From NCBI GenBank assembly GCA_903840265.1, contig CAIMFH010000109.1:62001-126000 (forward strand): a stretch of DNA of 64,000 nt. Direction: 5' to 3'. Of the stretch, positions 1 through 64,000 are shown piece after piece. Made by a program: the position numbers and the translations under genes. Below the pieces are notes generated by a model. The model was not told the origin of the DNA. It was given only the letters and a program-made list of their open reading frames with translations, and did not search any database. This DNA comes from an uncultured Schlesneria sp. Lineage in GTDB: Bacteria > Planctomycetota > Planctomycetia > Planctomycetales > Planctomycetaceae. The first letter of the stretch is position 1; every line of letters begins with the position of its first letter.

Positions 1-320
1 GGAAGGTACTTCACTGCGTTTGCGAACTGACAATGGTTTCTAAGTAGCAGCTAGACCCACTCTGCTCCTCGGTTACAACCGCCAGTACACCCACCGCAAA
101 TCTCTGAGGCAACTTCCGTCGAGGATTCTTTATTGCCACTCTGTGGCGAGAGACATGATCACTGGATGTGCGTTTCCCACAGCGCCAGTCAGTGCCTCGT
201 GTTTCTGATAGTGTGCAGGATGCTTACGCCCTCACGGATGGGGGCGCTTTGCTCATCTTGCGCTTGGAGCCGGGTACTATAGACCCTCAAACTTAAATCT
301 GACGACGATGTGGCAGCGCA
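1..320. other. Intergenic, no gene recognised
   Basis: No convincing coding frame was seen. The only structure noted is a small hairpin-like stretch near 230-247 (CGCCC ... GGGGCG) that could belong to a transcript ending to the left of the window. A short open frame on minus (277-546) is an out-of-frame shadow of the QueD-like gene. Confidence 0.5.
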
Positions 321-725
321 TTAGCGATCTGAGTAGCTTGCGTACGATTTGAAAGTTTCCCAGAGGGCAACTTCTCGTACGGGCAGTCGATGCGACTTGG
401 CGAAGTCGAAGATCAGCTTCGCGATGTTTTCCGCCGTCGGATTCGCATCGACCAGAAACATTGGCTCGCCTTGCTCTTGCAGCAACGGCACAATGGGATC
501 GGCTTCGTTCAGGATCATTCGATGATCCAGATTGGCATCGATCCAACCCGAGACATGTCGCTTGATATCAGAGAAATCAACCAGCATTCCTCGATGATCC
601 AACTCACTTGCTTCCAGCACAATCACGGCTTTTCCGTTGTGTCCATGCAGATGCTTGCACTTGCCATCATAGTTCAGCAGCCGGTGGCCGTAGCAAAACT
701 CGATTTCCTGCGTCACACGGAACAT
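321..725 (-). CDS. queD: 6-pyruvoyl-tetrahydropterin synthase / QueD-like protein
   Basis: A 134-residue protein of the PTPS/QueD family, which converts dihydroneopterin triphosphate to a pterin or to 6-carboxytetrahydropterin in queuosine/7-deazaguanine synthesis. The N-terminus carries the zinc-binding histidine (CYGHRL) and the block GKCKHLHGHNG with catalytic Cys23 and two more zinc histidines. The later NLDHRMIL and PTAENIA segments also fit the family, and length is typical. The ATG at 725 has an AGGA six bases upstream. No other queuosine gene lies nearby, so whether it is QueD, PTPS or a PTPS-like paralogue cannot be decided from context. The family call is firm, the substrate less so. 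Confidence 0.85.
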   Translation of the reverse strand: MFRVTQEIEFCYGHRLLNYDGKCKHLHGHNGKAVIVLEASELDHRGMLVDFSDIKRHVSGWIDANLDHRMILNEADPIVPLLQEQGEPMFLVDANPTAENIAKLIFDFAKSHRLPVREVALWETFKSYASYSDR

Positions 726-1493
726 GGCGATCCTACCCCATCCTGGCCTGCGAATTGACAGTCATCTGCTCGGTCAGAATTCTAGAGCAGCCGCTGCCAG
801 CAAGCAATCACTGCTCTCAACAACGCAAGTGCGATGGCTGACAATCACTACAGCTTGAGAGATTCGAGATTCACGACTTCCGCACGCCAACCGCTTATCA
901 AACCGTGCCATAATCATCTATTTCAAAACACCTTATGACATTATGACCACATCAAACAGCAACCTCTCAACGACGCCGCTATCAGCCCTGAAACTTAATA
1001 GGTTCTTGACATTAACCCACAAATTCGGTGTAATTCCCGTGTTCGTCTCCGTCGATCTTCGTACGTAGCTTGCCGAATTCGCTGGGAGCAGGTGTTTCAC
1101 TTCGAACACTTGTTGAATTCAGTTTGTTATCGATCGATGGAAGCGGCTCGAAGTTTGGGTGTATTGGGATCGGCGGCTTAAGGCTGGCTGATCGGAGTGA
1201 ATCTGTAACGCGCGTCTCCATGGGGCTACACCTCAAACGGCAGATGGCAGCGCAGGATCTTCACTAATCAACGTTGTATTTCCGATAATTGGGACAGACA
1301 GGCTAGAGGGATCGATCAAATCGTCCTGAGGCCGGTGGTCTCGTATGTTGATATGCCACTGCTCTTGGTTGGTTGCGGAGTGCCTTCGGGTGGGACCGAA
1401 GTCGCTATGCAGTGGAATGGCAGGGACTGCCGTTGTGTGGGTCGCTGAACTTGGCGAGGTCAGATTCGCGAGTTCGGCTGTCAGGGTCAGGCT
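726..1493. other. 768-base non-coding gap
   Basis: Both strands contain only short open frames without family features. Part of it (about 850-1010) is more AT-rich than the surroundings and may hold promoters for the divergent queD and ketoacyl synthase genes, but no clear -35/-10 pair was fixed. Confidence 0.4.
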
Positions 1494-2783
1494 ATGACGG
1501 CTTGTTCCAGTTTGCCTCGTGTCGTCGTGACGGGTGTGGGCGTTGTCTCACCCATCGGGATCGGTACGGACTCGTTCTGGAAACGTCTTATTGCCGGAAG
1601 CACTGGCATAGACACCCTTTCCGCATTCTCTTCTGCCGGACTTCCTTCCAAACTGGCAGCCGAAGTTCGCGACTTCGACCCGCTTGAGCACATTTATCAT
1701 CGGAAGTTCCTGAAAGTCATGTCCCGTGACATCCAGCTGGGTGTTGCCGGTGCCTCCATGGCGATGAAAGATGCGGGGTTGTCCCGAGGTTCTGTTGACC
1801 CCGAGCGTTTGGGCGTTGAATTCGGTGCGGGTCACATTTCGACGACCCCCGAAGAACTCGCCGACGCCGCTCAACATCTGAACGATATCGCCGAAGGGGC
1901 AAATGTTGCTCAGTGGGCCGAAGATGGGCTGGGACAGATCGCCCCCCTCTGGCTGCTCAAGCAACTTCCGAACATGCCCGCCTGCCATGTTGCTATCGAG
2001 CACGATGCCCGCGGCCCGAATAATACGATTACCAGTTGTGAATCCTCGGCTCTGCTGGCATTGGCGGAAGGGGTCCGAGCCATCGAACGCGGTGCGGCCG
2101 ATGCGATGATCATTGGTGCCTGCAGCTCGTACATCCACCCGCTCGAAATCGCTCGCCTGAATCTGTACGAAAGCCTTTCCCGAGGTGAAACGCCGGCCGA
2201 AGCCTGCCGACCATTCGACCTGCATCGTGACGGAACGGTGGCCGGAGAAGGCGCGGCGGCATTCGTGATCGAACGTTATGAGCACGCCGTCAGTCGTGGT
2301 GCCACGATCTATTGCGAGATCCTTGGTGTCGGTGCTGGCTGTGACGGTCGCGATCCAAACAATCGATCCAGCGGCCTGGGCTTGGCTCGTGCGATTCAAA
2401 GTGCGCTGCGTCAGTCCAATTTGACACCGCGAGACCTGGGCCATATCAACGCCCATGGTAAGGGAACGCGACGAGACGACATCGCCGAAGCGAGAGCCTA
2501 CCAGACCGCTTTGGGGATGGTTGCCGAGTCGATTCCTGTGACGGCTCTGAAGAGTTATTTCGGCCATTTCGATGCCGGGGCTGGTGCTGTGGAATTGGCA
2601 GGCAGTTTGCTGGCCATGCGACACGGTCTTCTGCCGATGACGCTGAACTATCGCACACCAGACCCAATGTGCCCGCTGAACATCGTTCGTGGCGAGCCAT
2701 TGAAGATGACGAATGGAGTCGCATTGTCCGTCAACCGGACTCGCATGGGCCAAAGTGCCGCAGCCGTCATTCGCGCCATCTGA
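1494..2783 (+). CDS. Beta-ketoacyl-[acyl-carrier-protein] synthase (KAS II/FabF-like)
   Basis: A 429-residue thiolase-fold condensing enzyme. It opens with RVVVTGVGVVSPIG, typical of FabF-type synthases. The catalytic triad is visible: Cys182 in NTITSCESSALL, His321 in INAHGKGT and His358 in KSYFGHFDAGAG. The usual HGT-S-T block after the first histidine reads HGKGTRRDD, a divergence from housekeeping FabF. No acyl carrier protein, malonyl transferase or other fatty acid gene is adjacent, so this may be a specialised paralogue (secondary lipid or polyketide-like) rather than the main elongation enzyme. An AGGG lies about seven bases before the ATG. A MotA/TolQ/ExbB gene follows after about 150 bases on the same strand. 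Confidence 0.88.
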   Translation: MTACSSLPRVVVTGVGVVSPIGIGTDSFWKRLIAGSTGIDTLSAFSSAGLPSKLAAEVRDFDPLEHIYHRKFLKVMSRDIQLGVAGASMAMKDAGLSRGSVDPERLGVEFGAGHISTTPEELADAAQHLNDIAEGANVAQWAEDGLGQIAPLWLLKQLPNMPACHVAIEHDARGPNNTITSCESSALLALAEGVRAIERGAADAMIIGACSSYIHPLEIARLNLYESLSRGETPAEACRPFDLHRDGTVAGEGAAAFVIERYEHAVSRGATIYCEILGVGAGCDGRDPNNRSSGLGLARAIQSALRQSNLTPRDLGHINAHGKGTRRDDIAEARAYQTALGMVAESIPVTALKSYFGHFDAGAGAVELAGSLLAMRHGLLPMTLNYRTPDPMCPLNIVRGEPLKMTNGVALSVNRTRMGQSAAAVIRAI

Positions 2784-2929
2784 TTCGGACCACGACTGGG
2801 CTTCTCTGTCTTCGTCGAGACGCCTTAGGTCGGTCAGCCCTGACGGATTTACCAGATTCGGCTACAATGGGGCGCGAACCGCCTGTGGCATTGATGCCAC
2901 GAGCCTTTTCTGGAAGAGATGGAGCGACG

Positions 2930-3811
2930 ATGACTCGCAGATCCCACGGCAATCCGAGCGTCCCTTTTCCTCGACGCGCGATCATTCAAATTGTCACAAC
3001 GCTCACCGTCGTGATCGCCTTCAGTGTGATGCTGAATCGTGTTCCCGCGCAATCAACTCCTTCGCCGGACCCCATAGCGACACCTGCTGCGAAGCCGGTA
3101 AAGTCGGTCCCAAAGGGAATCCCTCGCGAGCCGATTGAAGTCATCTTCGCCTTGGGGCCATTCCTGTACCCGCTCGCGTTGACATCGTTTATCGTTGTCT
3201 GGTTCTCAATCGAGCGACTCGTTGTCTTACGACGAGGCCGCGTGATCCCACGCCCTTTCGTGCGCCGCTTCTTCGAACATCTTGAAGAAGGAAAGCTCGA
3301 TCAAAAATCGGCGTTGAAGTTGTGCGAAGAGAACGGCAGTCCCATCGCGACCGTCTTTGCTCACGGAATCCGCAAATGGGGTAAGAGTAGCGTTGAAGTC
3401 GAGCAGGCCATCATCGACGGTGGCGATCGCCAAGTCAGTCAGTTGCGTAAGCACTTGCGAGTCCTCAACGGGGCTTCCACCGTGGCGCCGCTGTTGGGAC
3501 TTCTTGGCACAATCGTCGGGATGATTGAATCGTTCAACACGATTGCCACCAAGGCCGCGATGGGAAAGTCAGAAGAGTTGGCTTCCGGGATCGGCTTGGC
3601 ACTGCTGACGACTGCAGCGGGGTTGATGATCTCGATTCCGGCTCTGGTGATGTATATGTACTTCTCGGGTCGCGTGGATGCACTGGTGATCGAAATGGAC
3701 GGGCTCTCTCAAGATCTCGTCGACATGATCTCCGCGGAGGGACTGGCCGAGCAAGCTCGCACACCTCGGACCCCACCTCCCAGCAAGCCTGAAACTCGCA
3801 AGGCCGTCTAG
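2930..3811 (+). CDS. MotA/TolQ/ExbB-family proton channel protein
   Basis: A 293-residue inner membrane protein with an N-terminal signal-like segment (about residues 15-38), a proline-rich linker, a membrane helix at about 68-88, and the C-terminal MotA/TolQ/ExbB domain. That domain carries the hallmark APLLGLLGTIVGMIESF followed by GIGLALLTTAAGLMISIPA. ExbB/TolQ partners use proton flow to energise outer-membrane processes. The longest open frame starts further upstream inside the synthase gene; the ATG at 2930 is preferred because GGAG precedes it at good spacing. No ExbD/TolR gene follows, so the partner must be elsewhere. Long N-terminal extensions of this kind occur in planctomycete ExbB-like proteins. 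Confidence 0.85.
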   Translation: MTRRSHGNPSVPFPRRAIIQIVTTLTVVIAFSVMLNRVPAQSTPSPDPIATPAAKPVKSVPKGIPREPIEVIFALGPFLYPLALTSFIVVWFSIERLVVLRRGRVIPRPFVRRFFEHLEEGKLDQKSALKLCEENGSPIATVFAHGIRKWGKSSVEVEQAIIDGGDRQVSQLRKHLRVLNGASTVAPLLGLLGTIVGMIESFNTIATKAAMGKSEELASGIGLALLTTAAGLMISIPALVMYMYFSGRVDALVIEMDGLSQDLVDMISAEGLAEQARTPRTPPPSKPETRKAV

Positions 3812-3872
3812 AGTGCATCCCAAGTAGCTGCGGCGTCCCGTGAGCAGAAATGCAATTGGTCTAACCCATGTT

Positions 3873-5426
3873 TCAACGCGACACGTCAGTGCGACCCGCA
3901 CTAGGCGGGTTAACCTCGTTTCTAATATCGGTCACACGCAGATTGGCATCATCGCTTCCCTGCAAGCGAATGATCACTCGGGATGTTCCTGGCGCTCCGC
4001 AGGCCCACACCTCGGCAATCCCAAGTTTGGTGAAGACCCTCGATAACGAATTCGGGTTGACGAATTTTCGCGCCATCGCCGCAGTCATTCCGACTGCCAC
4101 CGACCCGGACTCGATCGAATTCGCCAAAGGCGTCAAGCCAGGACTATCACCTTTCGACTTGATCCACGTTCCACCAGCATTCGCATAGCCCAGCGATCTC
4201 AACTTGTCCGTCACTTCAATAATCATCGGATCCAGCTTGTTGGCTTCGGCCAGCAGCGTCACTGCCTTACGTTCATCCTGAGCCAGCGACAGATATTCTT
4301 CAGCGAGTTGCAGCAGTCCCGCCGGACCTTCCTGTCGCGAACCCGACTCTCGAGCTTGCAGCCAGCGGGTCACTGCCAGCTTCGCCTGATCGGGCTGTTG
4401 TCGCGCACGAAAATCGGCCGCCAGCAGTTCGATCTCTGGTCTGGTTGCTGTGGCCGCTTGCTCCAGCCGCCACTTCATTCTCAGATCTCGATACTGGCCC
4501 GCCAGTGAGATCGCTTCCGGAACCTGCTGCTCCAGGCGATTCACGATCACGTCCGCATTGGAGCCATCTTTCGCAGCGTCATGCAGGATCGTCTTCAGCA
4601 ACACCGACATATAAAACAGACGCTGCAATTGCTGACGAACTTCTGGTGGAGAGTCGCGATAGACCAGCAACGCTTCCTTCTCGTAACGCTCTTTCAACTC
4701 GCCCGGAAACGCTGCCATTGGCTGAGTACACGCGGGATAGTCCTGCGCCAGTTTCGATGCCAGCTTGACCCACAGCTGCTGATTATCGGACTTCGCGGCC
4801 TGATCCCACAGGATACGATTCCCTTCGTGAATCAACTCCAAGCGTCGAGCGTCTGCCAACTTATACTGCGTGACTTTGTCGGCCAGTTGAAATCGGGCAG
4901 TCGCATCATCGGCGTCCATCGCGCGCCATTCCACCGTGATGCCACGATCGTAGGCCGTACGAGCTTTCTTAAGCAGTTCCGCGTCATCGTAAAACCGGCT
5001 TCGCTCCGATGTCCAATCACCTAGTGCATACCATTCCGCGGCCTTTGGATTCCGGAGCTTGGCGAAACGAGATTCGTATTGTTCGAGGTCGGTCTGGATC
5101 ACCTGAATTCGATCGGCATCCAGGAACAGTTTGCCATTCTCTTTGACCAACCGACCGGTGATCTCGACCGCTTTCTTTCCCTGCAGCGAACGAATGCTGG
5201 CGTCGCTCACGTGAACGGGAACTTCACACTTTGACAACCGCAATTGACCACCACCGCTCAGGGAAACACGGCCTTCAATTCGAATCGTCGCCCCGATCAT
5301 CTGGTCCCAGTCGGTCTTTCGATTCATGAACGCTTCCGTCGACCAGGCATTGTCAGCGGCATCGACAACGAGTGTCGGCAGCACCACGCACGTCAGCGCG
5401 AGAAGCATTGATCGGAGCCAGCTCAT
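3873..5426 (-). CDS. Exported hypothetical protein with helical C-terminal region
   Basis: A 517-residue protein starting with a Sec signal peptide (SWLRSMLLALTCVVLPTLVVDA). Residues about 40-120 look like a small beta-rich domain (IRIEGRVSLSGGGQLRLSKC ... VEITGRLVKENGKLFLDADRIQV) resembling an OB-type fold. The remainder is helical and TPR-like, with repeated EYLSLAQDERKAVTLL-style segments, ending in a short beta region. I recognise no named family. Its ATG overlaps the stop of the upstream gene by four bases (ATGA at 5423-5426), so the two are translationally coupled and probably act together in the periplasm or membrane. Confidence 0.7.
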   Translation of the reverse strand: MSWLRSMLLALTCVVLPTLVVDAADNAWSTEAFMNRKTDWDQMIGATIRIEGRVSLSGGGQLRLSKCEVPVHVSDASIRSLQGKKAVEITGRLVKENGKLFLDADRIQVIQTDLEQYESRFAKLRNPKAAEWYALGDWTSERSRFYDDAELLKKARTAYDRGITVEWRAMDADDATARFQLADKVTQYKLADARRLELIHEGNRILWDQAAKSDNQQLWVKLASKLAQDYPACTQPMAAFPGELKERYEKEALLVYRDSPPEVRQQLQRLFYMSVLLKTILHDAAKDGSNADVIVNRLEQQVPEAISLAGQYRDLRMKWRLEQAATATRPEIELLAADFRARQQPDQAKLAVTRWLQARESGSRQEGPAGLLQLAEEYLSLAQDERKAVTLLAEANKLDPMIIEVTDKLRSLGYANAGGTWIKSKGDSPGLTPLANSIESGSVAVGMTAAMARKFVNPNSLSRVFTKLGIAEVWACGAPGTSRVIIRLQGSDDANLRVTDIRNEVNPPSAGRTDVSR

Positions 5427-6514
5427 TTCGCGGTCTCCGATAGTTCCAGTTGACGCGTGATCAGATCACGAGTCGCTTGCAGCTGCTCTTCGCGAGTTTC
5501 GGCGTAGCCAAGCGATGTGTACGTCTCCAAAGTCGTCCAGAGAAACGCGGTCTTTCCGTTGAGGACCACCGTTGCGATCCCATCCTTGTCGGATGGCGGG
5601 CGGATCTCACTGAGTTGCGCGGCGAAGAGGACACGCGCGTCCCCCGCCGCCTGCGCTTCCAAGGCGGCCTCACGCACCAGTGCCGAATCGATTTCGACTC
5701 TGTATTTTCCATCGTCAAACAGCAGAGGCATATCGAGCACGCAGGGGCCATTTGCTTGTTCGGGCTCAATGATCACCGTGTCGAGTAGAACCCAACGATC
5801 GCGGTGCCTGGTCGCCAATTTCGACTTGCCTGCCACAGTGCCAGACTCTGCCAAGATCTCGAACAAGCCGGTATCCGACAATTCATTCCCGGCGACCGCT
5901 TCGCGGCAACGTCGACGGATGGTATTGGCTTCCGCATCCGTCCGGTGCAGCAAGTCGACTGCCTTGCGCGCCCGTGTCAGTTCGCGAGCGGCTGTCGCGA
6001 AATCACCTTCGTTCAAGGCTCGCATCCCTGCTTCATTCGCAGCCAGGACGTTCGCCTTGGCCGACTCAACACGACTGCGTTGCCACAATCCCCACAAGGT
6101 CAGCGATCCGACGATGGTAATGGCGACGACGATGGCCCGAAACGGCGTCACCAGCCGTGTTTCGGACTTCAGCAGGATCCCCTTGGGTTCCGGTGGTGGC
6201 GTCGACTTCTTGGCGGGCTCGGCGTGGCGACGATCCCGCTTGGTAGCGGTGGCGGTTGCGGTTGATTCGTCGTCCTCAACAGAGCTCTCTACAGCCGGTG
6301 GTTTCGGCTTTTTCGGGCGAACGCTCACCGGGTAGACGTTCGCTGGAAGAATAAAGACTTGCCTACCACAAAGGGAACACGACGGCCGCTGTGCGGCCAC
6401 GACTCGATCGCCAGCGACCGTGCCGCCACAATCACAGCGCACGTTGTAGGGCTCGGGAGGCGGGGGTGGCGGCTTCCGAAACCCCTCGGTCGCTCGACTT
6501 AGCCAATTCGCCAT
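5423..6514 (-). CDS. Membrane-anchored hypothetical protein with N-terminal zinc-ribbon-like motif
   Basis: About 363 residues from the ATG at 6514; a GTG at 6550 would add 12. Near the N-terminus are two Cys pairs, CDC-G and CSLCG, spaced like a zinc ribbon, followed by a proline/lysine-rich linker. A single membrane helix follows (about residues 125-142, AIVVAITIVGSLTLWGLW), then a helical stretch rich in Arg and Ala, and a C-terminal domain with beta-strand character. The design (cytoplasmic zinc ribbon, one helix, external domain) is frequent in planctomycetes. It overlaps the downstream exported gene by four bases. Function unknown. Confidence 0.65.
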   Translation of the reverse strand: MANWLSRATEGFRKPPPPPPEPYNVRCDCGGTVAGDRVVAAQRPSCSLCGRQVFILPANVYPVSVRPKKPKPPAVESSVEDDESTATATATKRDRRHAEPAKKSTPPPEPKGILLKSETRLVTPFRAIVVAITIVGSLTLWGLWQRSRVESAKANVLAANEAGMRALNEGDFATAARELTRARKAVDLLHRTDAEANTIRRRCREAVAGNELSDTGLFEILAESGTVAGKSKLATRHRDRWVLLDTVIIEPEQANGPCVLDMPLLFDDGKYRVEIDSALVREAALEAQAAGDARVLFAAQLSEIRPPSDKDGIATVVLNGKTAFLWTTLETYTSLGYAETREEQLQATRDLITRQLELSETAK

Positions 6515-6665
6515 GTTTCGCGCCGACCATGAGGAAGAGAAATGCCACACCAGAATCCGACCACCGAATTATGCGACGCCGTCCGATAGCGGTCAATCAG
6601 CGGTTGTTGAACAACAGATATCCAGCATCTTCACCATCAAACGGCTCTTGTCAAAATCGGATCAT

Positions 6666-7886
6666 CTATTCTGGTAGTGGCAGAATGGATGGCCCATTAA
6701 AGACGCTGTTCTCCATCTTTTCGAATTCGCGCTGTCTGGCAATGATCTCCGCGACATTTTCGGGAGTAATTGCTAGTTTTGCGCCGCCGACCGGCCGTCG
6801 GAAACTAACACCTTCGAACCGAATCTCGGTCCAGTTTGGGATCGCATTCAAATGAATGAGGGCATTCGGAGTCGTGCCACAACGATCGACGTGGATTTCG
6901 GTCAACGACGTGCTTTGGCTGAGCGACCTCAACCCCTCATCTGTCAGATCTGGCAGGCTGCTCAGCCACAACTGTTGGAGATTCGGCAGTTGAGCGACAA
7001 ATGCGACATCCGTGATCTTGCCACCATAGATAGACACACGGCGCAATTGCGGCAGTTTCGCAATCGCAGCTTGTGACTGATCATCGATCCCCGTCCATTG
7101 CAATTCCAACTCGGTCAGCGATTGAGGCAGCTGTTGTCCGTCGGCAAAGTGGAGGCGAACCTCTGGACCTTCAACATCCAAGCTCTGCAACTGTGATGCC
7201 TGGCTGAACTGGATGAGGTTCTCATCGGTCACTCCATCGCCCGTAAGACTGATTTCGTGGGCTGCGGGCGATTGCGACAACGCCACCACGTCCGCCTGGC
7301 TTGCCCCCCACAACGTGACGTTCAACGTTTCCAAGGCGGGCAGGTCCTTCAGCCACGACCAATCGTTCTCACGCGACTGCCGCTCGAATTGTCCAAAACT
7401 GACGAACTTGAGGCTCTTCATTCTCGATAGGCAGGTGGCGTCCTCATGGCTGATCACTGGCAATCGAAACTGGAGCGTTTGTGGGTCATGCCGATCGGCG
7501 ATCACCTTGAGGGCTATCTGCGGGAGGTCTCGGTTGTGAATGGTAATACTCTGCAGCCCGGAACTCGCCTGAAGAACTTCGACGATCTTCGCATCGGTGG
7601 TATCGCGCTCTTGAACAAGCAACTCAGTCGGACGGAAGAACAACGCCATCTCGGTGTCGACACCAATCAAACGCTCCAAGCTGATGAACCACCGCCTTTG
7701 CCAGGTGATGACGGGATTCTGTTCGCGAAGATTGGTCTGCTGCGTCATGATCATCAGCCGCCGGTTCGACAAATACTGACTGCCGATCAACGTGATCACA
7801 GTCAGCATCAGCGCACAGCAGCCAACCCACGTCAGGCGACCGATAAATCGTAGCCAAGTCCGGCGTTGGTTCTCATCGTCGGGCAT
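6666..7886 (-). CDS. Membrane-anchored leucine-rich-repeat-like protein
   Basis: A 406-residue protein with one N-terminal membrane helix (about residues 12-32, LTWVGCCALMLTVITLIGSQ) and an external region. From about residue 160 the external part shows irregular leucine-rich repeats of 22-26 residues (LPALETLNVTLW, LTELELQWTGI, LPQLRRVSIYGGKI, LPNLQQLWLSSLPDL, SLTEIHVDRC). Such proteins usually mediate protein contacts; no enzyme motif is seen. The ATG at 7886 has GAGGTG seven bases upstream. It is encoded upstream of, and on the same strand as, the zinc-ribbon protein pair, with a gap of about 150 bases. Confidence 0.7.
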   Translation of the reverse strand: MPDDENQRRTWLRFIGRLTWVGCCALMLTVITLIGSQYLSNRRLMIMTQQTNLREQNPVITWQRRWFISLERLIGVDTEMALFFRPTELLVQERDTTDAKIVEVLQASSGLQSITIHNRDLPQIALKVIADRHDPQTLQFRLPVISHEDATCLSRMKSLKFVSFGQFERQSRENDWSWLKDLPALETLNVTLWGASQADVVALSQSPAAHEISLTGDGVTDENLIQFSQASQLQSLDVEGPEVRLHFADGQQLPQSLTELELQWTGIDDQSQAAIAKLPQLRRVSIYGGKITDVAFVAQLPNLQQLWLSSLPDLTDEGLRSLSQSTSLTEIHVDRCGTTPNALIHLNAIPNWTEIRFEGVSFRRPVGGAKLAITPENVAEIIARQREFEKMENSVFNGPSILPLPE

Positions 7887-8223
7887 CACTCACACCTCGG
7901 AGTCCTGAAAACCGGGAATGTCTTGCGTTTTCGATTCGAGTGAGGTGATGCCGTTCAAGCGACCCGACAAGGCGAGGGAGGCTCAGAGCGAAGAGCAAGA
8001 GATCGAAGGGCATCATTTACGATGCAGCGAAAGCGAGCAAGTGTCGTCGTCAATGACCAGACGAAATGATAACGCTCTTTCTCTTAACACTTCAAGTACT
8101 GATGCTCCTTGGCCACCAAGCTCGACGCAACTGCCTGGGGTCTCGTGATGGAGTCTTCGAGATTGCCGCATCACAAGTAAGAGCCGGCGGCTTGCACCGC
8201 GCCGCCCGGAAAGACTGCGCGCG
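7887..8223. other. Gap between LRR gene and motE
   Basis: About 337 bases with no supported gene. It lies upstream of the LRR-like gene and downstream of the flagellar minus-strand operon, so it should hold that operon's terminator and the LRR promoter, but no strong hairpin with a T tract was identified. Confidence 0.4.
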
Positions 8224-9264
8224 TCATTCGGCGGCTGGTTTTTCTGCCGCCTTCAGTCGCTTCAATCGATCAGTCAGATCCGCGGCGAGTGCGGCGTTGG
8301 TGTCCGAAATGATCGCCAGCACTTTGGCGGCTTGCCGCTCCTTCATGGCATTCATCAATGCAACGACCGCTTCGGTCCGTTTATTCTTGACCAGTTGCTC
8401 GAAGACCTTCGCGACACTGTCCGCAGGCATGCCGTCGAAGACGGCCGCCATCTTCTTGATGTTGAGATTGTCTTCGGGGGTACCAGCGGTGCTATTGGTG
8501 CGCGGACTTTCTTCCGGCGTCGGAGTGGTGGACTTTTCTAACTGCTTGCGCAGCTTGTCACGTTCTTCCACCGCAGCGCGAACAGCGGCGTCTGCCGCGC
8601 GACGAGCCTCTTCCACATCCTTCTTGATCGAGGCTCGCTCAGTTTCGACAATCTGGAATTCGGCGTCGACCGCTTCTCGAGACTCTTTCAATTCATTGGC
8701 CAGCCGCTGGCGAATCTTCAGTGTCTGCGCCTGCTCGGCACGGAGGTCTTCGAAGATCAACTGCATTGCATCCTGCCGTTCGGCCAGTCGGCGTTCGGTC
8801 TCGGTCGCCAGACGGGCTCGATCTCGCAGCAGATTGATCAAAGCCCCGGCTTCATCTCCTTCAGGAGTGTAGGGGGGGCGTACCGCGACTCGTGCTTCAG
8901 GAGACGCGGGTGCGTCCTTGCCAGCATCTCCGTGTCCCGGCTCGACATCCGCTATCGGAGGACGCTTCGAGGCAGCCTGCGGACCTCGTGGTGCTTCCGC
9001 CGCGGCGAGGGGGTTCTCTTCCGGTGCGGTTGGTTTCTTGTCGTCAGCTGCTTCGTGTTTTGGCTGATCTTCAGTTGTTTTTGCGTCGGCAGCCTTGGCG
9101 TCTGACGGAGCGGCTTCGTCATGAGCAGTTGCTGCGGCGACTGGGGGTTGTCCGTCAGCCGCGGCGATGGTTGGTGCCGCTTGCTTCTGGGTGAAGATGG
9201 TCGCTGCCGCCGAGATCCCTCCGAAGATGAGGGCGACGACAACGAGTTGAATCAGCGTCTTCAT
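8224..9264 (-). CDS. MotE-like flagellar protein (MgtE-N-type C-terminal domain)
   Basis: A 346-residue protein with one N-terminal membrane helix (residues 5-24), a long Ala/Pro/Glu-rich linker, and a coiled coil at about 130-245 (RLATETERRLAERQ ... VEERDKLRKQLEKS). The C-terminus (about 270-340) carries the motif NIKKMAAVFDGMPADSVAKV ... ALMNAMKERQAAKVLAIIS. This is the MgtE intracellular N-domain-like module found in MotE/FlaE proteins, which help stabilise the flagellar motor or export gate. It lies 18 bases after fliJ in the fliH-fliI-fliJ order, where MotE often sits. An AGGA lies ten bases before the ATG. It is longer than typical MotE because of the linker. Confidence 0.75.
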   Translation of the reverse strand: MKTLIQLVVVALIFGGISAAATIFTQKQAAPTIAAADGQPPVAAATAHDEAAPSDAKAADAKTTEDQPKHEAADDKKPTAPEENPLAAAEAPRGPQAASKRPPIADVEPGHGDAGKDAPASPEARVAVRPPYTPEGDEAGALINLLRDRARLATETERRLAERQDAMQLIFEDLRAEQAQTLKIRQRLANELKESREAVDAEFQIVETERASIKKDVEEARRAADAAVRAAVEERDKLRKQLEKSTTPTPEESPRTNSTAGTPEDNLNIKKMAAVFDGMPADSVAKVFEQLVKNKRTEAVVALMNAMKERQAAKVLAIISDTNAALAADLTDRLKRLKAAEKPAAE

Positions 9265-9282
9265 TGCGGACGATCCTCACGG

Positions 9283-9738
9283 TTATGCCGTGGCGTCTGC
9301 ATCTCGCATCGACCATTGCCGCATGACCACTTCGTCAAGAGCGATTTGTTGTTGGTAGGCGATTCCGTCCTGATACTCTTCAAACTGCTGGGCGCGCAAA
9401 TGCAACAGGCCTTCCACATCCTTCTCGATTTGCATGCAGACTTGATTTGCTTCTCGTAAACGGACCTCTGTCTTCTGCAGTTTTTCCTGCGCAGCCGTTA
9501 AAGTCCGACCCAGCGCCTGCAGGTGGGCACCCATCGACTTGCGGGCCGCCACGTCGATCAAACCGCCGATTTTCTCGGGCAATTGGCAGGCTCGTTCGAT
9601 CTGCTTGTGAATCGAATCCACCTCCGCAAATGCCGCCTCGCGCTGCGAGACCGCTTGCTGTAGCAAGACTTCCGCCTGCTTCTTTTTCTGCTGATGATAC
9701 CACAACAGGCGTTGCAGTCGGAATTCAAACTTCTTCAC
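9283..9738 (-). CDS. fliJ: Flagellar export chaperone FliJ
   Basis: A 151-residue, almost wholly coiled-coil protein. It starts VKKFEFRLQRLLWYHQQ, the classical FliJ N-terminus, continues with KKKQAEVLLQQAVSQREAAF, and matches FliJ in length. FliJ is the stalk-like component that links the FliI ATPase to the export gate. I chose the GTG at 9738 because AGGA lies eight bases upstream and the family N-terminus begins there; the frame stays open to a TTG at 9759. It is separated from fliI by a 309-base palindrome-rich gap, unusual within a flagellar operon. Confidence 0.85.
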   Translation of the reverse strand: MKKFEFRLQRLLWYHQQKKKQAEVLLQQAVSQREAAFAEVDSIHKQIERACQLPEKIGGLIDVAARKSMGAHLQALGRTLTAAQEKLQKTEVRLREANQVCMQIEKDVEGLLHLRAQQFEEYQDGIAYQQQIALDEVVMRQWSMRDADATA

Positions 9739-10047
9739 GTTGCCAATCCTAAGGCCCAAGGGGCCGGCCGTTCACTTAGCCCGGCCCATCGGGCCGGGTT
9801 AGACCCGCCAAATAACGACTCTTAAGGCCTGAAGGGCCGGTAGTTTCGATCACATGGCACGCCCTCGTTCAACGAGATTGCGTAGCATGGCAAGACACAT
9901 CCACTCTTTGAAACTGAACTGTCGGCCCTTCAGGCCTTAAAACACTCTTTGTGGATTCTGTTTCCAGGGCCTTCGACCCTGGCTAAAGGAACGCCTGGCC
10001 CTTTGGGCCGGAGAACAGATTCCTAAAATTGTATCACCAGATAGAAG
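9739..10047. repeat. Cluster of GGCC-centred palindromes between fliJ and fliI
   Basis: The gap holds at least four inverted repeats. A perfect 8-base stem lies at 9780-9787/9791-9798 (CCCGGCCC, loop ATC). An 18-base perfect inverted repeat pairs 9822-9839 with 9923-9940 (TTAAGGCCTGAAGGGCCG and its complement), about 83 bases apart. Further stems are 9964-9969/9977-9982 (CCAGGG/CCCTGG) and 9997-10001/10005-10009 (GGCCC/GGGCC). Arms share the GGCCC/AGGGCC core, so they look like related copies of one dispersed palindrome family. The transcript of fliI would have to cross all of them to reach fliJ. Confidence 0.75.
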
Positions 10048-11370
10048 TCAGTAGGGCCATGCTGCTGCGAGCCGTTGCATTGCTGCCTTTGTGTCAGCAA
10101 ACGACAGCCGGTTGCTGAGGTTTTGCTGGACGAAAGTATTCACGTGTGGCATCAGTTCCACGACCTTATCGACCTGAGGGCTGGTTCCTTTCACGTAGGC
10201 TCCGATTCGGATCAGGTCTTGCACTTCTGCGTACATCGCCATGATCTGCCGGATCTTTCGAGCGGCCACTTGCTGCTGTGGATCAGACACCTGCAGGAAT
10301 GCGCGGCTGACGCTTTGCGAGACGTTAATCGCGGGAAAGTGGCCCGCTTCCGCCAGTTTACGATCCAGCACGATGTGACCATCCAGCAGGGATCTCGCCG
10401 AGTCGGCAATCGGTTCCTGCAGATCGTCCCCTTCGACGAGGACCGTTAAGAAGCCTGTCACGCTACCGATCGCTCCGTTGCCCAATTGTTCGACGGTGTT
10501 AGCAAGCAGTTGAAAGACGGAAGGGGTGTAACCTCGCGCACTGGGAGGTTCGCCCAGGCTTAAGCCAAGCTCGCGTTGAGCCATTGCCAGTCGTGTCAGG
10601 CTGTCGAGGAAGAACAGGACGTTCTTTCCGCGAGCTCGGAAGGAATCGGCAATCGCGATCGAAGTCTCGACCGCGCGAATACGCATCATCGGCAACTGTT
10701 CACAACTGGAGATGATGACCGCGGACTTTGCCAATCCGTCCGCGCCCAGACAGTCTTCGACGAACGGACGGAGTTCGCAGCCTCGTTCACCGACCAGGCA
10801 GATCACGTTCAAATCAGCTTCGGCGGTCTTGGCGATCTGACCCAGCAACGTGCTTTTTCCGACTCCACTACCGGCGAAAATCCCGAGACGCTGGCCTCGG
10901 CCGCACAGCAACATCCCATCGATCACCTTCTGTCCGGTAATGAACGGTTGTTGGATGCGACCGCGTTGGAGGGGAGATGGAGGCGCATTGCGAACGACTC
11001 GACGTTCCCCGGGCATGACTGGTCCGCGACCATCAATCGGTCGACCCAAGCCATCGAAAATGCGGCCCAACACACCGGAGCCCACGGGGACTGTACGTCG
11101 TTCCGGATCGCGGACGACAGTGAGTCCAGATCGCAGTTCTTCGGCAAGTTCATACGGGGCAAGTTGCGCCAGACCGCGCCGAAAGCCAATCACCTCGGCG
11201 GGGATGGCTCGACCGCTTGGTTCCAGGATCCGGCATTGATCGCCGAGAGCGCAGGGAAGTGCGCAGGCCAGACCTTCTTCGATCACGCGCAAACGCCCTT
11301 GCGTTTGAAAGCCATCGCAGGCTTCCACGTCGCTGCGCAGTCGATCAAGGTCCAGGTTCAGCATGGCCAT
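10048..11370 (-). CDS. fliI: Flagellum-specific ATPase FliI
   Basis: A 440-residue F1-beta-like ATPase that powers type III export of flagellar subunits. The Walker A segment is GIFAGSGVGKSTLLGQIA and the Walker B region reads VLFFLDSLTRLAMAQREL, as in FliI/YscN. The following GEPPSARGYTPSVFQLL and IADSARSLLDGHIVLDR blocks are family signatures. Length is standard. Its first codons overlap the 3' end of fliH by 26 bases (20 if the second ATG at 11364 is used), indicating translational coupling. FliJ and the MotE-like gene follow on the same strand. Confidence 0.95.
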   Translation of the reverse strand: MAMLNLDLDRLRSDVEACDGFQTQGRLRVIEEGLACALPCALGDQCRILEPSGRAIPAEVIGFRRGLAQLAPYELAEELRSGLTVVRDPERRTVPVGSGVLGRIFDGLGRPIDGRGPVMPGERRVVRNAPPSPLQRGRIQQPFITGQKVIDGMLLCGRGQRLGIFAGSGVGKSTLLGQIAKTAEADLNVICLVGERGCELRPFVEDCLGADGLAKSAVIISSCEQLPMMRIRAVETSIAIADSFRARGKNVLFFLDSLTRLAMAQRELGLSLGEPPSARGYTPSVFQLLANTVEQLGNGAIGSVTGFLTVLVEGDDLQEPIADSARSLLDGHIVLDRKLAEAGHFPAINVSQSVSRAFLQVSDPQQQVAARKIRQIMAMYAEVQDLIRIGAYVKGTSPQVDKVVELMPHVNTFVQQNLSNRLSFADTKAAMQRLAAAWPY

Positions 11371-11986
11371 TTACCGTTGAAAGGAGTTCTCGACGAATTT
11401 CTTCGAGTTGCCGGTGCAGTTCATAGACAACTGTGATTTCACCAGCGACTGCTTTACAGTCGCCGCGAGACAATTTGGTGTCGGCCACCAATCGGACGTG
11501 TTGATCATGAACACCAAACTCGGGATGATTGGCCTTGAGCACCGCCAGATCGTCGGGGTGCAGCTGGACCGTGGTCGGTTCCCGTGTGTTCAAGCGGCTG
11601 AGGACTTCTGTGACCAGTCGATCTGTGGGAAACGTTCCTGCAGCCAGTTGCTGAAAGACAAGCTTCGCAGCGATCACATGAGCCAACTCAACAGCGGCTT
11701 CGCGTAACTCACTGATGATCGCAGCGTTTTGCGACTGCGATTCAGCGGTGACTCGCTGCAGTTCCGTGAGACCGCGCGCCCAAGCCGCTCGCTGTTGTCG
11801 TAGGAGTTCGAGTTCCTGTTGCTGCTGAGTTGCAACGGCGGCTTGTTCGATTGATGTTTGACGAGACGCCATCAGTGAAGGGAGACGCGCGTATTCTTGA
11901 TTCAGCCAGGCGGGGGGTGCGCCATCCCGTTCGACAAGGACGACCCTGCGAAGCGGCATATTCAGCGGGACTGTGATTTCGATCAT
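11345..11986 (-). CDS. fliH: Flagellar assembly protein FliH
   Basis: A 213-residue protein, helical in the N-terminal half (QQQELELLRQQRAAWARGLTEL) and ending in the FliH/HrpE/YscL-type peripheral-stalk domain. The end includes VQLHPDDLAVL and DTKLSRGDCKAVAGEITVVY; the latter resembles the typical D-x-x-L-x-x-G-x-C-x-V-x-T/E strand. FliH binds and regulates FliI. Its stop overlaps fliI, and it is the first gene of the minus-strand flagellar arm, divergent from fliK across 112 bases. Confidence 0.85.
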   Translation of the reverse strand: MIEITVPLNMPLRRVVLVERDGAPPAWLNQEYARLPSLMASRQTSIEQAAVATQQQQELELLRQQRAAWARGLTELQRVTAESQSQNAAIISELREAAVELAHVIAAKLVFQQLAAGTFPTDRLVTEVLSRLNTREPTTVQLHPDDLAVLKANHPEFGVHDQHVRLVADTKLSRGDCKAVAGEITVVYELHRQLEEIRRELLSTVNGHAEPGP

Positions 11987-12098
11987 GGAAGGCTACTTCG
12001 ACAGCTTCAGCAAACATCCGGCAGCCACTGCCGAACTAATCTGATGATCACCTCACTCTGTATTCGATGGTTTCGGAGGAAACCCGAGTGCGAGTTTT
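11987..12098. promoter_or_regulatory. Divergent flagellar intergenic region (fliH / fliK)
   Basis: These 112 bases separate the divergent flagellar arms and should contain promoters for both. No convincing sigma-54 (GG-N10-GC) or sigma-28 site could be fixed by eye. A GGAGG lies about 20 bases before the fliK ATG, too far for a normal ribosome binding site. The placement is an inference from gene orientation. Confidence 0.4.
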
Positions 12099-13709
12099 AT
12101 GAAAATCGATACAACCGCTGCGATCCTTCAACTTTCCTCTGTTCTGGCAGCATCTGCCGGAGTAGCGGCCCCTTCACAGGCCGCGGGGACTGATTCCGGG
12201 ACGCCAGCGACGGTTGCGACCGCCTCAGCGGCGCCAAATCAAAAGCCGTTGTCATTCCAACAAATGCTCGCGCAGATCCAGCAGGCCGCTGCGGAGGCTT
12301 CCCAATCGACCTCGCCAGCGGCAGCTGACGAGCCCGTTGCTACCCCCGCAAAACCCGCGAAGGACGCCGATAGCGATCCCACATCGATTTCCACGGCGTT
12401 GATGGCGCTGCTCAGTCAGTCGAATCAACCTGTTCCCGTCAACGTTCCAGCGACACCAGCGAACCCTGTAGCACCAACTATTGAAGCGAAGCCGACTGAT
12501 ACTGTCGGGACGGTCGCCGCTCAAACTGGGGGAGCCGTTCCGACTGTGGCCGTGGGCTGCCCAGAAGCGATCGTGGCAGGTAGCGTCCCGAAATCACCGG
12601 CGGCCCAACCACCTGATGGGAAAATGCAACCGATCGCGATCAAGAACCCCACGCCTCCACCGACAAGTGATATGCAAACGACGCCTCCTGCCACACCTGC
12701 CGTTGTGACGGCAGATTCGAAGGGAAGCGTCGATCCGAGCGGCCCACCAGTAGTTCCTGTAGGCCCTCAAGCTGACCAGCCATCTGTTACCGCTGAACCT
12801 GTGCAAGCAAATAAAGCTTCGGAAACGGTAGCGACACCGGTTTCAACGACGATCGATTCGAACCCCGTCGTTGATGTAAAAGCAGCCGATTCCAAGGCCG
12901 CAGACGTTCGCGTTCAGGCGGCAGACGTGAGTACACCCATCCAGGCGACCAAAGAGTCTGCTCCCGAAGTCACACCTGACAAGATCAGCGGAACGGTGGC
13001 TCGTCATACTCGGAACGAAGCCGTCCAGACCGCGATTTCCTCCGCCGCGAAAGAAGGTCACGTCGACTTTTCGAATCTGACGAATTTGATCAGCGATGCA
13101 GTCGTTGCGGCCTCATCTGACGCAGTTGAGCCCGTGAAGGAAATCTCGGACAACGCGAAGTCCAAAGAGACTTCGGAGACAACCGCGCTTGATCAGGGGA
13201 TGCCCGGCGAAACCGCCAATGGCATTACTGATGCCGTGACCGCCGTGGATCCTGCTTCCCAAGGGGCAGCCGTTGATGCTCATAGTTTGGCTCATCATCT
13301 GGAGTCGATGGTGATGCAGCGACTGGATCAGCCGGAGTCTACGGACAAGTCAAGCGTCGTCTTGCGGCTCGATCCCCCTGAACTGGGCCGCGTGAATGTA
13401 CATATGTCGGTAACGAACGATGTCGTCTCCATTCGCATGGTCACAACGGACGACGCGGCTCGTCAGGTGATCGAGCGGCAGTTGAACCAGTTGCAGCAAT
13501 CGCTGACTGACAAAGGAATCGCTTTCCAGGATTTCCAAGTCCAAACGGGCGGTGGATCACAGCAACAGCAGTCGTCGCATCAAGGCTTCGCGAAACACTG
13601 GGCAGACAATTCCGGATATTCGGCCTTTGGCGGTCGGCGAGCTTCTACGACGGTCTCCACACCTCAGATCCGCAGCGGGATCCTCGCTCAGTTGGACTAT
13701 GTCGCTTAA
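12099..13709 (+). CDS. fliK: Flagellar hook-length control protein FliK
   Basis: A 536-residue protein. The first 400 residues are low-complexity, rich in Ala, Pro, Thr and Val, as expected for the extended molecular-ruler part of FliK. The C-terminal domain (about 400-500) has the Flg_hook signature VVLRLDPPELGRVNVHMSV followed by RQVIERQLNQLQQSLTDKGI, which switches export specificity when the hook reaches its length. A Gln-rich tail follows. The gene starts the plus-strand arm ahead of flgD and flgE, the usual fliK-flgD-flgE order, which supports the call. A perfect 8-base hairpin overlaps its stop codon. Confidence 0.9.
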   Translation: MKIDTTAAILQLSSVLAASAGVAAPSQAAGTDSGTPATVATASAAPNQKPLSFQQMLAQIQQAAAEASQSTSPAAADEPVATPAKPAKDADSDPTSISTALMALLSQSNQPVPVNVPATPANPVAPTIEAKPTDTVGTVAAQTGGAVPTVAVGCPEAIVAGSVPKSPAAQPPDGKMQPIAIKNPTPPPTSDMQTTPPATPAVVTADSKGSVDPSGPPVVPVGPQADQPSVTAEPVQANKASETVATPVSTTIDSNPVVDVKAADSKAADVRVQAADVSTPIQATKESAPEVTPDKISGTVARHTRNEAVQTAISSAAKEGHVDFSNLTNLISDAVVAASSDAVEPVKEISDNAKSKETSETTALDQGMPGETANGITDAVTAVDPASQGAAVDAHSLAHHLESMVMQRLDQPESTDKSSVVLRLDPPELGRVNVHMSVTNDVVSIRMVTTDDAARQVIERQLNQLQQSLTDKGIAFQDFQVQTGGGSQQQQSSHQGFAKHWADNSGYSAFGGRRASTTVSTPQIRSGILAQLDYVA

Positions 13710-13726
13710 TGAGTGAAAACTCATTA
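13707..13726 (+). terminator. Hairpin overlapping fliK stop
   Basis: TAATGAGT at 13707-13714 pairs perfectly with ACTCATTA at 13719-13726 across a GAAA loop. No T tract follows, so it may be an attenuator, RNA-stability element or weak terminator rather than a full intrinsic terminator. Confidence 0.4.
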
Positions 13727-13919
13727 GCCACAGCGTTTGTAACGGAATCGCACCGATAAAACGTACCTGGATAACGGCAACGAATACACCACTCAAACTG
13801 TGGAGGTTTATACGGGGCTATCGCAAATCACTGTGGCAATTCGCTGCTTCCGTTCGACTGTACATGACTGAGTCGCTGTTGTGTGCGTGATCGAATTGGC
13901 GAGCCGGGAGTGAAGTCCA

Positions 13920-14288
13920 GTGTCCTCAGCCTCAACCGGGTTTTCTTCCCAAATCGGACAGAATCAGTTCCTGCAACTGCTCGTGGCGCAGATGAAGTCG
14001 CAGAACCCACTTGAGCCTACGTCGAACCAGGAGTTCCTGGGTCAACTGGCTCAGTTCTCGACGCTTAGCGGTATTGAGTCGTTGAATTCGAACTTCAGCA
14101 ACATGCTGTCGCTGCAAGAGATCACACAAGGTTCCAGCCTGATCGGCAAGAAAGTCGGCTATACCGATGCGGACAGCAAAACGCAGACGGGTACGGTGGA
14201 CAGTGTCGTTGTGAAGGATGGGACTGCACAACTCCAGATTAACGGTAGTCTTGTCACCTTGGACAAGGTGATTGAAGTCGCCGCTTAA
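13920..14288 (+). CDS. flgD: Flagellar hook capping protein FlgD
   Basis: A 122-residue short FlgD. The N-terminal hook-cap signature is clear (QNQFLQLLVAQMKSQNPLEP, then NQEFLGQLAQFSTLSGIESL). Only a short beta region follows (LIGKKVGYTDADS ... ITLD-like end), so the Ig/tudor part of longer FlgD proteins is missing; short FlgD forms are common outside enterobacteria. FlgD caps the growing hook and guides FlgE polymerisation. Translation starts at a GTG with GGAG nine bases upstream. flgE follows after 144 bases. Confidence 0.92.
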   Translation: MSSASTGFSSQIGQNQFLQLLVAQMKSQNPLEPTSNQEFLGQLAQFSTLSGIESLNSNFSNMLSLQEITQGSSLIGKKVGYTDADSKTQTGTVDSVVVKDGTAQLQINGSLVTLDKVIEVAA

Positions 14289-14432
14289 AGTAATCGAACG
14301 AAGACGACGCGGCTTGCTCTTGCGGAGCGAGAAAAAGCCACGGACGAGAAAATAAACACGGATTGGAGAGTTACGGCATGGATGCCCGCCAACGTACATC
14401 AATTGATGCTGCATTAGCGAGAATACCAGACC

Positions 14433-16523
14433 ATGCTCAGTTCCTTGTTTTCCAGTGCCTCTGCTCTGAGTGCCAGCCAGACACTGTTGAACGTTGTCGG
14501 TAATAACCTGGCAAACTCGAACACTGTGGGCTTCAAAGCTCAACACGTCGAGTTCGCGACTCAGTTCACGCAGACGCTGCAGGCCGCGAGCGCTCCCTCA
14601 TCGGGATCAGGTGGAACGAACCCGATCCAGATCGGTAACGGGGTCCAAGTCGGTGCCACGTCGACCAACCTGACGCAAGGGACTTTCGAAAGCACCGGTA
14701 ACCCCTACGATCTGGCCATCCAGGGGAGCGGGTTCTTCGTCGTCGGCAATGGTTCGGGCCCAATGTACACTCGCGCCGGTGCATTCTCTCCAGACTCACA
14801 AGGGTATCTGGTCGATCCTGCGACCGGTTATCGAGTCCAACGAACGGGGACCGTCGGGGAAGCGACTGCAACTTCGCCTGCGTTCCAAGTTCCTGGGATC
14901 AGTGACGTTCGTATCCCCTTGGGAATGACGATTCCTGGTTCGGCCACTCAGAATGTCAACTTCAATGGCAACCTGAATTCAAGTGCCAGCCCTCCAGTCG
15001 CCGCGGTGCTGACATCGGGTCAACCGCTGACATTCGGTGGTGGTGCGGCGACGAACGCCACACCGTTGAACAGCCTCGATCAGACGGCCATCCCGTATGC
15101 TGCCGGAGATAAAATCCAAATCACGGGATCTCGATTTGATGGTTCGCCCATCACAGCTTCGTACACCATCACGGGGACACCCTCGGACACAATGGGATCT
15201 TTGCTGAATACGATTAATGCTCAGTTCCTTTCGTCCACTCCAGGCGAAGGTGCAACTGCCTCGCTCGATTCCGGCGGACACATCGTCTTGAAGGCCAATC
15301 AAGGCGGTCTCTCCAACATGACATTGTCCATCGTGAACAACACTGCGACGCCAAATGGGGGAACGAAGTTCACGAACTTCACTCAGACGGTTGCCGGCAA
15401 GGCAGGCGACACAGCGACCACAGCCATTCAGGTCTATGACGATCAGTTCGCACCACACACCGTTACGTTCACTTACACGAAGACCGCCCCTAACACATGG
15501 GACGTGGCTGCGTCCATGGATCCCAAGGACGGAACGATTTCGGGGTTCGGTTTGGACAACATCGTCTCGGGCCTGACTTTCAATGAGAACGGGTCGTTCC
15601 AGGGAGTCGCCAGCACCAGCAAGGCGGAACTTCTGGCAACCCAATCGCCGTTCACGTTGAACGGAATGCCTGCAGACCTCAGCACGCCGCTTGGCTCAAC
15701 GGATCAACATACCGGCGGAGCGTATGCAGCAGGTGACTCGATTCAGATCAGCGGGACGACTCAAAATGGAGCCCCCGTCGGTCCGATCACTCTGCCAACG
15801 ACGGGAGCGACCGTTGGTGATCTCATTTCGACGATCAACGCCAATTTCCCCGGCGCGACGGCGTCGCTGGATGCATCAGGCAATATCCAGCTTCGGTCGG
15901 CCACAACCGGTCAAAGCAGCATGTCCCTGAAGATCCAGGACACTGCCACCAACACGGGCGGCAAGACCAAATTCAGTGCGACGATGGAAGCGGTGAAAGG
16001 AACCGACGGCAACGACAATATCTCGTTCCAGATCAACAATCTGGCTGGCTTCGGCAATCCTCAATCCATCAAACTGTCGTTCGGGACTGCTAACGCGTTT
16101 GACGGCATTACTCAGCTCGGCGGTGGAACATCAGCCGCTGCCAGCTTCCAGGACGGCTATGCTCAGGGAACACTCCAAAGCGCCACAGTCGGTCAAGACG
16201 GGATCGTCACTGGCCAGTTCACAAACGGACGTACGGAACAACTGGCCCAAATCGCTATTGCCACCTTCACAAACCCTGAAGGCTTGATGCGATCGACAAA
16301 CAACTACTTCGCAGCCACCGCCAACACCGGTCCCGCGGTGATCACGACACCACAATCAGGTAGTGCCGGTTCGATTCAGAGCGGTTCGCTGGAGAGCTCG
16401 AACGTCGACGTCGGTGCCGAATTCACACAACTGGTGGCCGCTCAACGAGGTTACCAGGTGAACGCCCAAGCCTTCAGCGCCGCAAACCAGATGCTGCAAG
16501 AAACTGCCGGCCTGTTGAGGTAG
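14433..16523 (+). CDS. flgE: Flagellar hook protein FlgE
   Basis: A 696-residue hook protein, longer than the about 400 residues of enteric FlgE. The N-terminus has the rod/hook signature LLNVVGNNLANSNTVGFKAQ and the C-terminus the matching SNVDVGAEFTQLVAAQRGYQ ... FSAANQMLQ. The surplus length is in the middle: two similar modules at about residues 187-299 and 400-507 share AAGDKIQITG/AAGDSIQISG, LLNTINAQF/LISTINANF and ATASLDSGGHI/ATASLDASGNI. These look like duplicated surface-exposed hook insert domains. It is the last gene of the plus-strand flagellar arm and ends at an inverted repeat. Confidence 0.93.
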   Translation: MLSSLFSSASALSASQTLLNVVGNNLANSNTVGFKAQHVEFATQFTQTLQAASAPSSGSGGTNPIQIGNGVQVGATSTNLTQGTFESTGNPYDLAIQGSGFFVVGNGSGPMYTRAGAFSPDSQGYLVDPATGYRVQRTGTVGEATATSPAFQVPGISDVRIPLGMTIPGSATQNVNFNGNLNSSASPPVAAVLTSGQPLTFGGGAATNATPLNSLDQTAIPYAAGDKIQITGSRFDGSPITASYTITGTPSDTMGSLLNTINAQFLSSTPGEGATASLDSGGHIVLKANQGGLSNMTLSIVNNTATPNGGTKFTNFTQTVAGKAGDTATTAIQVYDDQFAPHTVTFTYTKTAPNTWDVAASMDPKDGTISGFGLDNIVSGLTFNENGSFQGVASTSKAELLATQSPFTLNGMPADLSTPLGSTDQHTGGAYAAGDSIQISGTTQNGAPVGPITLPTTGATVGDLISTINANFPGATASLDASGNIQLRSATTGQSSMSLKIQDTATNTGGKTKFSATMEAVKGTDGNDNISFQINNLAGFGNPQSIKLSFGTANAFDGITQLGGGTSAAASFQDGYAQGTLQSATVGQDGIVTGQFTNGRTEQLAQIAIATFTNPEGLMRSTNNYFAATANTGPAVITTPQSGSAGSIQSGSLESSNVDVGAEFTQLVAAQRGYQVNAQAFSAANQMLQETAGLLR

Positions 16524-16554
16524 TAACGGGTAATCACAGCTGGCACTCCCCGCA

Positions 16555-16616
16555 ATAAGTCCCATACGTCCTCTCAGTCCCATTCCGATCGGACTACGAG
16601 CACAAATGGGACTTAT
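16555..16616. terminator. Inverted repeat between convergent flgE and araC-like gene
   Basis: ATAAGTCCCAT at 16555-16565 pairs with ATGGGACTTAT at 16606-16616. Between them a second AGTCCCAT copy (16576-16583) and AGTCC...GGACT allow an inner stem. It sits between two convergent genes and could act as a two-way terminator, although T tracts are absent. Confidence 0.45.
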
Positions 16617-17407
16617 GCGTTTGGCCCCTCGCGGAACGCCTGGCGATAGTCACCTGGTGTGGTTCCTGTTGCTGCCCGGAATTGCCGCGTGAACGAGGCC
16701 TGGTCGTAAAATCCGCAGTCGATCGCGATTGCTCCCAGCATTTGATCGGTGCTTCTCAGCGATTTGGCCGCGGCTTCGATTCTGGCCTTGGTCAGCAATT
16801 GTCGCGGGGTTAGTCCCGTGTATTCTCGCATCCGACGCTCGAACTGGCTGACAGACAAGCCGGCAGTTGCGGCCAATTCCATCACTCGCAGCGGACCTGC
16901 GAAATCCTTCTGCAATGCCGCGAGCGCTGTGGCCAATGGATTAAGCGATGCGCCTTTCTCAGCAGACGTAGAGAGATCTCGTGAGATTCCGGCAATCGCG
17001 ACGATCTGTCCGCCGGCATCGCGGACGGGAACTTTCTGCGACATGAACCAGCCGATCGCTCCGTCCGGCCGAGTCACCATTTCGAGTCGGTTCTGAACCG
17101 CTTCGCCGGATGACAGGACTGCCTCATCTTGTTGCTCATAACCTGCCGCGAGCGCTGAAGGGAAAAGTCCCGAGGCACTGCGACCGAGCAACTCTCCGCG
17201 AGATCGTAATCCTGCCGCTCGAACAAAGGCACTATTCGCCGCGACATAAAGCTTCGCGGGGTCTTTAACGCAGAAGAGGACATCGCTTAAGGAATCGAAG
17301 AGTGCTTCGGTCGCGGCGAGTCCCGGCGCGAGCCTGAAGATCTTATCACGAGATCGCATACCGACGGGTTGAGGCTGACGCATTGGGTTTTCCGCAAGTG
17401 GTGACAT
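16613..17407 (-). CDS. PAS-domain AraC-family transcriptional regulator
   Basis: About 264 residues. An N-terminal PAS domain (about 25-130: LFDSLSDVLFCVKDPAKLYV ... PDGAIGWFMSQKVPVRDAGG, then AIAGISRDLS) is followed by an AraC-type double helix-turn-helix (VMELAATAGLSVSQFERRMR and IAIDCGFYDQASFTRQFRAATG). It is divergent from putA with a short shared upstream region, so it is probably the local regulator of proline catabolism, sensing through PAS rather than an arabinose-type cupin. The start is uncertain: ATG 17407 avoids overlap with putA, while ATG 17383 has a better GGA spacing. Its 3' end shares bases with the flgE-side inverted repeat. Confidence 0.8.
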   Translation of the reverse strand: MSPLAENPMRQPQPVGMRSRDKIFRLAPGLAATEALFDSLSDVLFCVKDPAKLYVAANSAFVRAAGLRSRGELLGRSASGLFPSALAAGYEQQDEAVLSSGEAVQNRLEMVTRPDGAIGWFMSQKVPVRDAGGQIVAIAGISRDLSTSAEKGASLNPLATALAALQKDFAGPLRVMELAATAGLSVSQFERRMREYTGLTPRQLLTKARIEAAAKSLRSTDQMLGAIAIDCGFYDQASFTRQFRAATGTTPGDYRQAFREGPNA

Positions 17408-17483
17408 CGCATTGTACAAATTCCGCATCGCGATGGAAGAATTTCGACACGACGGGTTCGCGGCCAAGTTCTATTATGCTGAC

Positions 17484-20400
17484 ATGAATACGACATTGAT
17501 TTCACCCGCCGTTCCTGCTGCAACCAACTCGCTGCCGATTCCGTTGGCGACGATCCAACGAGCGGAACGGCTGCTTCGTCATGCCTTAACGGTGCAGACG
17601 CCGACGGAGCAGCGAGACGCCGCGCGGCTTGGGGGAATGGTTGACGACCCTGCCGGCAAGGCATTCACGCTGGCGTTGGCCGATGAAGTATTCCGCAGTC
17701 ACGTCCCAACAGTTCAGGCGCGTCGCTGGCGCGAAATCGCGCAACAATACGGCGTTCCACGTTACCTTGGTTGGTTCGATAGGTCGTTGTTGTCGGTCGG
17801 CAGCGCCGTCAGCGCCCTGGCTCCGACAATCGTGATGCCGCTGGTGGCGAAGCGTCTGCGAAGTGAGAGCGCCAACGTCATCCTCGACGCTCAGCCACAA
17901 CGCCTGGACGCGCATCTCGAACGCCGTCGTACGGATGGGTTTCGCAGCAACTTGAACTATCTTGGCGAAGCCGTGTTGGGTGAAGAAGAGGCGAACCGAC
18001 GCCTTGAGGCCGCTCTCGACTTTCTGGCGAATCCGCGCATCGACTATGTGTCCCTGAAGATCACTGCCATTTTCAGTCAGGTCAGTGTGTTGGCCTGGGA
18101 GCAAAGTCGCACCGAGATCGAAAGTCGATTGCGCCGAGTCTATCGAGCGGCTCTGCCCGCCGGTAAGTTTGTGAATCTTGATATGGAAGAGTTTCGCGAT
18201 CTGGATCTGACGATCAGTGCCTTTCAGCGGGTTCTTGATGAGCCCGAGTTTCGTTCACTTTCGGCCGGGATCGTGCTACAGGCCTACCTGCCCGATTCGT
18301 GGCCGGCCCAGCAGTCGCTCGTCCGTTGGGCGCAGCAGCGGGTCGCTGACGGTGGTGCCGATATCAAGATCCGGCTCGTCAAGGGGGCCAATCTGGCGAT
18401 GGAGACGGTCGAAGCCGAACTGCACGGCTGGTATCCGGCTCCGTATGCCAGCAAAGCGGAAACGGACGCGAACTTTCGCAGAATGCTTGAATTTGGCTGT
18501 CGACCAGAGAATGCGGCGGCCGTCCGATTGGGGGTGGCGACGCACAACCTGTTTGATGCCGCACTCGCCTTGGAACTGAGGGAACGATACCAGACCGAGC
18601 ATCGCGTCGAACTGGAGATGCTGGAAGGGATGGCGAATCACCAGGCGCGTGCCGTACGCGATGCCGCTGGCTCGCTGCTGTTGTACTCACCCGTCGTGAA
18701 GGATGACGATTTCCTCGGAGCCATGTCGTATCTCGTGCGTCGACTGGATGAGAACACCGCACCAGAGAATTTCCTGCGAGCCGCCTTCTCTCTACGGCCG
18801 GGGACAAAATCGTGGGACGAGCAGCGCGAACGATTCGAACGCGGGTGGGCGGATCGCGAGTCGGTGGACGCGAGTTCTCGTCGAACTCTACCAGCCGCGG
18901 TGGCGGGTACTGCCACCAGCTTCGAAAACGAACCGGATAGCGACTGGACTCAGTCACAGACGCGAACCGTTCTACATCGAGAGATCTCCGCTTGGGAAAG
19001 CCCCGCGATTCCACCTTTGGGCGACTTGAATGACGTGCTGGAGACTGCTCGATCGGCGCAACCTGGTTGGGAATCGCTAGGCATAAAGCAGCGACAAAAC
19101 ATCCTGCGCACTGTGGCCGTCGTGATGAGTCAGCAGCGATTTCGGACCATCGCCTGCCTGCAAGCAGACGGAAAAAAGGCGGTTGCCGATGCCGACGGGG
19201 AAGTCTCCGAGGCGATCGACTTCGCTCGTTACTATGCTGCCGAATATGCCGTTCCGAACGGGCTTCAGGCCGAAGCGCTGGGTGTGGTGCTCGTGACACC
19301 GCCGTGGAACTTTCCGTATGCAATCCCCGCAGGTGGAGTGCTCGCCGCGCTACTGACTGGTAACAGCGTCATTCTAAAGCCGGCCCCCGAAACGGTGACG
19401 ACGGCCTATCTGCTGGCAACTCAACTCTGGGAAGCTGGCGTTCCTCGCGACGTTCTGCAGTTCTTCCCCTGTGATGATGGAGCAATAGGGAAGTCGCTTA
19501 TCACTGATCATCGAGTCGACTGCGTCGTACTGACCGGTGGCTGGGAGACCGCCAAGTTGTTTCAAAGTTGGCGTCCGTCGCTGCGGTTGTTTGCCGAGAC
19601 GAGCGGCAAGAACTCGTTGATTATTACGGCTCAGGCCGATCGCGAACTGGCAATTAAGGACCTCGTCCGATCGGCGTTCGGTCACGCAGGCCAGAAGTGC
19701 TCGGCGGCGAGCCTGGCAATCGTCGAAGCCGAAGTTTACGACGACCCCGCATTTCGACGGCAGCTTCGAGACGCCGCCGCCAGCTTGTTTGTGGGCCCCG
19801 CGAGCGATCTGCGCAGCATCGTCACGCCGCTGGTTCAAGCTCCTGGTGGTGCTCTCTATCGAGCAATGACGACGCTCGAACCGGGCGAAGAATGGTTGCT
19901 GCAACCCCACCAGATTGGCGACGATCCTTGTTTGTGGTCGCCTGGTGTGAAGCTGGGAGTGCGACCAGGCTCCTGGTTCCACAAGACCGAGTGTTTTGGT
20001 CCGATATTGGGTTTGATGCGCGCGGCTTCCCTGCAGGAAGCACTCGATTGGCAGAATGCCACGGACTTCGGACTGACCGCTGGACTGCACACTCTCAGCC
20101 GCGACGAGCAGCTATGGTGGCAGGATCGCGTTCAAGCCGGAAACCTTTACATCAATCGTCCGATCACCGGAGCCATCGTGCGACGGCAACCGTTTGGAGG
20201 TTGGAAGCGATCCTGTGTCGGGCCGGGAGCGAAAGCGGGCGGACCAAACTACCCTCACCTCTTCACGACCCTTCGCGACTCGGATTCCGTGGTCCAGATT
20301 CAAGGTGTCGAGAACAGCTACGTCGACGCCTGGAAGAACGAGTTTTCCTGCGAACATGACCCATCCGCATTGCGATGTGAAGCAAACGTCTTTCGATACC

Positions 20401-20744
20401 GACCTTGTCGGGGTGTGGTGCTGCGCGTGGGTGCCAGCGACGTGCAGACTCGCCAACGCGCCGAGCTTGCGGCGAAAATCACCGGAGTGCCATTGATTGT
20501 CAGTTCCGTTGCTGAGGAAACAGACTCGCAGTTCATCGCGAGGTTGCCGTCGCTGGCGGCCTCCGCCGAATTCCTGCGGATTGTGGCCCCAGTCAGCGAC
20601 GCAGCTCTGACTGCCGCCACGCTGGCAGGCCTGAATTGGATCGATGCACCTGTCACCGCGAACGGACGCACAGAGCTTCGGTTCTGGCTGCGCGAACAAA
20701 GCCTCTCGCGAACCAAACACCGCTATGGTTTGATTTTGGAGTAA
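17484..20744 (+). CDS. putA: Bifunctional proline dehydrogenase / L-glutamate-gamma-semialdehyde dehydrogenase
   Basis: A 1086-residue PutA that oxidises proline to pyrroline-5-carboxylate (FAD domain) and then to glutamate (NAD domain). The PRODH barrel covers about residues 60-430, with DIKIRLVKGANLAMETVEAE and HRVELEMLEGMA. The aldehyde dehydrogenase follows at about 500-950, with VTPPWNFPYAIPAGG, Glu705 in FAETSGKNSLII and catalytic Cys739 in GHAGQKCSAAS. No N-terminal ribbon-helix-helix DNA-binding domain is present, so it is not autorepressing. About 120 extra C-terminal residues follow the dehydrogenase, as in longer PutA types. The ATG at 17484 was chosen; an in-frame ATG at 17433 is possible. 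Confidence 0.93.
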   Translation: MNTTLISPAVPAATNSLPIPLATIQRAERLLRHALTVQTPTEQRDAARLGGMVDDPAGKAFTLALADEVFRSHVPTVQARRWREIAQQYGVPRYLGWFDRSLLSVGSAVSALAPTIVMPLVAKRLRSESANVILDAQPQRLDAHLERRRTDGFRSNLNYLGEAVLGEEEANRRLEAALDFLANPRIDYVSLKITAIFSQVSVLAWEQSRTEIESRLRRVYRAALPAGKFVNLDMEEFRDLDLTISAFQRVLDEPEFRSLSAGIVLQAYLPDSWPAQQSLVRWAQQRVADGGADIKIRLVKGANLAMETVEAELHGWYPAPYASKAETDANFRRMLEFGCRPENAAAVRLGVATHNLFDAALALELRERYQTEHRVELEMLEGMANHQARAVRDAAGSLLLYSPVVKDDDFLGAMSYLVRRLDENTAPENFLRAAFSLRPGTKSWDEQRERFERGWADRESVDASSRRTLPAAVAGTATSFENEPDSDWTQSQTRTVLHREISAWESPAIPPLGDLNDVLETARSAQPGWESLGIKQRQNILRTVAVVMSQQRFRTIACLQADGKKAVADADGEVSEAIDFARYYAAEYAVPNGLQAEALGVVLVTPPWNFPYAIPAGGVLAALLTGNSVILKPAPETVTTAYLLATQLWEAGVPRDVLQFFPCDDGAIGKSLITDHRVDCVVLTGGWETAKLFQSWRPSLRLFAETSGKNSLIITAQADRELAIKDLVRSAFGHAGQKCSAASLAIVEAEVYDDPAFRRQLRDAAASLFVGPASDLRSIVTPLVQAPGGALYRAMTTLEPGEEWLLQPHQIGDDPCLWSPGVKLGVRPGSWFHKTECFGPILGLMRAASLQEALDWQNATDFGLTAGLHTLSRDEQLWWQDRVQAGNLYINRPITGAIVRRQPFGGWKRSCVGPGAKAGGPNYPHLFTTLRDSDSVVQIQGVENSYVDAWKNEFSCEHDPSALRCEANVFRYRPCRGVVLRVGASDVQTRQRAELAAKITGVPLIVSSVAEETDSQFIARLPSLAASAEFLRIVAPVSDAALTAATLAGLNWIDAPVTANGRTELRFWLREQSLSRTKHRYGLILE

Positions 20745-20752
20745 TATTCCCA

Positions 20753-21763
20753 CTAAACAATCACGGCCGGCGGTCGTTTGCACCGCGGGGTCGAATGCGG
20801 GGTCGCGTCATAGCCGCGTGATTTCAGCGTCGCGACGAATTCGCTGATATAGCCGTGCGTGACCAGGATGCGCTGGGCTTGTGTCGCGGCCACGGCCGAC
20901 AGCAGCTCGCTGTAGTCGGCGTGATCTGAAAGAGGAAAGCCTCGTTCGACGCCGCGTTTGGTCGCCTGATCGGGCAGGACCATCCAACCCGACACGAATG
21001 CGGTCGCATAGTGCCCATGGAATGTCAGTCCCTGCTCCCATCGCGCCGCCGGGGGCATGATGATCAGTGATCGAGACCAATCCGCCCGAGCGGCATCGCT
21101 ATTCGGATCGCGTGTGTGGGGCAAGGCAATCCCGGCTTCGCGATAGAGCTGGCTAATCTGCTCGACAGATGGATGCACCATGATCGGGCCGATCGACGCA
21201 TCGAGTCCCGCGGTCAATCGCTGAGCCTTGCCGAGCGAATATGCATACAAAATGCTGGCTTGCCCGCGTGACTGATTCTGCTGCCACCAGTCATGAATGG
21301 TCGCGAACGTCACCGATTGGTGATCCCAGTGATAATGCTCGTGGCCGAAAGTGGATTCCGTGATAAACGTGTCGCACTTCACCGGCTCGAAGACATCGCA
21401 CGTCACGTCTGGCGCGACCTTGTAGTCGCCGGAGACCACCCAGACCTCGCCCTTATGTTCGACGCGAACCTGAGCACTCCCCAGGATATGCCCGGCCGGA
21501 TGCAGCGAAACGCGAACGCCGTCCAGATCGACTTCCTGGCCAAAGGCCAATCCCTGAATCTGAGCCCGCGGCCCCATGCGATGCTGCAAAATCATCTTGC
21601 CGGGAGCGGCGGTCAAATAGGTCCGCGAAGACTTCACAGCGTGATCACCATGCGCATGCGTAATCACGGCCCGCGCGACAGGACTCCACGGATCGATATG
21701 GAAACCACCGCGCGAGCAATAAAGTCCGGCAGTGGTCAGACGAAGCAAAGGTTCTCGAGACAT
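20753..21763 (-). CDS. Ligase-associated-type DNA exonuclease (metallo-beta-lactamase/beta-CASP)
   Basis: About 336 residues from the ATG at 21763. It has the metallo-beta-lactamase core HAHGDHA, LHPAGHILGSAQV and VSGDYKV, and beta-CASP features (FITESTFGHEHY, SLGKAQRL, FPLSDHADYSELL). This matches the small mRNA-3'-end-processing-factor-like exonucleases that are usually encoded beside an ATP-dependent DNA ligase and a DEXH helicase. Neither partner is in the window. The ATG lies six bases after a promoter-like -10 element, with no leader and no Shine-Dalgarno sequence, so its mRNA may be leaderless. The open frame extends upstream to 21889, but that part lacks family similarity. Confidence 0.82.
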   Translation of the reverse strand: MSREPLLRLTTAGLYCSRGGFHIDPWSPVARAVITHAHGDHAVKSSRTYLTAAPGKMILQHRMGPRAQIQGLAFGQEVDLDGVRVSLHPAGHILGSAQVRVEHKGEVWVVSGDYKVAPDVTCDVFEPVKCDTFITESTFGHEHYHWDHQSVTFATIHDWWQQNQSRGQASILYAYSLGKAQRLTAGLDASIGPIMVHPSVEQISQLYREAGIALPHTRDPNSDAARADWSRSLIIMPPAARWEQGLTFHGHYATAFVSGWMVLPDQATKRGVERGFPLSDHADYSELLSAVAATQAQRILVTHGYISEFVATLKSRGYDATPHSTPRCKRPPAVIV

Positions 21764-21795
21764 CAGACCACTATGCCAACGATCTCGCGGGTGAG
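21764..21795 (-). promoter_or_regulatory. Promoter-like element, copy 1 (upstream of exonuclease)
   Basis: On minus, TTGCTC, 17 bases, then CATAGT, ending just before the exonuclease ATG. A transcript from it would start on or next to that ATG. The same arrangement recurs at 22355-22389 with strong similarity over about 60 bases. Confidence 0.5.
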
Positions 21796-21830
21796 CAATT
21801 GCCAGGCACTGGGTCGACAAGAGAAGAGAT

Positions 21831-22301
21831 CTACGTCGGCTTCTGTGCCACTCGAATCTGTGCGGCCAGGAGTCCGACGAAATCATCAAATTTCAGTCGA
21901 TCTGGCCCCGCCTTCGCCACGTTGAGGATCACGTTGCCGCCGTGCGATTGAAATTGCGCGAATTCAACCTTCGAGAACGTCTTAAATCCGATGACAGACC
22001 CAACGAAGCCTAAAGCCAACCCAGTCGATGAGCACGTCATGACATAATCTTGATCCGAAAGATTGCGCGTCATAAGTGCGAACGACACCAGCGAAAGCAG
22101 CAGCATGATGATGCCAAGCACGCAATAACCGTGTCTAATCCAAACTCTGTTCGGGTCCGGCCTAAGATCAGCAAGATAGACCGTAGCGTCGAAGTCCGTG
22201 CGTATGGCCTTCCCTTTGACTCTGATCCGATCTGAATAAAGTTCGAAATACCGCCTTCCGTCTACTCGAACTTCGTTGTAAATCGCCAACACGTCGTTCA
22301 T
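21831..22301 (-). CDS. Small membrane protein, two transmembrane helices
   Basis: A 156-residue protein with a short N-terminal soluble part (EVRVDGRRYFELYSDRIRVKGK, a beta-rich PH-like look), two membrane helices (about residues 58-78 and 88-106), and a C-terminal soluble part. The build resembles small bacterial PH-like or DUF6232-type membrane proteins, but I cannot name it securely. It lies 67 bases before the exonuclease gene on the same strand, and its upstream region carries the second copy of the promoter-like element. Function unknown. Confidence 0.6.
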   Translation of the reverse strand: MNDVLAIYNEVRVDGRRYFELYSDRIRVKGKAIRTDFDATVYLADLRPDPNRVWIRHGYCVLGIIMLLLSLVSFALMTRNLSDQDYVMTCSSTGLALGFVGSVIGFKTFSKVEFAQFQSHGGNVILNVAKAGPDRLKFDDFVGLLAAQIRVAQKPT

Positions 22302-22354
22302 CGCAGTTGATTTCAGCCTGGTTGAGGTCAGCAGCGCTCAGTAGTTCTCCACAC

Positions 22355-22389
22355 ACTAAACCACTATGCCAACCATCGCGTCGTCGAGC
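22355..22389 (-). promoter_or_regulatory. Promoter-like element, copy 2 (upstream of small membrane protein)
   Basis: TTGCTC, 17 bases, CATAGT on minus, matching copy 1 near 21770. It shares ACCACTATGCCAAC (plus strand 22360-22373 against 21767-21780). It would give a leader of about 50 bases for the small membrane protein. Confidence 0.5.
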
Positions 22390-22420
22390 AATCGCCCTTG
22401 CCCACTGCGACTTGAGTCCT

Positions 22421-24643
22421 TTACAGAAACTGAATCTCGCCGGTTGAGACATCATACATGCCTCCCACGACGGCGACTCTTCCTTCACGAACCAGCTTGC
22501 TCAACGTGTCGCTCTGTTGAATGATCGATTGAATCGAAGTCAACACGTTGCGACGCGCCACCGTGTCGACATACGACTGACGGTCATCGGCTGTCATCTC
22601 AGTGACATGCTGGCATGTCTCCAGATCGATCGATTTTTGAATGTCGTTCACGACACTGTCCAGATGCTGACAGCCGGTCGCTTGACCAGCCGTCTCAGGT
22701 AAGCAAGCGAATTTGATGGCGGCCCCGACGGCTCCGCAGCGAGTATGCCCCATCACGAGAATCAGCTTGGCTCCCGCGACGGCACAGCTGTATTCCATGC
22801 TGCCCAGAACTTTTTGGCTGGTCACGTTGCCAGCAATGCGAATGCTGAAAATGTCGCCCAGCCCCAGATCGAAAATCGCTTCCGCGGGCGTTCGCGAATC
22901 GATACAGGCCAGCACACACGCCATGGGGAACTGGCCTTCCGATGTCGCGTTGATCTGATGGCCGACGTCGCGAGTCAGTCGTCTTCCGGTCCGGAACCGC
23001 AGATTGCCGTCCTTCAGAATTTGTAGCACCTGCTCGGGCGTCAATTGATCCTGAATGGCGCGATTGGAATAGTCGACGTACTGGATTTCGTCATCCAGAT
23101 GATACTTCGCACGAAACCCGAGCAGGCTGACCTGCACTGACCGGGCCGGTGCAGTGTGGTCCTTGTAGTCATGAATCAGACTCAGAACATCTGGATCGAT
23201 ATAGACCGTCTGGCGAGCGTCCAGCAAGACCTGTCCGCCCCGCGGAACTTCATTCAGCGCCTGGTCCAACATGGCGCGATTCAAGAAACTGACTTGGTTT
23301 GCCAGTTGCAGATGAATGACATCGCCGCCGAGATGCTTTTCCACGATTCGACGCAAAGGACTGCGCAGATTGCTGTGCAGGATGAAACTGACGCTGATCG
23401 CCAGACCGATGAGTAAACCGATCAAGGGGTCCGTCATCACTATTGCCACCACGGTGAAGGCAAACGGCAGGAATTGATAGGGCCCTTCCGCCCACATCTG
23501 CTTGATCAGCGCTGGACTGGCGAGTTTAAAACCAGCCACCAGCAGGATCGCGGCCAAACACGATAGTGGGATCGAATTGAGCCATGTAGGCAGGGTCATG
23601 ACGCACACCAGCATCAATATGCCATGGAAGATCGCCGAGAACTTCGTGCGGCTTCCCGCGCCAATGTTGACCGAACTGCGCACGATGACGGATGTTATCG
23701 GGATGCCACCAATCAACCCGACGACCACGTTCCCGATCCCCTGTGCCAGCAATTCGCGGTTGGGCGGCGATGTGCGCTGTTGCGGATCGATTCGATCGAC
23801 GGCCTCCAGGTTCAACAACGTTTCCAACGAGGCGATCAGAGCCAGTGTCAGTCCGGCGGTGTAGACGGCAGGATTGTTCCACTGTGTAAAATCGGGAAAT
23901 TGTAGGAAACCGAGGAAGGTTTTCAGACTATCTGCCACGGGAACTTGAACGAGGTGTCCAGTTCCGACCGCCCACTGTTCACCCCACTGACGAAAGAGCA
24001 AGCTGAGCGCAACACCCAGCGCAACGACTACCAGTTGAGCAGGAACGATCGATCTCTTGAGCGGCTTGTACCGATCCCAGAACACGAGCACAGCGATCGA
24101 AACGAGTCCGATCACCGCCGCACCTGGATGAAATCCCGCGATGAGTTGGCCGAGTTCCGAGAATGTATTCTCGTGATCGGGCTGCAAGAACGCCATGTCC
24201 CCTTCCGGGTCGGTGTCGCGTCCCAGGACGTGCGGAATCTGCTTGAGGATCAGGATGATCCCGATCGCGGCCAGTAACCCTTTGATCACGCCGGAAGGAA
24301 AGAATGCGGCAACAAATCCCGCCCGGATCAGCCCGAACCCAAGCTGTATCAGACCGGAAATCACGACCGCCAAAAGAAACGCCTCAAAAGAGCCCAAGGC
24401 CACAATTTGAGCAGCCACGATGGCGGTCGAACTGGCGCTCGGGCCACTGACGCTCGTCTGCGACTGACTGAACACGCCCACCAGTATTCCGCCCACGATT
24501 CCCGCCAGAAGTCCTGAAAATAGGGGGGCCGACGATGCGAGCGCTACTCCCAGGCACAGGGGCAATGCGACCAGAAACACGACCAATCCAGCTGTCAGAT
24601 CGCGAGAAAGGGTAGAAACCGAGATCAATTTCGAATCTGTCAC
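22421..24643 (-). CDS. SulP-family anion transporter fused to beta-carbonic anhydrase
   Basis: A 740-residue fusion. Residues 1-430 are a SulP/SLC26 transporter with 10-12 membrane helices (DLTAGLVVFLVALPLCLGVA, GPSASSTAIVAAQ, LETLLNLEAVDRID). Residues about 435-525 are STAS-like (VIHLQLANQVSFLNR ... VLLDARQTVYID). Residues about 535-740 are a beta-carbonic anhydrase with zinc ligands Cys580, His633 and Cys636 and the Asp582-Arg584 dyad (CIDSR, GHTRCGA). Such fusions suggest bicarbonate transport coupled to CO2/bicarbonate interconversion. The start is GTG with GGAG six bases upstream. An 11-base C tract lies three bases before that GGAG. Confidence 0.92.
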   Translation of the reverse strand: MTDSKLISVSTLSRDLTAGLVVFLVALPLCLGVALASSAPLFSGLLAGIVGGILVGVFSQSQTSVSGPSASSTAIVAAQIVALGSFEAFLLAVVISGLIQLGFGLIRAGFVAAFFPSGVIKGLLAAIGIILILKQIPHVLGRDTDPEGDMAFLQPDHENTFSELGQLIAGFHPGAAVIGLVSIAVLVFWDRYKPLKRSIVPAQLVVVALGVALSLLFRQWGEQWAVGTGHLVQVPVADSLKTFLGFLQFPDFTQWNNPAVYTAGLTLALIASLETLLNLEAVDRIDPQQRTSPPNRELLAQGIGNVVVGLIGGIPITSVIVRSSVNIGAGSRTKFSAIFHGILMLVCVMTLPTWLNSIPLSCLAAILLVAGFKLASPALIKQMWAEGPYQFLPFAFTVVAIVMTDPLIGLLIGLAISVSFILHSNLRSPLRRIVEKHLGGDVIHLQLANQVSFLNRAMLDQALNEVPRGGQVLLDARQTVYIDPDVLSLIHDYKDHTAPARSVQVSLLGFRAKYHLDDEIQYVDYSNRAIQDQLTPEQVLQILKDGNLRFRTGRRLTRDVGHQINATSEGQFPMACVLACIDSRTPAEAIFDLGLGDIFSIRIAGNVTSQKVLGSMEYSCAVAGAKLILVMGHTRCGAVGAAIKFACLPETAGQATGCQHLDSVVNDIQKSIDLETCQHVTEMTADDRQSYVDTVARRNVLTSIQSIIQQSDTLSKLVREGRVAVVGGMYDVSTGEIQFL

Positions 24644-25003
24644 CTTGAACTCCGCAGGGGGGGGGGGCCGCCCGAATACTTACGAATTCGTTATATTATC
24701 GTCGAGAACGGTTACTTGCTGCAGTTGGATCATAAATTCTGCCCGCTACGCGCTGGCTCGGCTCGCCGAAGGCCGGGGGTTGGCAAACACGATCAGGACG
24801 CCCTAACATATTGTCAGCCATTCAGGATGAGGATTGTGGGCGGACTCGATTGCCATGGTGATGGATGCAGCCAGCATCCGCGATATCGAGCCGTCACCGG
24901 GACGGGTTAATCCTCACTGAATTGCGATCAGAATCCAGGAACTCTCACCGGGTTGGACCAGTCGTAGCTTGGCTGATCCCGGTTCCTTAAATCAGGTCCG
25001 ATC
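24644..25003. other. Intergenic region with 11-base G/C homopolymer
   Basis: It separates the divergent sulP-CA and zinc-ribbon genes. An uninterrupted run of 11 G on plus (C on minus) lies at 24657-24667, in the presumed 5' leader of sulP-CA. A 10-base palindrome ACGAATTCGT lies at 24682-24691 beside an AT-rich stretch (TTATATTAT) that may be promoter DNA. No gene is supported. Confidence 0.6.
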
Positions 25004-26905
25004 ATGGAAATTCGAATTCCCTGTCCGCAGTGTGGCCGCGAACTGAAGCTGCCCGATCGAAAATTACTCGGTCGCCGAGGGAAGTGCCCCAAGTGCAGCC
25101 ACTCGTTCGTACTCGAAGAGCCCGCTGAAGTGCAGTTGGAATTGGCCGAGCCCGAACCAGCCGGCGTCGGCAAGTGGATTCCCGAGAACCATGGCACCGT
25201 TGCCGCTTCGAGACCAGCTCCAGCACGTCCTCAACCCGCGCCTGTTGCGCCCGCGCCAATCGCGATCGCTCCACTGATCCCGGACCTCGGGTCCGATGAT
25301 GATGGGGCCGCCACGCGACTCAGGAAGATGAAGAAGAAAAATGCCCAGCGGCAAATGGTGGGCAGGGCCGTCGGGGTCGCCATCGCGTTGGCAATTGGTG
25401 GTGTGGCCTACGTCGCCCTCAGCAGCATGCCTCAGAAGCCCGAAGCGGGTGCTGGACAAGTTGCAGAGCGTCCCGCGGAGCCTGCTGCCGCCGTCGCGCC
25501 GATGTCGACGGCGAAAGACATTCCTGTTGACAATCCATTCTTGGCTAGGGGCAATCCCACCAAGGGACCCAAGATCGAACTGCAATACATCCCGTTTGGG
25601 ACTCAGGTTGTCCTGAACATCCGCCCAGCCGAATTATGGGAAAAGGAAAGTCTGGGTGAAGAACTGCGGTATTGCCTGCCGCCACTCGCGAAGTTGCTGG
25701 AAGCGAAATTTGAAGAGTGGTTTAAGCTGAAGCCCGACCAAATTGAAGAAGCGCAAATCTGTCTGATCCCGGGTTCCCAAGGGTCTCTGCCCGATGTAGC
25801 TGCCGTGGTTCACCTCGTGACGGAAGCGAAGAAGAGCCAGTTGCTCGAATTCGTCGGACAACGCGTGGATGACTACGATTACCCGATCTACGTCTCTGGA
25901 GAACGAGCCTACCTGATTGCTGATCAAAAGACGTTGGCAATGTGTCCCAGCACTCAAGCTCGCGAGATGGTTGATGCGGTGGTTGGCCGAAATCCTGCAG
26001 CCGACGGGATCGACGAATTGCTGTCCATGACGGATCGCGAACGACATCTGACGCTGGTCTTCGTACCGCGAACAATTCGCTTGCATTCCCCTTGGTGGTT
26101 CCCGGAAAACATGAAGCCACTGGTTCTGCAGACCTGCGATTGGCTGGGTGACGAAGTGGAATCGGCCTCGTGGAGTTTTCACCTTGGCGAAAAGGTCTTC
26201 TACTCGGACCTGACACTGCGAAACGTGACAGGGGTCACATCCAGCACACTGGACCGGGAAGCGCAGGCCAAGCTGAAGAAGCTGCCGCACGAATTGCTCG
26301 ACACGGTCCGGATGATGAACCCACCTGAAGTGGGGAAACGCAAAGTCATCGGGCGACTGCCAAAGATGAGTGAAGCGTTTGCGATGGCGTCAAACTTCAA
26401 ACATGGGCCGCGGCATGTGCAGGTCATCACAGCGCTGCCTGAACGCGGTGCTCCAAATCTGGCGTTGGGGACTTTGCTCGCTTGGGATGAATCGACTCGG
26501 ACCGACTTCACCAAGGAGCGAATTAAGAAACCATCCACGGATGAAGTTAAGGTGCCCGATCTGATTGCCGACCGCATGAAAATGAAAATGGATATCGACT
26601 TCCGCCGCACGCCATTGCAAGACGCCGTCTCTTTCATTGCTGGCGAAATGAAAACCACGATCGACATTGATGGCGATGCGCTGAAGGCAGGCGGCTTCAC
26701 CAAGAACATGCCACAGGCATTCAAGGGTGACAAGATGACTGCTCAAGAAGCGATCGCCGAGATCCTTAAAAAGTATCAAGATCCTCAAAAACCAGGTCAG
26801 ACAATGGTGATCAGCGTCAACGAGGAAAAGAAAACGATTCTGTTCACCACGAAGGCTTTCGCAGATCAACAGAAGCTACCGATCTATGATGTCTTCCAGA
26901 AGTAG
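25004..26905 (+). CDS. Zinc-ribbon membrane protein with secretin-like C-terminal module
   Basis: A 633-residue protein. Residues 5-38 form an MJ0042-type zinc ribbon (CPQCGRELKLP ... GKCPKCSHSF). A Pro/Ala-rich linker leads to one membrane helix at about 123-141. The external part holds a domain at about 185-420 of unknown type. The C-terminal segment (about 525-633) reads MDIDFRRTPLQDAVSFIAGE ... TMVISVNEEKKTILFTT, like the STN/secretin short domain. Planctomycetes encode many zinc-ribbon plus external-domain proteins. A smaller protein with the same plan follows after 65 bases, probably co-transcribed. Function unknown. Confidence 0.7.
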   Translation: MEIRIPCPQCGRELKLPDRKLLGRRGKCPKCSHSFVLEEPAEVQLELAEPEPAGVGKWIPENHGTVAASRPAPARPQPAPVAPAPIAIAPLIPDLGSDDDGAATRLRKMKKKNAQRQMVGRAVGVAIALAIGGVAYVALSSMPQKPEAGAGQVAERPAEPAAAVAPMSTAKDIPVDNPFLARGNPTKGPKIELQYIPFGTQVVLNIRPAELWEKESLGEELRYCLPPLAKLLEAKFEEWFKLKPDQIEEAQICLIPGSQGSLPDVAAVVHLVTEAKKSQLLEFVGQRVDDYDYPIYVSGERAYLIADQKTLAMCPSTQAREMVDAVVGRNPAADGIDELLSMTDRERHLTLVFVPRTIRLHSPWWFPENMKPLVLQTCDWLGDEVESASWSFHLGEKVFYSDLTLRNVTGVTSSTLDREAQAKLKKLPHELLDTVRMMNPPEVGKRKVIGRLPKMSEAFAMASNFKHGPRHVQVITALPERGAPNLALGTLLAWDESTRTDFTKERIKKPSTDEVKVPDLIADRMKMKMDIDFRRTPLQDAVSFIAGEMKTTIDIDGDALKAGGFTKNMPQAFKGDKMTAQEAIAEILKKYQDPQKPGQTMVISVNEEKKTILFTTKAFADQQKLPIYDVFQK

Positions 26906-26970
26906 GGTGCCTCTCCAGTTAGAAATTGCGGGCAGACTTTGCGGTCTTCCCTTGGATTAAGTGACTCGCC

Positions 26971-27870
26971 ATGTCCCCCGGCCAATGTTCCTGTCCCGAT
27001 TGCGGTACGATCCTGCGGATCCGCGATCGATCATTTATTGGTCGAGAGATTGAGTGCCCCGACTGCCAGACCAAGCTCGTGATTCGGCTGGATGGTGAAC
27101 GTGAACTGATCGCCGAGTATCCCAAGGTTGAGAAGACCCAGAAGAAGCCGCCAACTGATCAACCAGTCGCGAAGAAGACCGGCCCGACACTCGGTCACAA
27201 ACTGGCTGCCGTAATGCAGTCGCCCCTGGTTTTGGCTTGGGCATTGGGCATTGGTATGACCGCCTTCATCGCGATCATGATGCTGCGACCCAATGTACGA
27301 TTCCGGAAGCCAACCAAGGATCTAATCGCACAGGCTCCCGTGCCCGCCGAAGTTCAAAAGCCTGACGAGCCGAAAGTGGAAACGCCAATCGAGAGCCCTG
27401 ATAAAGCGCCAACTGTTCAAGAGGCGAGGCCTCCCGAATTGCCGGCCGAAGCAGCGACTTTGTCCACACAGCCACCAGTGACAGTTGATCCATTGGTCGA
27501 AAAGCCGATCACGCCGATTGTTACTCCAGAAGTAACCCCCGAGATCAAACCAAAACCGGCGCCGGTCGTGGTGAAACTCGATCTTGAGGCGATGTTAGGT
27601 CAACGCCTGAGGTCATTCGAGACCCCCGCTCAGCCGAAGAGTCGCCGCGAAATCATCGAGCTGCTCGAAGAATTACTCGGCGCGCCAATCCGATACGCTC
27701 CCGACGATCTTGGTGAAAAGAACCTCGATCGGTCGATCTCGATCGATCTGGAAAACACGACCGTCGGTGGCGTCTTGAAAGTGTTACTGGACTCTGCCGG
27801 CTGGGAGTATATCGTGGAAGATAACGGCCTTCGCATTCGACCCCGCCAAGTCGCCGGAATGTCGATGTAG
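26971..27870 (+). CDS. Second zinc-ribbon membrane protein with secretin-like C-terminal module
   Basis: A 299-residue protein repeating the plan of the gene before it: a zinc ribbon at residues 6-34 (CSCPDCGTILRI ... IECPDCQTKLVI), a membrane helix at about 86-108, a long Pro/Glu/Val linker, then a C-terminal STN-like module at about 220-295 (RSISIDLENTTVGGVLKVLL ... YIVEDNGLRIRP). It lacks the large middle domain of its neighbour. The two may be diverged paralogues acting in one complex. Function unknown. Confidence 0.7.
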   Translation: MSPGQCSCPDCGTILRIRDRSFIGREIECPDCQTKLVIRLDGERELIAEYPKVEKTQKKPPTDQPVAKKTGPTLGHKLAAVMQSPLVLAWALGIGMTAFIAIMMLRPNVRFRKPTKDLIAQAPVPAEVQKPDEPKVETPIESPDKAPTVQEARPPELPAEAATLSTQPPVTVDPLVEKPITPIVTPEVTPEIKPKPAPVVVKLDLEAMLGQRLRSFETPAQPKSRREIIELLEELLGAPIRYAPDDLGEKNLDRSISIDLENTTVGGVLKVLLDSAGWEYIVEDNGLRIRPRQVAGMSM

Positions 27871-27918
27871 AAGTCTGAGCTTGCTGATTCGATGACATCT
27901 CTTTGACGGAATGCGGTT

Positions 27919-28215
27919 GTGGAACTCGACGATACTATTTGCTACTGCTTCCACATCTCCAAGCGGAAGATCGTCAACTTCATCCGCGTGAATCACCCAC
28001 GCCGCGCCAGCCAGCTCACCGAATGTGGCGGAGCGGGAACGGGTTGCGGGTGGTGTGTGAATTACCTGAAGCGATTCTTCGCTGAATCGCAAGACGCCAC
28101 ACTCGCGGACGGACTGACTCCGGACGAGTACGCTCGACAGCGAGCCGCCTATATCAAAGCAGGCCATGGCAAACCTGCAGCCGGCGCGATCCCACTCCCT
28201 GATGCTCCAGAGTAG
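27919..28215 (+). CDS. Bacterioferritin-associated-ferredoxin-like [2Fe-2S] protein
   Basis: A 98-residue protein with the BFD cluster motif C-x-C (CYC, residues 8-10), about 30 residues, then C-x2-C (CGWC), with the LTECGGAGTGCGWC segment typical of BFD domains. Such proteins carry a [2Fe-2S] cluster and can deliver electrons or iron; as a free protein it may serve bacterioferritin or be a general ferredoxin-like regulator. It starts at GTG. No bacterioferritin gene is nearby. About 35 extra C-terminal residues follow the domain. Confidence 0.8.
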   Translation: MELDDTICYCFHISKRKIVNFIRVNHPRRASQLTECGGAGTGCGWCVNYLKRFFAESQDATLADGLTPDEYARQRAAYIKAGHGKPAAGAIPLPDAPE

Positions 28216-28221
28216 TGGTCG

Positions 28222-29070
28222 CTACTCCACCTCATCCGTGAACTTCGGTGGATTCACATAGAACTCGCTTAAGTCGAGCTTCCCTTGCGATTCCCCCTCG
28301 AGCAGTTGCATTCGCTTTTCAAGTCGCTGAAATCGTTGTTCTAGCAATGGTGGCAGTTGCAGTTCTCGCGCTGACTTGGCGCGCGGAATGGCGGGGTAGC
28401 CCAGTTGTCGTTGCAATGCCGCAAACAAATAGAGCGGATCTTTGCCGCGATTGGCTCGAGCAATCCGCCCTTCCTGGCGACCAAACAGAGTTGGCGCAGA
28501 AGACACATAGTCGGGACCGGCGGTTCGCCGACGCTCTTCCACATAGGCTTCGGAGCGGAAAAAGATCAGATCGGCGAACTCGACGACACCCAACTGACTG
28601 CGAGCTTTCGCAATCCATTCGCGCCAGTCCGCGTCATACATCGGATCCGCTCCGATCGCATCCATCCCTTCTCGATAGCCCAGCCTGTTGCGAGCAATGC
28701 ATTCAAACTGAAACACGAACAGCCCCGCTGGCGATGCGGTCTCCGCACGGTAACGGGCCTCTCGCTCCAAGATCTGAAATGCAATCCGCTGGTCGAACTT
28801 GGACCGGTCCTCTTCGGCTTGGCTCATCACGAATGCCTGGAACGGCGCGAAGTAATGAGACAGATGAGCCATCCCTTCGCAGATGCGTCCCTTGTGCATC
28901 AGTTCATCGCGCAGCACATCCAAGGCCAGCGGCAGCTTTGTTGTCGTCAAGATCTCTTCGCGGATACTCGCCAGAATCTCCTGCGATGGCAGGTTCTCAT
29001 CCAACCGCTCGTGAAAGGTGCGGAAGAAATACGCCTGTTCGATGTACTCTTCTCGATCGAGTAGTGGCAT
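28222..29070 (-). CDS. Conserved-looking cytoplasmic hypothetical protein
   Basis: A 282-residue soluble protein, mostly helical, without signal peptide or membrane helix. It begins PLLDREEYIEQAYFFRTFHE and includes QFECIARNRLGYREGMDAIG and a predicted coiled coil near the end (LEQRFQRLEKRMQLLEGE). I recognise no named domain and see no catalytic motif. GGAAA precedes the ATG. It lies 80 bases downstream of ruvX on the same strand, so they may share a transcript. It is convergent with the BFD-like gene. Confidence 0.65.
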   Translation of the reverse strand: MPLLDREEYIEQAYFFRTFHERLDENLPSQEILASIREEILTTTKLPLALDVLRDELMHKGRICEGMAHLSHYFAPFQAFVMSQAEEDRSKFDQRIAFQILEREARYRAETASPAGLFVFQFECIARNRLGYREGMDAIGADPMYDADWREWIAKARSQLGVVEFADLIFFRSEAYVEERRRTAGPDYVSSAPTLFGRQEGRIARANRGKDPLYLFAALQRQLGYPAIPRAKSARELQLPPLLEQRFQRLEKRMQLLEGESQGKLDLSEFYVNPPKFTDEVE

Positions 29071-29150
29071 GGATTTCCAATTGCTTCAGAACGTGATCCA
29101 CCCTTTGCCAATCCCGCCAGGAGATTGGGACTTCCAGAAGCATGATCAGT

Positions 29151-29627
29151 CTACAGCGGTGCAGGAGGACTGTTTCGATCCGGTGCATCCAGATAACTCT
29201 GCAGGATGACCTGAGCGGCCAGGCGATCGACTCGCTCTTTGTTCTTCGTGGGGGATAGCCCCTGAGTCCACAGCAAGACCTCGGCCTCCATCGACGAATA
29301 CCGCTCATCCCAGTAAGCGACAGGACGTTTGACCGCGGATGCCAGCCAATCTCCATAGCGCCGCACTTCGGCCGCTTTGTCGCCCTCCACGCCACTCAGC
29401 CTCACTGGCAGCCCAATGACAATCCCGACGACACGGTAATCATCGATCAGTTCTTTCACATATTTCAGATCCCGCTCGGGGGTGCGGACCGTCCACGTTT
29501 CGACCGGCGCGGCGATCGTCTGTTCAGAATTTGATACGGCGACGCCCAGCCGCTTGGTCCCGTAATCCAAGCCCAGCAGGGCACCGTAAGCAGGAATCGA
29601 TGTAATCGGCAAATCTTGTGATGTCAT
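29151..29627 (-). CDS. ruvX: Putative pre-16S rRNA nuclease / Holliday junction resolvase YqgF
   Basis: A 158-residue RNase H-fold nuclease of the YqgF/RuvX family. The first strand and acidic residue are in LLGLDYGTKRLGVAVSN, the second block is VGIVIGLPVRLSGVEGD, then VAYWDERYSSMEAEVLL, and a final aspartate-containing helix KERVDRLAAQVILQSYL. Length is normal for the family. The E. coli homologue processes the 16S rRNA 5' end; a recombination role has also been proposed. Upstream is a gap to a divergent lipoprotein gene. Confidence 0.92.
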   Translation of the reverse strand: MTSQDLPITSIPAYGALLGLDYGTKRLGVAVSNSEQTIAAPVETWTVRTPERDLKYVKELIDDYRVVGIVIGLPVRLSGVEGDKAAEVRRYGDWLASAVKRPVAYWDERYSSMEAEVLLWTQGLSPTKNKERVDRLAAQVILQSYLDAPDRNSPPAPL

Positions 29628-29961
29628 GCTGTGATTCTAAATCGAATCGCCGACAGAGGATAGAGCCCGATGCTCATTTGACCGTTATCGTGAGTTCTCA
29701 TGATCCGATCGACAGGGTTTCACCAATCGATTTGCGGGGCGTCCAAACCATCGTAACAGGCCCGCTAAGCCTCGCCAGGGTTGAATTTCAGGTGGTCGAG
29801 GACTGTAATAGGGTCATCCTTCGGCCGGTGGGTGCCGAAGTCGTCGCGCCAGGGTCGGTACTCCAAGGTCTTGGATGTGCCATCGCGACGAGAAGAATCT
29901 ACAACGTCCAGACGCGAACGATTTGCGAGCGGGGCGGGCTGAAGTAAGGGTAGCGAGTTCA
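29628..29961. other. Gap between ruvX and lipoprotein gene, possible small gene
   Basis: A plus-strand frame stays open from a GTG/ATG at 29618/29621 to a stop ending at 29947 (108-109 codons), spanning nearly the whole gap and overlapping the ruvX start by about ten bases. Its middle reads VEFQVVEDCNRVILRPVGAE, which could be beta-sheet protein, but no family feature or Shine-Dalgarno sequence supports it. I treat it as unproven. Confidence 0.3.
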
Positions 29962-30327
29962 ATGAGCAAGGTGTACTTGGTTTGTTCAGTGTTGATGGCG
30001 TTTTGCATCTCGATGTTCGGTTTGGGCTGCGATAGCCCCAAGCCAGCTCCGAAGATGGGCGACACGCCGAAGATGGAGGGAACTGCTCCTCCAGTCGTTA
30101 AGTCAGATGCGAAGAAGACCGGAAAGAAGTCGAAGGGTTCAGGCGTTGGTTCCACGACCGGTGGCGGTGTTGAAGTTCCACCAGCAGGCGGAACTCCAGA
30201 AGTCACTCCGGAAGTAAAGCCCGAAGCCGCTCCGGAAGTGAAGCCTGAAGCGACTCCGGAAGTGAAAACCGACGCGAAGCCTGAAGAAGCCACCGGAGCC
30301 AAGCCAGAAGAGAAGAAGGCCGAATAG
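29962..30327 (+). CDS. Small lipoprotein with Pro-Glu-Val repeats
   Basis: A 121-residue lipoprotein. The signal peptide ends in a lipobox-like FGLGC (residues 15-19), so Cys19 would be lipidated. The mature part is low-complexity: a Gly/Ser/Lys-rich stretch, then degenerate repeats of P-E-V-(T/K)-P-E/A (TPEVTPEVKPEAAPEVKPEA). It is probably an extended surface or periplasmic spacer protein. The start was placed at the ATG at 29962. A good intrinsic terminator follows at 30358-30393. An Lgt gene for lipidation lies in the same window at 62.7 kb. Confidence 0.75.
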   Translation: MSKVYLVCSVLMAFCISMFGLGCDSPKPAPKMGDTPKMEGTAPPVVKSDAKKTGKKSKGSGVGSTTGGGVEVPPAGGTPEVTPEVKPEAAPEVKPEATPEVKTDAKPEEATGAKPEEKKAE

Positions 30328-30357
30328 TCCTTTACTCTGCCGAATTTGAATCAATCG

Positions 30358-30393
30358 AACCGCAGTCAGTCATCTGGCTGCGGTTTGTTTTTT
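30358..30393 (+). terminator. Intrinsic terminator after lipoprotein gene
   Basis: AACCGCAG (30358-30365) pairs with CTGCGGTT (30378-30385) across a 12-base loop, followed by TGTTTTTT. Placement 31 bases after the lipoprotein stop fits a rho-independent terminator. Confidence 0.8.
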
Positions 30394-30398
30394 CGGTA

Positions 30399-30477
30399 GT
30401 GACGAGATGAAAGTAACGAGTGACGAGGAAAACAACGACAGCCTCTTTCTCGTCACTCGTTACTTTCATCTCGTCAC
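30399..30477. repeat. 29-base perfect inverted repeat
   Basis: The 29-base arm at 30399-30427 (beginning GTGACGAGATGAAAG) is exactly complementary to 30449-30477, with a 21-base loop. Within each arm GTGACGAG / AACGAGTGACGAG is itself repetitive. A partial copy of the right arm (CTCGTCACTCGTTACTTT) recurs at 30944-30963, on the other side of the acetyltransferase gene, so the gene is bracketed by the repeat. Confidence 0.85.
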
Positions 30478-30479
30478 CG

Positions 30480-30899
30480 CTATTCATCCCCTTCCAATCG
30501 CTTTCCCAGGCTGACCACATCGTCCACCTGAAACCCAACGCTCTTGTAGAAGTCGATCACCTGCTGGTTTCCGGTGCGGACTTGAAGATTGATCTTGGGA
30601 GCACCACAGTCTCGCAGTCGCTGCTCTGCGGCCTGCATCATTTCGCGGCCAAGTCCCTGCCGTTGATGATCAGGGCAGACCCCCAGGTAATTAATCCAGC
30701 CACGATGGCCTTCGTAGCCGACCATCACGGTCGCTACCACCTCGCCATCGATCGTCCCAACCAGGAACAGATCCGGACGCACGGATAGCTTGCGTTCGAT
30801 ATCCTTCTTGGGGTCGTTCCAAGCACGAAGCAAGCCGCAGCGATTCCAGATCGAAATCACTGCGGCTTCGTCTTCAGGAAGGTATGCTCGAATCTCCAT
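30480..30899 (-). CDS. GNAT-family acetyltransferase (YpeA-like)
   Basis: A 139-residue GNAT protein starting MEIRAYLPEDEAAVISIWNR. The acetyl-CoA site motif is WINYLGVCPDHQRQGLGREM (Q-R-Q-G-L-G), and the C-terminal strand VIDFYKSVGFQVDDVVSLGK is typical. Length and N-terminus resemble E. coli YpeA. Substrate unknown. The gene sits between copies of the 29-base repeat; the right arm ends three bases before its stop codon, so the repeat may serve as its transcription end. Confidence 0.85.
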   Translation of the reverse strand: MEIRAYLPEDEAAVISIWNRCGLLRAWNDPKKDIERKLSVRPDLFLVGTIDGEVVATVMVGYEGHRGWINYLGVCPDHQRQGLGREMMQAAEQRLRDCGAPKINLQVRTGNQQVIDFYKSVGFQVDDVVSLGKRLEGDE

Positions 30900-30943
30900 G
30901 AGACTCTTCAATCAAGCGGCGAGAGCAATGCTTTCAGCGTCTC

Positions 30944-30967
30944 CCTCGTCACTCGTTACTTTTCTCT
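30944..30967. repeat. Partial third copy of the acetyltransferase-flanking repeat
   Basis: CTCGTCACTCGTTACTTTTC repeats the right arm of 30449-30477 for about 18 bases before diverging. It lies just before the convergent end of the WD40 kinase gene. Confidence 0.7.
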
Positions 30968-30975
30968 TATTACTT

Positions 30976-33174
30976 CTACTTGATCGCCCAGATCCGTACC
31001 GCCCCATCTCGTCCACCCGAGGCCACGTCTGTCCCATCGCGGTTGAACGCGACTGTGTGGACGGCGTTTTCATGGCCCAGGAACGTTGAGATCAGCTTAC
31101 CTGTCGTCGCATCCCAGATCTTTACGGCCCCTTCGCTTCCGCCAGTCGCCAACTTAGTCCCATCGGGCGAATAGGCCACTGACCACACGTCGCCAGAATG
31201 CGCCGTCCATGTTTGCACAGGCTGGCCGCTGGCGGTGTTCCAGATCCGGACACTCTTGTCCCATCCCGAAGAAGCCAATCGCGTCCCATCGGGACTGTAC
31301 GCCAATCCATAAATCGGACCGGTGTGACCTTCCAGAAGCAGCTTCGTCGACAGGGTATTCGCATTCCACAAACGAACGATCTTATCACTTCCCGCTGTGG
31401 CAACAGTCTCGTTGTCCGGTGACAAAGCGATGGCCAGGACAGCACCGTGCTGAGTCTTCTCGATTGCGGCCTTCTTAAAGCCCATCTTCCAGCATCGCAC
31501 GCCACCTTCTTTCCCACACGTGAACAACGTGTGGGAATCTTTGGCAAAGGCCACCCCGCGAACGGAATTCGTACTCTCGAAAGATTCGATTGGCTCCGTC
31601 TCAGGCAATTGCCAGAGCTTGATGAACCCATCGTCGCCTGCAGTTGCCAGCATGGTCCCATCGGGCGAGTACCGCATCGACCAGATGTTCGCTCGATGAG
31701 CACTTAATGTTGCGGTCACGCTTTGGCTGGCAATATCCCAGATTCGGACTGAACCATCTTCCACGCCCATCGCAATCGATTTGCCATCGGCAGCAAACGC
31801 CACCGACCAGACAGCACCGGAATTTGCACTCAGCGTAGCCACTGGCTTCGCTGATGAAACCTCTGTTTTTCCATCGCGCCGACCACCTGCCAGGAACGAT
31901 CCAGCCAACAGGCCAACGGCCAGGAACGCCGCACCAACTCCCGCGGCGATACGACGATTGCGTTTGGCGCGTTTCTGAATCGCGATCTGGCACACGACGG
32001 GAACATCTTCGGACGTTGTCCGCATCAATGCCCATTCGTAATCCAGCAACTCCGCCAGGTGACTTGCCGATTGGATTCGATCTTCGGGCTTCTTCTCCAG
32101 CAATGTGTCGATCGTGTGAGCCAGCCACTCGGGTATTTCAGGATTCACTTCTCGCAGTGGCCGATGCTTTACGTCAGCGATCTGCCGAAGAATTGCCAGT
32201 GCTGAATTACCGGCAAACGGCGGCTCGCCGGCACACATTTCGTAAAGGATGGCTCCGAAGCTGAACAAGTCCGATCGATAGTCGACCTCCTGATCCCCTC
32301 TGGCCTGTTCGGGTGCCATGTAAAGTGGCGTACCGGTCACGAATCCTGTCCGAGTCAGCCGCGGATCGTCCACCACCCGAGCCAGTCCAAAATCGGTCAG
32401 CTTAACCCGATTCTCAGGCCCCTCCAGCAGAATGTTGCCCGGCTTGATATCGCGGTGAATCAGACCTTGAGCATGTGCCGCGACCAGGCCATGAGACGCT
32501 TCCATCGCGATGCGGACGATTTCGCGCATCGGCAGTTTCTTCTCGCGCGTTAGTCGCTGCTCCAGCGACTCGCCCGAAATCAACTGCATGACCAGGTAAG
32601 GCAGATTGTGATCGCCAGCCGCCTTCTCGACTTGATAGACAGCCACCACGTTTTCGTGAGTAATGGAAGCCGCCGACCGAGCCTCACGACAGAACCGCTG
32701 ACGTGACAACTCGTCGTATGCGAGATCGGGGTCCAGCACTTTGAGCGCGACGTGACGCTGCAGCTTCGAATCGAACGCTTCCAGCACCACACCCATCCCG
32801 CCGCGACCCAACACTCGCATCACATCAAAGTGAGCAAGCCGGCCCAGGTAGGCAGGATCAGTCGGGGGTTGCAGGAACTGCAACGACACTTCCGCAGATC
32901 GCGGCGTGCTGCGCGGGACATACGTCTCGCTCAGGTCCGCATCGAGTTCTTTCAGGGCGGGCCAGTACGCGGAAGACGCGACCGGTTCGACTTCATAGGC
33001 ATGGACGACGACCTGCGAAAAGTTGCTGCCGCCGGTTGCCAATACTTCCAGCTTTTCCTGGCAACATTGGCAGGAATCCATGTGCTGCGTGCATTCGACC
33101 TGGCGCTCTCCAGAGAGAGAGCCTTCGATCAGTTGCTGTAGTTCTTCGGGTTGAGGGCAAGTCGTGATGTTCAT
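30976..33174 (-). CDS. Ser/Thr protein kinase with N-terminal zinc motif and C-terminal WD40 propeller
   Basis: A 732-residue membrane kinase. Residues 28-38 contain H31-x3-C35-x2-C38, the pattern of zinc-binding anti-sigma domains. The kinase domain covers about 113-380: glycine loop GRGGMG (123-128), Lys145, HRD (240-242) and DFG (261-263). A membrane helix (about 409-430) leads to seven WD40 repeats (about 446-732), ending in VRIWDI, IKLWQL, VRCWKM, VRLWNA, VRIWNT, VKIWDA and VRIWAI: one complete propeller. The ATG is one base after the stop of the ECF sigma gene, with AGGAGG upstream, so the pair is coupled. The sequence suggests the kinase controls that sigma factor. Confidence 0.93.
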   Translation of the reverse strand: MNITTCPQPEELQQLIEGSLSGERQVECTQHMDSCQCCQEKLEVLATGGSNFSQVVVHAYEVEPVASSAYWPALKELDADLSETYVPRSTPRSAEVSLQFLQPPTDPAYLGRLAHFDVMRVLGRGGMGVVLEAFDSKLQRHVALKVLDPDLAYDELSRQRFCREARSAASITHENVVAVYQVEKAAGDHNLPYLVMQLISGESLEQRLTREKKLPMREIVRIAMEASHGLVAAHAQGLIHRDIKPGNILLEGPENRVKLTDFGLARVVDDPRLTRTGFVTGTPLYMAPEQARGDQEVDYRSDLFSFGAILYEMCAGEPPFAGNSALAILRQIADVKHRPLREVNPEIPEWLAHTIDTLLEKKPEDRIQSASHLAELLDYEWALMRTTSEDVPVVCQIAIQKRAKRNRRIAAGVGAAFLAVGLLAGSFLAGGRRDGKTEVSSAKPVATLSANSGAVWSVAFAADGKSIAMGVEDGSVRIWDIASQSVTATLSAHRANIWSMRYSPDGTMLATAGDDGFIKLWQLPETEPIESFESTNSVRGVAFAKDSHTLFTCGKEGGVRCWKMGFKKAAIEKTQHGAVLAIALSPDNETVATAGSDKIVRLWNANTLSTKLLLEGHTGPIYGLAYSPDGTRLASSGWDKSVRIWNTASGQPVQTWTAHSGDVWSVAYSPDGTKLATGGSEGAVKIWDATTGKLISTFLGHENAVHTVAFNRDGTDVASGGRDGAVRIWAIK

Positions 33175-33175
33175 C

Positions 33176-33784
33176 TTAGTTTTCCTCCTGCCGCTGCATG
33201 GACTCGACTTCCTCTTTCAGTCGTGCGAGAACGCGGCTCTTGGCAACGTAGATAGCACCCGTCGACATGCCAATTTGTTTCGAAACGTCGGCCGCCGAAT
33301 TCCCTTCGACGGCTGTCAACCAGAACGCTTGCCACGTCGTTTCCTGAAACTCTTTCTTCACCCGATCCATCGCCAGCGATGCCAGACGCCGCTGGTATTC
33401 CAGTTCCCAGACATCCGCTCCATCGCTGACTGCCGCCTGGGAATCGAGCATTCGATTTGTCGATGTGTCGCCCGACCCCTGTGGTCGCAGTCGACGGGCC
33501 GACAGGAAATTGAAGACGCGATTCCTGGTGATCGTGAACAGCCAGCCGCGAAATGTCCCTTGGCTGCGATCGTAATTCAATCGCCCAATCGCCGTAGAAA
33601 CCGAACGCAGCACGTCCTGCATCAGGTCGGCTGCGTCCGCGTCCTGCAGGCCACGCTTGCGAGCGAAGCCATACACGACTGGACCGTACATCTTCATAAA
33701 CTCCTGCCAGGCCCCATGATTGGTCCCGTCGCGAAGTTGCACCAATAGACTTGCTCGTGTGAGCGGAGAGTCGTCCACGGGCAT
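33176..33784 (-). CDS. ECF-type RNA polymerase sigma factor
   Basis: A 202-residue ECF sigma factor. Region 2 is seen in ADLMQDVLRSVSTAIGRLNY ... GTFRGWLFTITRNRVFNFLS and region 4 in FWLTAVEGNSAADVSKQIGM ... AIYVAKSRVLARLKEEV. I chose the ATG at 33784, preceded by AGGTG at good spacing; the frame stays open to 33874. It is immediately followed by the zinc-motif WD40 kinase with a one-base gap. ECF sigma factors linked to Ser/Thr kinases are known as an expanded planctomycete type. Target promoters are unknown. Confidence 0.92.
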   Translation of the reverse strand: MPVDDSPLTRASLLVQLRDGTNHGAWQEFMKMYGPVVYGFARKRGLQDADAADLMQDVLRSVSTAIGRLNYDRSQGTFRGWLFTITRNRVFNFLSARRLRPQGSGDTSTNRMLDSQAAVSDGADVWELEYQRRLASLAMDRVKKEFQETTWQAFWLTAVEGNSAADVSKQIGMSTGAIYVAKSRVLARLKEEVESMQRQEEN

Positions 33785-34773
33785 TGTTACACCTGACTGT
33801 CCCATAGGCCGTCGCCGATCCTGTAGTTGCGCTGAGCGCCAACCGCTTTGTTGCGCATGATACGCCGTAATCACTGTTCAGACGAGAGTCCGCGATAAGA
33901 TTCATGCGGTATTGCTCGTTTGTGACGTTCGGTTTCTGCAGGGAGGCGATCATGTGCATTTGGGTTCGCTGCTTGGCAACGCATTTGCCAGTTTGGAATT
34001 ACGTTCAGGTGGCCTTACTCGTGATTCTTCGCAGAGCTCGCTTTCTCATCGATGCGCGACTTCCATCTTTTCATCGCGTTGGTTGACTCGAATCGGTGTC
34101 CCATTCGTCAGATCATTGCCGGGATTCACCACCAGGCGTTCGTCGCCCCTAGTGCCGGCAGAAGCTTATGGGCCAAGTTCAGGGAACTTGACCATTTGAT
34201 TTGAGATATCCCGGAGATTCGAACAACATTTCGCGTGCGGTTGAGTGTCGTGTTCGGCATGATTGATCCTGCTTTCAAGCTTTCGTGACCCGACACCCAT
34301 ACATACAGGTGGCCGGGGCGTCTCTTACAAGCAGTTGTCGCCGATGCTGATATCCGAAAGGAATCGGCCCGTCGGCGGAAGCAAGATACTGATAAGTACT
34401 TTGGCACTGACGCTCGAAGCGAAACCGGCTCACACTTGGCAATGAGTTCGTGCAAACAAATAGAGACGGCGGCTGTCGATTTTCAGGCGGCAATCTCGGG
34501 GCTTTTGTATCGCCTGGGCCAAGCCTGTACTTCAAGAAGAGTGTTACCCGAAGCATGGGGCGATTCTGCATTTTTGTCGCACCTTCCCGGAGGGCCGTTC
34601 CGACCGAATTTGGCGAGGGCCGGGCTTTGAGTCGTAGGCTCAGGGTGAATTTCTAGAAAAACTAAACAAGCGGCCAGATCCCGAAGCGACAATTATTCCA
34701 GGTTCGTTAAAATCGGCGAGCCTCGATCCGGAAGTTCGTTTGCAGGACATTCGGTTGCCACACCAGGTAGGGC
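33785..34773. other. 989-base gene-poor region with palindrome
   Basis: No supported gene. A perfect hairpin CAAGTTC-AGG-GAACTTG lies at 34174-34190. On minus, around 34130-34260, a frame begins MPNTTLNRTRNVVRISG, reminiscent of short peptides called in dispersed intergenic repeats, but it is not bounded by a convincing gene. The region is less regular in composition than its neighbours and probably contains repeat remnants and the promoters of the divergent sigma and kinase-FGE genes. Confidence 0.45.
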
Positions 34774-37473
34774 ATGAGTTACCCGTCGGAGATTCCGTCC
34801 ATGCCATCCATTGAAAGTCGCCTTGAAGAGCTGCTTCGACGTGGCGAAGACATGCGGACGCGCGGTGAACCGGTTTCAGCCGAGGAGTTGTGCCGGGACT
34901 GTCCTGAACTGGTGATGCTTCTTCGCGCACGAATGGAAGGCGAACCACTGACGAAACCTCGAGAAGACACCAGTCCGACCAGTCAGCCTCCCGCACGCTC
35001 CTACGATAACGACGACTTGCACATCGGCAGCGAACCGATCGCCGGGTACAAGCTGGTCCTGCGCCTGGGTCGCGGCGGGTATGGCGAAGTCTGGAAAGCG
35101 ATCGCACCAGGTGGATTTGCGGTCGCGTTGAAGTTCGTTCCCTTGGCGACCGACGGCCTACAAGTGGAACAGCGGGCACTCGATATTATCAGGACACTTC
35201 GACATCCGTGCTTGCTGACCACGGTCGGATCCTGGCAGACGAACCGGTACTTGGTCATCGCCATGGAACTGGCCGACCGGACGCTCAAAGATCGCTTTCA
35301 GGAGGCGGTCCGTCAGGGATACATCGGGATCCCTCGAGAAGAAGTGCTGGAGTACTTTCACGAAGCCGCCAAAGGGCTTGATTTCCTGAACGACCCGCGA
35401 CATCCGTACGACGGACAGGAACGGGTCAGTTTTCAGCATCGTGACATCAAGCCCGAAAATATTCTGCTGGTCGGCGGCGGTGCGAAAGTGGCCGACTTCG
35501 GACTGGTTCGATTGCTCGAGCAAGCGCAAACCAGCCACACCGGCAGCATGACGCCGATTTATGCAGCCCCCGAATTCTTCGAAGGCCATACGTCGCAACA
35601 TTCCGATCAATATTCGCTGGCGATCACCTACTGCCATCTGCGAGGGGGACGCGTTCCCTTTGTTGGCAGCCTGGCGGACGTCATGCGTGGCCATTTGAAA
35701 GAAACCCCTGATCTGTCGATGTTGCCTCCGGAAGAACGCTCGATCGTCGGTCGTGCGCTTTCAAAAGTGCCGACGCAACGATGGCCGAACTGTGTGACGC
35801 TCATTTCTGAATTGCGCAACTGCCTGACCAAGAAGAGTGGTGCTCCTGCGGCCAATCTCAGTGGCGCAACTTACAAGCCCGCAGCAGGTTCGCAGGCGAC
35901 CGCGATGCCTCCGGCTTCTTCTCACATCGTGAGAAGCCAACCTGCAAAACGACGCGGTCTCGGCTTTGCCGTCTTCAGTGTATTGGCCGTGTGCGCGGTC
36001 GTCGCGGTGGCGATGAACGAATCTTCGCGCGACTACCTGAAGGACCTCTTCGCCGAAAAGAAATCGGACGAGAAGAAGGGCGAAGAGAAGAAGACTGACG
36101 ATAAAAAGGAATCGACTGCCGACGCGGAGGCTGCCGCCAAGAAATCGACTGAGGTAGCGAAGGCTGTGGAGTCGGCCCCGGCATCAGTCGCGACCAATGA
36201 TAAGACGCCGCCTGCCCTCCCAGTTGCTCCCGCATTGCCGAGTGACACTGCGGGAACCCCTGCCACCGTCGCTGAAAAGCCTCCGGTGGATCCGCCGAAG
36301 GTGACCACCAATCCAAAGACCGCCAAGTTAGAAGCACCAGCACTGCTCAATCCGAACCAGGAGCCGCAGGCCCCATCGAAGGACGATGCCACAAAGCCGA
36401 CAGTACCAGCACCATCGGTTCCTGCCGTTGCCGCGACTGGTACGCCAACACCGCCGATCATTCCACCGGCACCACCAACGCCGACTCCAACCGTGACGCC
36501 TGAGTCCACTTCTCCACCGGCATCAACTGCGACGGCCACTCCAACTCCGAAGGCAACTACCCCTCCGACTCCCACGAACGTGTTAAAGGAAGCTCCGCCT
36601 CCAGAACCTCGATCGGTGCGAAAGCCGGGCGAATCAGCTGACCCCAAAGTGATCGCTGCAGTGACTCCAGCCGTTGTCACTCCTAAGGAGCCTCCCGCGC
36701 CGTTGAAGTCACCATTCAACGAAGTTGCCGCAAAGACTGCGCAACAAGCTTGGGCGACGTATGCGGGGCGACCGGTCGTGGAGACCAATTCCATCGGGAT
36801 GGAATTGACGCTGATTCCACCTGGCGAGTTCTCGATTGGTATGGATCCGGCCGATGTCACTCGTCCGCCTCATGCCCTTCCACCTCAGAAGACTGTCATC
36901 AAATCGCCGTTCAGCTTCGGCACGACAGAGGTCACGCAAGGTCAATGGTTTCGAGTCATGCAGACTCAGCCCTGGTCGACTCACCGCATGAAGAACGACA
37001 ATGATCTTCCTGCCGCGTGGATCACTTGGACCGAAGCGAATCAATTCTGTTCGCAACTGACGAAGCTCGAACAAGAGAAGGGGCAGTTGGGAAAACAGGC
37101 GCGGTACCAATTGCCGTCGGAAGCGGAATGGGAATGGTCATGCCGAGCTGGCACGGTGAGCAAATTCAGTTGTGCTGACGCTGAGTTGGCTCAGTATTGC
37201 TGGTATGAAAACAACGCGGACGGCGAATTGCACCCGGTCCGCAAGCTAAAACCGAATCCATTCAACTTGTACGACATGCATGGCAACATGGCCGAATGGT
37301 GTCGCGATAACTTCTTGAGCCCCGGATCGTTACAACTTTCTAAGGGCTATCTGCACGGAGGCAACTGGAAGCGCACTGCGCGACATTGTGCGTCGGCCGC
37401 ACGAGATCCACTTGCGATTGATTCTCAACACTCGGAGAATGGTTTCCGCGTGGTGAGAACAGAGCAGCCTTAA
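34774..37473 (+). CDS. Ser/Thr protein kinase fused to formylglycine-generating-enzyme (sulfatase-modifying factor) domain
   Basis: An 899-residue membrane protein. The kinase domain (about 91-350) has GRGGYG (99-104), Lys120, HRD (222-224) and DFG (241-243). A membrane helix at 395-414 is followed by a Lys/Glu and then Pro/Thr/Ala-rich spacer of about 240 residues. The C-terminal FGE/SUMF1-type domain (about 669-899) has NSIGMELTLIPPGEFSIG, YQLPSEAEWEWSCRAG, NLYDMHGNMAEWC, GGNW and GFRVVR. The kinase would be cytoplasmic and the FGE-like part external, probably a ligand or substrate sensor rather than an enzyme. An AGG precedes the ATG. The three-repeat secreted protein follows 32 bases later. 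Confidence 0.93.
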   Translation: MSYPSEIPSMPSIESRLEELLRRGEDMRTRGEPVSAEELCRDCPELVMLLRARMEGEPLTKPREDTSPTSQPPARSYDNDDLHIGSEPIAGYKLVLRLGRGGYGEVWKAIAPGGFAVALKFVPLATDGLQVEQRALDIIRTLRHPCLLTTVGSWQTNRYLVIAMELADRTLKDRFQEAVRQGYIGIPREEVLEYFHEAAKGLDFLNDPRHPYDGQERVSFQHRDIKPENILLVGGGAKVADFGLVRLLEQAQTSHTGSMTPIYAAPEFFEGHTSQHSDQYSLAITYCHLRGGRVPFVGSLADVMRGHLKETPDLSMLPPEERSIVGRALSKVPTQRWPNCVTLISELRNCLTKKSGAPAANLSGATYKPAAGSQATAMPPASSHIVRSQPAKRRGLGFAVFSVLAVCAVVAVAMNESSRDYLKDLFAEKKSDEKKGEEKKTDDKKESTADAEAAAKKSTEVAKAVESAPASVATNDKTPPALPVAPALPSDTAGTPATVAEKPPVDPPKVTTNPKTAKLEAPALLNPNQEPQAPSKDDATKPTVPAPSVPAVAATGTPTPPIIPPAPPTPTPTVTPESTSPPASTATATPTPKATTPPTPTNVLKEAPPPEPRSVRKPGESADPKVIAAVTPAVVTPKEPPAPLKSPFNEVAAKTAQQAWATYAGRPVVETNSIGMELTLIPPGEFSIGMDPADVTRPPHALPPQKTVIKSPFSFGTTEVTQGQWFRVMQTQPWSTHRMKNDNDLPAAWITWTEANQFCSQLTKLEQEKGQLGKQARYQLPSEAEWEWSCRAGTVSKFSCADAELAQYCWYENNADGELHPVRKLKPNPFNLYDMHGNMAEWCRDNFLSPGSLQLSKGYLHGGNWKRTARHCASAARDPLAIDSQHSENGFRVVRTEQP

Positions 37474-37505
37474 TAATCAGATATCAATTCTTGAAGGACT
37501 GGCCC

Positions 37506-39074
37506 ATGGCCTCAAAATTCCGCGGACCTTTCGTGGTACTGACAACCGGCGCGATGCTCTCGCTAAGTACCTTTGCGACTGCTCATGGACCACGAGGCGG
37601 CGGCATAAGCGGCGGGGGTGGAGGTGGTCTAGGCCAGCGACAGGGGCCTCTGCGATCTAGCGGCTTGATTCCGGGCTTGGGGGGAAGAAATTCGCAGGGA
37701 ATGTCGCCACAACAAGGGACGTTCCCAACTCAACCAGGCACGATTCCAGGCCAGCAGGGCACGTTCCCAACGCAGTCAGTGACTCCAGTTCAGCCTGCAG
37801 CTCCGCTGCCGCCGCAGAATTTGGCCATCACTCCAATCGCTGCGCCGGCACCAGTAAAAGCCCCACAACTTGCAGCCAAGGGACTGTCGCAGCAGATGAA
37901 CGAGTTTTGTGTGTCGATGCACAAGACGTACGGCAAGATGAAAAACTTCGGTGATGCTTATCGCGAAGCCTACGAACTGCTGCAGATGGCCAAGAAGATC
38001 GATGCCGCGATCGCCGCAGGGGGAACTCCTCAAAGCATCAGCGATCAATTGATGGAGTTCGATGGTGAGATTCACCATGTCGAAAACCACATCGCGGAAT
38101 TCGCGACAATTCAGGGGCCGAATAACAAGACCGAGCAAGCGGGAGTTTCAAAGAGTCTAAATGCAGTGGAATCGGCCCTCGATGGGATGCTGAAAAAAGC
38201 AGGAATCGATCGTTCCATCGCACCTCCGCCGCCACCTCCGCTGGTCAACAAGAATGCTGAGCCTGCCGTCGTCACTGTCTCGGCGGTGTCTGACCCACGC
38301 GAACTCGTCGGCACGACCAAGGAACTGACTCAGAAGACGAATGAGTTCTGCCTCGAGATGCACAAGACCTACTCCAGCCAGCCAGAATTTAATGAGGCGT
38401 ACCGCGAAGCTTTTGAACTTCTGCAGCTGGCGAAGAAGATCGAAAGTGATGTCTCGGCGGGCGCAGATGCGAAGTCGGTCAGCGGACAACTGTCAGAATT
38501 CGACAGCGAGATGCATCACGTCGAAGAGCATCTTTCTGACTTTGCCAAGGCTCAGGGAGCAAACAACAAAGCTGGGCAAGACAGCGTGGCGGCTAACTTT
38601 GCGGCCGTCGGATCGACGCTGGAGAGGGCGATGGGTCAGCTGGGCTTGCGACGCAAAGCGGAAGACGCCCACAACCATGCTGAAGTCGCAGCCTTGCCAA
38701 ATGGCCTGCCATTCAGCCAGCAGACGAGCGTGCTCTACGACAAGATTGGATCGTTCTGCAATGCGATGGATCACAACTTCAAAATGAATCCCGATTTTCC
38801 GGAAGCCTACCGAGAAGCTTACGCGGTCTACGAGATCTCGAAGAAGGTCGTGGACCTCGCAAAGAACAATGAGATCAGTGCGGAATGCAAAGAACTCCTG
38901 GTGGAGATCGATGGAGAAATGCATCACTTGGAAGAACACGTAGACAGCTTCAAGTCCGACGACAAGGGGACTGGCGAAGGGTCACGACGAGTGAAGCGAA
39001 AGCTGTCCGATGTGGAAGATACTTTGCACGCGCTGATGGCTCAGGTTGGAATCAAACGTAAGCACGCCGAGTAA
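37506..39074 (+). CDS. Secreted protein with three E-x-H-H-x-E-x-H helical repeats
   Basis: A 522-residue exported protein: Sec signal peptide (residues 1-27), a Gly- then Gln/Pro-rich spacer (28-125), and three copies of a roughly 107-residue helical module at about 128-234, 274-382 and 408-516. Each has FC-x2-M near its start (Cys135, 282, 418), then AYREA(Y/F), and an invariant E-x-H-H-x-E-x-H (188-195, 335-342, 471-478). Conserved His, Glu and Cys on amphipathic helices suggest a metal- or cofactor-binding helical bundle, but this is inference; I recognise no family. It starts 32 bases after the kinase-FGE gene and may share its transcript. A start 15 bases upstream is possible. Confidence 0.85.
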   Translation: MASKFRGPFVVLTTGAMLSLSTFATAHGPRGGGISGGGGGGLGQRQGPLRSSGLIPGLGGRNSQGMSPQQGTFPTQPGTIPGQQGTFPTQSVTPVQPAAPLPPQNLAITPIAAPAPVKAPQLAAKGLSQQMNEFCVSMHKTYGKMKNFGDAYREAYELLQMAKKIDAAIAAGGTPQSISDQLMEFDGEIHHVENHIAEFATIQGPNNKTEQAGVSKSLNAVESALDGMLKKAGIDRSIAPPPPPPLVNKNAEPAVVTVSAVSDPRELVGTTKELTQKTNEFCLEMHKTYSSQPEFNEAYREAFELLQLAKKIESDVSAGADAKSVSGQLSEFDSEMHHVEEHLSDFAKAQGANNKAGQDSVAANFAAVGSTLERAMGQLGLRRKAEDAHNHAEVAALPNGLPFSQQTSVLYDKIGSFCNAMDHNFKMNPDFPEAYREAYAVYEISKKVVDLAKNNEISAECKELLVEIDGEMHHLEEHVDSFKSDDKGTGEGSRRVKRKLSDVEDTLHALMAQVGIKRKHAE

Positions 39075-39105
39075 CTTGGCGTTCGAACTGGTGCCATGCG
39101 GCAGG

Positions 39106-41481
39106 TCAGTGCAGATCGCGTTTCCAGAGCACGAGATGCACTGCCGCATACAAGCCAGCGAGCATTGAGAACAGGACGAGCTGAGCCTTTTTAGTCCCGT
39201 CGCGCTCATCCTTTTCGGGAAAGAACCTCTCGGCGATGTCCGGGGCGAGGTCCTTCGGTGCCGGTTGCCCAGGGGGAAGTTCGGGACGCGGCGCACGCGG
39301 CTGCTCTTCATTCTCTGTTGCCAGCGAGCCTGAAAAGGCCCAGCGGGACGGCATCGCGTTCGCAATCGGTTGGATGAACTTCTGTGTTTCATGAATCGGG
39401 ATCATCACCCCACCCAACATCACCATTGGCAATAGAGCGATCGGCAGCAATGCGACCGCTGCCTCGGATGAACTGGTGGCCGCCGAAACGAGTAGCCCCA
39501 ATCCGACGCCCACGAGTGACACCAGCAGCAGACTGAGATAGTGAGCACCGAACGATCCTTTCAGTCCGCAGCCGTACGTCACAATCAGCAGCAGGACGAT
39601 GCACTGCAGGGCCGAGAGGATTCCCAGCACGCAAAACTTGGACGCGACGTATGCAGGGATCCGCAGATTGACCATGCGTTCGCGTCGATAGATCGTCCAT
39701 TCGCCGACAATTTCACGGACGGAATTCGAGCACCCGAACCAGAGGCCGGCCAGCGTCATAATGAATAGTGACATTGGCAGCGTGTTCGCGACCTCAGTCC
39801 AGGTCTCCAAGTCTTTGCCCGCATCCTGAGACGCGCGTTTTCCGAATGTCATTACGATCAGAATCGCAACGACCGGTGCCTGGGCGAAAAGAATAAACGT
39901 GTTCCACGTATCGCGAGCTTTGATCGAGAAACACCGTCTCGTGAGGGTCGCCCACTGAGTAATCGTGCCGCCCGATCGCGGCTTCGTTTCCATTTCCTGC
40001 TTCGAACCCAGCTGATTGGCCTGCGACAAGGCATTGTTCGCACTGCTCTTCTTGCTCAAGCCTGACTCGCGAAATCGCGTAATCCATTCATGAGTCGGCT
40101 TCTTGCCCAATCCGCGCAGGACTTCATCGGGCGACGGATCCGTTCCTGTCGGCCACTTTTTATCAGGGTTGAAGAAATTGACGGCACCAGGATACGCCGG
40201 GCCATAATAAGCCAATCGGCCAGGGTCGGAGGTTCCGACATCCTTAGAGACAACCGTCAAGTTGTCGAGGAGTCGAAACACCTCAAGGCTAGGCTGGTGA
40301 ATGGTCAACAAAATCGTTTTGCCGGAATCGGCGAGTCCGCGCAGCACCTTCATGACCATCAACGCATCTTCGGATGACAGGCCGGAGGTAGGCTCGTCCA
40401 GAAACAGCACCAGCGGCTCGGTCAGCAACTCCATCGCCAGGTTAACTCGCTTGCGTTGCCCGCCACTAATCCCTTTTTTCTCAGCCGATCCGATCAAAAC
40501 ATCGCGGACACCGTTCAGCCCCATTTGCTCGAGGACCTTCTTAACGCAGGCCTCGATATCCGCATTAGTGTAGTCGTCAGGGAGCCGCAATTTCGCTGTG
40601 TAGTATAGGGCTTCGCTGACAGTCAAATCGCGATGGATGATATCGTCCTGGGGAACGTATCCCATGCGAATGGCGAATCGACCATAGTTTCCGTACAGCG
40701 ATTCGCCATTGAAGAGCACGTCGCCACTCGATGGACGGACATAGCCGTTCATGGCACTCATCAACGTCGTCTTCCCCGCGCCACTGGGCCCCATCAGACC
40801 GACGAATTGACCGGGCTGGATGACGATGGAGACATCTTCAAGCAACGTCTTGCCCGGCACTTTGACGGTGAGCGACCGTGTTTCGATCGACAACTTCCCG
40901 CGCAGGTCGGATTGCTCGATCAGGCCTTGCAGGTTCAGCTTAAGTTCGAAACTCCCCAGACTGATGATGTCGCCAACATTGAGCGACGTGGGAGCCGAGA
41001 TCCTTTGGCCGTTAACGAACGTTCCGTTGGATGAGCCGAGATCTTCGACAGTGACACCAGCTCGTGTTCGCGTCAGTTTCGCGTGTTGCCTGGAGACCAT
41101 CGGGTGGTCGAAAACATGATCGCAAGACGGATCACGTCCAACGATGATTTCCTGGGTGGGAAACGATAGCGTTTGCGACGATGGTACCGCAGGGCCCTTG
41201 ATCAGAGTTGCCCCGGGACCGGGGCCGGGGGCGACTTGATCCGTGACTTCGGGCCAAACCATCTGGCCGGTGACTCCCAGCACGACCCAGTCGTCCCGTG
41301 AAATTGTGGTGGGACCAGAAATTCGAACGCCGTTGACGAATGTCCCGTTTGAAGAACCAAGATCCTCAAGGATCCATTGCTGACCGCGCCGAGACAATCG
41401 ACAGTGCTTCGACGAAACACTGACGTCTGCGACGACAAGATCGCAATCCGGGGTTCGACCAATGATCCATTCAGACTGCAT
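39106..41481 (-). CDS. ABCG-type ABC transporter with two N-terminal FHA domains
   Basis: A 791-residue half-transporter-like protein. Two forkhead-associated domains (about 1-75 and 105-182) each show GR-x-P/D ... LEDLGSSNGTFVNG or VEDLGSSNGTFVNG, the phosphothreonine-binding core. The ABC domain (about 195-430) has GPSGAGKTTLMSAMNG, signature ISGGQRKRVNLAMELL and Walker B LVLFLDEPTSGLSS. The permease part (about 540-785) has six or seven helices in the ABC2/ABCG style. FHA modules imply that kinases control it; two Ser/Thr kinases lie within 10 kb. It is convergent with the three-repeat gene. The substrate is unknown. The ATG at 41481 was chosen over a TTG at 41499. Confidence 0.92.
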   Translation of the reverse strand: MQSEWIIGRTPDCDLVVADVSVSSKHCRLSRRGQQWILEDLGSSNGTFVNGVRISGPTTISRDDWVVLGVTGQMVWPEVTDQVAPGPGPGATLIKGPAVPSSQTLSFPTQEIIVGRDPSCDHVFDHPMVSRQHAKLTRTRAGVTVEDLGSSNGTFVNGQRISAPTSLNVGDIISLGSFELKLNLQGLIEQSDLRGKLSIETRSLTVKVPGKTLLEDVSIVIQPGQFVGLMGPSGAGKTTLMSAMNGYVRPSSGDVLFNGESLYGNYGRFAIRMGYVPQDDIIHRDLTVSEALYYTAKLRLPDDYTNADIEACVKKVLEQMGLNGVRDVLIGSAEKKGISGGQRKRVNLAMELLTEPLVLFLDEPTSGLSSEDALMVMKVLRGLADSGKTILLTIHQPSLEVFRLLDNLTVVSKDVGTSDPGRLAYYGPAYPGAVNFFNPDKKWPTGTDPSPDEVLRGLGKKPTHEWITRFRESGLSKKSSANNALSQANQLGSKQEMETKPRSGGTITQWATLTRRCFSIKARDTWNTFILFAQAPVVAILIVMTFGKRASQDAGKDLETWTEVANTLPMSLFIMTLAGLWFGCSNSVREIVGEWTIYRRERMVNLRIPAYVASKFCVLGILSALQCIVLLLIVTYGCGLKGSFGAHYLSLLLVSLVGVGLGLLVSAATSSSEAAVALLPIALLPMVMLGGVMIPIHETQKFIQPIANAMPSRWAFSGSLATENEEQPRAPRPELPPGQPAPKDLAPDIAERFFPEKDERDGTKKAQLVLFSMLAGLYAAVHLVLWKRDLH

Positions 41482-41668
41482 GGGTTCGGAACTCTGCAAC
41501 TATGAAATCAAATCGAACACTTCGTGACGCGCAGACAAATCTGGTTGACACTCGCAGGCGGAGAATTGCCGAACTGAACGGTGAATCACAATAGCGGGAA
41601 TGGCCGGCGGACGACGTTTCGCCCCCCAAATCACGACTCGCGATGTTACTGTAGAGGCAAGGAATTGA

Positions 41669-41960
41669 ACAGAGAATAGCTTTCGATCCGCCCGGTATGC
41701 GGACCTGCAAGGCCGCGCGAACGTTGGGGATTCAGGGGATGACGACGGCTCCCCGCCCAATTTCGGAAGTGTCAAGCAGCGTTTGCAATCATTGCTGGAT
41801 GCCGGACACGCGGCCGACGTGATTGAATCAGGACGAAACCAGCTTGCTTGCGGGCTCGAACAAGTCAGCGAAGCTCAGAACGTAGGGGAAACGAGCGCAG
41901 GGCTGGCGAGGCAGGCTCTCCTCACATGGGTCTCTCAAGTTCTCATCCGCGTTTTCGCGC
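41669..41960 (+). pseudogene. Fragment of a protein-coding gene without start codon
   Basis: A frame open from 41669 encodes a coherent helical sequence, including SVKQRLQSLLDAGHAADVIE, then SGRNQLACGLEQVSEAQNVG and ETSAGLARQALLTW, without any ATG or GTG and with only an internal TTG at 41783. The wording resembles an internal helical part of SWIM-zinc-finger or DUF6880-like proteins as I remember them, but this is from memory only. It ends among unrelated sequence overlapping the methyltransferase 3' end, so it looks like a decayed remnant. Confidence 0.35.
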
Positions 41961-42680
41961 TTCCAATCTCAAGATACAGGGGTGTGACAGCCATGTGTTC
42001 CAAAAATCCGGTCCATAGATGCGAATGCCTTCATCGGTGACTGTGCAAGACCGCCATCCCAGCACCTCCAGGCCCGCCGCTTCGCAGGCGGCTTCGTATG
42101 CAGCCTGGCTGTGATTGAAGTCGGTGATGGAAAACGTATCCTCGTCGAGAAGAAATTTGATCTCGTAAGGTGCCCCTTCGGCTAGGTCGGCTGTCGCATT
42201 CGTGGCCATACCATAGGGGCAATAGTCCACACCTCCACAGTGCCCCAAATCGCCGATTGTGGCAACGAGGCGTCCTCCGGGAACTAGTGAGCGGGCGATG
42301 GCTCGGGTCATACCGGTCAAGGTCAGCCAATCAGGAGCGCAATTGAGCAAATACGCAGCACTGACAATGTCAAAGGTTCCCAGATCGGGAATAGATTCCG
42401 CGGCGGCGGCGAGGTACTCGATACCCAATGGCACGTCCTGCTCCTGCTGTCGAGCGAGGGCAATCATCTCTGGAGACAGATCGATCCCCACAACACGGAC
42501 GGCACCGGACTGCCGGATCAGGCGGGTATAAAATCCTTCACCGCACGCGAGATCGAGAACGTTCAGGCCGCGAAGATCTTCCAGGGATTCGAGATGATTG
42601 GGTATCTCGGAATAAGCGCGGAAGGGAAGTGTCTTTGATCGCTGATACGTCCGAACCAGCGAATCGTACTCTGGACTCAT
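41943..42680 (-). CDS. Class I SAM-dependent methyltransferase
   Basis: A 245-residue Rossmann-fold methyltransferase. Motif I is NVLDLACGEGFYTRLIR, followed by RVVGIDLSPEMIALARQQE, then GTFDIVSAAYLLNCA and the post-motif GGRLVATIGDLG. The C-terminal region has ITDFNHSQAAYEAACEAAGL and a small-molecule-type methyltransferase look. AAGGAAA precedes the ATG at 42680; the longer open frame upstream overlaps the histidine kinase and is not real. It starts 16 bases after the kinase stop on the same strand, so it is probably in its operon. Substrate unknown. Confidence 0.88.
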   Translation of the reverse strand: MSPEYDSLVRTYQRSKTLPFRAYSEIPNHLESLEDLRGLNVLDLACGEGFYTRLIRQSGAVRVVGIDLSPEMIALARQQEQDVPLGIEYLAAAAESIPDLGTFDIVSAAYLLNCAPDWLTLTGMTRAIARSLVPGGRLVATIGDLGHCGGVDYCPYGMATNATADLAEGAPYEIKFLLDEDTFSITDFNHSQAAYEAACEAAGLEVLGWRSCTVTDEGIRIYGPDFWNTWLSHPCILRLEARKRG

Positions 42681-42696
42681 GCGGTTTCCTTCTGCT

Positions 42697-45600
42697 TTAT
42701 TTTCGATTGACCACGCTGCACTTATTAGCGGGCTGTTTCCAATCCAACCAGCGCTTGATTTCGGAAAGGATGCAGTGGACTTGTTGATCGAATGGTGCCA
42801 TTCGTTCGACGACCGCGGCAGCGTTGTCCGACTGAGCAAGCATTTCGATCTGCTTTGCCAGTTGGACCGCATCAGAGTTGCCGAAGAGTTGCAGGCTGCC
42901 GCGGATTGTATGAACCGCGCGCTTCAGAGGAACGATATCCGCGACTGTTGCGGCGCGGTTTAGCTCGGCCAGCAGCTTGGGCCATTCTTTCAGTAGTTCT
43001 TCCAAGACATCGCAAAGCAACTCCTGATTGCCATCGACGGCCAGCAGCGCTTCTTCCCACTCCAGTGTCCACTCGCGCGGTTCGACTAGAGAGATTGGTG
43101 GTGAAGTTGCCGCCTGCGGTGTCGCACCTTCAGCCATCGCGTCCTTGCTGACTGGAGTCGCATCCACAGGTTGAGTTTCCGGAGCGATTGCGATGGAAGC
43201 AATCAGATTCGGGAATCTCTGAACGGCGCTGTCCAACGCTTGCCGGAGGTCTGGCCAGCGAATCGGCTTCGTGACATAGTCGTCCATTCCAGCGCGGATA
43301 AACACTTCGCGATCGCCTTTCATGGCGTGGGCTGTCATCGCGATGATGGGAACATGGCCGCCACGCTGCTGTTCATAATCGCGGATTCGAGCGGTCGCCT
43401 GGAGGCCATCCACTTCCGGCATCTGCACGTCCATCAGTACGACGTCGAACTTTCCTTGAAGGAATTCTTCGACGGCTTCCCGGCCGTTGCTCGCAACTTT
43501 TAAGGAATGACCCCACTTGCGCAGGACTCCAAGTGCCAATTGCTGGTTGGCTTCGCTGTCTTCCACCAGGAGGATGCTAAGCGATCGGCACGGTTCGGGC
43601 ACTGCTGCTATTGGCACCTCGCGATGTTCCACCTGACCCATCACCGCGGCGATGGAACCAAGCAGTTCTGACGGTTTGATCGGCTTGATCAGATGATTGA
43701 TTGCTCCCAACTCGTGACATCGAGCAACGTCTTCAGGGCCCGCCCCTGAACTGAGCATCATGATCATCGTACTGTCGAACCGGTCGTCGCGGCGGATTCG
43801 CGAGGCCAGTTCGAATCCGTCGACCTCGGGCATGTGTACATCAGACAGGACGACACGGAAGGGATCCTGAGAATTTGCCGCACGGCAAAGTTCGGCCAGC
43901 GCAGCTTTAGCCGACATCACGCATTGCGGTCGCATGAACCAGGCCGTCAACGTCTCTTGCAGGATCAGACAGTTGGTGGCGTTGTCATCAACAATGAGGA
44001 CGCGCAGGCCCTTGAGGCTCTCCAGTGAGGCGGGCAACGGATGAGGCGAATAGTCTCTTTCAAATTGGGAAGTGAAATGAAACGTGCTTCCTTTTCCTGG
44101 CACGCTCTCAACCCATGTGCGGCCGTTCATCAACGGAACCAGTCGGGCTGTAATTGCCAATCCGAGGCCGGTTCCCCCGTACCGTCGCGTGGTGGAAGCG
44201 TCGACCTGCGAGAATGCACTGAACAGGAGGTGCAGCTTATCTGCGGGAATGCCGATCCCCGTGTCTCGTACTGCGAAGTGAATTCGAACGTCAGCGACAC
44301 TTCGCTCTTCCAGCGAAACATCTAGCACGACTTCGCCGTGTTCCGTGAACTTCAGTGCGTTGCCAACGAGGTTCGTGACGACTTGCCGCAGACGATGGGG
44401 ATCGCCCATTAGAAATTCGGGCACGTCGGATGCGACGTGACAGGCAAGTTCAAGATCCTTGCCGCGGGCGCGAACGGCGAGGGTCTTCATCGTATCTCCG
44501 AGCATATCACGAAGTCGAAAAGCAGTGCGATCGAGTTCTAGCTTGCCGGCTTCGATCTTGGAGAAATCGAGGATGTCATTGATCAGCGACAGCAGGGACT
44601 CGGCCGAGTCCCTGACGATGTTGAGATATGCTCGGTGAGTGTCTTCGAGCTGGCAGTCAAGAACCAGTTCCGTCATACCGATAATGGCGTTCATGGGGGT
44701 TCGAATTTCATGGCTCATATTCGCCAGGAACTCGCTTTTGGCACGATTGGCCGCATCTGCTTCGTCGCGTGCCCGGCGGATCGCCTCGTCCGCACGTCGC
44801 CGCTGCGTCGTGTCCTGAAAAACGACCACTCCCCCTTCGATCCCTTCGTCCCCTTTCAGCGGCCTGCCGGTCACGCTGATATTGACCCCTTCCGGAAGTT
44901 GGGGATTCTTGATCAGAAGATCCCGCTGATCTGTCGATTCCCCGCGAATCGCCCGGACTAGCGGGATCTCATCCAGTTTCAATGGCTCGCCCGATTCGGG
45001 GGAAAACAATCCATACTGGCTGGTCCACGCCTCGGGAGGTACATCGAGGGCTCCCAGTCCGAGGATTCGCTCGGCCACCGGATTGAAAACCAGAAATCGG
45101 CCGTCGCGGTCCGCCACGACGACGCCGTCTCCCATGCTGTTCAGCACGGATTCAAGAATCGCACTCTTGCGCCCCAGGTCTTTTTGAGCGAGGGTCTTTT
45201 CGGCATCGATGCGATTCAGCGAACGCGCATTCCACCAGATCAGAGTTGTGAACAATACAATCGTCGAAACGACAAACAGTGATACGCCAAATGAGGGCCC
45301 AAAAAACTCAGCATGCTGACCAGCAGATGCCAGCCAGGCCAGTGCCGCGGGAGCGAGGATTGACGCCGGGAGTAGCTTCCGCGCCATCACGCCTCCGGAC
45401 TCGCGATGGCAGACGACGGCCATCAGCCCGCAATCGGGCCTCGCCAGCAACAGACCTGTCGCCAACAGTGCCAGCGTCACGGCTGAGTTCAAAGCCATCG
45501 GGATAAAAGATTGAATTCCAATCAAAATGGCCACATTGCAGACGTAACCGATCAATGCAAATAGCGAGAGCAGCGCAATTCCCAATGCCAGCCATTGTGC

Positions 45601-46092
45601 TGGGCGAATACCACGGCGAGTTTCAATATCGAGTACAAGTAGTGCGATCCCGACAAGCAGCAGTCCCAGCGCCGTGTTTGGGGCCATTCGATTGGGCGGC
45701 AGATACATGTCGAGCTTTGCGCGAAACAGCCATTGATCGGGGCCCCATTCGAGCCCGAATGTGTACAGGACCAATCGGAGCAAAGTGATCGCAATAACTG
45801 CAGCCGCCATGGCCCGGGCAACTCTCGTCATGCGACTGCTTCGTGCTGGTGTCGTCAGACACCAAAGAGACCCGCCCGCAAGTAAGAACGCCAAGGCCGA
45901 TCCACCTGGGTTCATGGCCGTCAAACCCGGAATCACGCTCCGCAGCACTTCGACATTCAGAGCCCAGCCGATCAGCACCAATACGGCGACGGCCAACACG
46001 ATCGCGCCTGCAACCCGAGCCGTACCCCGCATTCGGCCGAGGATCTTCGGATCAAACGCTGCCGCCTCATTGCGCTCTTCGGTCGCCGCCAT
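42697..46092 (-). CDS. Hybrid sensor histidine kinase with two receiver domains and HPt
   Basis: About 1131 residues from the ATG at 46092 (AAGGG upstream). The N-terminal third has eight or so membrane helices (about 20-285). Then come a PAS domain (about 310-435), HisKA with His461 in [16 protein letters not shown], HATPase_c (N box [16 protein letters not shown] boxes RDTGIGIP and GGTGLGLAI), receiver 1 (Asp751 in [13 protein letters not shown]), receiver 2 (Asp888 in [13 protein letters not shown]) and a C-terminal HPt with His1061 (AVHTIRGS). This is a complete BarA/EvgS-like phosphorelay in one protein, so the final response regulator is elsewhere. The multi-helix input suggests sensing within the membrane. 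A methyltransferase gene follows. Confidence 0.92.
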
Positions 46093-46330
46093 GTTAGCCC
46101 TTAGATGACAGGCGATCATGGCAAAGCAGGAGCTCCTTGAAAGGCTGCTCGCCAGACCAAATCCGAATATGCTTGCGACTGAGTCTACTGCGCCGCGGCA
46201 GCTATTGAGAAGGCTATTACGCCAAGCCGCATACCGGAGTGGATGGAAATTGCCTGCCACACTCCATTCATCAAGCAACGGAAGTACCGCGGCCCCCCGG
46301 TCTCAGGAAATTATGGCGATCGAATTTTAC

Positions 46331-47119
46331 CTAGAGGGTCGCCTGCGGTAACGCCGCTCGAAACAACCTCACAAACTCGTCGAGTTCTTCATCGTTCAGG
46401 TCCGAGATTGCCCAATACGCCATTCCAGATTGCTGCCACTGGCGGATGTGGAAGCCTTGTCGCGTCAGTGAGCGTACCGCTTTCGTTTCTTCGTTGGCGG
46501 CGGGGCGGATGAAGACGTTGATGGCGTGCAGTCGGCGGAGATAGACCAGCGCAGCGACAGGCCGATCGACCAGGTAATCCAGCCGGCCTCCAGACATGGT
46601 GTAACCGTGTTCAGACAAATCCGGCACGTCGGGTGCGAAATCGAGCTTTCCCTGGAACCAGGGCTTTACCGTGTGTCGGTCCGAAGAGACCACATCCGTG
46701 AGGTGATCGACTTGGATCGAGCGGACGTGATCGGCGAAGACGGCGTCTGCGAGTCGCTCATCCATCAATGAACTTGGGTGAGACAGCAGCATGCCCATCG
46801 TGGCAGACATTCCGACCAGCAGTAGCACGCCGGCGGCCATTGTGGCCAGTTGAAAGGCTGGCATGCTTCGCTTGCGAACGACGATGGGCGTGGCAGTCTC
46901 TGAGGGGAGCGCCGCCTGAAGTCGTGCACGCAGTGATTCCGGAGCCTGATAGCGCAATGAAGGAGATGCAATGGCGACTCGCAGTGACCGCAGATGCTGT
47001 TCCTGTTCAGCACAGGCGGCACATCTCTGCAGGTGTTGCTCGATCTGGAGGTGTCGAACCAGATCCAGTTCACCGTCGGTATAGGGTTGCAGCAGCGATA
47101 CGGCTTCCTCGCAATTCAT
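46331..47119 (-). CDS. Membrane anti-sigma factor with zinc-binding N-terminus
   Basis: A 262-residue protein. The N-terminal ZAS domain has Cys3 and H-x3-C-x2-C (HLQRCAAC), with YTDGELDLVRHLQIEQHL typical of anti-sigma factors. One membrane helix follows at about residues 92-112 (LATMAAGVLLLVGMSATMG). The remainder is periplasmic, with RLDYLVDRPVAALVYLRRLH and a block resembling DUF4115/regulator-type domains. Its start codon overlaps the sigma gene stop by four bases (ATGA at 47116-47119), the classical sigma/anti-sigma coupling. It should hold the sigma factor inactive until an envelope signal arrives. Confidence 0.9.
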   Translation of the reverse strand: MNCEEAVSLLQPYTDGELDLVRHLQIEQHLQRCAACAEQEQHLRSLRVAIASPSLRYQAPESLRARLQAALPSETATPIVVRKRSMPAFQLATMAAGVLLLVGMSATMGMLLSHPSSLMDERLADAVFADHVRSIQVDHLTDVVSSDRHTVKPWFQGKLDFAPDVPDLSEHGYTMSGGRLDYLVDRPVAALVYLRRLHAINVFIRPAANEETKAVRSLTRQGFHIRQWQQSGMAYWAISDLNDEELDEFVRLFRAALPQATL

Positions 47120-47640
47120 GCCGACCCTCCTTCCTGAGACGCCGCAAGTCGCTGCTGAAGTTGAGAGCGGCCGCGTGAAAGTCGCGACATCACTGTTCCC
47201 ATCGGAACCTGCGTCACCGTGGCAATCTCCTGATAGCTCAATCCTTCAATCTCGCGGAGTGCAATCACTTCGCGCAATAGCGGCGACAACTCTTCGAGCG
47301 CTTGTCGAACTGTGGCTTCGTCACACTTGCGAATGGCCACGAATTCGGGATTGGCGGACTCGTCGCTCTGATCATGCAGGTCTTCGTTAAATGGCAAGGC
47401 TTCCTGGCTGCGCCGTTTTTCCAGCCAATCGAAAGTGACGCGTCTGACGATACTCAAGAACCAGACTCGACCGTCACCACCTCGGAAGCTTTTGAAATAC
47501 CGCGCAGCGCGACAATACGCTTCCTGAACAGTGTCCTCGGCAGCGTGCTCGTCCCTGGTCAACCAGCGAGCCAGGTTGTAGGCGGCATCCAGATGAGGCA
47601 GCGTGGTCAGCTCAAACTGCCTCCGCTCGTCAGCTTCCAA
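47116..47640 (-). CDS. ECF RNA polymerase sigma factor
   Basis: A 174-residue ECF sigma factor. Region 2 is HLDAAYNLARWLTRDEHAAE, then DTVQEAYCRAARYFKSF and WFLSIVRRVTFDWLEKR; region 4 is SPLLREVIALREIEGLSYQE, then IATVTQVPMGTVMSRLSRG. Translation starts at a TTG with GAGGT eight bases upstream, a low-efficiency start that may keep levels low. It overlaps its anti-sigma gene by four bases. It resembles RpoE-like envelope-stress sigma factors; regulon unknown. Confidence 0.92.
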   Translation of the reverse strand: MEADERRQFELTTLPHLDAAYNLARWLTRDEHAAEDTVQEAYCRAARYFKSFRGGDGRVWFLSIVRRVTFDWLEKRRSQEALPFNEDLHDQSDESANPEFVAIRKCDEATVRQALEELSPLLREVIALREIEGLSYQEIATVTQVPMGTVMSRLSRGRSQLQQRLAASQEGGSA

Positions 47641-47863
47641 TTCTGGGGACCTCTTTGGGCAAGTCTGTCATTTTTCCCGATCTCGATCGTCACCTGACGA
47701 TTTGTCGACTCATCACTATCTTACCGCCGAACCCGCGGTTTTATTCCCGATGCGGCTCTCTTTTTTTTGAGGAATATTTTGGCGGGATGACCGGTATGGC
47801 ATTGCGAGCGAGTTGCAGCGGCAACCGCAATTCAATCGAACGCCATTATCGGAAAGTCGCATC

Positions 47864-48838
47864 ATGCAAAATCGAATTGAAATGACGCCCGAAGAGTTTC
47901 AACAGGTCTCGCCAAGTGATGGAATTGATCGCCGGGGGATGCTGAAATGCATGGCTTGGGTCGGGACCGGGCTGATCTGGAACATTGCGGGAGGAGTGGC
48001 GTCGTCTACGACATTCGCCGGGACCAGTTCCGACAAGTCGTCATTCACGTTTGCTCAGATCAGCGACAGTCACATCGGCTTTTCGCGCGAACCGAACAAG
48101 GACGTCGCAGCGACACTGCAGGAAACTGTAACCAAGCTGAATTCGCTCGCGACTCCGCCCGCATTTGTGCTGCATACCGGCGATATCACTCATCTGGCGA
48201 AGCCGGAGGAATTTGATGCCTGTGCGGAGATTCTGAAAGGGGTCCGCAAGTCGATGGTGTTGTATGTTCCTGGCGAGCACGACTTCGATGGGGAGGGGAA
48301 CAAAGAGTACCTGCAGCGATTCGGCAAGGGAAAGAAGGGGCTCGGCTGGTACAGCTTCGATCATCACGGGGTCCACTTCATCGGACTGGTCAACGTCGCG
48401 AATGCCAAATCAGGTAGCGGCGATGGCGGCTTGGGTGTGATTGGAGCGGAACAACTGGCCTGGCTGAAGAAGGACGTGGCGGCCTTAAGCGATAGCACGC
48501 CGATCGTCGTCTTCGCACACGTCCCGCTGTGGTCGGTCTATGAGAAATGGGGTTGGGGTACGAGTGATGCTGAGCAAGCGTTGAAGCTGCTGAGCCGGTT
48601 TGGTTCGCTCACCGTTCTAAATGGTCACATTCATCAGGTGATGCAGAAGGTGGAAGGCAACGTCGTCTTTCACACGGCTCGCTCCACCGCGTTCCCTCAA
48701 TCGGAACCTGGTCAAGGAAGTCCGGGACCAATGCGAAACCTACCGGCAGGGAAGCTGAAATCGGCTCTCGGGATCTCGGTAGTTTCGTACACCGAAAATC
48801 GAGGCTCGCTGGCCATCGTCGATTCCACGATTGGCTGA
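47864..48838 (+). CDS. Tat-exported calcineurin-like metallophosphoesterase
   Basis: A 324-residue phosphoesterase. Residues 23-27 give a twin-arginine signal (DRRGML) followed by a hydrophobic stretch, so it is probably exported folded. The metal-site motifs are QISDSH (Asp68, His70), LHTGDITH (Asp107), PGEHD in place of the usual GNHD, FAHVPLW and LNGHIHQ. The Glu in GEHD replaces the canonical metal-ligand Asn, which could alter metal use; this holds if the reading frame is as given. An ATG at 47864 with GGAAAG upstream was chosen; an ATG 18 bases later is also possible. It is divergent from the sigma/anti-sigma pair. Substrate unknown. Confidence 0.87.
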   Translation: MQNRIEMTPEEFQQVSPSDGIDRRGMLKCMAWVGTGLIWNIAGGVASSTTFAGTSSDKSSFTFAQISDSHIGFSREPNKDVAATLQETVTKLNSLATPPAFVLHTGDITHLAKPEEFDACAEILKGVRKSMVLYVPGEHDFDGEGNKEYLQRFGKGKKGLGWYSFDHHGVHFIGLVNVANAKSGSGDGGLGVIGAEQLAWLKKDVAALSDSTPIVVFAHVPLWSVYEKWGWGTSDAEQALKLLSRFGSLTVLNGHIHQVMQKVEGNVVFHTARSTAFPQSEPGQGSPGPMRNLPAGKLKSALGISVVSYTENRGSLAIVDSTIG

Positions 48839-49186
48839 ATGACCGTGCGCGATAATGCCCGTTCTGGATTTCAGGTGGGGTGCCACTGGTGGCAGCTCTG
48901 GGCCACCAGTGTCTTCGCGTCGCTGCAATCGCTTTGATCGGTGACGAGCGTATGCAACATGCAGCGTCACCACGCGTTGTTTACTCGTCGACACATCGGC
49001 AAGACACTGGCAACGCAAAGCCGTCCCCAGTGGCACCCGAAATCATGATTCTCGCAAGCAGAATCACGCTCGCTCTTTTCGCGTTGGCGGCGACTGAAAA
49101 CTGAGCGGACAAGCATATTGAAGGGCGGCGATTGTGATCGTCGCCGGTCTCTGCAAATTCACCACCCTTGAAAAGGGCGACCTTTG
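48839..49186. other. Gap with inverted repeat CACTGGTGGC / GCCACCAGTG
   Basis: No gene supported. A perfect 10-base stem lies at 48884-48893 and 48902-48911 with an 8-base loop, 46 bases after the phosphoesterase stop. Its sequence resembles the CACTGGTGG-type palindromes often scattered in planctomycete intergenic DNA. It may act as a terminator or be a dispersed repeat. Confidence 0.55.
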
Positions 49187-49615
49187 ATGAAGTTCTTATT
49201 ATTCCTGGCGGCCATGTGTTTTGCCATGTGTGTGGGATTCCACACCGAACTCGCACAATCGTCTCCAAATCCTCGAGTTCGAGATCTTGGAAACGACGTG
49301 CGAAACCTATTCGCGACCAAGTGTGCTGGCTGTCACAACGCCGAGATCGGGAAGCCTGAAGGCCGTTTCGGCTATGTGCTGAATCTCCAAAAAGTCGCTG
49401 CCAACCCGGAACTGGTGATCCCGCCGAAGGCATCAGAATCTGAACTGTGGTTGCTGATCCAAGATGGCGAGATGCCTCCTGCCGATTCGCCCTTTGGCAA
49501 GCTTGATGCGGCGCAGAAGCAGCTTGTCCGCGACTGGATTGCCGCAGGGGCACCGCAACCGTTGAACACTCGCAAATTGCGACAGCAGCCCGTGAGCCCA
49601 AAAACGAACCACTGA
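49187..49615 (+). CDS. Exported PSD1-type cytochrome c domain protein
   Basis: A 142-residue protein with a signal peptide (about 1-23, KFLLFLAAMCFAMCVGF) and a single heme c site CAGCH (residues 47-51 region; TKCAGCHNAEIGKP). Later blocks are MPPADSPFGKL and VRDWIAAGAPQP. This matches the planctomycete cytochrome C (PSD1/PF07635-type) domain. In Planctomycetes this module usually precedes DUF1553/DUF1549 domains in large proteins; here it stands alone. It may be a small periplasmic electron carrier. The ATG at 49187 follows a TTG in the same frame. Confidence 0.85.
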   Translation: MKFLLFLAAMCFAMCVGFHTELAQSSPNPRVRDLGNDVRNLFATKCAGCHNAEIGKPEGRFGYVLNLQKVAANPELVIPPKASESELWLLIQDGEMPPADSPFGKLDAAQKQLVRDWIAAGAPQPLNTRKLRQQPVSPKTNH

Positions 49616-49626
49616 TTGAGGCTGAT

Positions 49627-50637
49627 TTATTTCACACCGATCACCATCGAATCTGGCCCACTCAAATGCTCGACACGTGTTTCCTTGAAGCCAGCCTCGC
49701 GCATCCAGGCCTGACCATCGGCACCCGTGTAGTCGAACCCACCGCGAGTTTCGATCAGCATGTTCAGACTCATCAGCAAGCCAAAGGCGTTCTGCTTGCG
49801 CTCGTCGTCAATGATGGCTTCGAAGAGCAGCAATGCCCCGCCCGGCGGCAGCGCGTCGTATGCCTTGCCGATCAGCATCTTTTTTGTTTCCAAGTCCCAG
49901 TCGTGCAGAATATGTCCCATGACTATGACATCCGCCTTCGGAAGCGGCTCTTTGAAGAAGTCGAGGGAAGCGAAATGGAGTCGCTCTTGCAAGCCGTGAG
50001 TTGCGACGTATTTTTCGAAGATCGGCCCGACGATGGGCAGGTCCGCTCCCGTTCCCTTCAAGTGCGGATGAGTCTGGGCCAGGACCACGGGGAGCCCACC
50101 TTGAGCCGCCCCGACATCGACGAATGTTTGATACTGCGACCACGGAAACTTCTGAGCGATCGCGCGGGCAATTCCCAGGCTGAGGCCCGTCATGGCAGAC
50201 AGAAACTGCTCCAGGCGTTTGGGGTCACTGTACAACGTATCAAACAGGTCGCCGCCATGCTTGGCTTCGTTCTGTGGCAGGCCGGTTTTCAGTCCTTCGG
50301 TCAAATCGCCCCAGAAGCGATACAGACGAGCACTCATCATCTCCAGCATGCCGCCAACGTAAGTTGGCTTGGCACGGTCGAGATAAAGTTCAGTCGCGGG
50401 CGTGTTGCTGTAGACGCCTTGTTCGCGTTTGAGCATCCCCAGCGCGGTCAATGCATCGAGGAAATCCCGTGTGCCGCGTTCATGCAGATTAAGTCGAGTC
50501 TGCACCGCTTCCAGTGCCAGCGGCCCCTTGGCCAACTCGGTAAACAACCCCAGTTCCACCGCGCTCAACAAAGTCTTGGAACCCCAATATCCAAAGCCCA
50601 ATTGCATAATTGCGTCGGGCGTTATTTCCGGTCCCAT
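49627..50637 (-). CDS. O-methyltransferase, acetylserotonin/ubiquinone-antibiotic type
   Basis: A 336-residue SAM-dependent O-methyltransferase. An N-terminal winged helix (about 10-85: [20 protein letters not shown] ... [15 protein letters not shown]) serves dimerisation, as in plant-type and antibiotic O-methyltransferases. The catalytic domain has [47 protein letters not shown] with the base histidine, and [20 protein letters not shown] precedes the ATG at 50637. No biosynthetic gene cluster surrounds it, so the acceptor is unknown. Confidence 0.88.
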
Positions 50638-51764
50638 CGTCGTTCTCCTTAACTGACAGGTTCCTGTGGCGCGTTCGGTTTGATGGCAACATTGAAGTCG
50701 CAGGAACGCAATGTGAATGATCTTAAGTGACTCGCAGTGAATCGGCCAGATCACGGCAAGTAGGTGCGCCAGACTGGATGAGTGATCTTCTGCCTCGCCG
50801 GGTGCGGTTGTTGGTGGCCCGCACTCTGCATCTGCGGACGCCCTGGTCCACCGCCCTCAAAGTCTTCACCAGCACTTTTCAGGCCTACCTTTGTCGGTGC
50901 CAATTCAACTGTCAGTAAACATGCACTTTTTTGAGGAAAACCGCCAAAAACAGGGCTGTTTTGTCCCCCAATGTCAAAAACTGTCCTGGGGTGTCAAAAT
51001 TTGTCAGTGAAATCTGCGGAAATAGTTCCCAAGTTTTCCAAACACCGTCTTGATCAGCGCACCACAAAACGGACAATCAGGGTGACGACAATAGTCGCAG
51101 GTGTACCGTAACCAACGGACACGCCTCTGGGCCGCTCTCTTAGCGGAAGATCAGAGGTCCCTGTTCCTCAATTGATGACAACGAAGATCAAGCTGCCCAC
51201 CTTCTACCTGAGCGGGGCGGCGTAAGCCCCCTGGCCCAACAACACACAACCCTGCTTTCAATGCAGGTTCGCAACACAACTTGATTAATGCACCTCCGCA
51301 CAGCTCAACGGCCGCGTCGGCCCTTACCTGTTTGGAACTGACTGCACCCGGAAAGAAGAACGTGACCACATGACGACCCACTGTCACACCACCAATCAAG
51401 GCCCAATCGCCAGATTGGCCTCGAGCGCTAATGCCAGCGATCTCTGTCACTTTTCTGTCCGCAACACTGCGTTTCCCCGTGAAAAAACTGTCACCCCCCC
51501 CAAAACCCTGCCATGGACTGACAAATTCTGCCAAATCGTAAGGAAACTCAGCGCGACGATCCCTGCACACCTCCACTTCTGCCTTCATCTGGTGAGAAAG
51601 AACAGATGAACGCACAATGATTGAATCCCCGCTCTGGCGAATTCGGACTGTCAATCGCGGACGTCATTGCGGGTCGGCAGCAAGCAATGTCTTCGCTTTG
51701 ACATTGTCCCCGGGGATCGGTGAAATAGCCTTTTAAGAACTTAAAGTTGCGAATGGAGTCTTTG
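50638..51764. other. 1.1-kb gap with inverted repeats and TGTC motifs
   Basis: No supported gene. A minus-strand frame (51151-51654, 167 codons) lacks family features and runs through low-complexity G tracts. Between 50947 and 51008 there are a hairpin AAAACAG-GG-CTGTTTT (50947-50962), CCCCA...TGGGG (50966-50991), and four TGTC motifs. The 11-mer AATTTGTCAGT (50998-51008) recurs inverted as ACTGACAAATT at 51517-51527, 508 bases apart, beside an 8-base C run. It could be a degraded mobile element. Confidence 0.45.
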
Positions 51765-53507
51765 ATGCATCGACAGTGGCGAATCGCTTCGCACGACGAA
51801 ACGCGAGTCCGCGAATTAAGTGCTCGACTGCGGATTGCCCCGCTGCTGGCGCAGGTGATTGTCGCGCGAGGCTGTGCGACCGCTGAGGCGGCGACGCAAT
51901 ATCTCGCGAAAAAGCTGGTCGATTTGCACGATCCCGAGAAGTTGCCCGGGGTGAGTAAGGCTGCGGATTGCATTGTCGCGGCAGTCCACGCGGGTCGTCG
52001 CATCACGGTGTATGGCGACTACGATGTCGATGGAGTGACTTCAACCAGTCTGCTGTGGCACTGCCTGCAACTGACCGGAGCCAATGTCGACTACTACATC
52101 CCCAGTCGATTGGAAGAAGGCTACGGACTGAACTGCGACGCCATTCGGCAGCTTCATGCGGAAGATCCTGCGCGATTGGTTGTGACGGTCGATTGCGGCA
52201 TCACAAGTGTTGCGGAAGCGGCGCTGGCTCGCGAATTGGGGTTGGAGCTGATCATTACCGATCACCACCAGTTTGCGGATTCCCTTCCGGTCGATACAGT
52301 GCTGGTTCATCCTCGTCTGCCCGGTGAATATCCGTTCGGTGAACTTTGTGGAGTCGGTGTCGCCTTCAAACTCGCCTGGGCCATCTGTGCTCGTTTGGGT
52401 GACGGCAAGAGAGCGTCGCCAAAGATGCGTGAGTTTCTGCTCAGCGCGATCGGCCTTGCGGCGATTGGAACGATTGCCGACGTTGTTCCTTTGATTGACG
52501 AGAACCGCGTCCTCGTTCATTTCGGTCTGGCCAGCCTGATCGAGCGATCAAGTCCCGGCTTGAAAGCATTGATGAAGGTGGCTGGGCTGTCGGAACGCCC
52601 CGCACTGCAAGCGGAAGATATCGCCTTCGCCATCGCACCTCGAATCAATGCTGCGGGTCGTTTGGGACAAGCGCGACTGGCTGTGGAACTATTAACGACC
52701 AGTGATGTAGAGCGGGCAACGGCGCTGGCAACATATCTCGACGAACTCAATCGCAACCGGCAGACGGTTGAACGGCGAATGTTGAAGCAGGCGAAGGAAC
52801 TGGTCGCCGAGCGTCCCGAATGGCAGGATCAGCGAGCTTTGGTATTGGCTCACGAGGAATGGCACCCCGGAGTGATTGGTATTGTGGCCAGCCGGGTGGC
52901 CGAACACTTCCAGCGACCTGCGATCATGATCTCGATCCACGGCGTCAATGGACTTGCTCAAGGAAGCGGTCGATCGTTCGCGGGATTCAATCTGCACTCG
53001 GGACTCAGCGCCTGCCGTCATCTGCTGGTTGGATTCGGTGGCCACCACGCCGCAGCAGGACTGAAAATCGAGCCGACAGGGATCGATGCCTTTCGCGTCG
53101 CGTTCAGTCAATTCGTGGCCGAAAACCATCAGGTTCTGCCTGGTCAGGCGGAGTTGGCGATCGATGCGGAAATCCGGCTGGCCGATCTAAATCTTAAGTC
53201 GATTTCGGACTTGGAACGATTGGGACCATTTGGGGCCCATAACTCTCGTCCCGTGTTTGTGGCCAGCAATGTCACGCTGGTCGCGGCCAAGAAGATGGGG
53301 GAAGGCGAACGACATCTTTCGCTTCAAGTTCGGCAGTTCGGTGAATCGATTCGCGGGGTGGCATTCGGCAAAGGGGAATGGGCCGACGAAATGAATCAAG
53401 TTGCCGGGGCAATCTCGATCTGTTTCCAACCGACGATCAATCGCTTTCAAGGACGCGAAAAAGTCGAGTTTCAACTGTTGGATTGGCACCCCGCAGAGAC
53501 CCCATGA
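51765..53507 (+). CDS. recJ: Single-stranded-DNA-specific exonuclease RecJ
   Basis: A 580-residue DHH-family 5'-3' ssDNA exonuclease used in recombination and mismatch repair. Motifs seen: VYGDYDVDGVTSTSLLW, VVTVDCGITS, ITDHHQFADS, GEYPFGELCGVGVAFKLAW, APRINAAGRLGQARLAVELL; then the DHHA1 part WHPGVIGIVASRVAEHFQRP and SGRSFAGFNLHSGLSACRHL, GFGGHHAAAG; and a C-terminal OB-type domain. I chose the ATG at 51765 with GGAG six bases upstream; the frame extends slightly further. Length is normal. A Ser/Thr kinase gene follows after 97 bases. Confidence 0.95.
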   Translation: MHRQWRIASHDETRVRELSARLRIAPLLAQVIVARGCATAEAATQYLAKKLVDLHDPEKLPGVSKAADCIVAAVHAGRRITVYGDYDVDGVTSTSLLWHCLQLTGANVDYYIPSRLEEGYGLNCDAIRQLHAEDPARLVVTVDCGITSVAEAALARELGLELIITDHHQFADSLPVDTVLVHPRLPGEYPFGELCGVGVAFKLAWAICARLGDGKRASPKMREFLLSAIGLAAIGTIADVVPLIDENRVLVHFGLASLIERSSPGLKALMKVAGLSERPALQAEDIAFAIAPRINAAGRLGQARLAVELLTTSDVERATALATYLDELNRNRQTVERRMLKQAKELVAERPEWQDQRALVLAHEEWHPGVIGIVASRVAEHFQRPAIMISIHGVNGLAQGSGRSFAGFNLHSGLSACRHLLVGFGGHHAAAGLKIEPTGIDAFRVAFSQFVAENHQVLPGQAELAIDAEIRLADLNLKSISDLERLGPFGAHNSRPVFVASNVTLVAAKKMGEGERHLSLQVRQFGESIRGVAFGKGEWADEMNQVAGAISICFQPTINRFQGREKVEFQLLDWHPAETP

Positions 53508-53604
53508 TGCCAAGTCGATGTGGTTGGATGTCTGTACGCTTGTCGCTGAATTGACCATAGTTGGTAGTGATCACTGTCTGGAATTCCCTTCTGAGCTTCA
53601 TTTC

Positions 53605-55191
53605 ATGCATCCCGTCCGGATTGGACATTACCTGATCGATCGCAAGATCGGCGCTGGCGCGATGGGGACCGTCTATGTCGGCATCCATGACGAGACCAAG
53701 CAGCAGGCCGCGATCAAAGTACTGCCCGCATCGCTCGCTCGCGAAGAGGGCTTCGTGATGCGATTCAATCGAGAAATCGAAGCGATTCGTCGTCTGAGCC
53801 ATCCCAATATCGTCAAGTTTTTTGAGAGTGGCACGGACGACAACGAGACCTACTACTATTCGATGGAGTACATCGAGGGGGACACGCTGACAGGTCGCTT
53901 GCGTCGCGACCGGCGAATTCCCTGGCAAGAAGCGATTTCGATGACGATCCAAATCTGCGCCGGATTGAAGCACGCGCATGATGTGGGAGTCGTTCATCGA
54001 GATTTGAAGCCGTCGAATCTGCTGATTGCCAACGACGGCACGATCAAGATCGCCGACTTTGGTGTTGCGCAGGTGTTCGCAGCCGAACAACTGACTATAA
54101 CAGGCGCGATCATTGGAACTGCCGAGTTCATGTCTCCAGAGCAAGTAGAGGGGCGTCGCGCGGATCGTCGCAGCGACATCTATTCGCTGGGGGCCGTCCT
54201 GTACACCATGCTGGTTGGTCAGCCACCGTTTGCCAGTGGTTCTCCTGCCGAGATCATGCAAAAGCAACGGTTTGGCACCTTCGATCCACCACGTAATTAT
54301 GTGCCCGAGATTCCTTCCTGGCTGAATGACATTGTCTGCCAACTGCTGGAAAAAAGCCCGGACAAGCGGCTGCCAGATGCCTACGTCGTGTCACGCCGAC
54401 TGCAAGAGGTGGTAAGAAAAGTTGAACTGAAGAATTCAGAACCAGAAGTCATCCTGCATTCCGATGCCGAAACGGGATTGGCTCATCCCGTTGCCGCGGG
54501 GGGCAACATGGGCGCGACATTCGTTCGCGACTTGATGCGAGCTCATAGCGATCGCGAAGAACCGACGACAATTCTGGAGCGGATGTTCAACAACACCTGG
54601 GTGTTGTTGACGATGCTGACACTGGTGATCGGCGGATTGTGGTGGTTTTTGTCCAAGGCTGATGATGCGACGAACAATGCCGTGACCGGTCCCGGGCCTG
54701 GATCGGAACCAGAGCGAATTCTGCAGGCCGCTCGCTGGAAATGGAAAACAGGCGACGCCGCCGGAGCCAAGCGTCAGTTGGAATCGTTGCGGGCAATCCT
54801 GGCTGGCGATGACAGCCATAAACCGACTGTTCGGGCAGTCGATAAATTGCTTTCTACAATCCGCAACCAGCGTCCGACGTACTCGCAAGCATTCATCCAG
54901 GAAGCTTTAGACCGGGCGATTTCGTTGGAACGAACTGATCCAATACAAGCCAAATCGATTCTCAGCAGTGTCATTTATCTCTATGAATCGGATCGCTCGT
55001 TAAGCGATCACATCGCCAGAGTAAGAACGCGCCTGGAAGCGCTTGAAAAAGTTTTGGGGCAGGAATCGGGACCGATGCCGGAACTCGACAACATGAGCAA
55101 CTCGATCTCCGAACCGGCTAAGCCGGATGGCTCAGTTTCACCAAGCGCGAGTGAAGAAGCATCACCGAAGGAGGCGAGTGGAGCGCCCTGA
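53605..55191 (+). CDS. Transmembrane Ser/Thr protein kinase
   Basis: A 528-residue kinase. The domain (about 8-270) carries GAGAMG (16-21), Lys38, HRD (131-133) and DFG (151-153), then GTAEFMSPEQVEGRRADRRS typical of bacterial Pkn2-type kinases. A membrane helix lies at about 330-349 (VLLTMLTLVIGGLWWFL). The external part (about 350-528) is helical, with an acidic, Pro-rich end, and has no named domain. The longest open frame begins inside recJ; the ATG at 53605 matches the usual kinase N-terminus. It is the third kinase of the window and may share a transcript with recJ. Confidence 0.9.
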   Translation: MHPVRIGHYLIDRKIGAGAMGTVYVGIHDETKQQAAIKVLPASLAREEGFVMRFNREIEAIRRLSHPNIVKFFESGTDDNETYYYSMEYIEGDTLTGRLRRDRRIPWQEAISMTIQICAGLKHAHDVGVVHRDLKPSNLLIANDGTIKIADFGVAQVFAAEQLTITGAIIGTAEFMSPEQVEGRRADRRSDIYSLGAVLYTMLVGQPPFASGSPAEIMQKQRFGTFDPPRNYVPEIPSWLNDIVCQLLEKSPDKRLPDAYVVSRRLQEVVRKVELKNSEPEVILHSDAETGLAHPVAAGGNMGATFVRDLMRAHSDREEPTTILERMFNNTWVLLTMLTLVIGGLWWFLSKADDATNNAVTGPGPGSEPERILQAARWKWKTGDAAGAKRQLESLRAILAGDDSHKPTVRAVDKLLSTIRNQRPTYSQAFIQEALDRAISLERTDPIQAKSILSSVIYLYESDRSLSDHIARVRTRLEALEKVLGQESGPMPELDNMSNSISEPAKPDGSVSPSASEEASPKEASGAP

Positions 55192-55207
55192 GTGTGGCGA
55201 CCATCGT

Positions 55208-55996
55208 TCAGATGGTCATCGCGGTAAAGCCGCCATCGACAAGGAGATTGTGACCGGTCAAGAAGCTGCCAGCCGTCGGAGATGCGAGCAACAAGAGGCC
55301 CCCGGCAAGCTCTTCGGGTGATCCGAATCGAGCCATGGGCGTATGGCGCATGATGTTTTCAACACGATCGGGTGTCAGCACTTTTTTGTTTTGCTCGGCG
55401 GGAAAAAAGCCGGGCGACAAGGCATTGACCCGAATCCCCTTGGTGGCCCATTCACGGGCCAGGTTTTGAGTCAGGCTGAGCACTGCTGCCTTGGAAAGTG
55501 AATACGTGTAGACGCGTGAGAGTGGCGGTCCGGCACTCACGGACGCGATGTTGACGATCGAACCCTTAGTCCCGCGTTCCAACATGTACTTGCCGACAAC
55601 CTGACAGGCCAGGCGAACTCCGCGAAGATTCACATTGAGGATACGTTCCCATTCCTCCTCTGTGATCTCGAGGAACGGTGTCGCCGAGTTGACGCCGGCA
55701 CCATTCACCAGCACGTTGGCTTCGCGGCCGGTCGATCGCAAATGGGCAACCAAGCCATCCAGCCCGCTTTTTGATGTCGCATCACACGAGAAGTACTCCG
55801 CCGAACCACCTGCCTGCTGAATGGTGCGAACCCGCTCGTGCCCGTTATCGTCATTGCGACCGACGACCACGACGTGAGCCCCGGCTCCCGCCAGCGCATC
55901 ACAAAACGCTCCGCCCAGGGTTCCGGTTCCTCCAATGACGACTGCAGTCAAACCATCCAAGCCAAACATGTTCTTCAAATAGTCTGCGGAAGACAT
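55208..55996 (-). CDS. Short-chain dehydrogenase/reductase
   Basis: About 262 residues. The classical SDR pattern is present: cofactor glycine motif TGTLGG-type (AVVIGGTGTLGGAFCDALAG), VLVNGAGVN, catalytic Ser in NIASVSAGPPLSRVYTYSLSKAA with Tyr-x3-Lys (YSLSK), and RVNALSPGFFPAEQNK. Its best resemblance is to D-mannonate/fructuronate or gluconate 5-dehydrogenase-like oxidoreductases, with FLEITEEEWERILNVNLRGV. The ATG at 55996 was chosen. It stands opposite the convergent kinase gene. A sugar-acid substrate is possible but unproven. Confidence 0.9.
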   Translation of the reverse strand: MSSADYLKNMFGLDGLTAVVIGGTGTLGGAFCDALAGAGAHVVVVGRNDDNGHERVRTIQQAGGSAEYFSCDATSKSGLDGLVAHLRSTGREANVLVNGAGVNSATPFLEITEEEWERILNVNLRGVRLACQVVGKYMLERGTKGSIVNIASVSAGPPLSRVYTYSLSKAAVLSLTQNLAREWATKGIRVNALSPGFFPAEQNKKVLTPDRVENIMRHTPMARFGSPEELAGGLLLLASPTAGSFLTGHNLLVDGGFTAMTI

Positions 55997-56240
55997 TGAT
56001 GCGGATCCCCAAGGTGCGACCAAACGGTCGAAATTGATCCATCTAGTTTCGGGCAGAATGGGATCAGATTCAAGTGGGGACCGATCGCTGGCGCGTAGAC
56101 CATTGTTCGACCCATCTCAATACACCGAAATTGCGGCCTAGATGACCTTCGGCGTCGCGGAGATTCGTGTTGGCGGCGCATCGACGGCAGGACTTCGATG
56201 TCACCAATTTGCCAACGCGATGCGGCGACCCGCCGGTGGA

Positions 56241-57626
56241 CTACAAGCGCCGACGTGGCGGTTCGGGTTGCACCGCCAACGGAAGTTCGTTCGAAGATGA
56301 CACGCAGTGCAGGCTTGCCAGGGTTCTCAGGAACAATCGGTTCTGGCTGACAACCGGCGCGGTGAAGATCCCCTCGCCGATGGGGATTTCTGCGACCAGT
56401 TCCCCTCGCCCTCCCAAGCGGATCACGAAGACTTTTCCTTCTTCGTTACAGCAGTACAGGTATTGACCAGCAATCACCGGAGAGCATGAGATCGTGCCTC
56501 CCAAACGGCGTTTCCATTGCAGTTGGCCACTACCGGCTTCTAGACAGGCGAGCACACCGTCATCCGTGATCGTGTACAAGCGTCCATCGTGAACGAGAGG
56601 GGATAGCTCGGCTCCGGCGGACTTGTTGCTTTGCCAAACAAGATGTGTATTAGTCACATCACCGGAACCGTCGGCGCGGATGCAGAGTAACTCTTGTTGA
56701 GGGAATGTCGCCGAGGCGTACACGCAGTGTTCGTCGAACGCCACCGAATTAGCGACACGGTCCGCCGACCACTTGCAAGTCCAGAGGGAGTTTCCGGTGA
56801 GCGGGTCGTACGAAGCAACCTGATCTTTGCCCGCCATCAGCAACTGATCGCGGCCAGCGATGTGTGCGACGATCGGTGTCCCAAAACTGTCAGCCTCGGG
56901 ACGAAGGACTCTCCAGACGATTTCTCCTGTCTGACGATGAAGCGCCGTGAGATGACTCGCACCGACAAGCCGATTGATTCGAGCGCCTTTATTGTCGGCC
57001 GCGATGATCACCAGGGACTTGTAGATTGCTGGAGAAGAACTATATCCCCACTTCGAAAAATAAGGCCCTGCTTCACGCTTCCAGACGATTCGTCCACTCA
57101 AATCGGTCGCTGTCACCCACAGTCCTCCATTGACTGCAGCCGCCAGATAGATGTGTGTTCCGTCGCAGGCAGGTGTCGTTGACACCTGTGAGCTTCGCGC
57201 TGGCAGAGATAATATTCCGCCCTGATGCAGTTGGGATTGCCACTGCAAACGACCTGATGCGTGATCGACGCAGGCCAATGAAATCGATTCTCGCGCCGTA
57301 TCGATGACGGGCAGAAACAATTTCTCGCCCCAGACGCAAAGCGCGGTGCGACCGCGACCGGAAATCGACGCAACCCAACCATTGTCACTTTCACCGGGCA
57401 ACCATTGCGCCGGTGGGTTGGCGAGCGGAGCGGTATTGGATTGGCTGGTTCCCCGAAACCAGGGCCAATCGCCCGGCCCGGGATGTGCGTCCATCATCGC
57501 AAAATTCACAGACTCTTTCGCGCGATTGACTTCGCGCACGCCTGTATTGCGGAGTGTCGCCAACAGAAGTAGTCCCAACAGCGCGATCGCCGCCAGAACT
57601 CGAAAATTTCGCAACAAACTCATCAT
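56241..57626 (-). CDS. PQQ-type beta-propeller protein
   Basis: A 461-residue exported protein with an N-terminal membrane anchor (about 7-24, FRVLAAIALLGLLLLATL) and a PQQ-like/BamB-type propeller. Blades are recognised by repeated A-C/L-D ... G-x-x-x-W segments, such as LACVDHASGRLQWQSQLHQG, ALHRQTGEIVWRVL, ASYDPLTGNSLWTCKW and ACLEAGSGQLQWKRRLGG. The start GDWPWFRGTSQSN is a classic planctomycete WFRG motif. No quinoprotein catalytic residues were identified, so a binding or scaffold role is more likely than dehydrogenase activity. The ATG at 57626 has AGGAGG eight bases upstream. Confidence 0.88.
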   Translation of the reverse strand: MMSLLRNFRVLAAIALLGLLLLATLRNTGVREVNRAKESVNFAMMDAHPGPGDWPWFRGTSQSNTAPLANPPAQWLPGESDNGWVASISGRGRTALCVWGEKLFLPVIDTARESISLACVDHASGRLQWQSQLHQGGILSLPARSSQVSTTPACDGTHIYLAAAVNGGLWVTATDLSGRIVWKREAGPYFSKWGYSSSPAIYKSLVIIAADNKGARINRLVGASHLTALHRQTGEIVWRVLRPEADSFGTPIVAHIAGRDQLLMAGKDQVASYDPLTGNSLWTCKWSADRVANSVAFDEHCVYASATFPQQELLCIRADGSGDVTNTHLVWQSNKSAGAELSPLVHDGRLYTITDDGVLACLEAGSGQLQWKRRLGGTISCSPVIAGQYLYCCNEEGKVFVIRLGGRGELVAEIPIGEGIFTAPVVSQNRLFLRTLASLHCVSSSNELPLAVQPEPPRRRL

Positions 57627-57729
57627 CACGACAGCCTCCTGCTGTCTAATCGCGCGCTCAGTCTCTGAGGTATCGGGTCATTCATTGAGTGGATTCTGTA
57701 TTCGATGCAAATCGTCAATCCGCAAGAGA

Positions 57730-59784
57730 TCAGGCGGCCGCCGCGGGGGCGTCCCACAATTGCTGATAGACAGGACAGGCGGCTTGAAGTTCGCTGTGAG
57801 TCCCGGTCGCAACAACTCTTCCATGATCCAGCACGACAATCCGCGACACGTATTCCAACAGGGCAGGCGAGAGCGTATGAGTAATAATCACAGCGGTTCG
57901 GCTGTGAACAAATTCCTTCAACGCAGAATGAATCAGGACTTCACTTTCCGCATCGATTGCCGATGTCGGTTCGTCGAGGATCAGCAATCGAGGATCTCTT
58001 AAGATGGCGCGTGCCAAAGCAACGCGTTGACGCTGGCCGCCCGAAAGCTGGCGGCCTCCTTCGCCGACGGGAGTTTTCAGTCCCAGCGGCTTCTGGTCCG
58101 CAAAATCAAGGACATGAGCTCGACGCGCGGCTTCGCGGACTTCTTGATCAGTGGCAGACGGATTCCCATAGCGGATATTTTCGGCGATGGTGTCGTCAAA
58201 CAGGAGGACTTCCTGGGGAACGATGGCGATTTGATCTCGCAGGTCGTGCAGCCGTGCTTGTCTGATATCCAGGTCGTCGAACAGAACTGTCCCTTCGTCT
58301 GGATCTTGAAATCGGGGCAGCAAGCCCACCAGTGTCGATTTCCCCGAGCCGTTGCTGCCGACGACAGCGACGGTTTCACCAACCTCAATCTTCAGACTCA
58401 AGCCGTTTAGAACGCGGCCGCGTTCCAGCGTTTTGTCGCCGTCGGCTCGCGCATAGCTGAAATGGACATCGCGAAATTCGACGCTACGTTCGAGGGGGGG
58501 CAACCACTGCGGCGATTCGTTGACCGCAACCAATGACTCTTGATCCAAGCGTTTCAGAACTTGCTCAGCCAGGGTACCTGACTGGCGAATGATGTTGTAG
58601 AACTTTGAAAACTTGCGGACTGGATCGATGACCCCTGCCAGCAGGGCGTAAAATGTCGCCAATTCCTCCATCTTGGGAGGAAGAGTGGCCAGCCTGATTC
58701 CCCAGATCGAGGTGACCTGTCGCAGTGCGAGAAACGCCGCCGGCATTAGCACCGCAAGGACGGCAAACACGGTCAGGATTTCAACCGCAGCACCGCTGGC
58801 CGCATCAACTCTGTGGAGTCGCATCACCTGCATGAAGTACTCGCGATTGCGGCGGTGAAACATTCGCCGATGGAAGCCGCTCTGTCCGAAGACGATGACG
58901 GCCCGGATGTTGATGAATGTCTCTTCCAGCGATTTGAACAATCGGCCCACGCCATCAATCATCCGGCGAGTCGCACGACGCAAACGCTGGCCAAACAAAT
59001 GAATCATCCAACCCGCGATGGGCAGGAAGACCAGCAGCAAGATCGTGAGTTGCCAATTGATGTAGAACATCCCGGCCAGGCAGGCGATGGCCTTCAAGGG
59101 CTCGCGAACGATTCGTCCGCCCAACTCGCCAAGACCGTATGAGAGACCCTGCAAGGTATACGTGAAGTCCGTCATCAACTTTGGCGTGCCATTCAAGGCG
59201 ATCGTTTGAGGGTCTAGTTTGAGGGTCTTGCGAAACATGGCCTGGCGAAGATCGATCACGATCAGTTCGGCCACGCTTCCTGCCAGGTAATCCTGAAAGA
59301 AGCTGCACAGTCCGTTCAAAAGGGCCACCGCCAGCACCAATCCGAACATCACCGTGAAGAGTTGAAACGGATCTGTCGGCAACTTGGACAGGACATTTGC
59401 TTCGAAACTGCTGTACAGCCAGACACGAAAAGATTGCGACTTCTGCCAGTTCTGTTCACGACGAATCTCGTTCCAGATCTGCAACCGCTCTTTCATCCGC
59501 GACCGGGAACCGTCTTCTGGCAACGCATTCAGGTTGTCGTCGAGAGTCTTTAAGTTCGCAGCATGCTGGCTGATTCGAGTCGATGCATCTTCGATCTCGT
59601 GTCGAACATAGTTTCCGAGAGATTTGTGCTCGCCAAACATCACGGTCAATGGAAACGAGAGCGCGAGTTCAGCACTCCAGAGCGCGGCCGCCAATACACC
59701 GAACAGCAGCGACCACGCCAAGCGGCGCCAGTACGGATAGACAAATGATAAAAGCCGACCCCAAGTCTGCACGACGCTTCGCAT
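57730..59784 (-). CDS. ABC exporter (fused permease-ATPase)
   Basis: About 684 residues: six membrane helices in an ABC_membrane domain (first helices about 15-45 and, after a long charged insert of about 110 residues, 145-175; others to about 370), then an ATPase domain (about 430-680). Motifs: Walker A VGSNGSGKSTLVGLLP, Q-loop IVPQEVLLFDDT, signature LSGGQRQRVALARA, Walker B LLILDEPTSAID, H-loop ITHTLS. The extra soluble segment between the first two helices (HEIEDASTRISQHAANLKTL ... RIRREQNW-like) is unusual for MsbA-type exporters. Substrate unknown; lipid or peptide export is possible. Confidence 0.92.
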   Translation of the reverse strand: MRSVVQTWGRLLSFVYPYWRRLAWSLLFGVLAAALWSAELALSFPLTVMFGEHKSLGNYVRHEIEDASTRISQHAANLKTLDDNLNALPEDGSRSRMKERLQIWNEIRREQNWQKSQSFRVWLYSSFEANVLSKLPTDPFQLFTVMFGLVLAVALLNGLCSFFQDYLAGSVAELIVIDLRQAMFRKTLKLDPQTIALNGTPKLMTDFTYTLQGLSYGLGELGGRIVREPLKAIACLAGMFYINWQLTILLLVFLPIAGWMIHLFGQRLRRATRRMIDGVGRLFKSLEETFINIRAVIVFGQSGFHRRMFHRRNREYFMQVMRLHRVDAASGAAVEILTVFAVLAVLMPAAFLALRQVTSIWGIRLATLPPKMEELATFYALLAGVIDPVRKFSKFYNIIRQSGTLAEQVLKRLDQESLVAVNESPQWLPPLERSVEFRDVHFSYARADGDKTLERGRVLNGLSLKIEVGETVAVVGSNGSGKSTLVGLLPRFQDPDEGTVLFDDLDIRQARLHDLRDQIAIVPQEVLLFDDTIAENIRYGNPSATDQEVREAARRAHVLDFADQKPLGLKTPVGEGGRQLSGGQRQRVALARAILRDPRLLILDEPTSAIDAESEVLIHSALKEFVHSRTAVIITHTLSPALLEYVSRIVVLDHGRVVATGTHSELQAACPVYQQLWDAPAAAA

Positions 59785-60001
59785 CCCTGCTGTATGTAGT
59801 GCGCTCCGCACACCGATTGTCGCTGCTGGGTGCCTGACGAGACTTCCAGCCGGGCGTATTACAGAACAAATCCGAAGGACCGTCCAGAGCAGTCAAAATG
59901 GGGCGGAATAAGCAAAGAGGCGGTCTGGGCGATTGGCGGAGCGCCGGCGGACGTCGTGTTCATCTTGACGGTCGCATTAGAGGTGGGATACATCCCCCTT
60001 C

Positions 60002-60760
60002 ATGCGTAGCCTATTCGCGATCTTTTGTGGATTAGCTCTCATCCTGGCACCTTTGCGCGCCGTATGGGGATGGACCGAGGAACGCCAACTGGGGTCGTAT
60101 TTGATTCGATCCGAGTTCGCTCTACGGGACGTTCAAGGCTTAGTGGACGACTTGGGCGATCTGCAATCCGACATCGAGCGACAACTGGGGCTGAAATGTG
60201 AGCCCGGCGAGATTCAAATCCATCTGTTCAAGAGCAAGTGGAGCTACAACAGCTACTTGAGTAAGCGAGTTCCGGAAGGTACGAAACGACAGGCGTTATT
60301 CGTGCAAGGGACTGACGCAGGAAGGGTTTACGCGTATCGACACTCGGGGTTGGATACCGATGTCCGGCACGAGACAACTCACGCTTTGCTACACACGGCC
60401 CTTCCCTATGTGCCGATCTGGCTGGACGAAGGATTGGCCGAGTATTTTGAGCCGTCGCCAGGTCTGCGTGAGAAAGGAAACGCTCATCGCGGCGAGTTGC
60501 AATGGGCTATCAAACTTGGTTGGCGACCATCGCTCGAAAAGCTGGAAGGCAAGCGAACTCAAGCTGAGATGGGAAAGAATGATTACCGCGATGCCTGGGG
60601 CGTGATGCATTTCGTACTGCACGGGCCGCCTGAGGCTCGCGAGGCCTTGGCCAAGTACTTTGAGGAAGTCCAATCGGGCAAAGCACCGATGCCGCTCAGT
60701 CAGCATCTGCGCCGCCGGATTCCGAACTTCGAGCAAGCAGTGATCGATCATCTGAAGTGA
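60002..60760 (+). CDS. Exported HExxH gluzincin-like protein
   Basis: A 252-residue protein with a signal peptide (about 1-23). The motif HETTH (His-Glu-x-x-His, at about residues 123-127, in RHETTHALLH) is followed about 20 residues later by WLDEGLAEYFE, whose Glu fits a third zinc ligand. This is the pattern of DUF1570-like or gluzincin peptidases. An early region (QSDIERQLGLKCEPGEIQIH) precedes it. It probably acts as a periplasmic zinc peptidase, although a structural role is possible. The DUF1571-type gene follows about 175 bases later. Confidence 0.82.
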   Translation: MRSLFAIFCGLALILAPLRAVWGWTEERQLGSYLIRSEFALRDVQGLVDDLGDLQSDIERQLGLKCEPGEIQIHLFKSKWSYNSYLSKRVPEGTKRQALFVQGTDAGRVYAYRHSGLDTDVRHETTHALLHTALPYVPIWLDEGLAEYFEPSPGLREKGNAHRGELQWAIKLGWRPSLEKLEGKRTQAEMGKNDYRDAWGVMHFVLHGPPEAREALAKYFEEVQSGKAPMPLSQHLRRRIPNFEQAVIDHLK

Positions 60761-60934
60761 CCACTTTGTCAAAACCACCAATTGAGTGATTAATGACCAG
60801 TCATTGGCCTATGACTTGCACAATTGGGTTTGCCAGATTCTTGTGTCTCAGCTACTGTTAGCGCGTTCGGCCGCCAAGGGATGGTTGGCAGGAGTCAACG
60901 CGGTGTGCGTCGCGATGGTCGGAGGGAGTTTGCA

Positions 60935-61813
60935 ATGGCCTGCTGTGTCAATATGTTTGGATCGTTACGGATGCGTCTTGTCTCTTTCGTCCTGCCAGCA
61001 ACAGTTTTGCTGATCTGCGGATCCAGTCGTGGCGGCGACGACAAGATTCCGTTGACTGCCCGCGCCGAAGCTGGATCGAGCAGTGTTGGATCCGAGCAGG
61101 ATGTCCCGACTCCACCGATCGACAAGCAGCATCCCCTCTTTCTACCGCTTCAAGAGGCCTATAAGTCCCGAATATCACTCAAAAACGTGAAGGACTATCA
61201 AGCCGACTTCACGAAGAAAGAGTTAATGGGTCGCCGGTTGCTGACGACCAACATGAACTTGAAACTTCGTCAAGAACCGTTCAGCGTTTACTTGAAGTTC
61301 GTGAATCCGAACGCAGGCCGCGAAGTGATCTATGTCCAAGGACGAAACAAGAACAATTTGATCGTTCACGAAGTCGGGATCAAGTCGATTGTTGGCACAC
61401 TCGAGCTACCACCGACTGGCCCGGATGCCATGTCTGACAACAAGTATCCGGTTACCATGATCGGCTTGAAGACGATGCTGGATAAGGTCATCAAACAATG
61501 GGAAACCGAGGGGAAGCTTGGGGAAGTGAAGACGCAGAAATACCCCGACGCTAAATTGCCGAGCGGTGAAGAATGCGTCGCGTACGAATCACTGCATCCG
61601 ACACCACGCGAAGAGTTCCCCTACCATATCACTCGTCTGTGGATTGAGAAAAAGAGCAATCTGGCGATTCGCGTGGAGCAGTTGGGGTTCCCTCAACGAA
61701 ACGACAAGACGCCGCCCATCGTTGAGGAATACACCTACAGCAAGCTCAAGATCAACGTCTCGCTAAGCGACCGTGATTTTGACAAAAAGAATCCCGGTTA
61801 TGCCTTTCCCTGA
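60935..61813 (+). CDS. DUF1571-type exported protein
   Basis: A 292-residue protein with an N-terminal hydrophobic segment (about 13-30) and the DUF1571-like body: SLKNVKDYQADFTKKELM, then NLKLRQEPFSVYLKFVNP, REVIYVQGRNKNNLIVHEVG and THYHITRLWIE-like segments, ending EYTYSKLKINVSLSDRDFD. It has an outer-membrane lipoprotein-sorting (LolA-like) beta fold flavour. This family is widespread in Planctomycetes with unknown function. The ATG at 60935 is preceded by GGAGGGAG. Its 3' end overlaps the panC start by 14 bases. Confidence 0.8.
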   Translation: MACCVNMFGSLRMRLVSFVLPATVLLICGSSRGGDDKIPLTARAEAGSSSVGSEQDVPTPPIDKQHPLFLPLQEAYKSRISLKNVKDYQADFTKKELMGRRLLTTNMNLKLRQEPFSVYLKFVNPNAGREVIYVQGRNKNNLIVHEVGIKSIVGTLELPPTGPDAMSDNKYPVTMIGLKTMLDKVIKQWETEGKLGEVKTQKYPDAKLPSGEECVAYESLHPTPREEFPYHITRLWIEKKSNLAIRVEQLGFPQRNDKTPPIVEEYTYSKLKINVSLSDRDFDKKNPGYAFP

Positions 61814-62687
61814 CCGCGCCGAAATCCAGGTTGCCGAATCGGTTCAGTCGGTTCGCGATGCGGTCAGCCGCGCTAAGTGGTCCGGCCATCGAGTTGGATT
61901 TGTCCCGACGATGGGGGCCTTGCATGTTGGACACGTCAGTCTGATCGAGCGCGCTCGTAGGGAATGTGGGTACGTTGCAGTCAGTATCTTCGTCAATCCA
62001 ACGCAGTTTGGTCCCAACGAAGATTTCAATCGTTATCCCCGTCCGCGCGATGCCGATTTGGCGATGTGTCGCGACGCAGGGGCGGATCTTGTTTTCTACC
62101 CTACCGTTGAAACAATGTATCCTGTGGGCCATCGAACTTTTGTGGAAGTGGCTGGTTTGTCGGAGATCCTGGAAGGAGCCATCCGACCTGGCCATTTCCG
62201 TGGAGTCACGACCGTGGTGACGAAGCTGTTCAATATCGTCCAAGCGGATCGAGCCTACTTCGGACAGAAAGATTATCAGCAGCAATCGGTCATTCGCGTC
62301 ATGGCACGCGAGCTCGACATGCCGACGGATGTTGTCACCTGCGAAACCATTCGCGATCCTGACGGTTTGGCCCTGAGCAGTCGCAATGCTTATCTGAGCG
62401 AGTCGGAACGAAAGTCGGGACTGGCATTATCGCGAGCTTTAAGGCTTGCTGAGCGTCTGGCTGGTGAAGGTGAACTGGACATTCCGACGCTGGAGTCGGC
62501 AATGCGGAATGAACTGGAAAATACCCCCGGCGTTACGCTGGAATATGCTGTGATCGTCAATCACGAATCCATGAGAGAGTTGACTGCCGCAGAGCCCAGG
62601 ATGGTTGCTCTGGTCGCCGCTCGTGTCGGATCGACCCGGTTAATTGATAATATGATTCTACGGCTTCCCAGTGGAACCATTACTTAG
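61800..62687 (+). CDS. panC: Pantoate-beta-alanine ligase
   Basis: A 295-residue pantothenate synthetase that joins pantoate and beta-alanine with ATP in coenzyme A synthesis. The motifs are GFVPTMGALHVGHVSLIERA (HxGH nucleotide site), VSIFVNPTQFGPNEDFNRYP, DVVTCETIRDPDGLALSSRN and AYFGQKDYQQ. Length is standard. The ATG at 61800 lies within the DUF1571-type gene (14-base overlap), and a weak Shine-Dalgarno sequence suggests coupled translation. lgt follows 12 bases later. Other panthothenate genes are not in the window. Confidence 0.95.
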   Translation: MPFPDRAEIQVAESVQSVRDAVSRAKWSGHRVGFVPTMGALHVGHVSLIERARRECGYVAVSIFVNPTQFGPNEDFNRYPRPRDADLAMCRDAGADLVFYPTVETMYPVGHRTFVEVAGLSEILEGAIRPGHFRGVTTVVTKLFNIVQADRAYFGQKDYQQQSVIRVMARELDMPTDVVTCETIRDPDGLALSSRNAYLSESERKSGLALSRALRLAERLAGEGELDIPTLESAMRNELENTPGVTLEYAVIVNHESMRELTAAEPRMVALVAARVGSTRLIDNMILRLPSGTIT

Positions 62688-62699
62688 CAGGATGCGCTC

Positions 62700-63842
62700 A
62701 TGCGTCAGATACTGTTCCAGATTCCACTCGACCAACCGCTCGATCTCGGATCGCTGGGGAAAGTCTACCTGTTTGGCGTCGGCCTGCTGCTGTTGCTGTG
62801 GTCTGCCCTGGGTATCTGGCTGCTTGTCTCTCGCATTCGGCAGAAGACCGCGTTCAATATCGAGGATGTCTGGAGCGTCGGTCGCTGGATCGTAGGTGCC
62901 GTCTTGATTCTCGCCGCGCCTCAGTTGGGGGCATGGTTGCGAGTTAACGGCTCGGAGCCATTCAAAGAGGGGCTGCCGATTTTTGGTTATGGATTTATGT
63001 TGTTTGTTGCAGTCGCTGTCGGAGGCTGGTGGGCTGCTTTACGAGCACAACGCGAGCATCTTTCCAGCGATCGAATCTGGGATCTGGCCTTCTGCCTGTT
63101 CATCTCCGGGATCGCGGGGGCACGTCTGTTCTATCTGATCGAATACCGAGATCGCGTCTTTCAGGATGTCACGACGGTTCCGCAGTTTGTGGTCACAGTG
63201 CTCAATCTTTCCAGCGGCGGCATCGTCCTTTATGGCGGCTTGATTGCGGCTGCGGTTGCGTTCTTCGTGTATTGCGGTGTGAACCGCATCCGTCCGCTCG
63301 CGATGCTGGACATTATCACCCCCTCCATTTTCCTGGGAATCGGATTCGGGCGAATCGGTTGCTTCCTGAACGGCTGCTGCTATGGCGGCCCCTCGGACCT
63401 CCCTTGGGCAGTCAGTTTTCCACGAGACAGCGCCACGTTTGGGGCACTTGTCGAAAAAAAGCTGCTCTCTCCCGCTGCGGCCTGCACTCCACCGCTGCAT
63501 CCGACACAACTTTATAGCGCGATCGATGGCTTTGTGATCGCAGCGCTGACGGCTTGGTATTTCAGCCGGCGCCGGCGCAATGGAGAAGTGTTCGCGATCG
63601 GACTGTTTATCTATCCGATCACGCGATTCCTGATCGAGTTCATCCGCAACGACGAGCCCGGGTTGTTGGGGCCGAAGCTGACGATTGCTCAGTGGATCAG
63701 CATAGGCATGTTCGCAATCGCCCTCGGATATATGACTTGGCTCAGCCGTCGACCGGCGGTTCGCGAGCCAATTTGTTCGCTGCCTGATCCAAAGTCGGAC
63801 AGTGCCGGCTCGGGAGTCGTTCGAGCTCAGCCCGTGCGATGA
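62700..63842 (+). CDS. lgt: Prolipoprotein diacylglyceryl transferase
   Basis: A 380-residue, seven-helix enzyme that attaches diacylglyceryl to the lipobox Cys of prolipoproteins. The signature GIGFGRIGCFLNGCCYGGPS contains the conserved Arg, and RFLIEFIRNDE holds the second key Arg. At the position of the E. coli HGG motif (His103) it reads VLYGGLIAA, so Tyr replaces that histidine. The N-terminal 60 residues form an extra segment with one or two additional helices compared with short Lgt proteins. AGGA precedes the ATG. It follows panC closely and is probably co-transcribed. Confidence 0.93.
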   Translation: MRQILFQIPLDQPLDLGSLGKVYLFGVGLLLLLWSALGIWLLVSRIRQKTAFNIEDVWSVGRWIVGAVLILAAPQLGAWLRVNGSEPFKEGLPIFGYGFMLFVAVAVGGWWAALRAQREHLSSDRIWDLAFCLFISGIAGARLFYLIEYRDRVFQDVTTVPQFVVTVLNLSSGGIVLYGGLIAAAVAFFVYCGVNRIRPLAMLDIITPSIFLGIGFGRIGCFLNGCCYGGPSDLPWAVSFPRDSATFGALVEKKLLSPAAACTPPLHPTQLYSAIDGFVIAALTAWYFSRRRRNGEVFAIGLFIYPITRFLIEFIRNDEPGLLGPKLTIAQWISIGMFAIALGYMTWLSRRPAVREPICSLPDPKSDSAGSGVVRAQPVR

Positions 63843-64000
63843 CTTCTTGAATTCGATGCCACCGAAGCACCGTCGCAGGCAGAAGAACCGTCAAAGTCGG
63901 ACTCCGCGAACTTTCGAAACCGGGTCCAATCGGCTCGAATTCCCGGGAACTTTCGACCGATTCTGGTCGTCGAAAGAGTCGGTGATCGTGAACGCGCCGT
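63742..64000. other. Right end: open frames continuing out of the window
   Basis: Two frames stay open to the edge. On plus, an ATG at 63856 opens a basic N-terminus (MPPKHRRRQKNRQ). On minus, a frame ending at 63742 overlaps the lgt 3' end by about 100 bases and reads VLRWHRIQEVIARAELERLP near its end. Neither has recognisable features within 150 bases, so I cannot decide which, if any, is the true gene. Confidence 0.25.

Follow-up and report, generated by a model that had tools for sequence, protein, structure and literature searches.

The window, a 64,000-nucleotide stretch of DNA from an uncultured Schlesneria sp., carries a gene for a 522-residue protein directly downstream of a gene for a Ser/Thr protein kinase with a C-terminal FGE-type domain (Table 1). 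An AAGGA sequence precedes the ATG of the former gene inside the 32-bp gap that follows the kinase gene. The encoded protein begins with a signal-peptide-like segment, followed by a stretch rich in Gly, Pro, and Gln and by three modules of about 107 residues. Export had been proposed in an earlier note on this DNA, and residues 1–26, judged by eye, do resemble a signal peptide. Cysteines occur only at residues 135, 282, 418, and 461, one at the same place in each module and one extra in module 3. One copy of the gene was found in the window's genome, and a close relative (89% identity) is present in a Schlesneria sp. An ABC-2 type transporter fused to two FHA domains (39106–41499, minus strand) is encoded convergently with the three-module gene, and a full-length match to it was found beside a three-module gene only in L031/L057. 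The window also encodes a protein kinase fused to WD40 repeats (30976–33174, minus strand).

Table 1. Coordinates of features in the window and in the neighborhoods of relatives (the latter with locus prefix).
Feature	Position	Strand	Remarks
Ser/Thr protein kinase, C-terminal FGE-type domain	34774..37473	+	PF00069, PF03781; 32 bp upstream of three-module gene
Alternative start TTG	37491	+	possible, less likely than ATG
Gene of exported three-module protein	37506..39074	+	522 aa; ATG 37506, stop 39072-39074
Putative signal peptide, residues 1-26	37506..37583	+	by eye from translation
Module 1	37881..38210	+	FC 37905, AYREA 37956, ExHHxExH 38067-38090
Module 2	38322..38651	+	FC 38346, AYREA 38397, ExHHxExH 38508-38531; predicted four-helix bundle
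Module 3	38730..39056	+	FC 38754, AYREA 38805, ExHHxExH 38916-38939; helices in weak full-length model
SPC-type P1B ATPases, each near a single-module gene	L065:11219-13645, L069:9245-11704, L071:9147-11618		
Small His-rich protein with EGPHHGDLVELGNEEYHAE-like motif	L061:50-613, L065:14985-15551, L067:11081-11620, L068:8817-9398, L069:5327-5851, L071:2083-2973		

All three modules retain FCxxM (at residues 134, 281, and 417), AYREA (at 151, 298, and 434), and ExHHxExH (residues 188–195, 335–342, and 471–478). Module 2 is 49% identical to module 1 and 31% identical to module 3. Local-alignment scores of 293 (modules 1 and 2), 157 (modules 2 and 3), and 137 (modules 1 and 3) lie far above those of shuffled sequences (300 shuffles per module pair; means 27–29, standard deviation about 5, highest 57), and the repeat is therefore not due to chance. 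The three motif-bearing modules described in the earlier note are thus found at exactly these residues and are homologous. Among eight modules from three loci, the mean pairwise identity is 42% and 15 of 106 columns are invariant, including E63, H65, H66, E68, and H70 (module numbering; in module 2 the protein residue is this number plus 272). A ninth module examined, the third of L004, no longer carries the motif and was excluded. The ExHHxExH motif, which had been called invariant, is hence kept in eight of nine modules of the three-module group, but the full motif is not kept across the wider domain family. A tree of 78 rows places the three-module rows in a single group (100/99), many other forks being unresolved. 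Inside this group, the third modules branch separately from the first and second ones, so that the first duplication is older than the split of the three-module loci.

The kinase has one TM-like segment, with its start at residues 394–399, ahead of the FGE-type domain. The best PDB match of this domain is TREPONEMA DENTICOLA VARIABLE PROTEIN 1 (E 5e-24), and what we take to be the catalytic Cys pair of FGE was not seen in the C-terminal part of the kinase. The adjacency of both genes had been pointed out before; a survey of homologs demonstrates that it is real and kept in related loci. A kinase-FGE gene and a three-module gene are direct neighbors in the window, in L031/L057 (a single locus), and in L058, where their order is unchanged; at L059 the order is reversed, the three-module gene preceding the kinase-FGE gene. 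The pair is thus present in all three independent loci seen. The window's genome contains 12 FGE-type matches, G135 has 17, and G075 has 56, and from these counts we estimate a chance adjacency at about 1% per genome, which makes its repeated occurrence by chance unlikely.

The modules belong to a real domain family that is absent from the libraries searched and partly associated with metal efflux. Within the same order, 64 of 170 genomes searched contain relatives. With a profile built from 33 modules, the domain was detected in 67 of 397 genomes sampled from the class, 54 of these 67 being in the window's own family, while a draw from the phylum yielded matches in 8 of 392 genomes, one of which is marginal (E 6e-4, internal stop). 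The same profile also matches a histidine kinase in the window (42700–46278) with 16–17 bits over 45 positions, which we took as a chance helical match. The domain is usually present once, in an exported protein that often contains a histidine-rich stretch. Of 77 distinct ORFs with the domain in the fetched loci, 72 contain a single module, one contains two, and four contain three; among these four, L001 and L002 share 91% identity, and L031, being identical to L002, was merged with it. A signal-like start is seen, by a rough rule, in 62 of the 75 family ORFs with at least 40 residues before the domain. Searches of Pfam, NCBIfam models, and PDB sequences gave no convincing family, so that the earlier statement that no named family has this arrangement stands for these libraries. 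The best Pfam matches are short and helical (e.g., HR1_TOCA, 22.6 bits vs. a cut-off of 27), and another weak sequence match is to a fusion protein (E 0.0024 over 45 positions). No match was obtained in a plasmid search with two query modules or in a viral contig search with one query, and a genome contig search with exact-pattern seeds returned only the close relative L031. Literature searches found no paper joining planctomycetes, CzcA, and histidine-rich proteins and no title on the four-helix domain.

Conservation across the family differs from that within the three-module group. The weighted frequencies over 86 modules (effective number 48) are highest for Y27 (1.00), C10 (0.97), N7 (0.87), and Y31 (0.85), followed by D61 and H65 (0.81 each), E97 and H101 (0.70 each), H14 (0.67), and H66 (0.63). 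E63 (0.17), E68 (0.44), and H70 (0.17) are low in the same set. Hence, E63, E68, and H70 are marks of the three-module group, while C10, Y27, D61, and H65 are family-wide, and ExHHxExH is a signature of this group superimposed on a D-x3-H(-H) pattern found throughout the family. Over 77 rows, H65 covaries with H101 (phi 0.59). C10 is replaced by Leu in five rows and by Thr in one, and thus need not be a ligand. Single-module proteins typically carry H41-x3-H45 on helix 2 and H101-H102 on helix 4. Moreover, among 63 proteins with H65 retained, the segment ahead of the domain has a median His content of 11%, as compared to 2.8% in all called ORFs of the neighborhoods. In the modules of the window, H41, H45, and H102 are absent and position 101 is occupied by D, E, or H, and the window protein has no such histidine-rich stretch; both observations count against a role in metal binding. 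A separate subfamily (L107–L112) lacks H65 and H66 and keeps C10, mostly H14, and Y27; most of its members whose full sequence was read lack a histidine-rich stretch and contain a long insertion that separates helix 3 from helix 4.

The helical bundle suggested in the earlier note is recovered for module 2, which is predicted with high confidence, from six sequences, to be all-helical and to form a four-helix bundle (pLDDT 94.1, pTM 0.86). The model has an unbroken helix from 50 to 106, which we read as helix-turn-helix because the superposition with 2gsc spans 102 residues at 1.8 Å and because some relatives have long insertions there. A model of residues 123–522 from two sequences is weak (pLDDT 74, pTM 0.37) and shows the break between helix 3 and helix 4 in modules 2 and 3 and none in module 1. 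Foldseek returned no match to the module-2 model at E ≤0.001. In VIA-align, the top match is 2gsc (Z 14.0, 13% identity), followed by Avd (Z about 13) and, further down, YtfE (Z 10.1, 2.3 Å, 108 residues) and Csp (Z 9.3, 2.9 Å, 102 residues); Z values up to about 13 are common for helical bundles and might reflect only a shared arrangement.

The positions of the conserved residues were estimated in a crude straight-helix model oriented by family hydrophobicity, which gives geometry and not a measured site. Relative to the core direction, D61, H65, and E68 of helix 3 lie at +77 to +137 degrees and E63, H66, and H70 at -63 to -123 degrees. According to this crude geometry, the residues of the ExHHxExH motif occupy two opposite flanks of helix 3, and E63, E68, and H70 are not family-wide; the gathering of the whole motif in one site, which the earlier note had envisaged, is therefore not borne out. 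H65 (137 degrees) and H66 (-123 degrees) are on the outer half of helix 3 and rather exposed in this model, which likewise counts against a metal site. The polar residues conserved across the family all face the same flank of their respective helices (45–147 degrees). Building the straight-helix model in both handednesses results in different neighbors, and the covariation is too weak to choose between them.

The genomic surroundings of the relatives provide independent support for the idea of metal binding. CusA/CzcA-type RND genes lie within 10 kb of 13 of 85 family loci (0.7 expected) and within 15 kb of 14 of 85 (1.0 expected), and Zn/Cd-type P1B ATPase genes lie within 5 kb of 9 of 56 loci (0.17 expected) and within 15 kb of 13 of 56 (0.48 expected), all among the matches listed. 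The RND count uses 60 of the 67 matching genomes (G148, G255, G264, G376, G400, G418, and G042 were left out); modules of one gene were merged and the fragments G018:C38 and G020:C80 dropped, resulting in 85 loci, among them the few with three- or two-module genes, and both observed and expected values refer to the 150 RND genes among the matches listed. The ATPase count covers 35 of the 67 genomes, with 56 loci and 68 ATPases among the matches listed. Poisson probabilities (about 1e-12) overstate independence, as sequences and gene clusters are related by descent. True rates of proximity may be higher, since most assemblies are in pieces and the RND genes are those among the matches listed. 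When loci are divided by profile score, an RND gene is found within 15 kb of 14 of 63 strong loci and of 0 of 22 weak ones (among the matches listed), and the complete RND list, inspected by eye, places no RND match within 20 kb on the contig for any of 13 weak loci in 12 genomes. Weak loci are not uniformly devoid of H65: of nine that were read, eight lack it and one (L104) has it. The 71 of 85 loci without an RND gene within 15 kb, again among the matches listed, count against metal binding.

A cluster with an RND gene or a P1B ATPase gene is present in 7 of 16 fetched neighborhoods (L059, L061, L065, L067, L068, L069, and L071; the simple gene caller missed the family gene in L071), and the other nine have neither. 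The RND proteins of both neighborhoods scanned for them (L068 and L069) score above the TIGR00914 cut-off, and the heavy-metal P1B ATPases of the five scanned carry either a CPC motif (L059, L068) or an SPC motif (L065, L069, L071). A CusB-like HlyD protein (L069) and an outer-membrane efflux protein (L059) are further efflux neighbors, and a MacB/FtsX-type ABC transporter also recurs near family genes. In L059, the kinase-FGE gene, the three-module gene, the CPC-type ATPase, and the outer-membrane efflux protein are found within about 11 kb, and this locus thus joins the kinase context with the metal efflux context. Six of the fetched metal efflux neighborhoods also encode a small histidine-rich, lipoprotein-like protein with a motif like EGPHHGDLVELGNEEYHAE, and the one member scanned (L069) matched nothing in Pfam at E 0.001 or in NCBIfam at 1e-10. 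A second His-containing protein recurs as well (L067:11717-12385, L069:4590-5264, L065:15599-16000), its scanned L069 member having only a sub-cut-off Pfam match.

The window gene itself has no such neighbors. No metal pump is encoded among the seven window genes scanned, the whole-genome search gave no P1B ATPase match on the contig, and no RND or P1B pump lies within 50 kb of the gene; the only CusA/CzcA-type match on the contig in the full genome list is about 55 kb away. The RND match closest to the L058 three-module gene (G135:C21:867049-870102) lies at a distance of about 12 kb and scores below the heavy-metal family cut-off. A CusA/CzcA match in the window's genome (G000:C35:35869-38949) has three in-frame TGA codons in the assembly.

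The explanation that we consider best, and to which as a whole we give an even chance, is that of an extracytoplasmic four-helix domain which binds transition metal and here perhaps serves the kinase. The domain likely binds metal, and for the window protein we infer the link to metal from the context of its relatives. The bundle would bind a divalent transition metal, with Zn, Cd, Co, or Ni as the likeliest candidates, through the conserved His, Asp, and Glu residues on helices 3 and 4. In single-module relatives, the H-x3-H of helix 2 and the histidine-rich stretches may assist binding, and these proteins might act as metal buffers or sensors beside RND and P1B efflux pumps. The window protein would represent three fused copies in which ExHHxExH might offer a second, group-specific set of possible ligands per module. 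It is probably made together with the membrane Ser/Thr kinase, whose external FGE-type domain is probably non-catalytic and ligand-binding. The three-module protein in its metal-loaded (or metal-free) state would most likely touch this domain, and the kinase might in this way report external metal or envelope status. The stricter proposal that the protein is the extracytoplasmic metal receptor of the transmembrane kinase, with metal-loaded bundles binding the FGE-type ectodomain, is rather unlikely.

CnrX, ZraP, and Spy are periplasmic helical metal sensors and chaperones of the Pfam family Metal_resist. The window domain may resemble them as a putatively extracytoplasmic, predicted helical domain, part of whose relatives are encoded beside RND metal efflux genes. 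It differs in its predicted four-helix bundle within one module, in its fusion into three copies, and in its partner gene, which encodes a Ser/Thr kinase with an FGE-type domain instead of an anti-sigma factor. CnrX is reported to bind Co/Ni and to pass the signal across the membrane (PMC7689651). Metal_resist is absent from the Pfam matches of the window protein up to E 1 and of 33 family members up to E 0.1, and the domain is therefore not placed in that family, though it may work like CnrX-type binders; a metal-resistance gene context exists for part of the relatives and not for the window gene, export is judged by eye, and the helices are predicted. No chain titled CnrX, ZraP, or Spy occurs in the best 50 VIA-align rows, which by the rule of the tool excludes nothing. 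Csp proteins are Cys-rich, with many Cys lining the bundle. They share with the window domain a similar size and a predicted four-helix bundle, their Z being within the range usual for unrelated bundles, whereas the window protein has only four Cys in 522 residues and no sequence match to them.

Alternatively, the conserved stripe (N7, C10, H14, Y17, Y27, Y31, D61, H65, E97, and H101) could be a protein–protein or cell-wall interface of a helical interaction domain that works without metal. The three copies would then constitute a multivalent partner of the kinase ectodomain, and the pump neighborhood of the relatives would reflect a general envelope-stress role. We regard this as possible but somewhat unlikely. 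It agrees with the location of the conserved polar residues on one flank of all four helices, with the persistence of an H65-less subfamily that retains C10, mostly H14, and Y27, and with the lack of a metal pump near the window gene. However, relatives are associated specifically with metal efflux genes and have histidine-rich stretches, and the five Glu and His residues of the motif are exactly kept at 42% mean identity.

A dinuclear-metal bundle that handles oxygen or iron could be read from the i/i+4 pairs C10-H14, Y27-Y31, D61-H65, and E97-H101, all of which are in the family profile, and YtfE, which we take to be hemerythrin-type, is a four-helix bundle with i/i+4 polar pairs and is among the structural matches. 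This is nevertheless very improbable: there is no hemerythrin Pfam match or other sequence family match, the Z value is in the range common for helical bundles, the ligand pattern differs, Cys or Tyr takes part in two of the four pairs, all pairs are located at the flank and not in the core, and relatives have ATPases of the Zn/Cd type nearby. Still harder to credit is a four-helix relative of S23/IVP proteins and of Avd from diversity-generating retroelements, with the FGE-type neighbor as a variable-protein fold, as the structural matches to 2gsc (S23/IVP Xcc0516, the closest fold found for the predicted model) and Avd and the Treponema denticola match of the FGE-type domain would allow; helical bundles often score near Z 14.0, so that the similarity may not go beyond a common fold, there is no sequence match to the family, S23/IVP proteins and Avd are not known to be exported while the window protein has a putative signal peptide, and the two reverse transcriptases found in the genome are on other contigs (C19 and C161; the window is on C109). 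Heme binding, also raised in the earlier note, is dismissed, as the protein has no CxxCH and its four Cys positions leave no CxxC for a c-type cytochrome site.

Planctomycetes have many membrane Ser/Thr kinases with unknown signals. In the case studied here, the ligand of such a kinase becomes testable because the domain family of its probable partner handles metals according to the context of the relatives. If the proposed receptor function were true, planctomycetes would sense external transition metals through a kinase pathway of the eukaryotic kind, with a receptor that arose by fusion of several copies of an uncatalogued domain otherwise at work in metal efflux clusters. The domain family itself provides an entry point for studying how metals are handled in the periplasm of a phylum that has received little attention.
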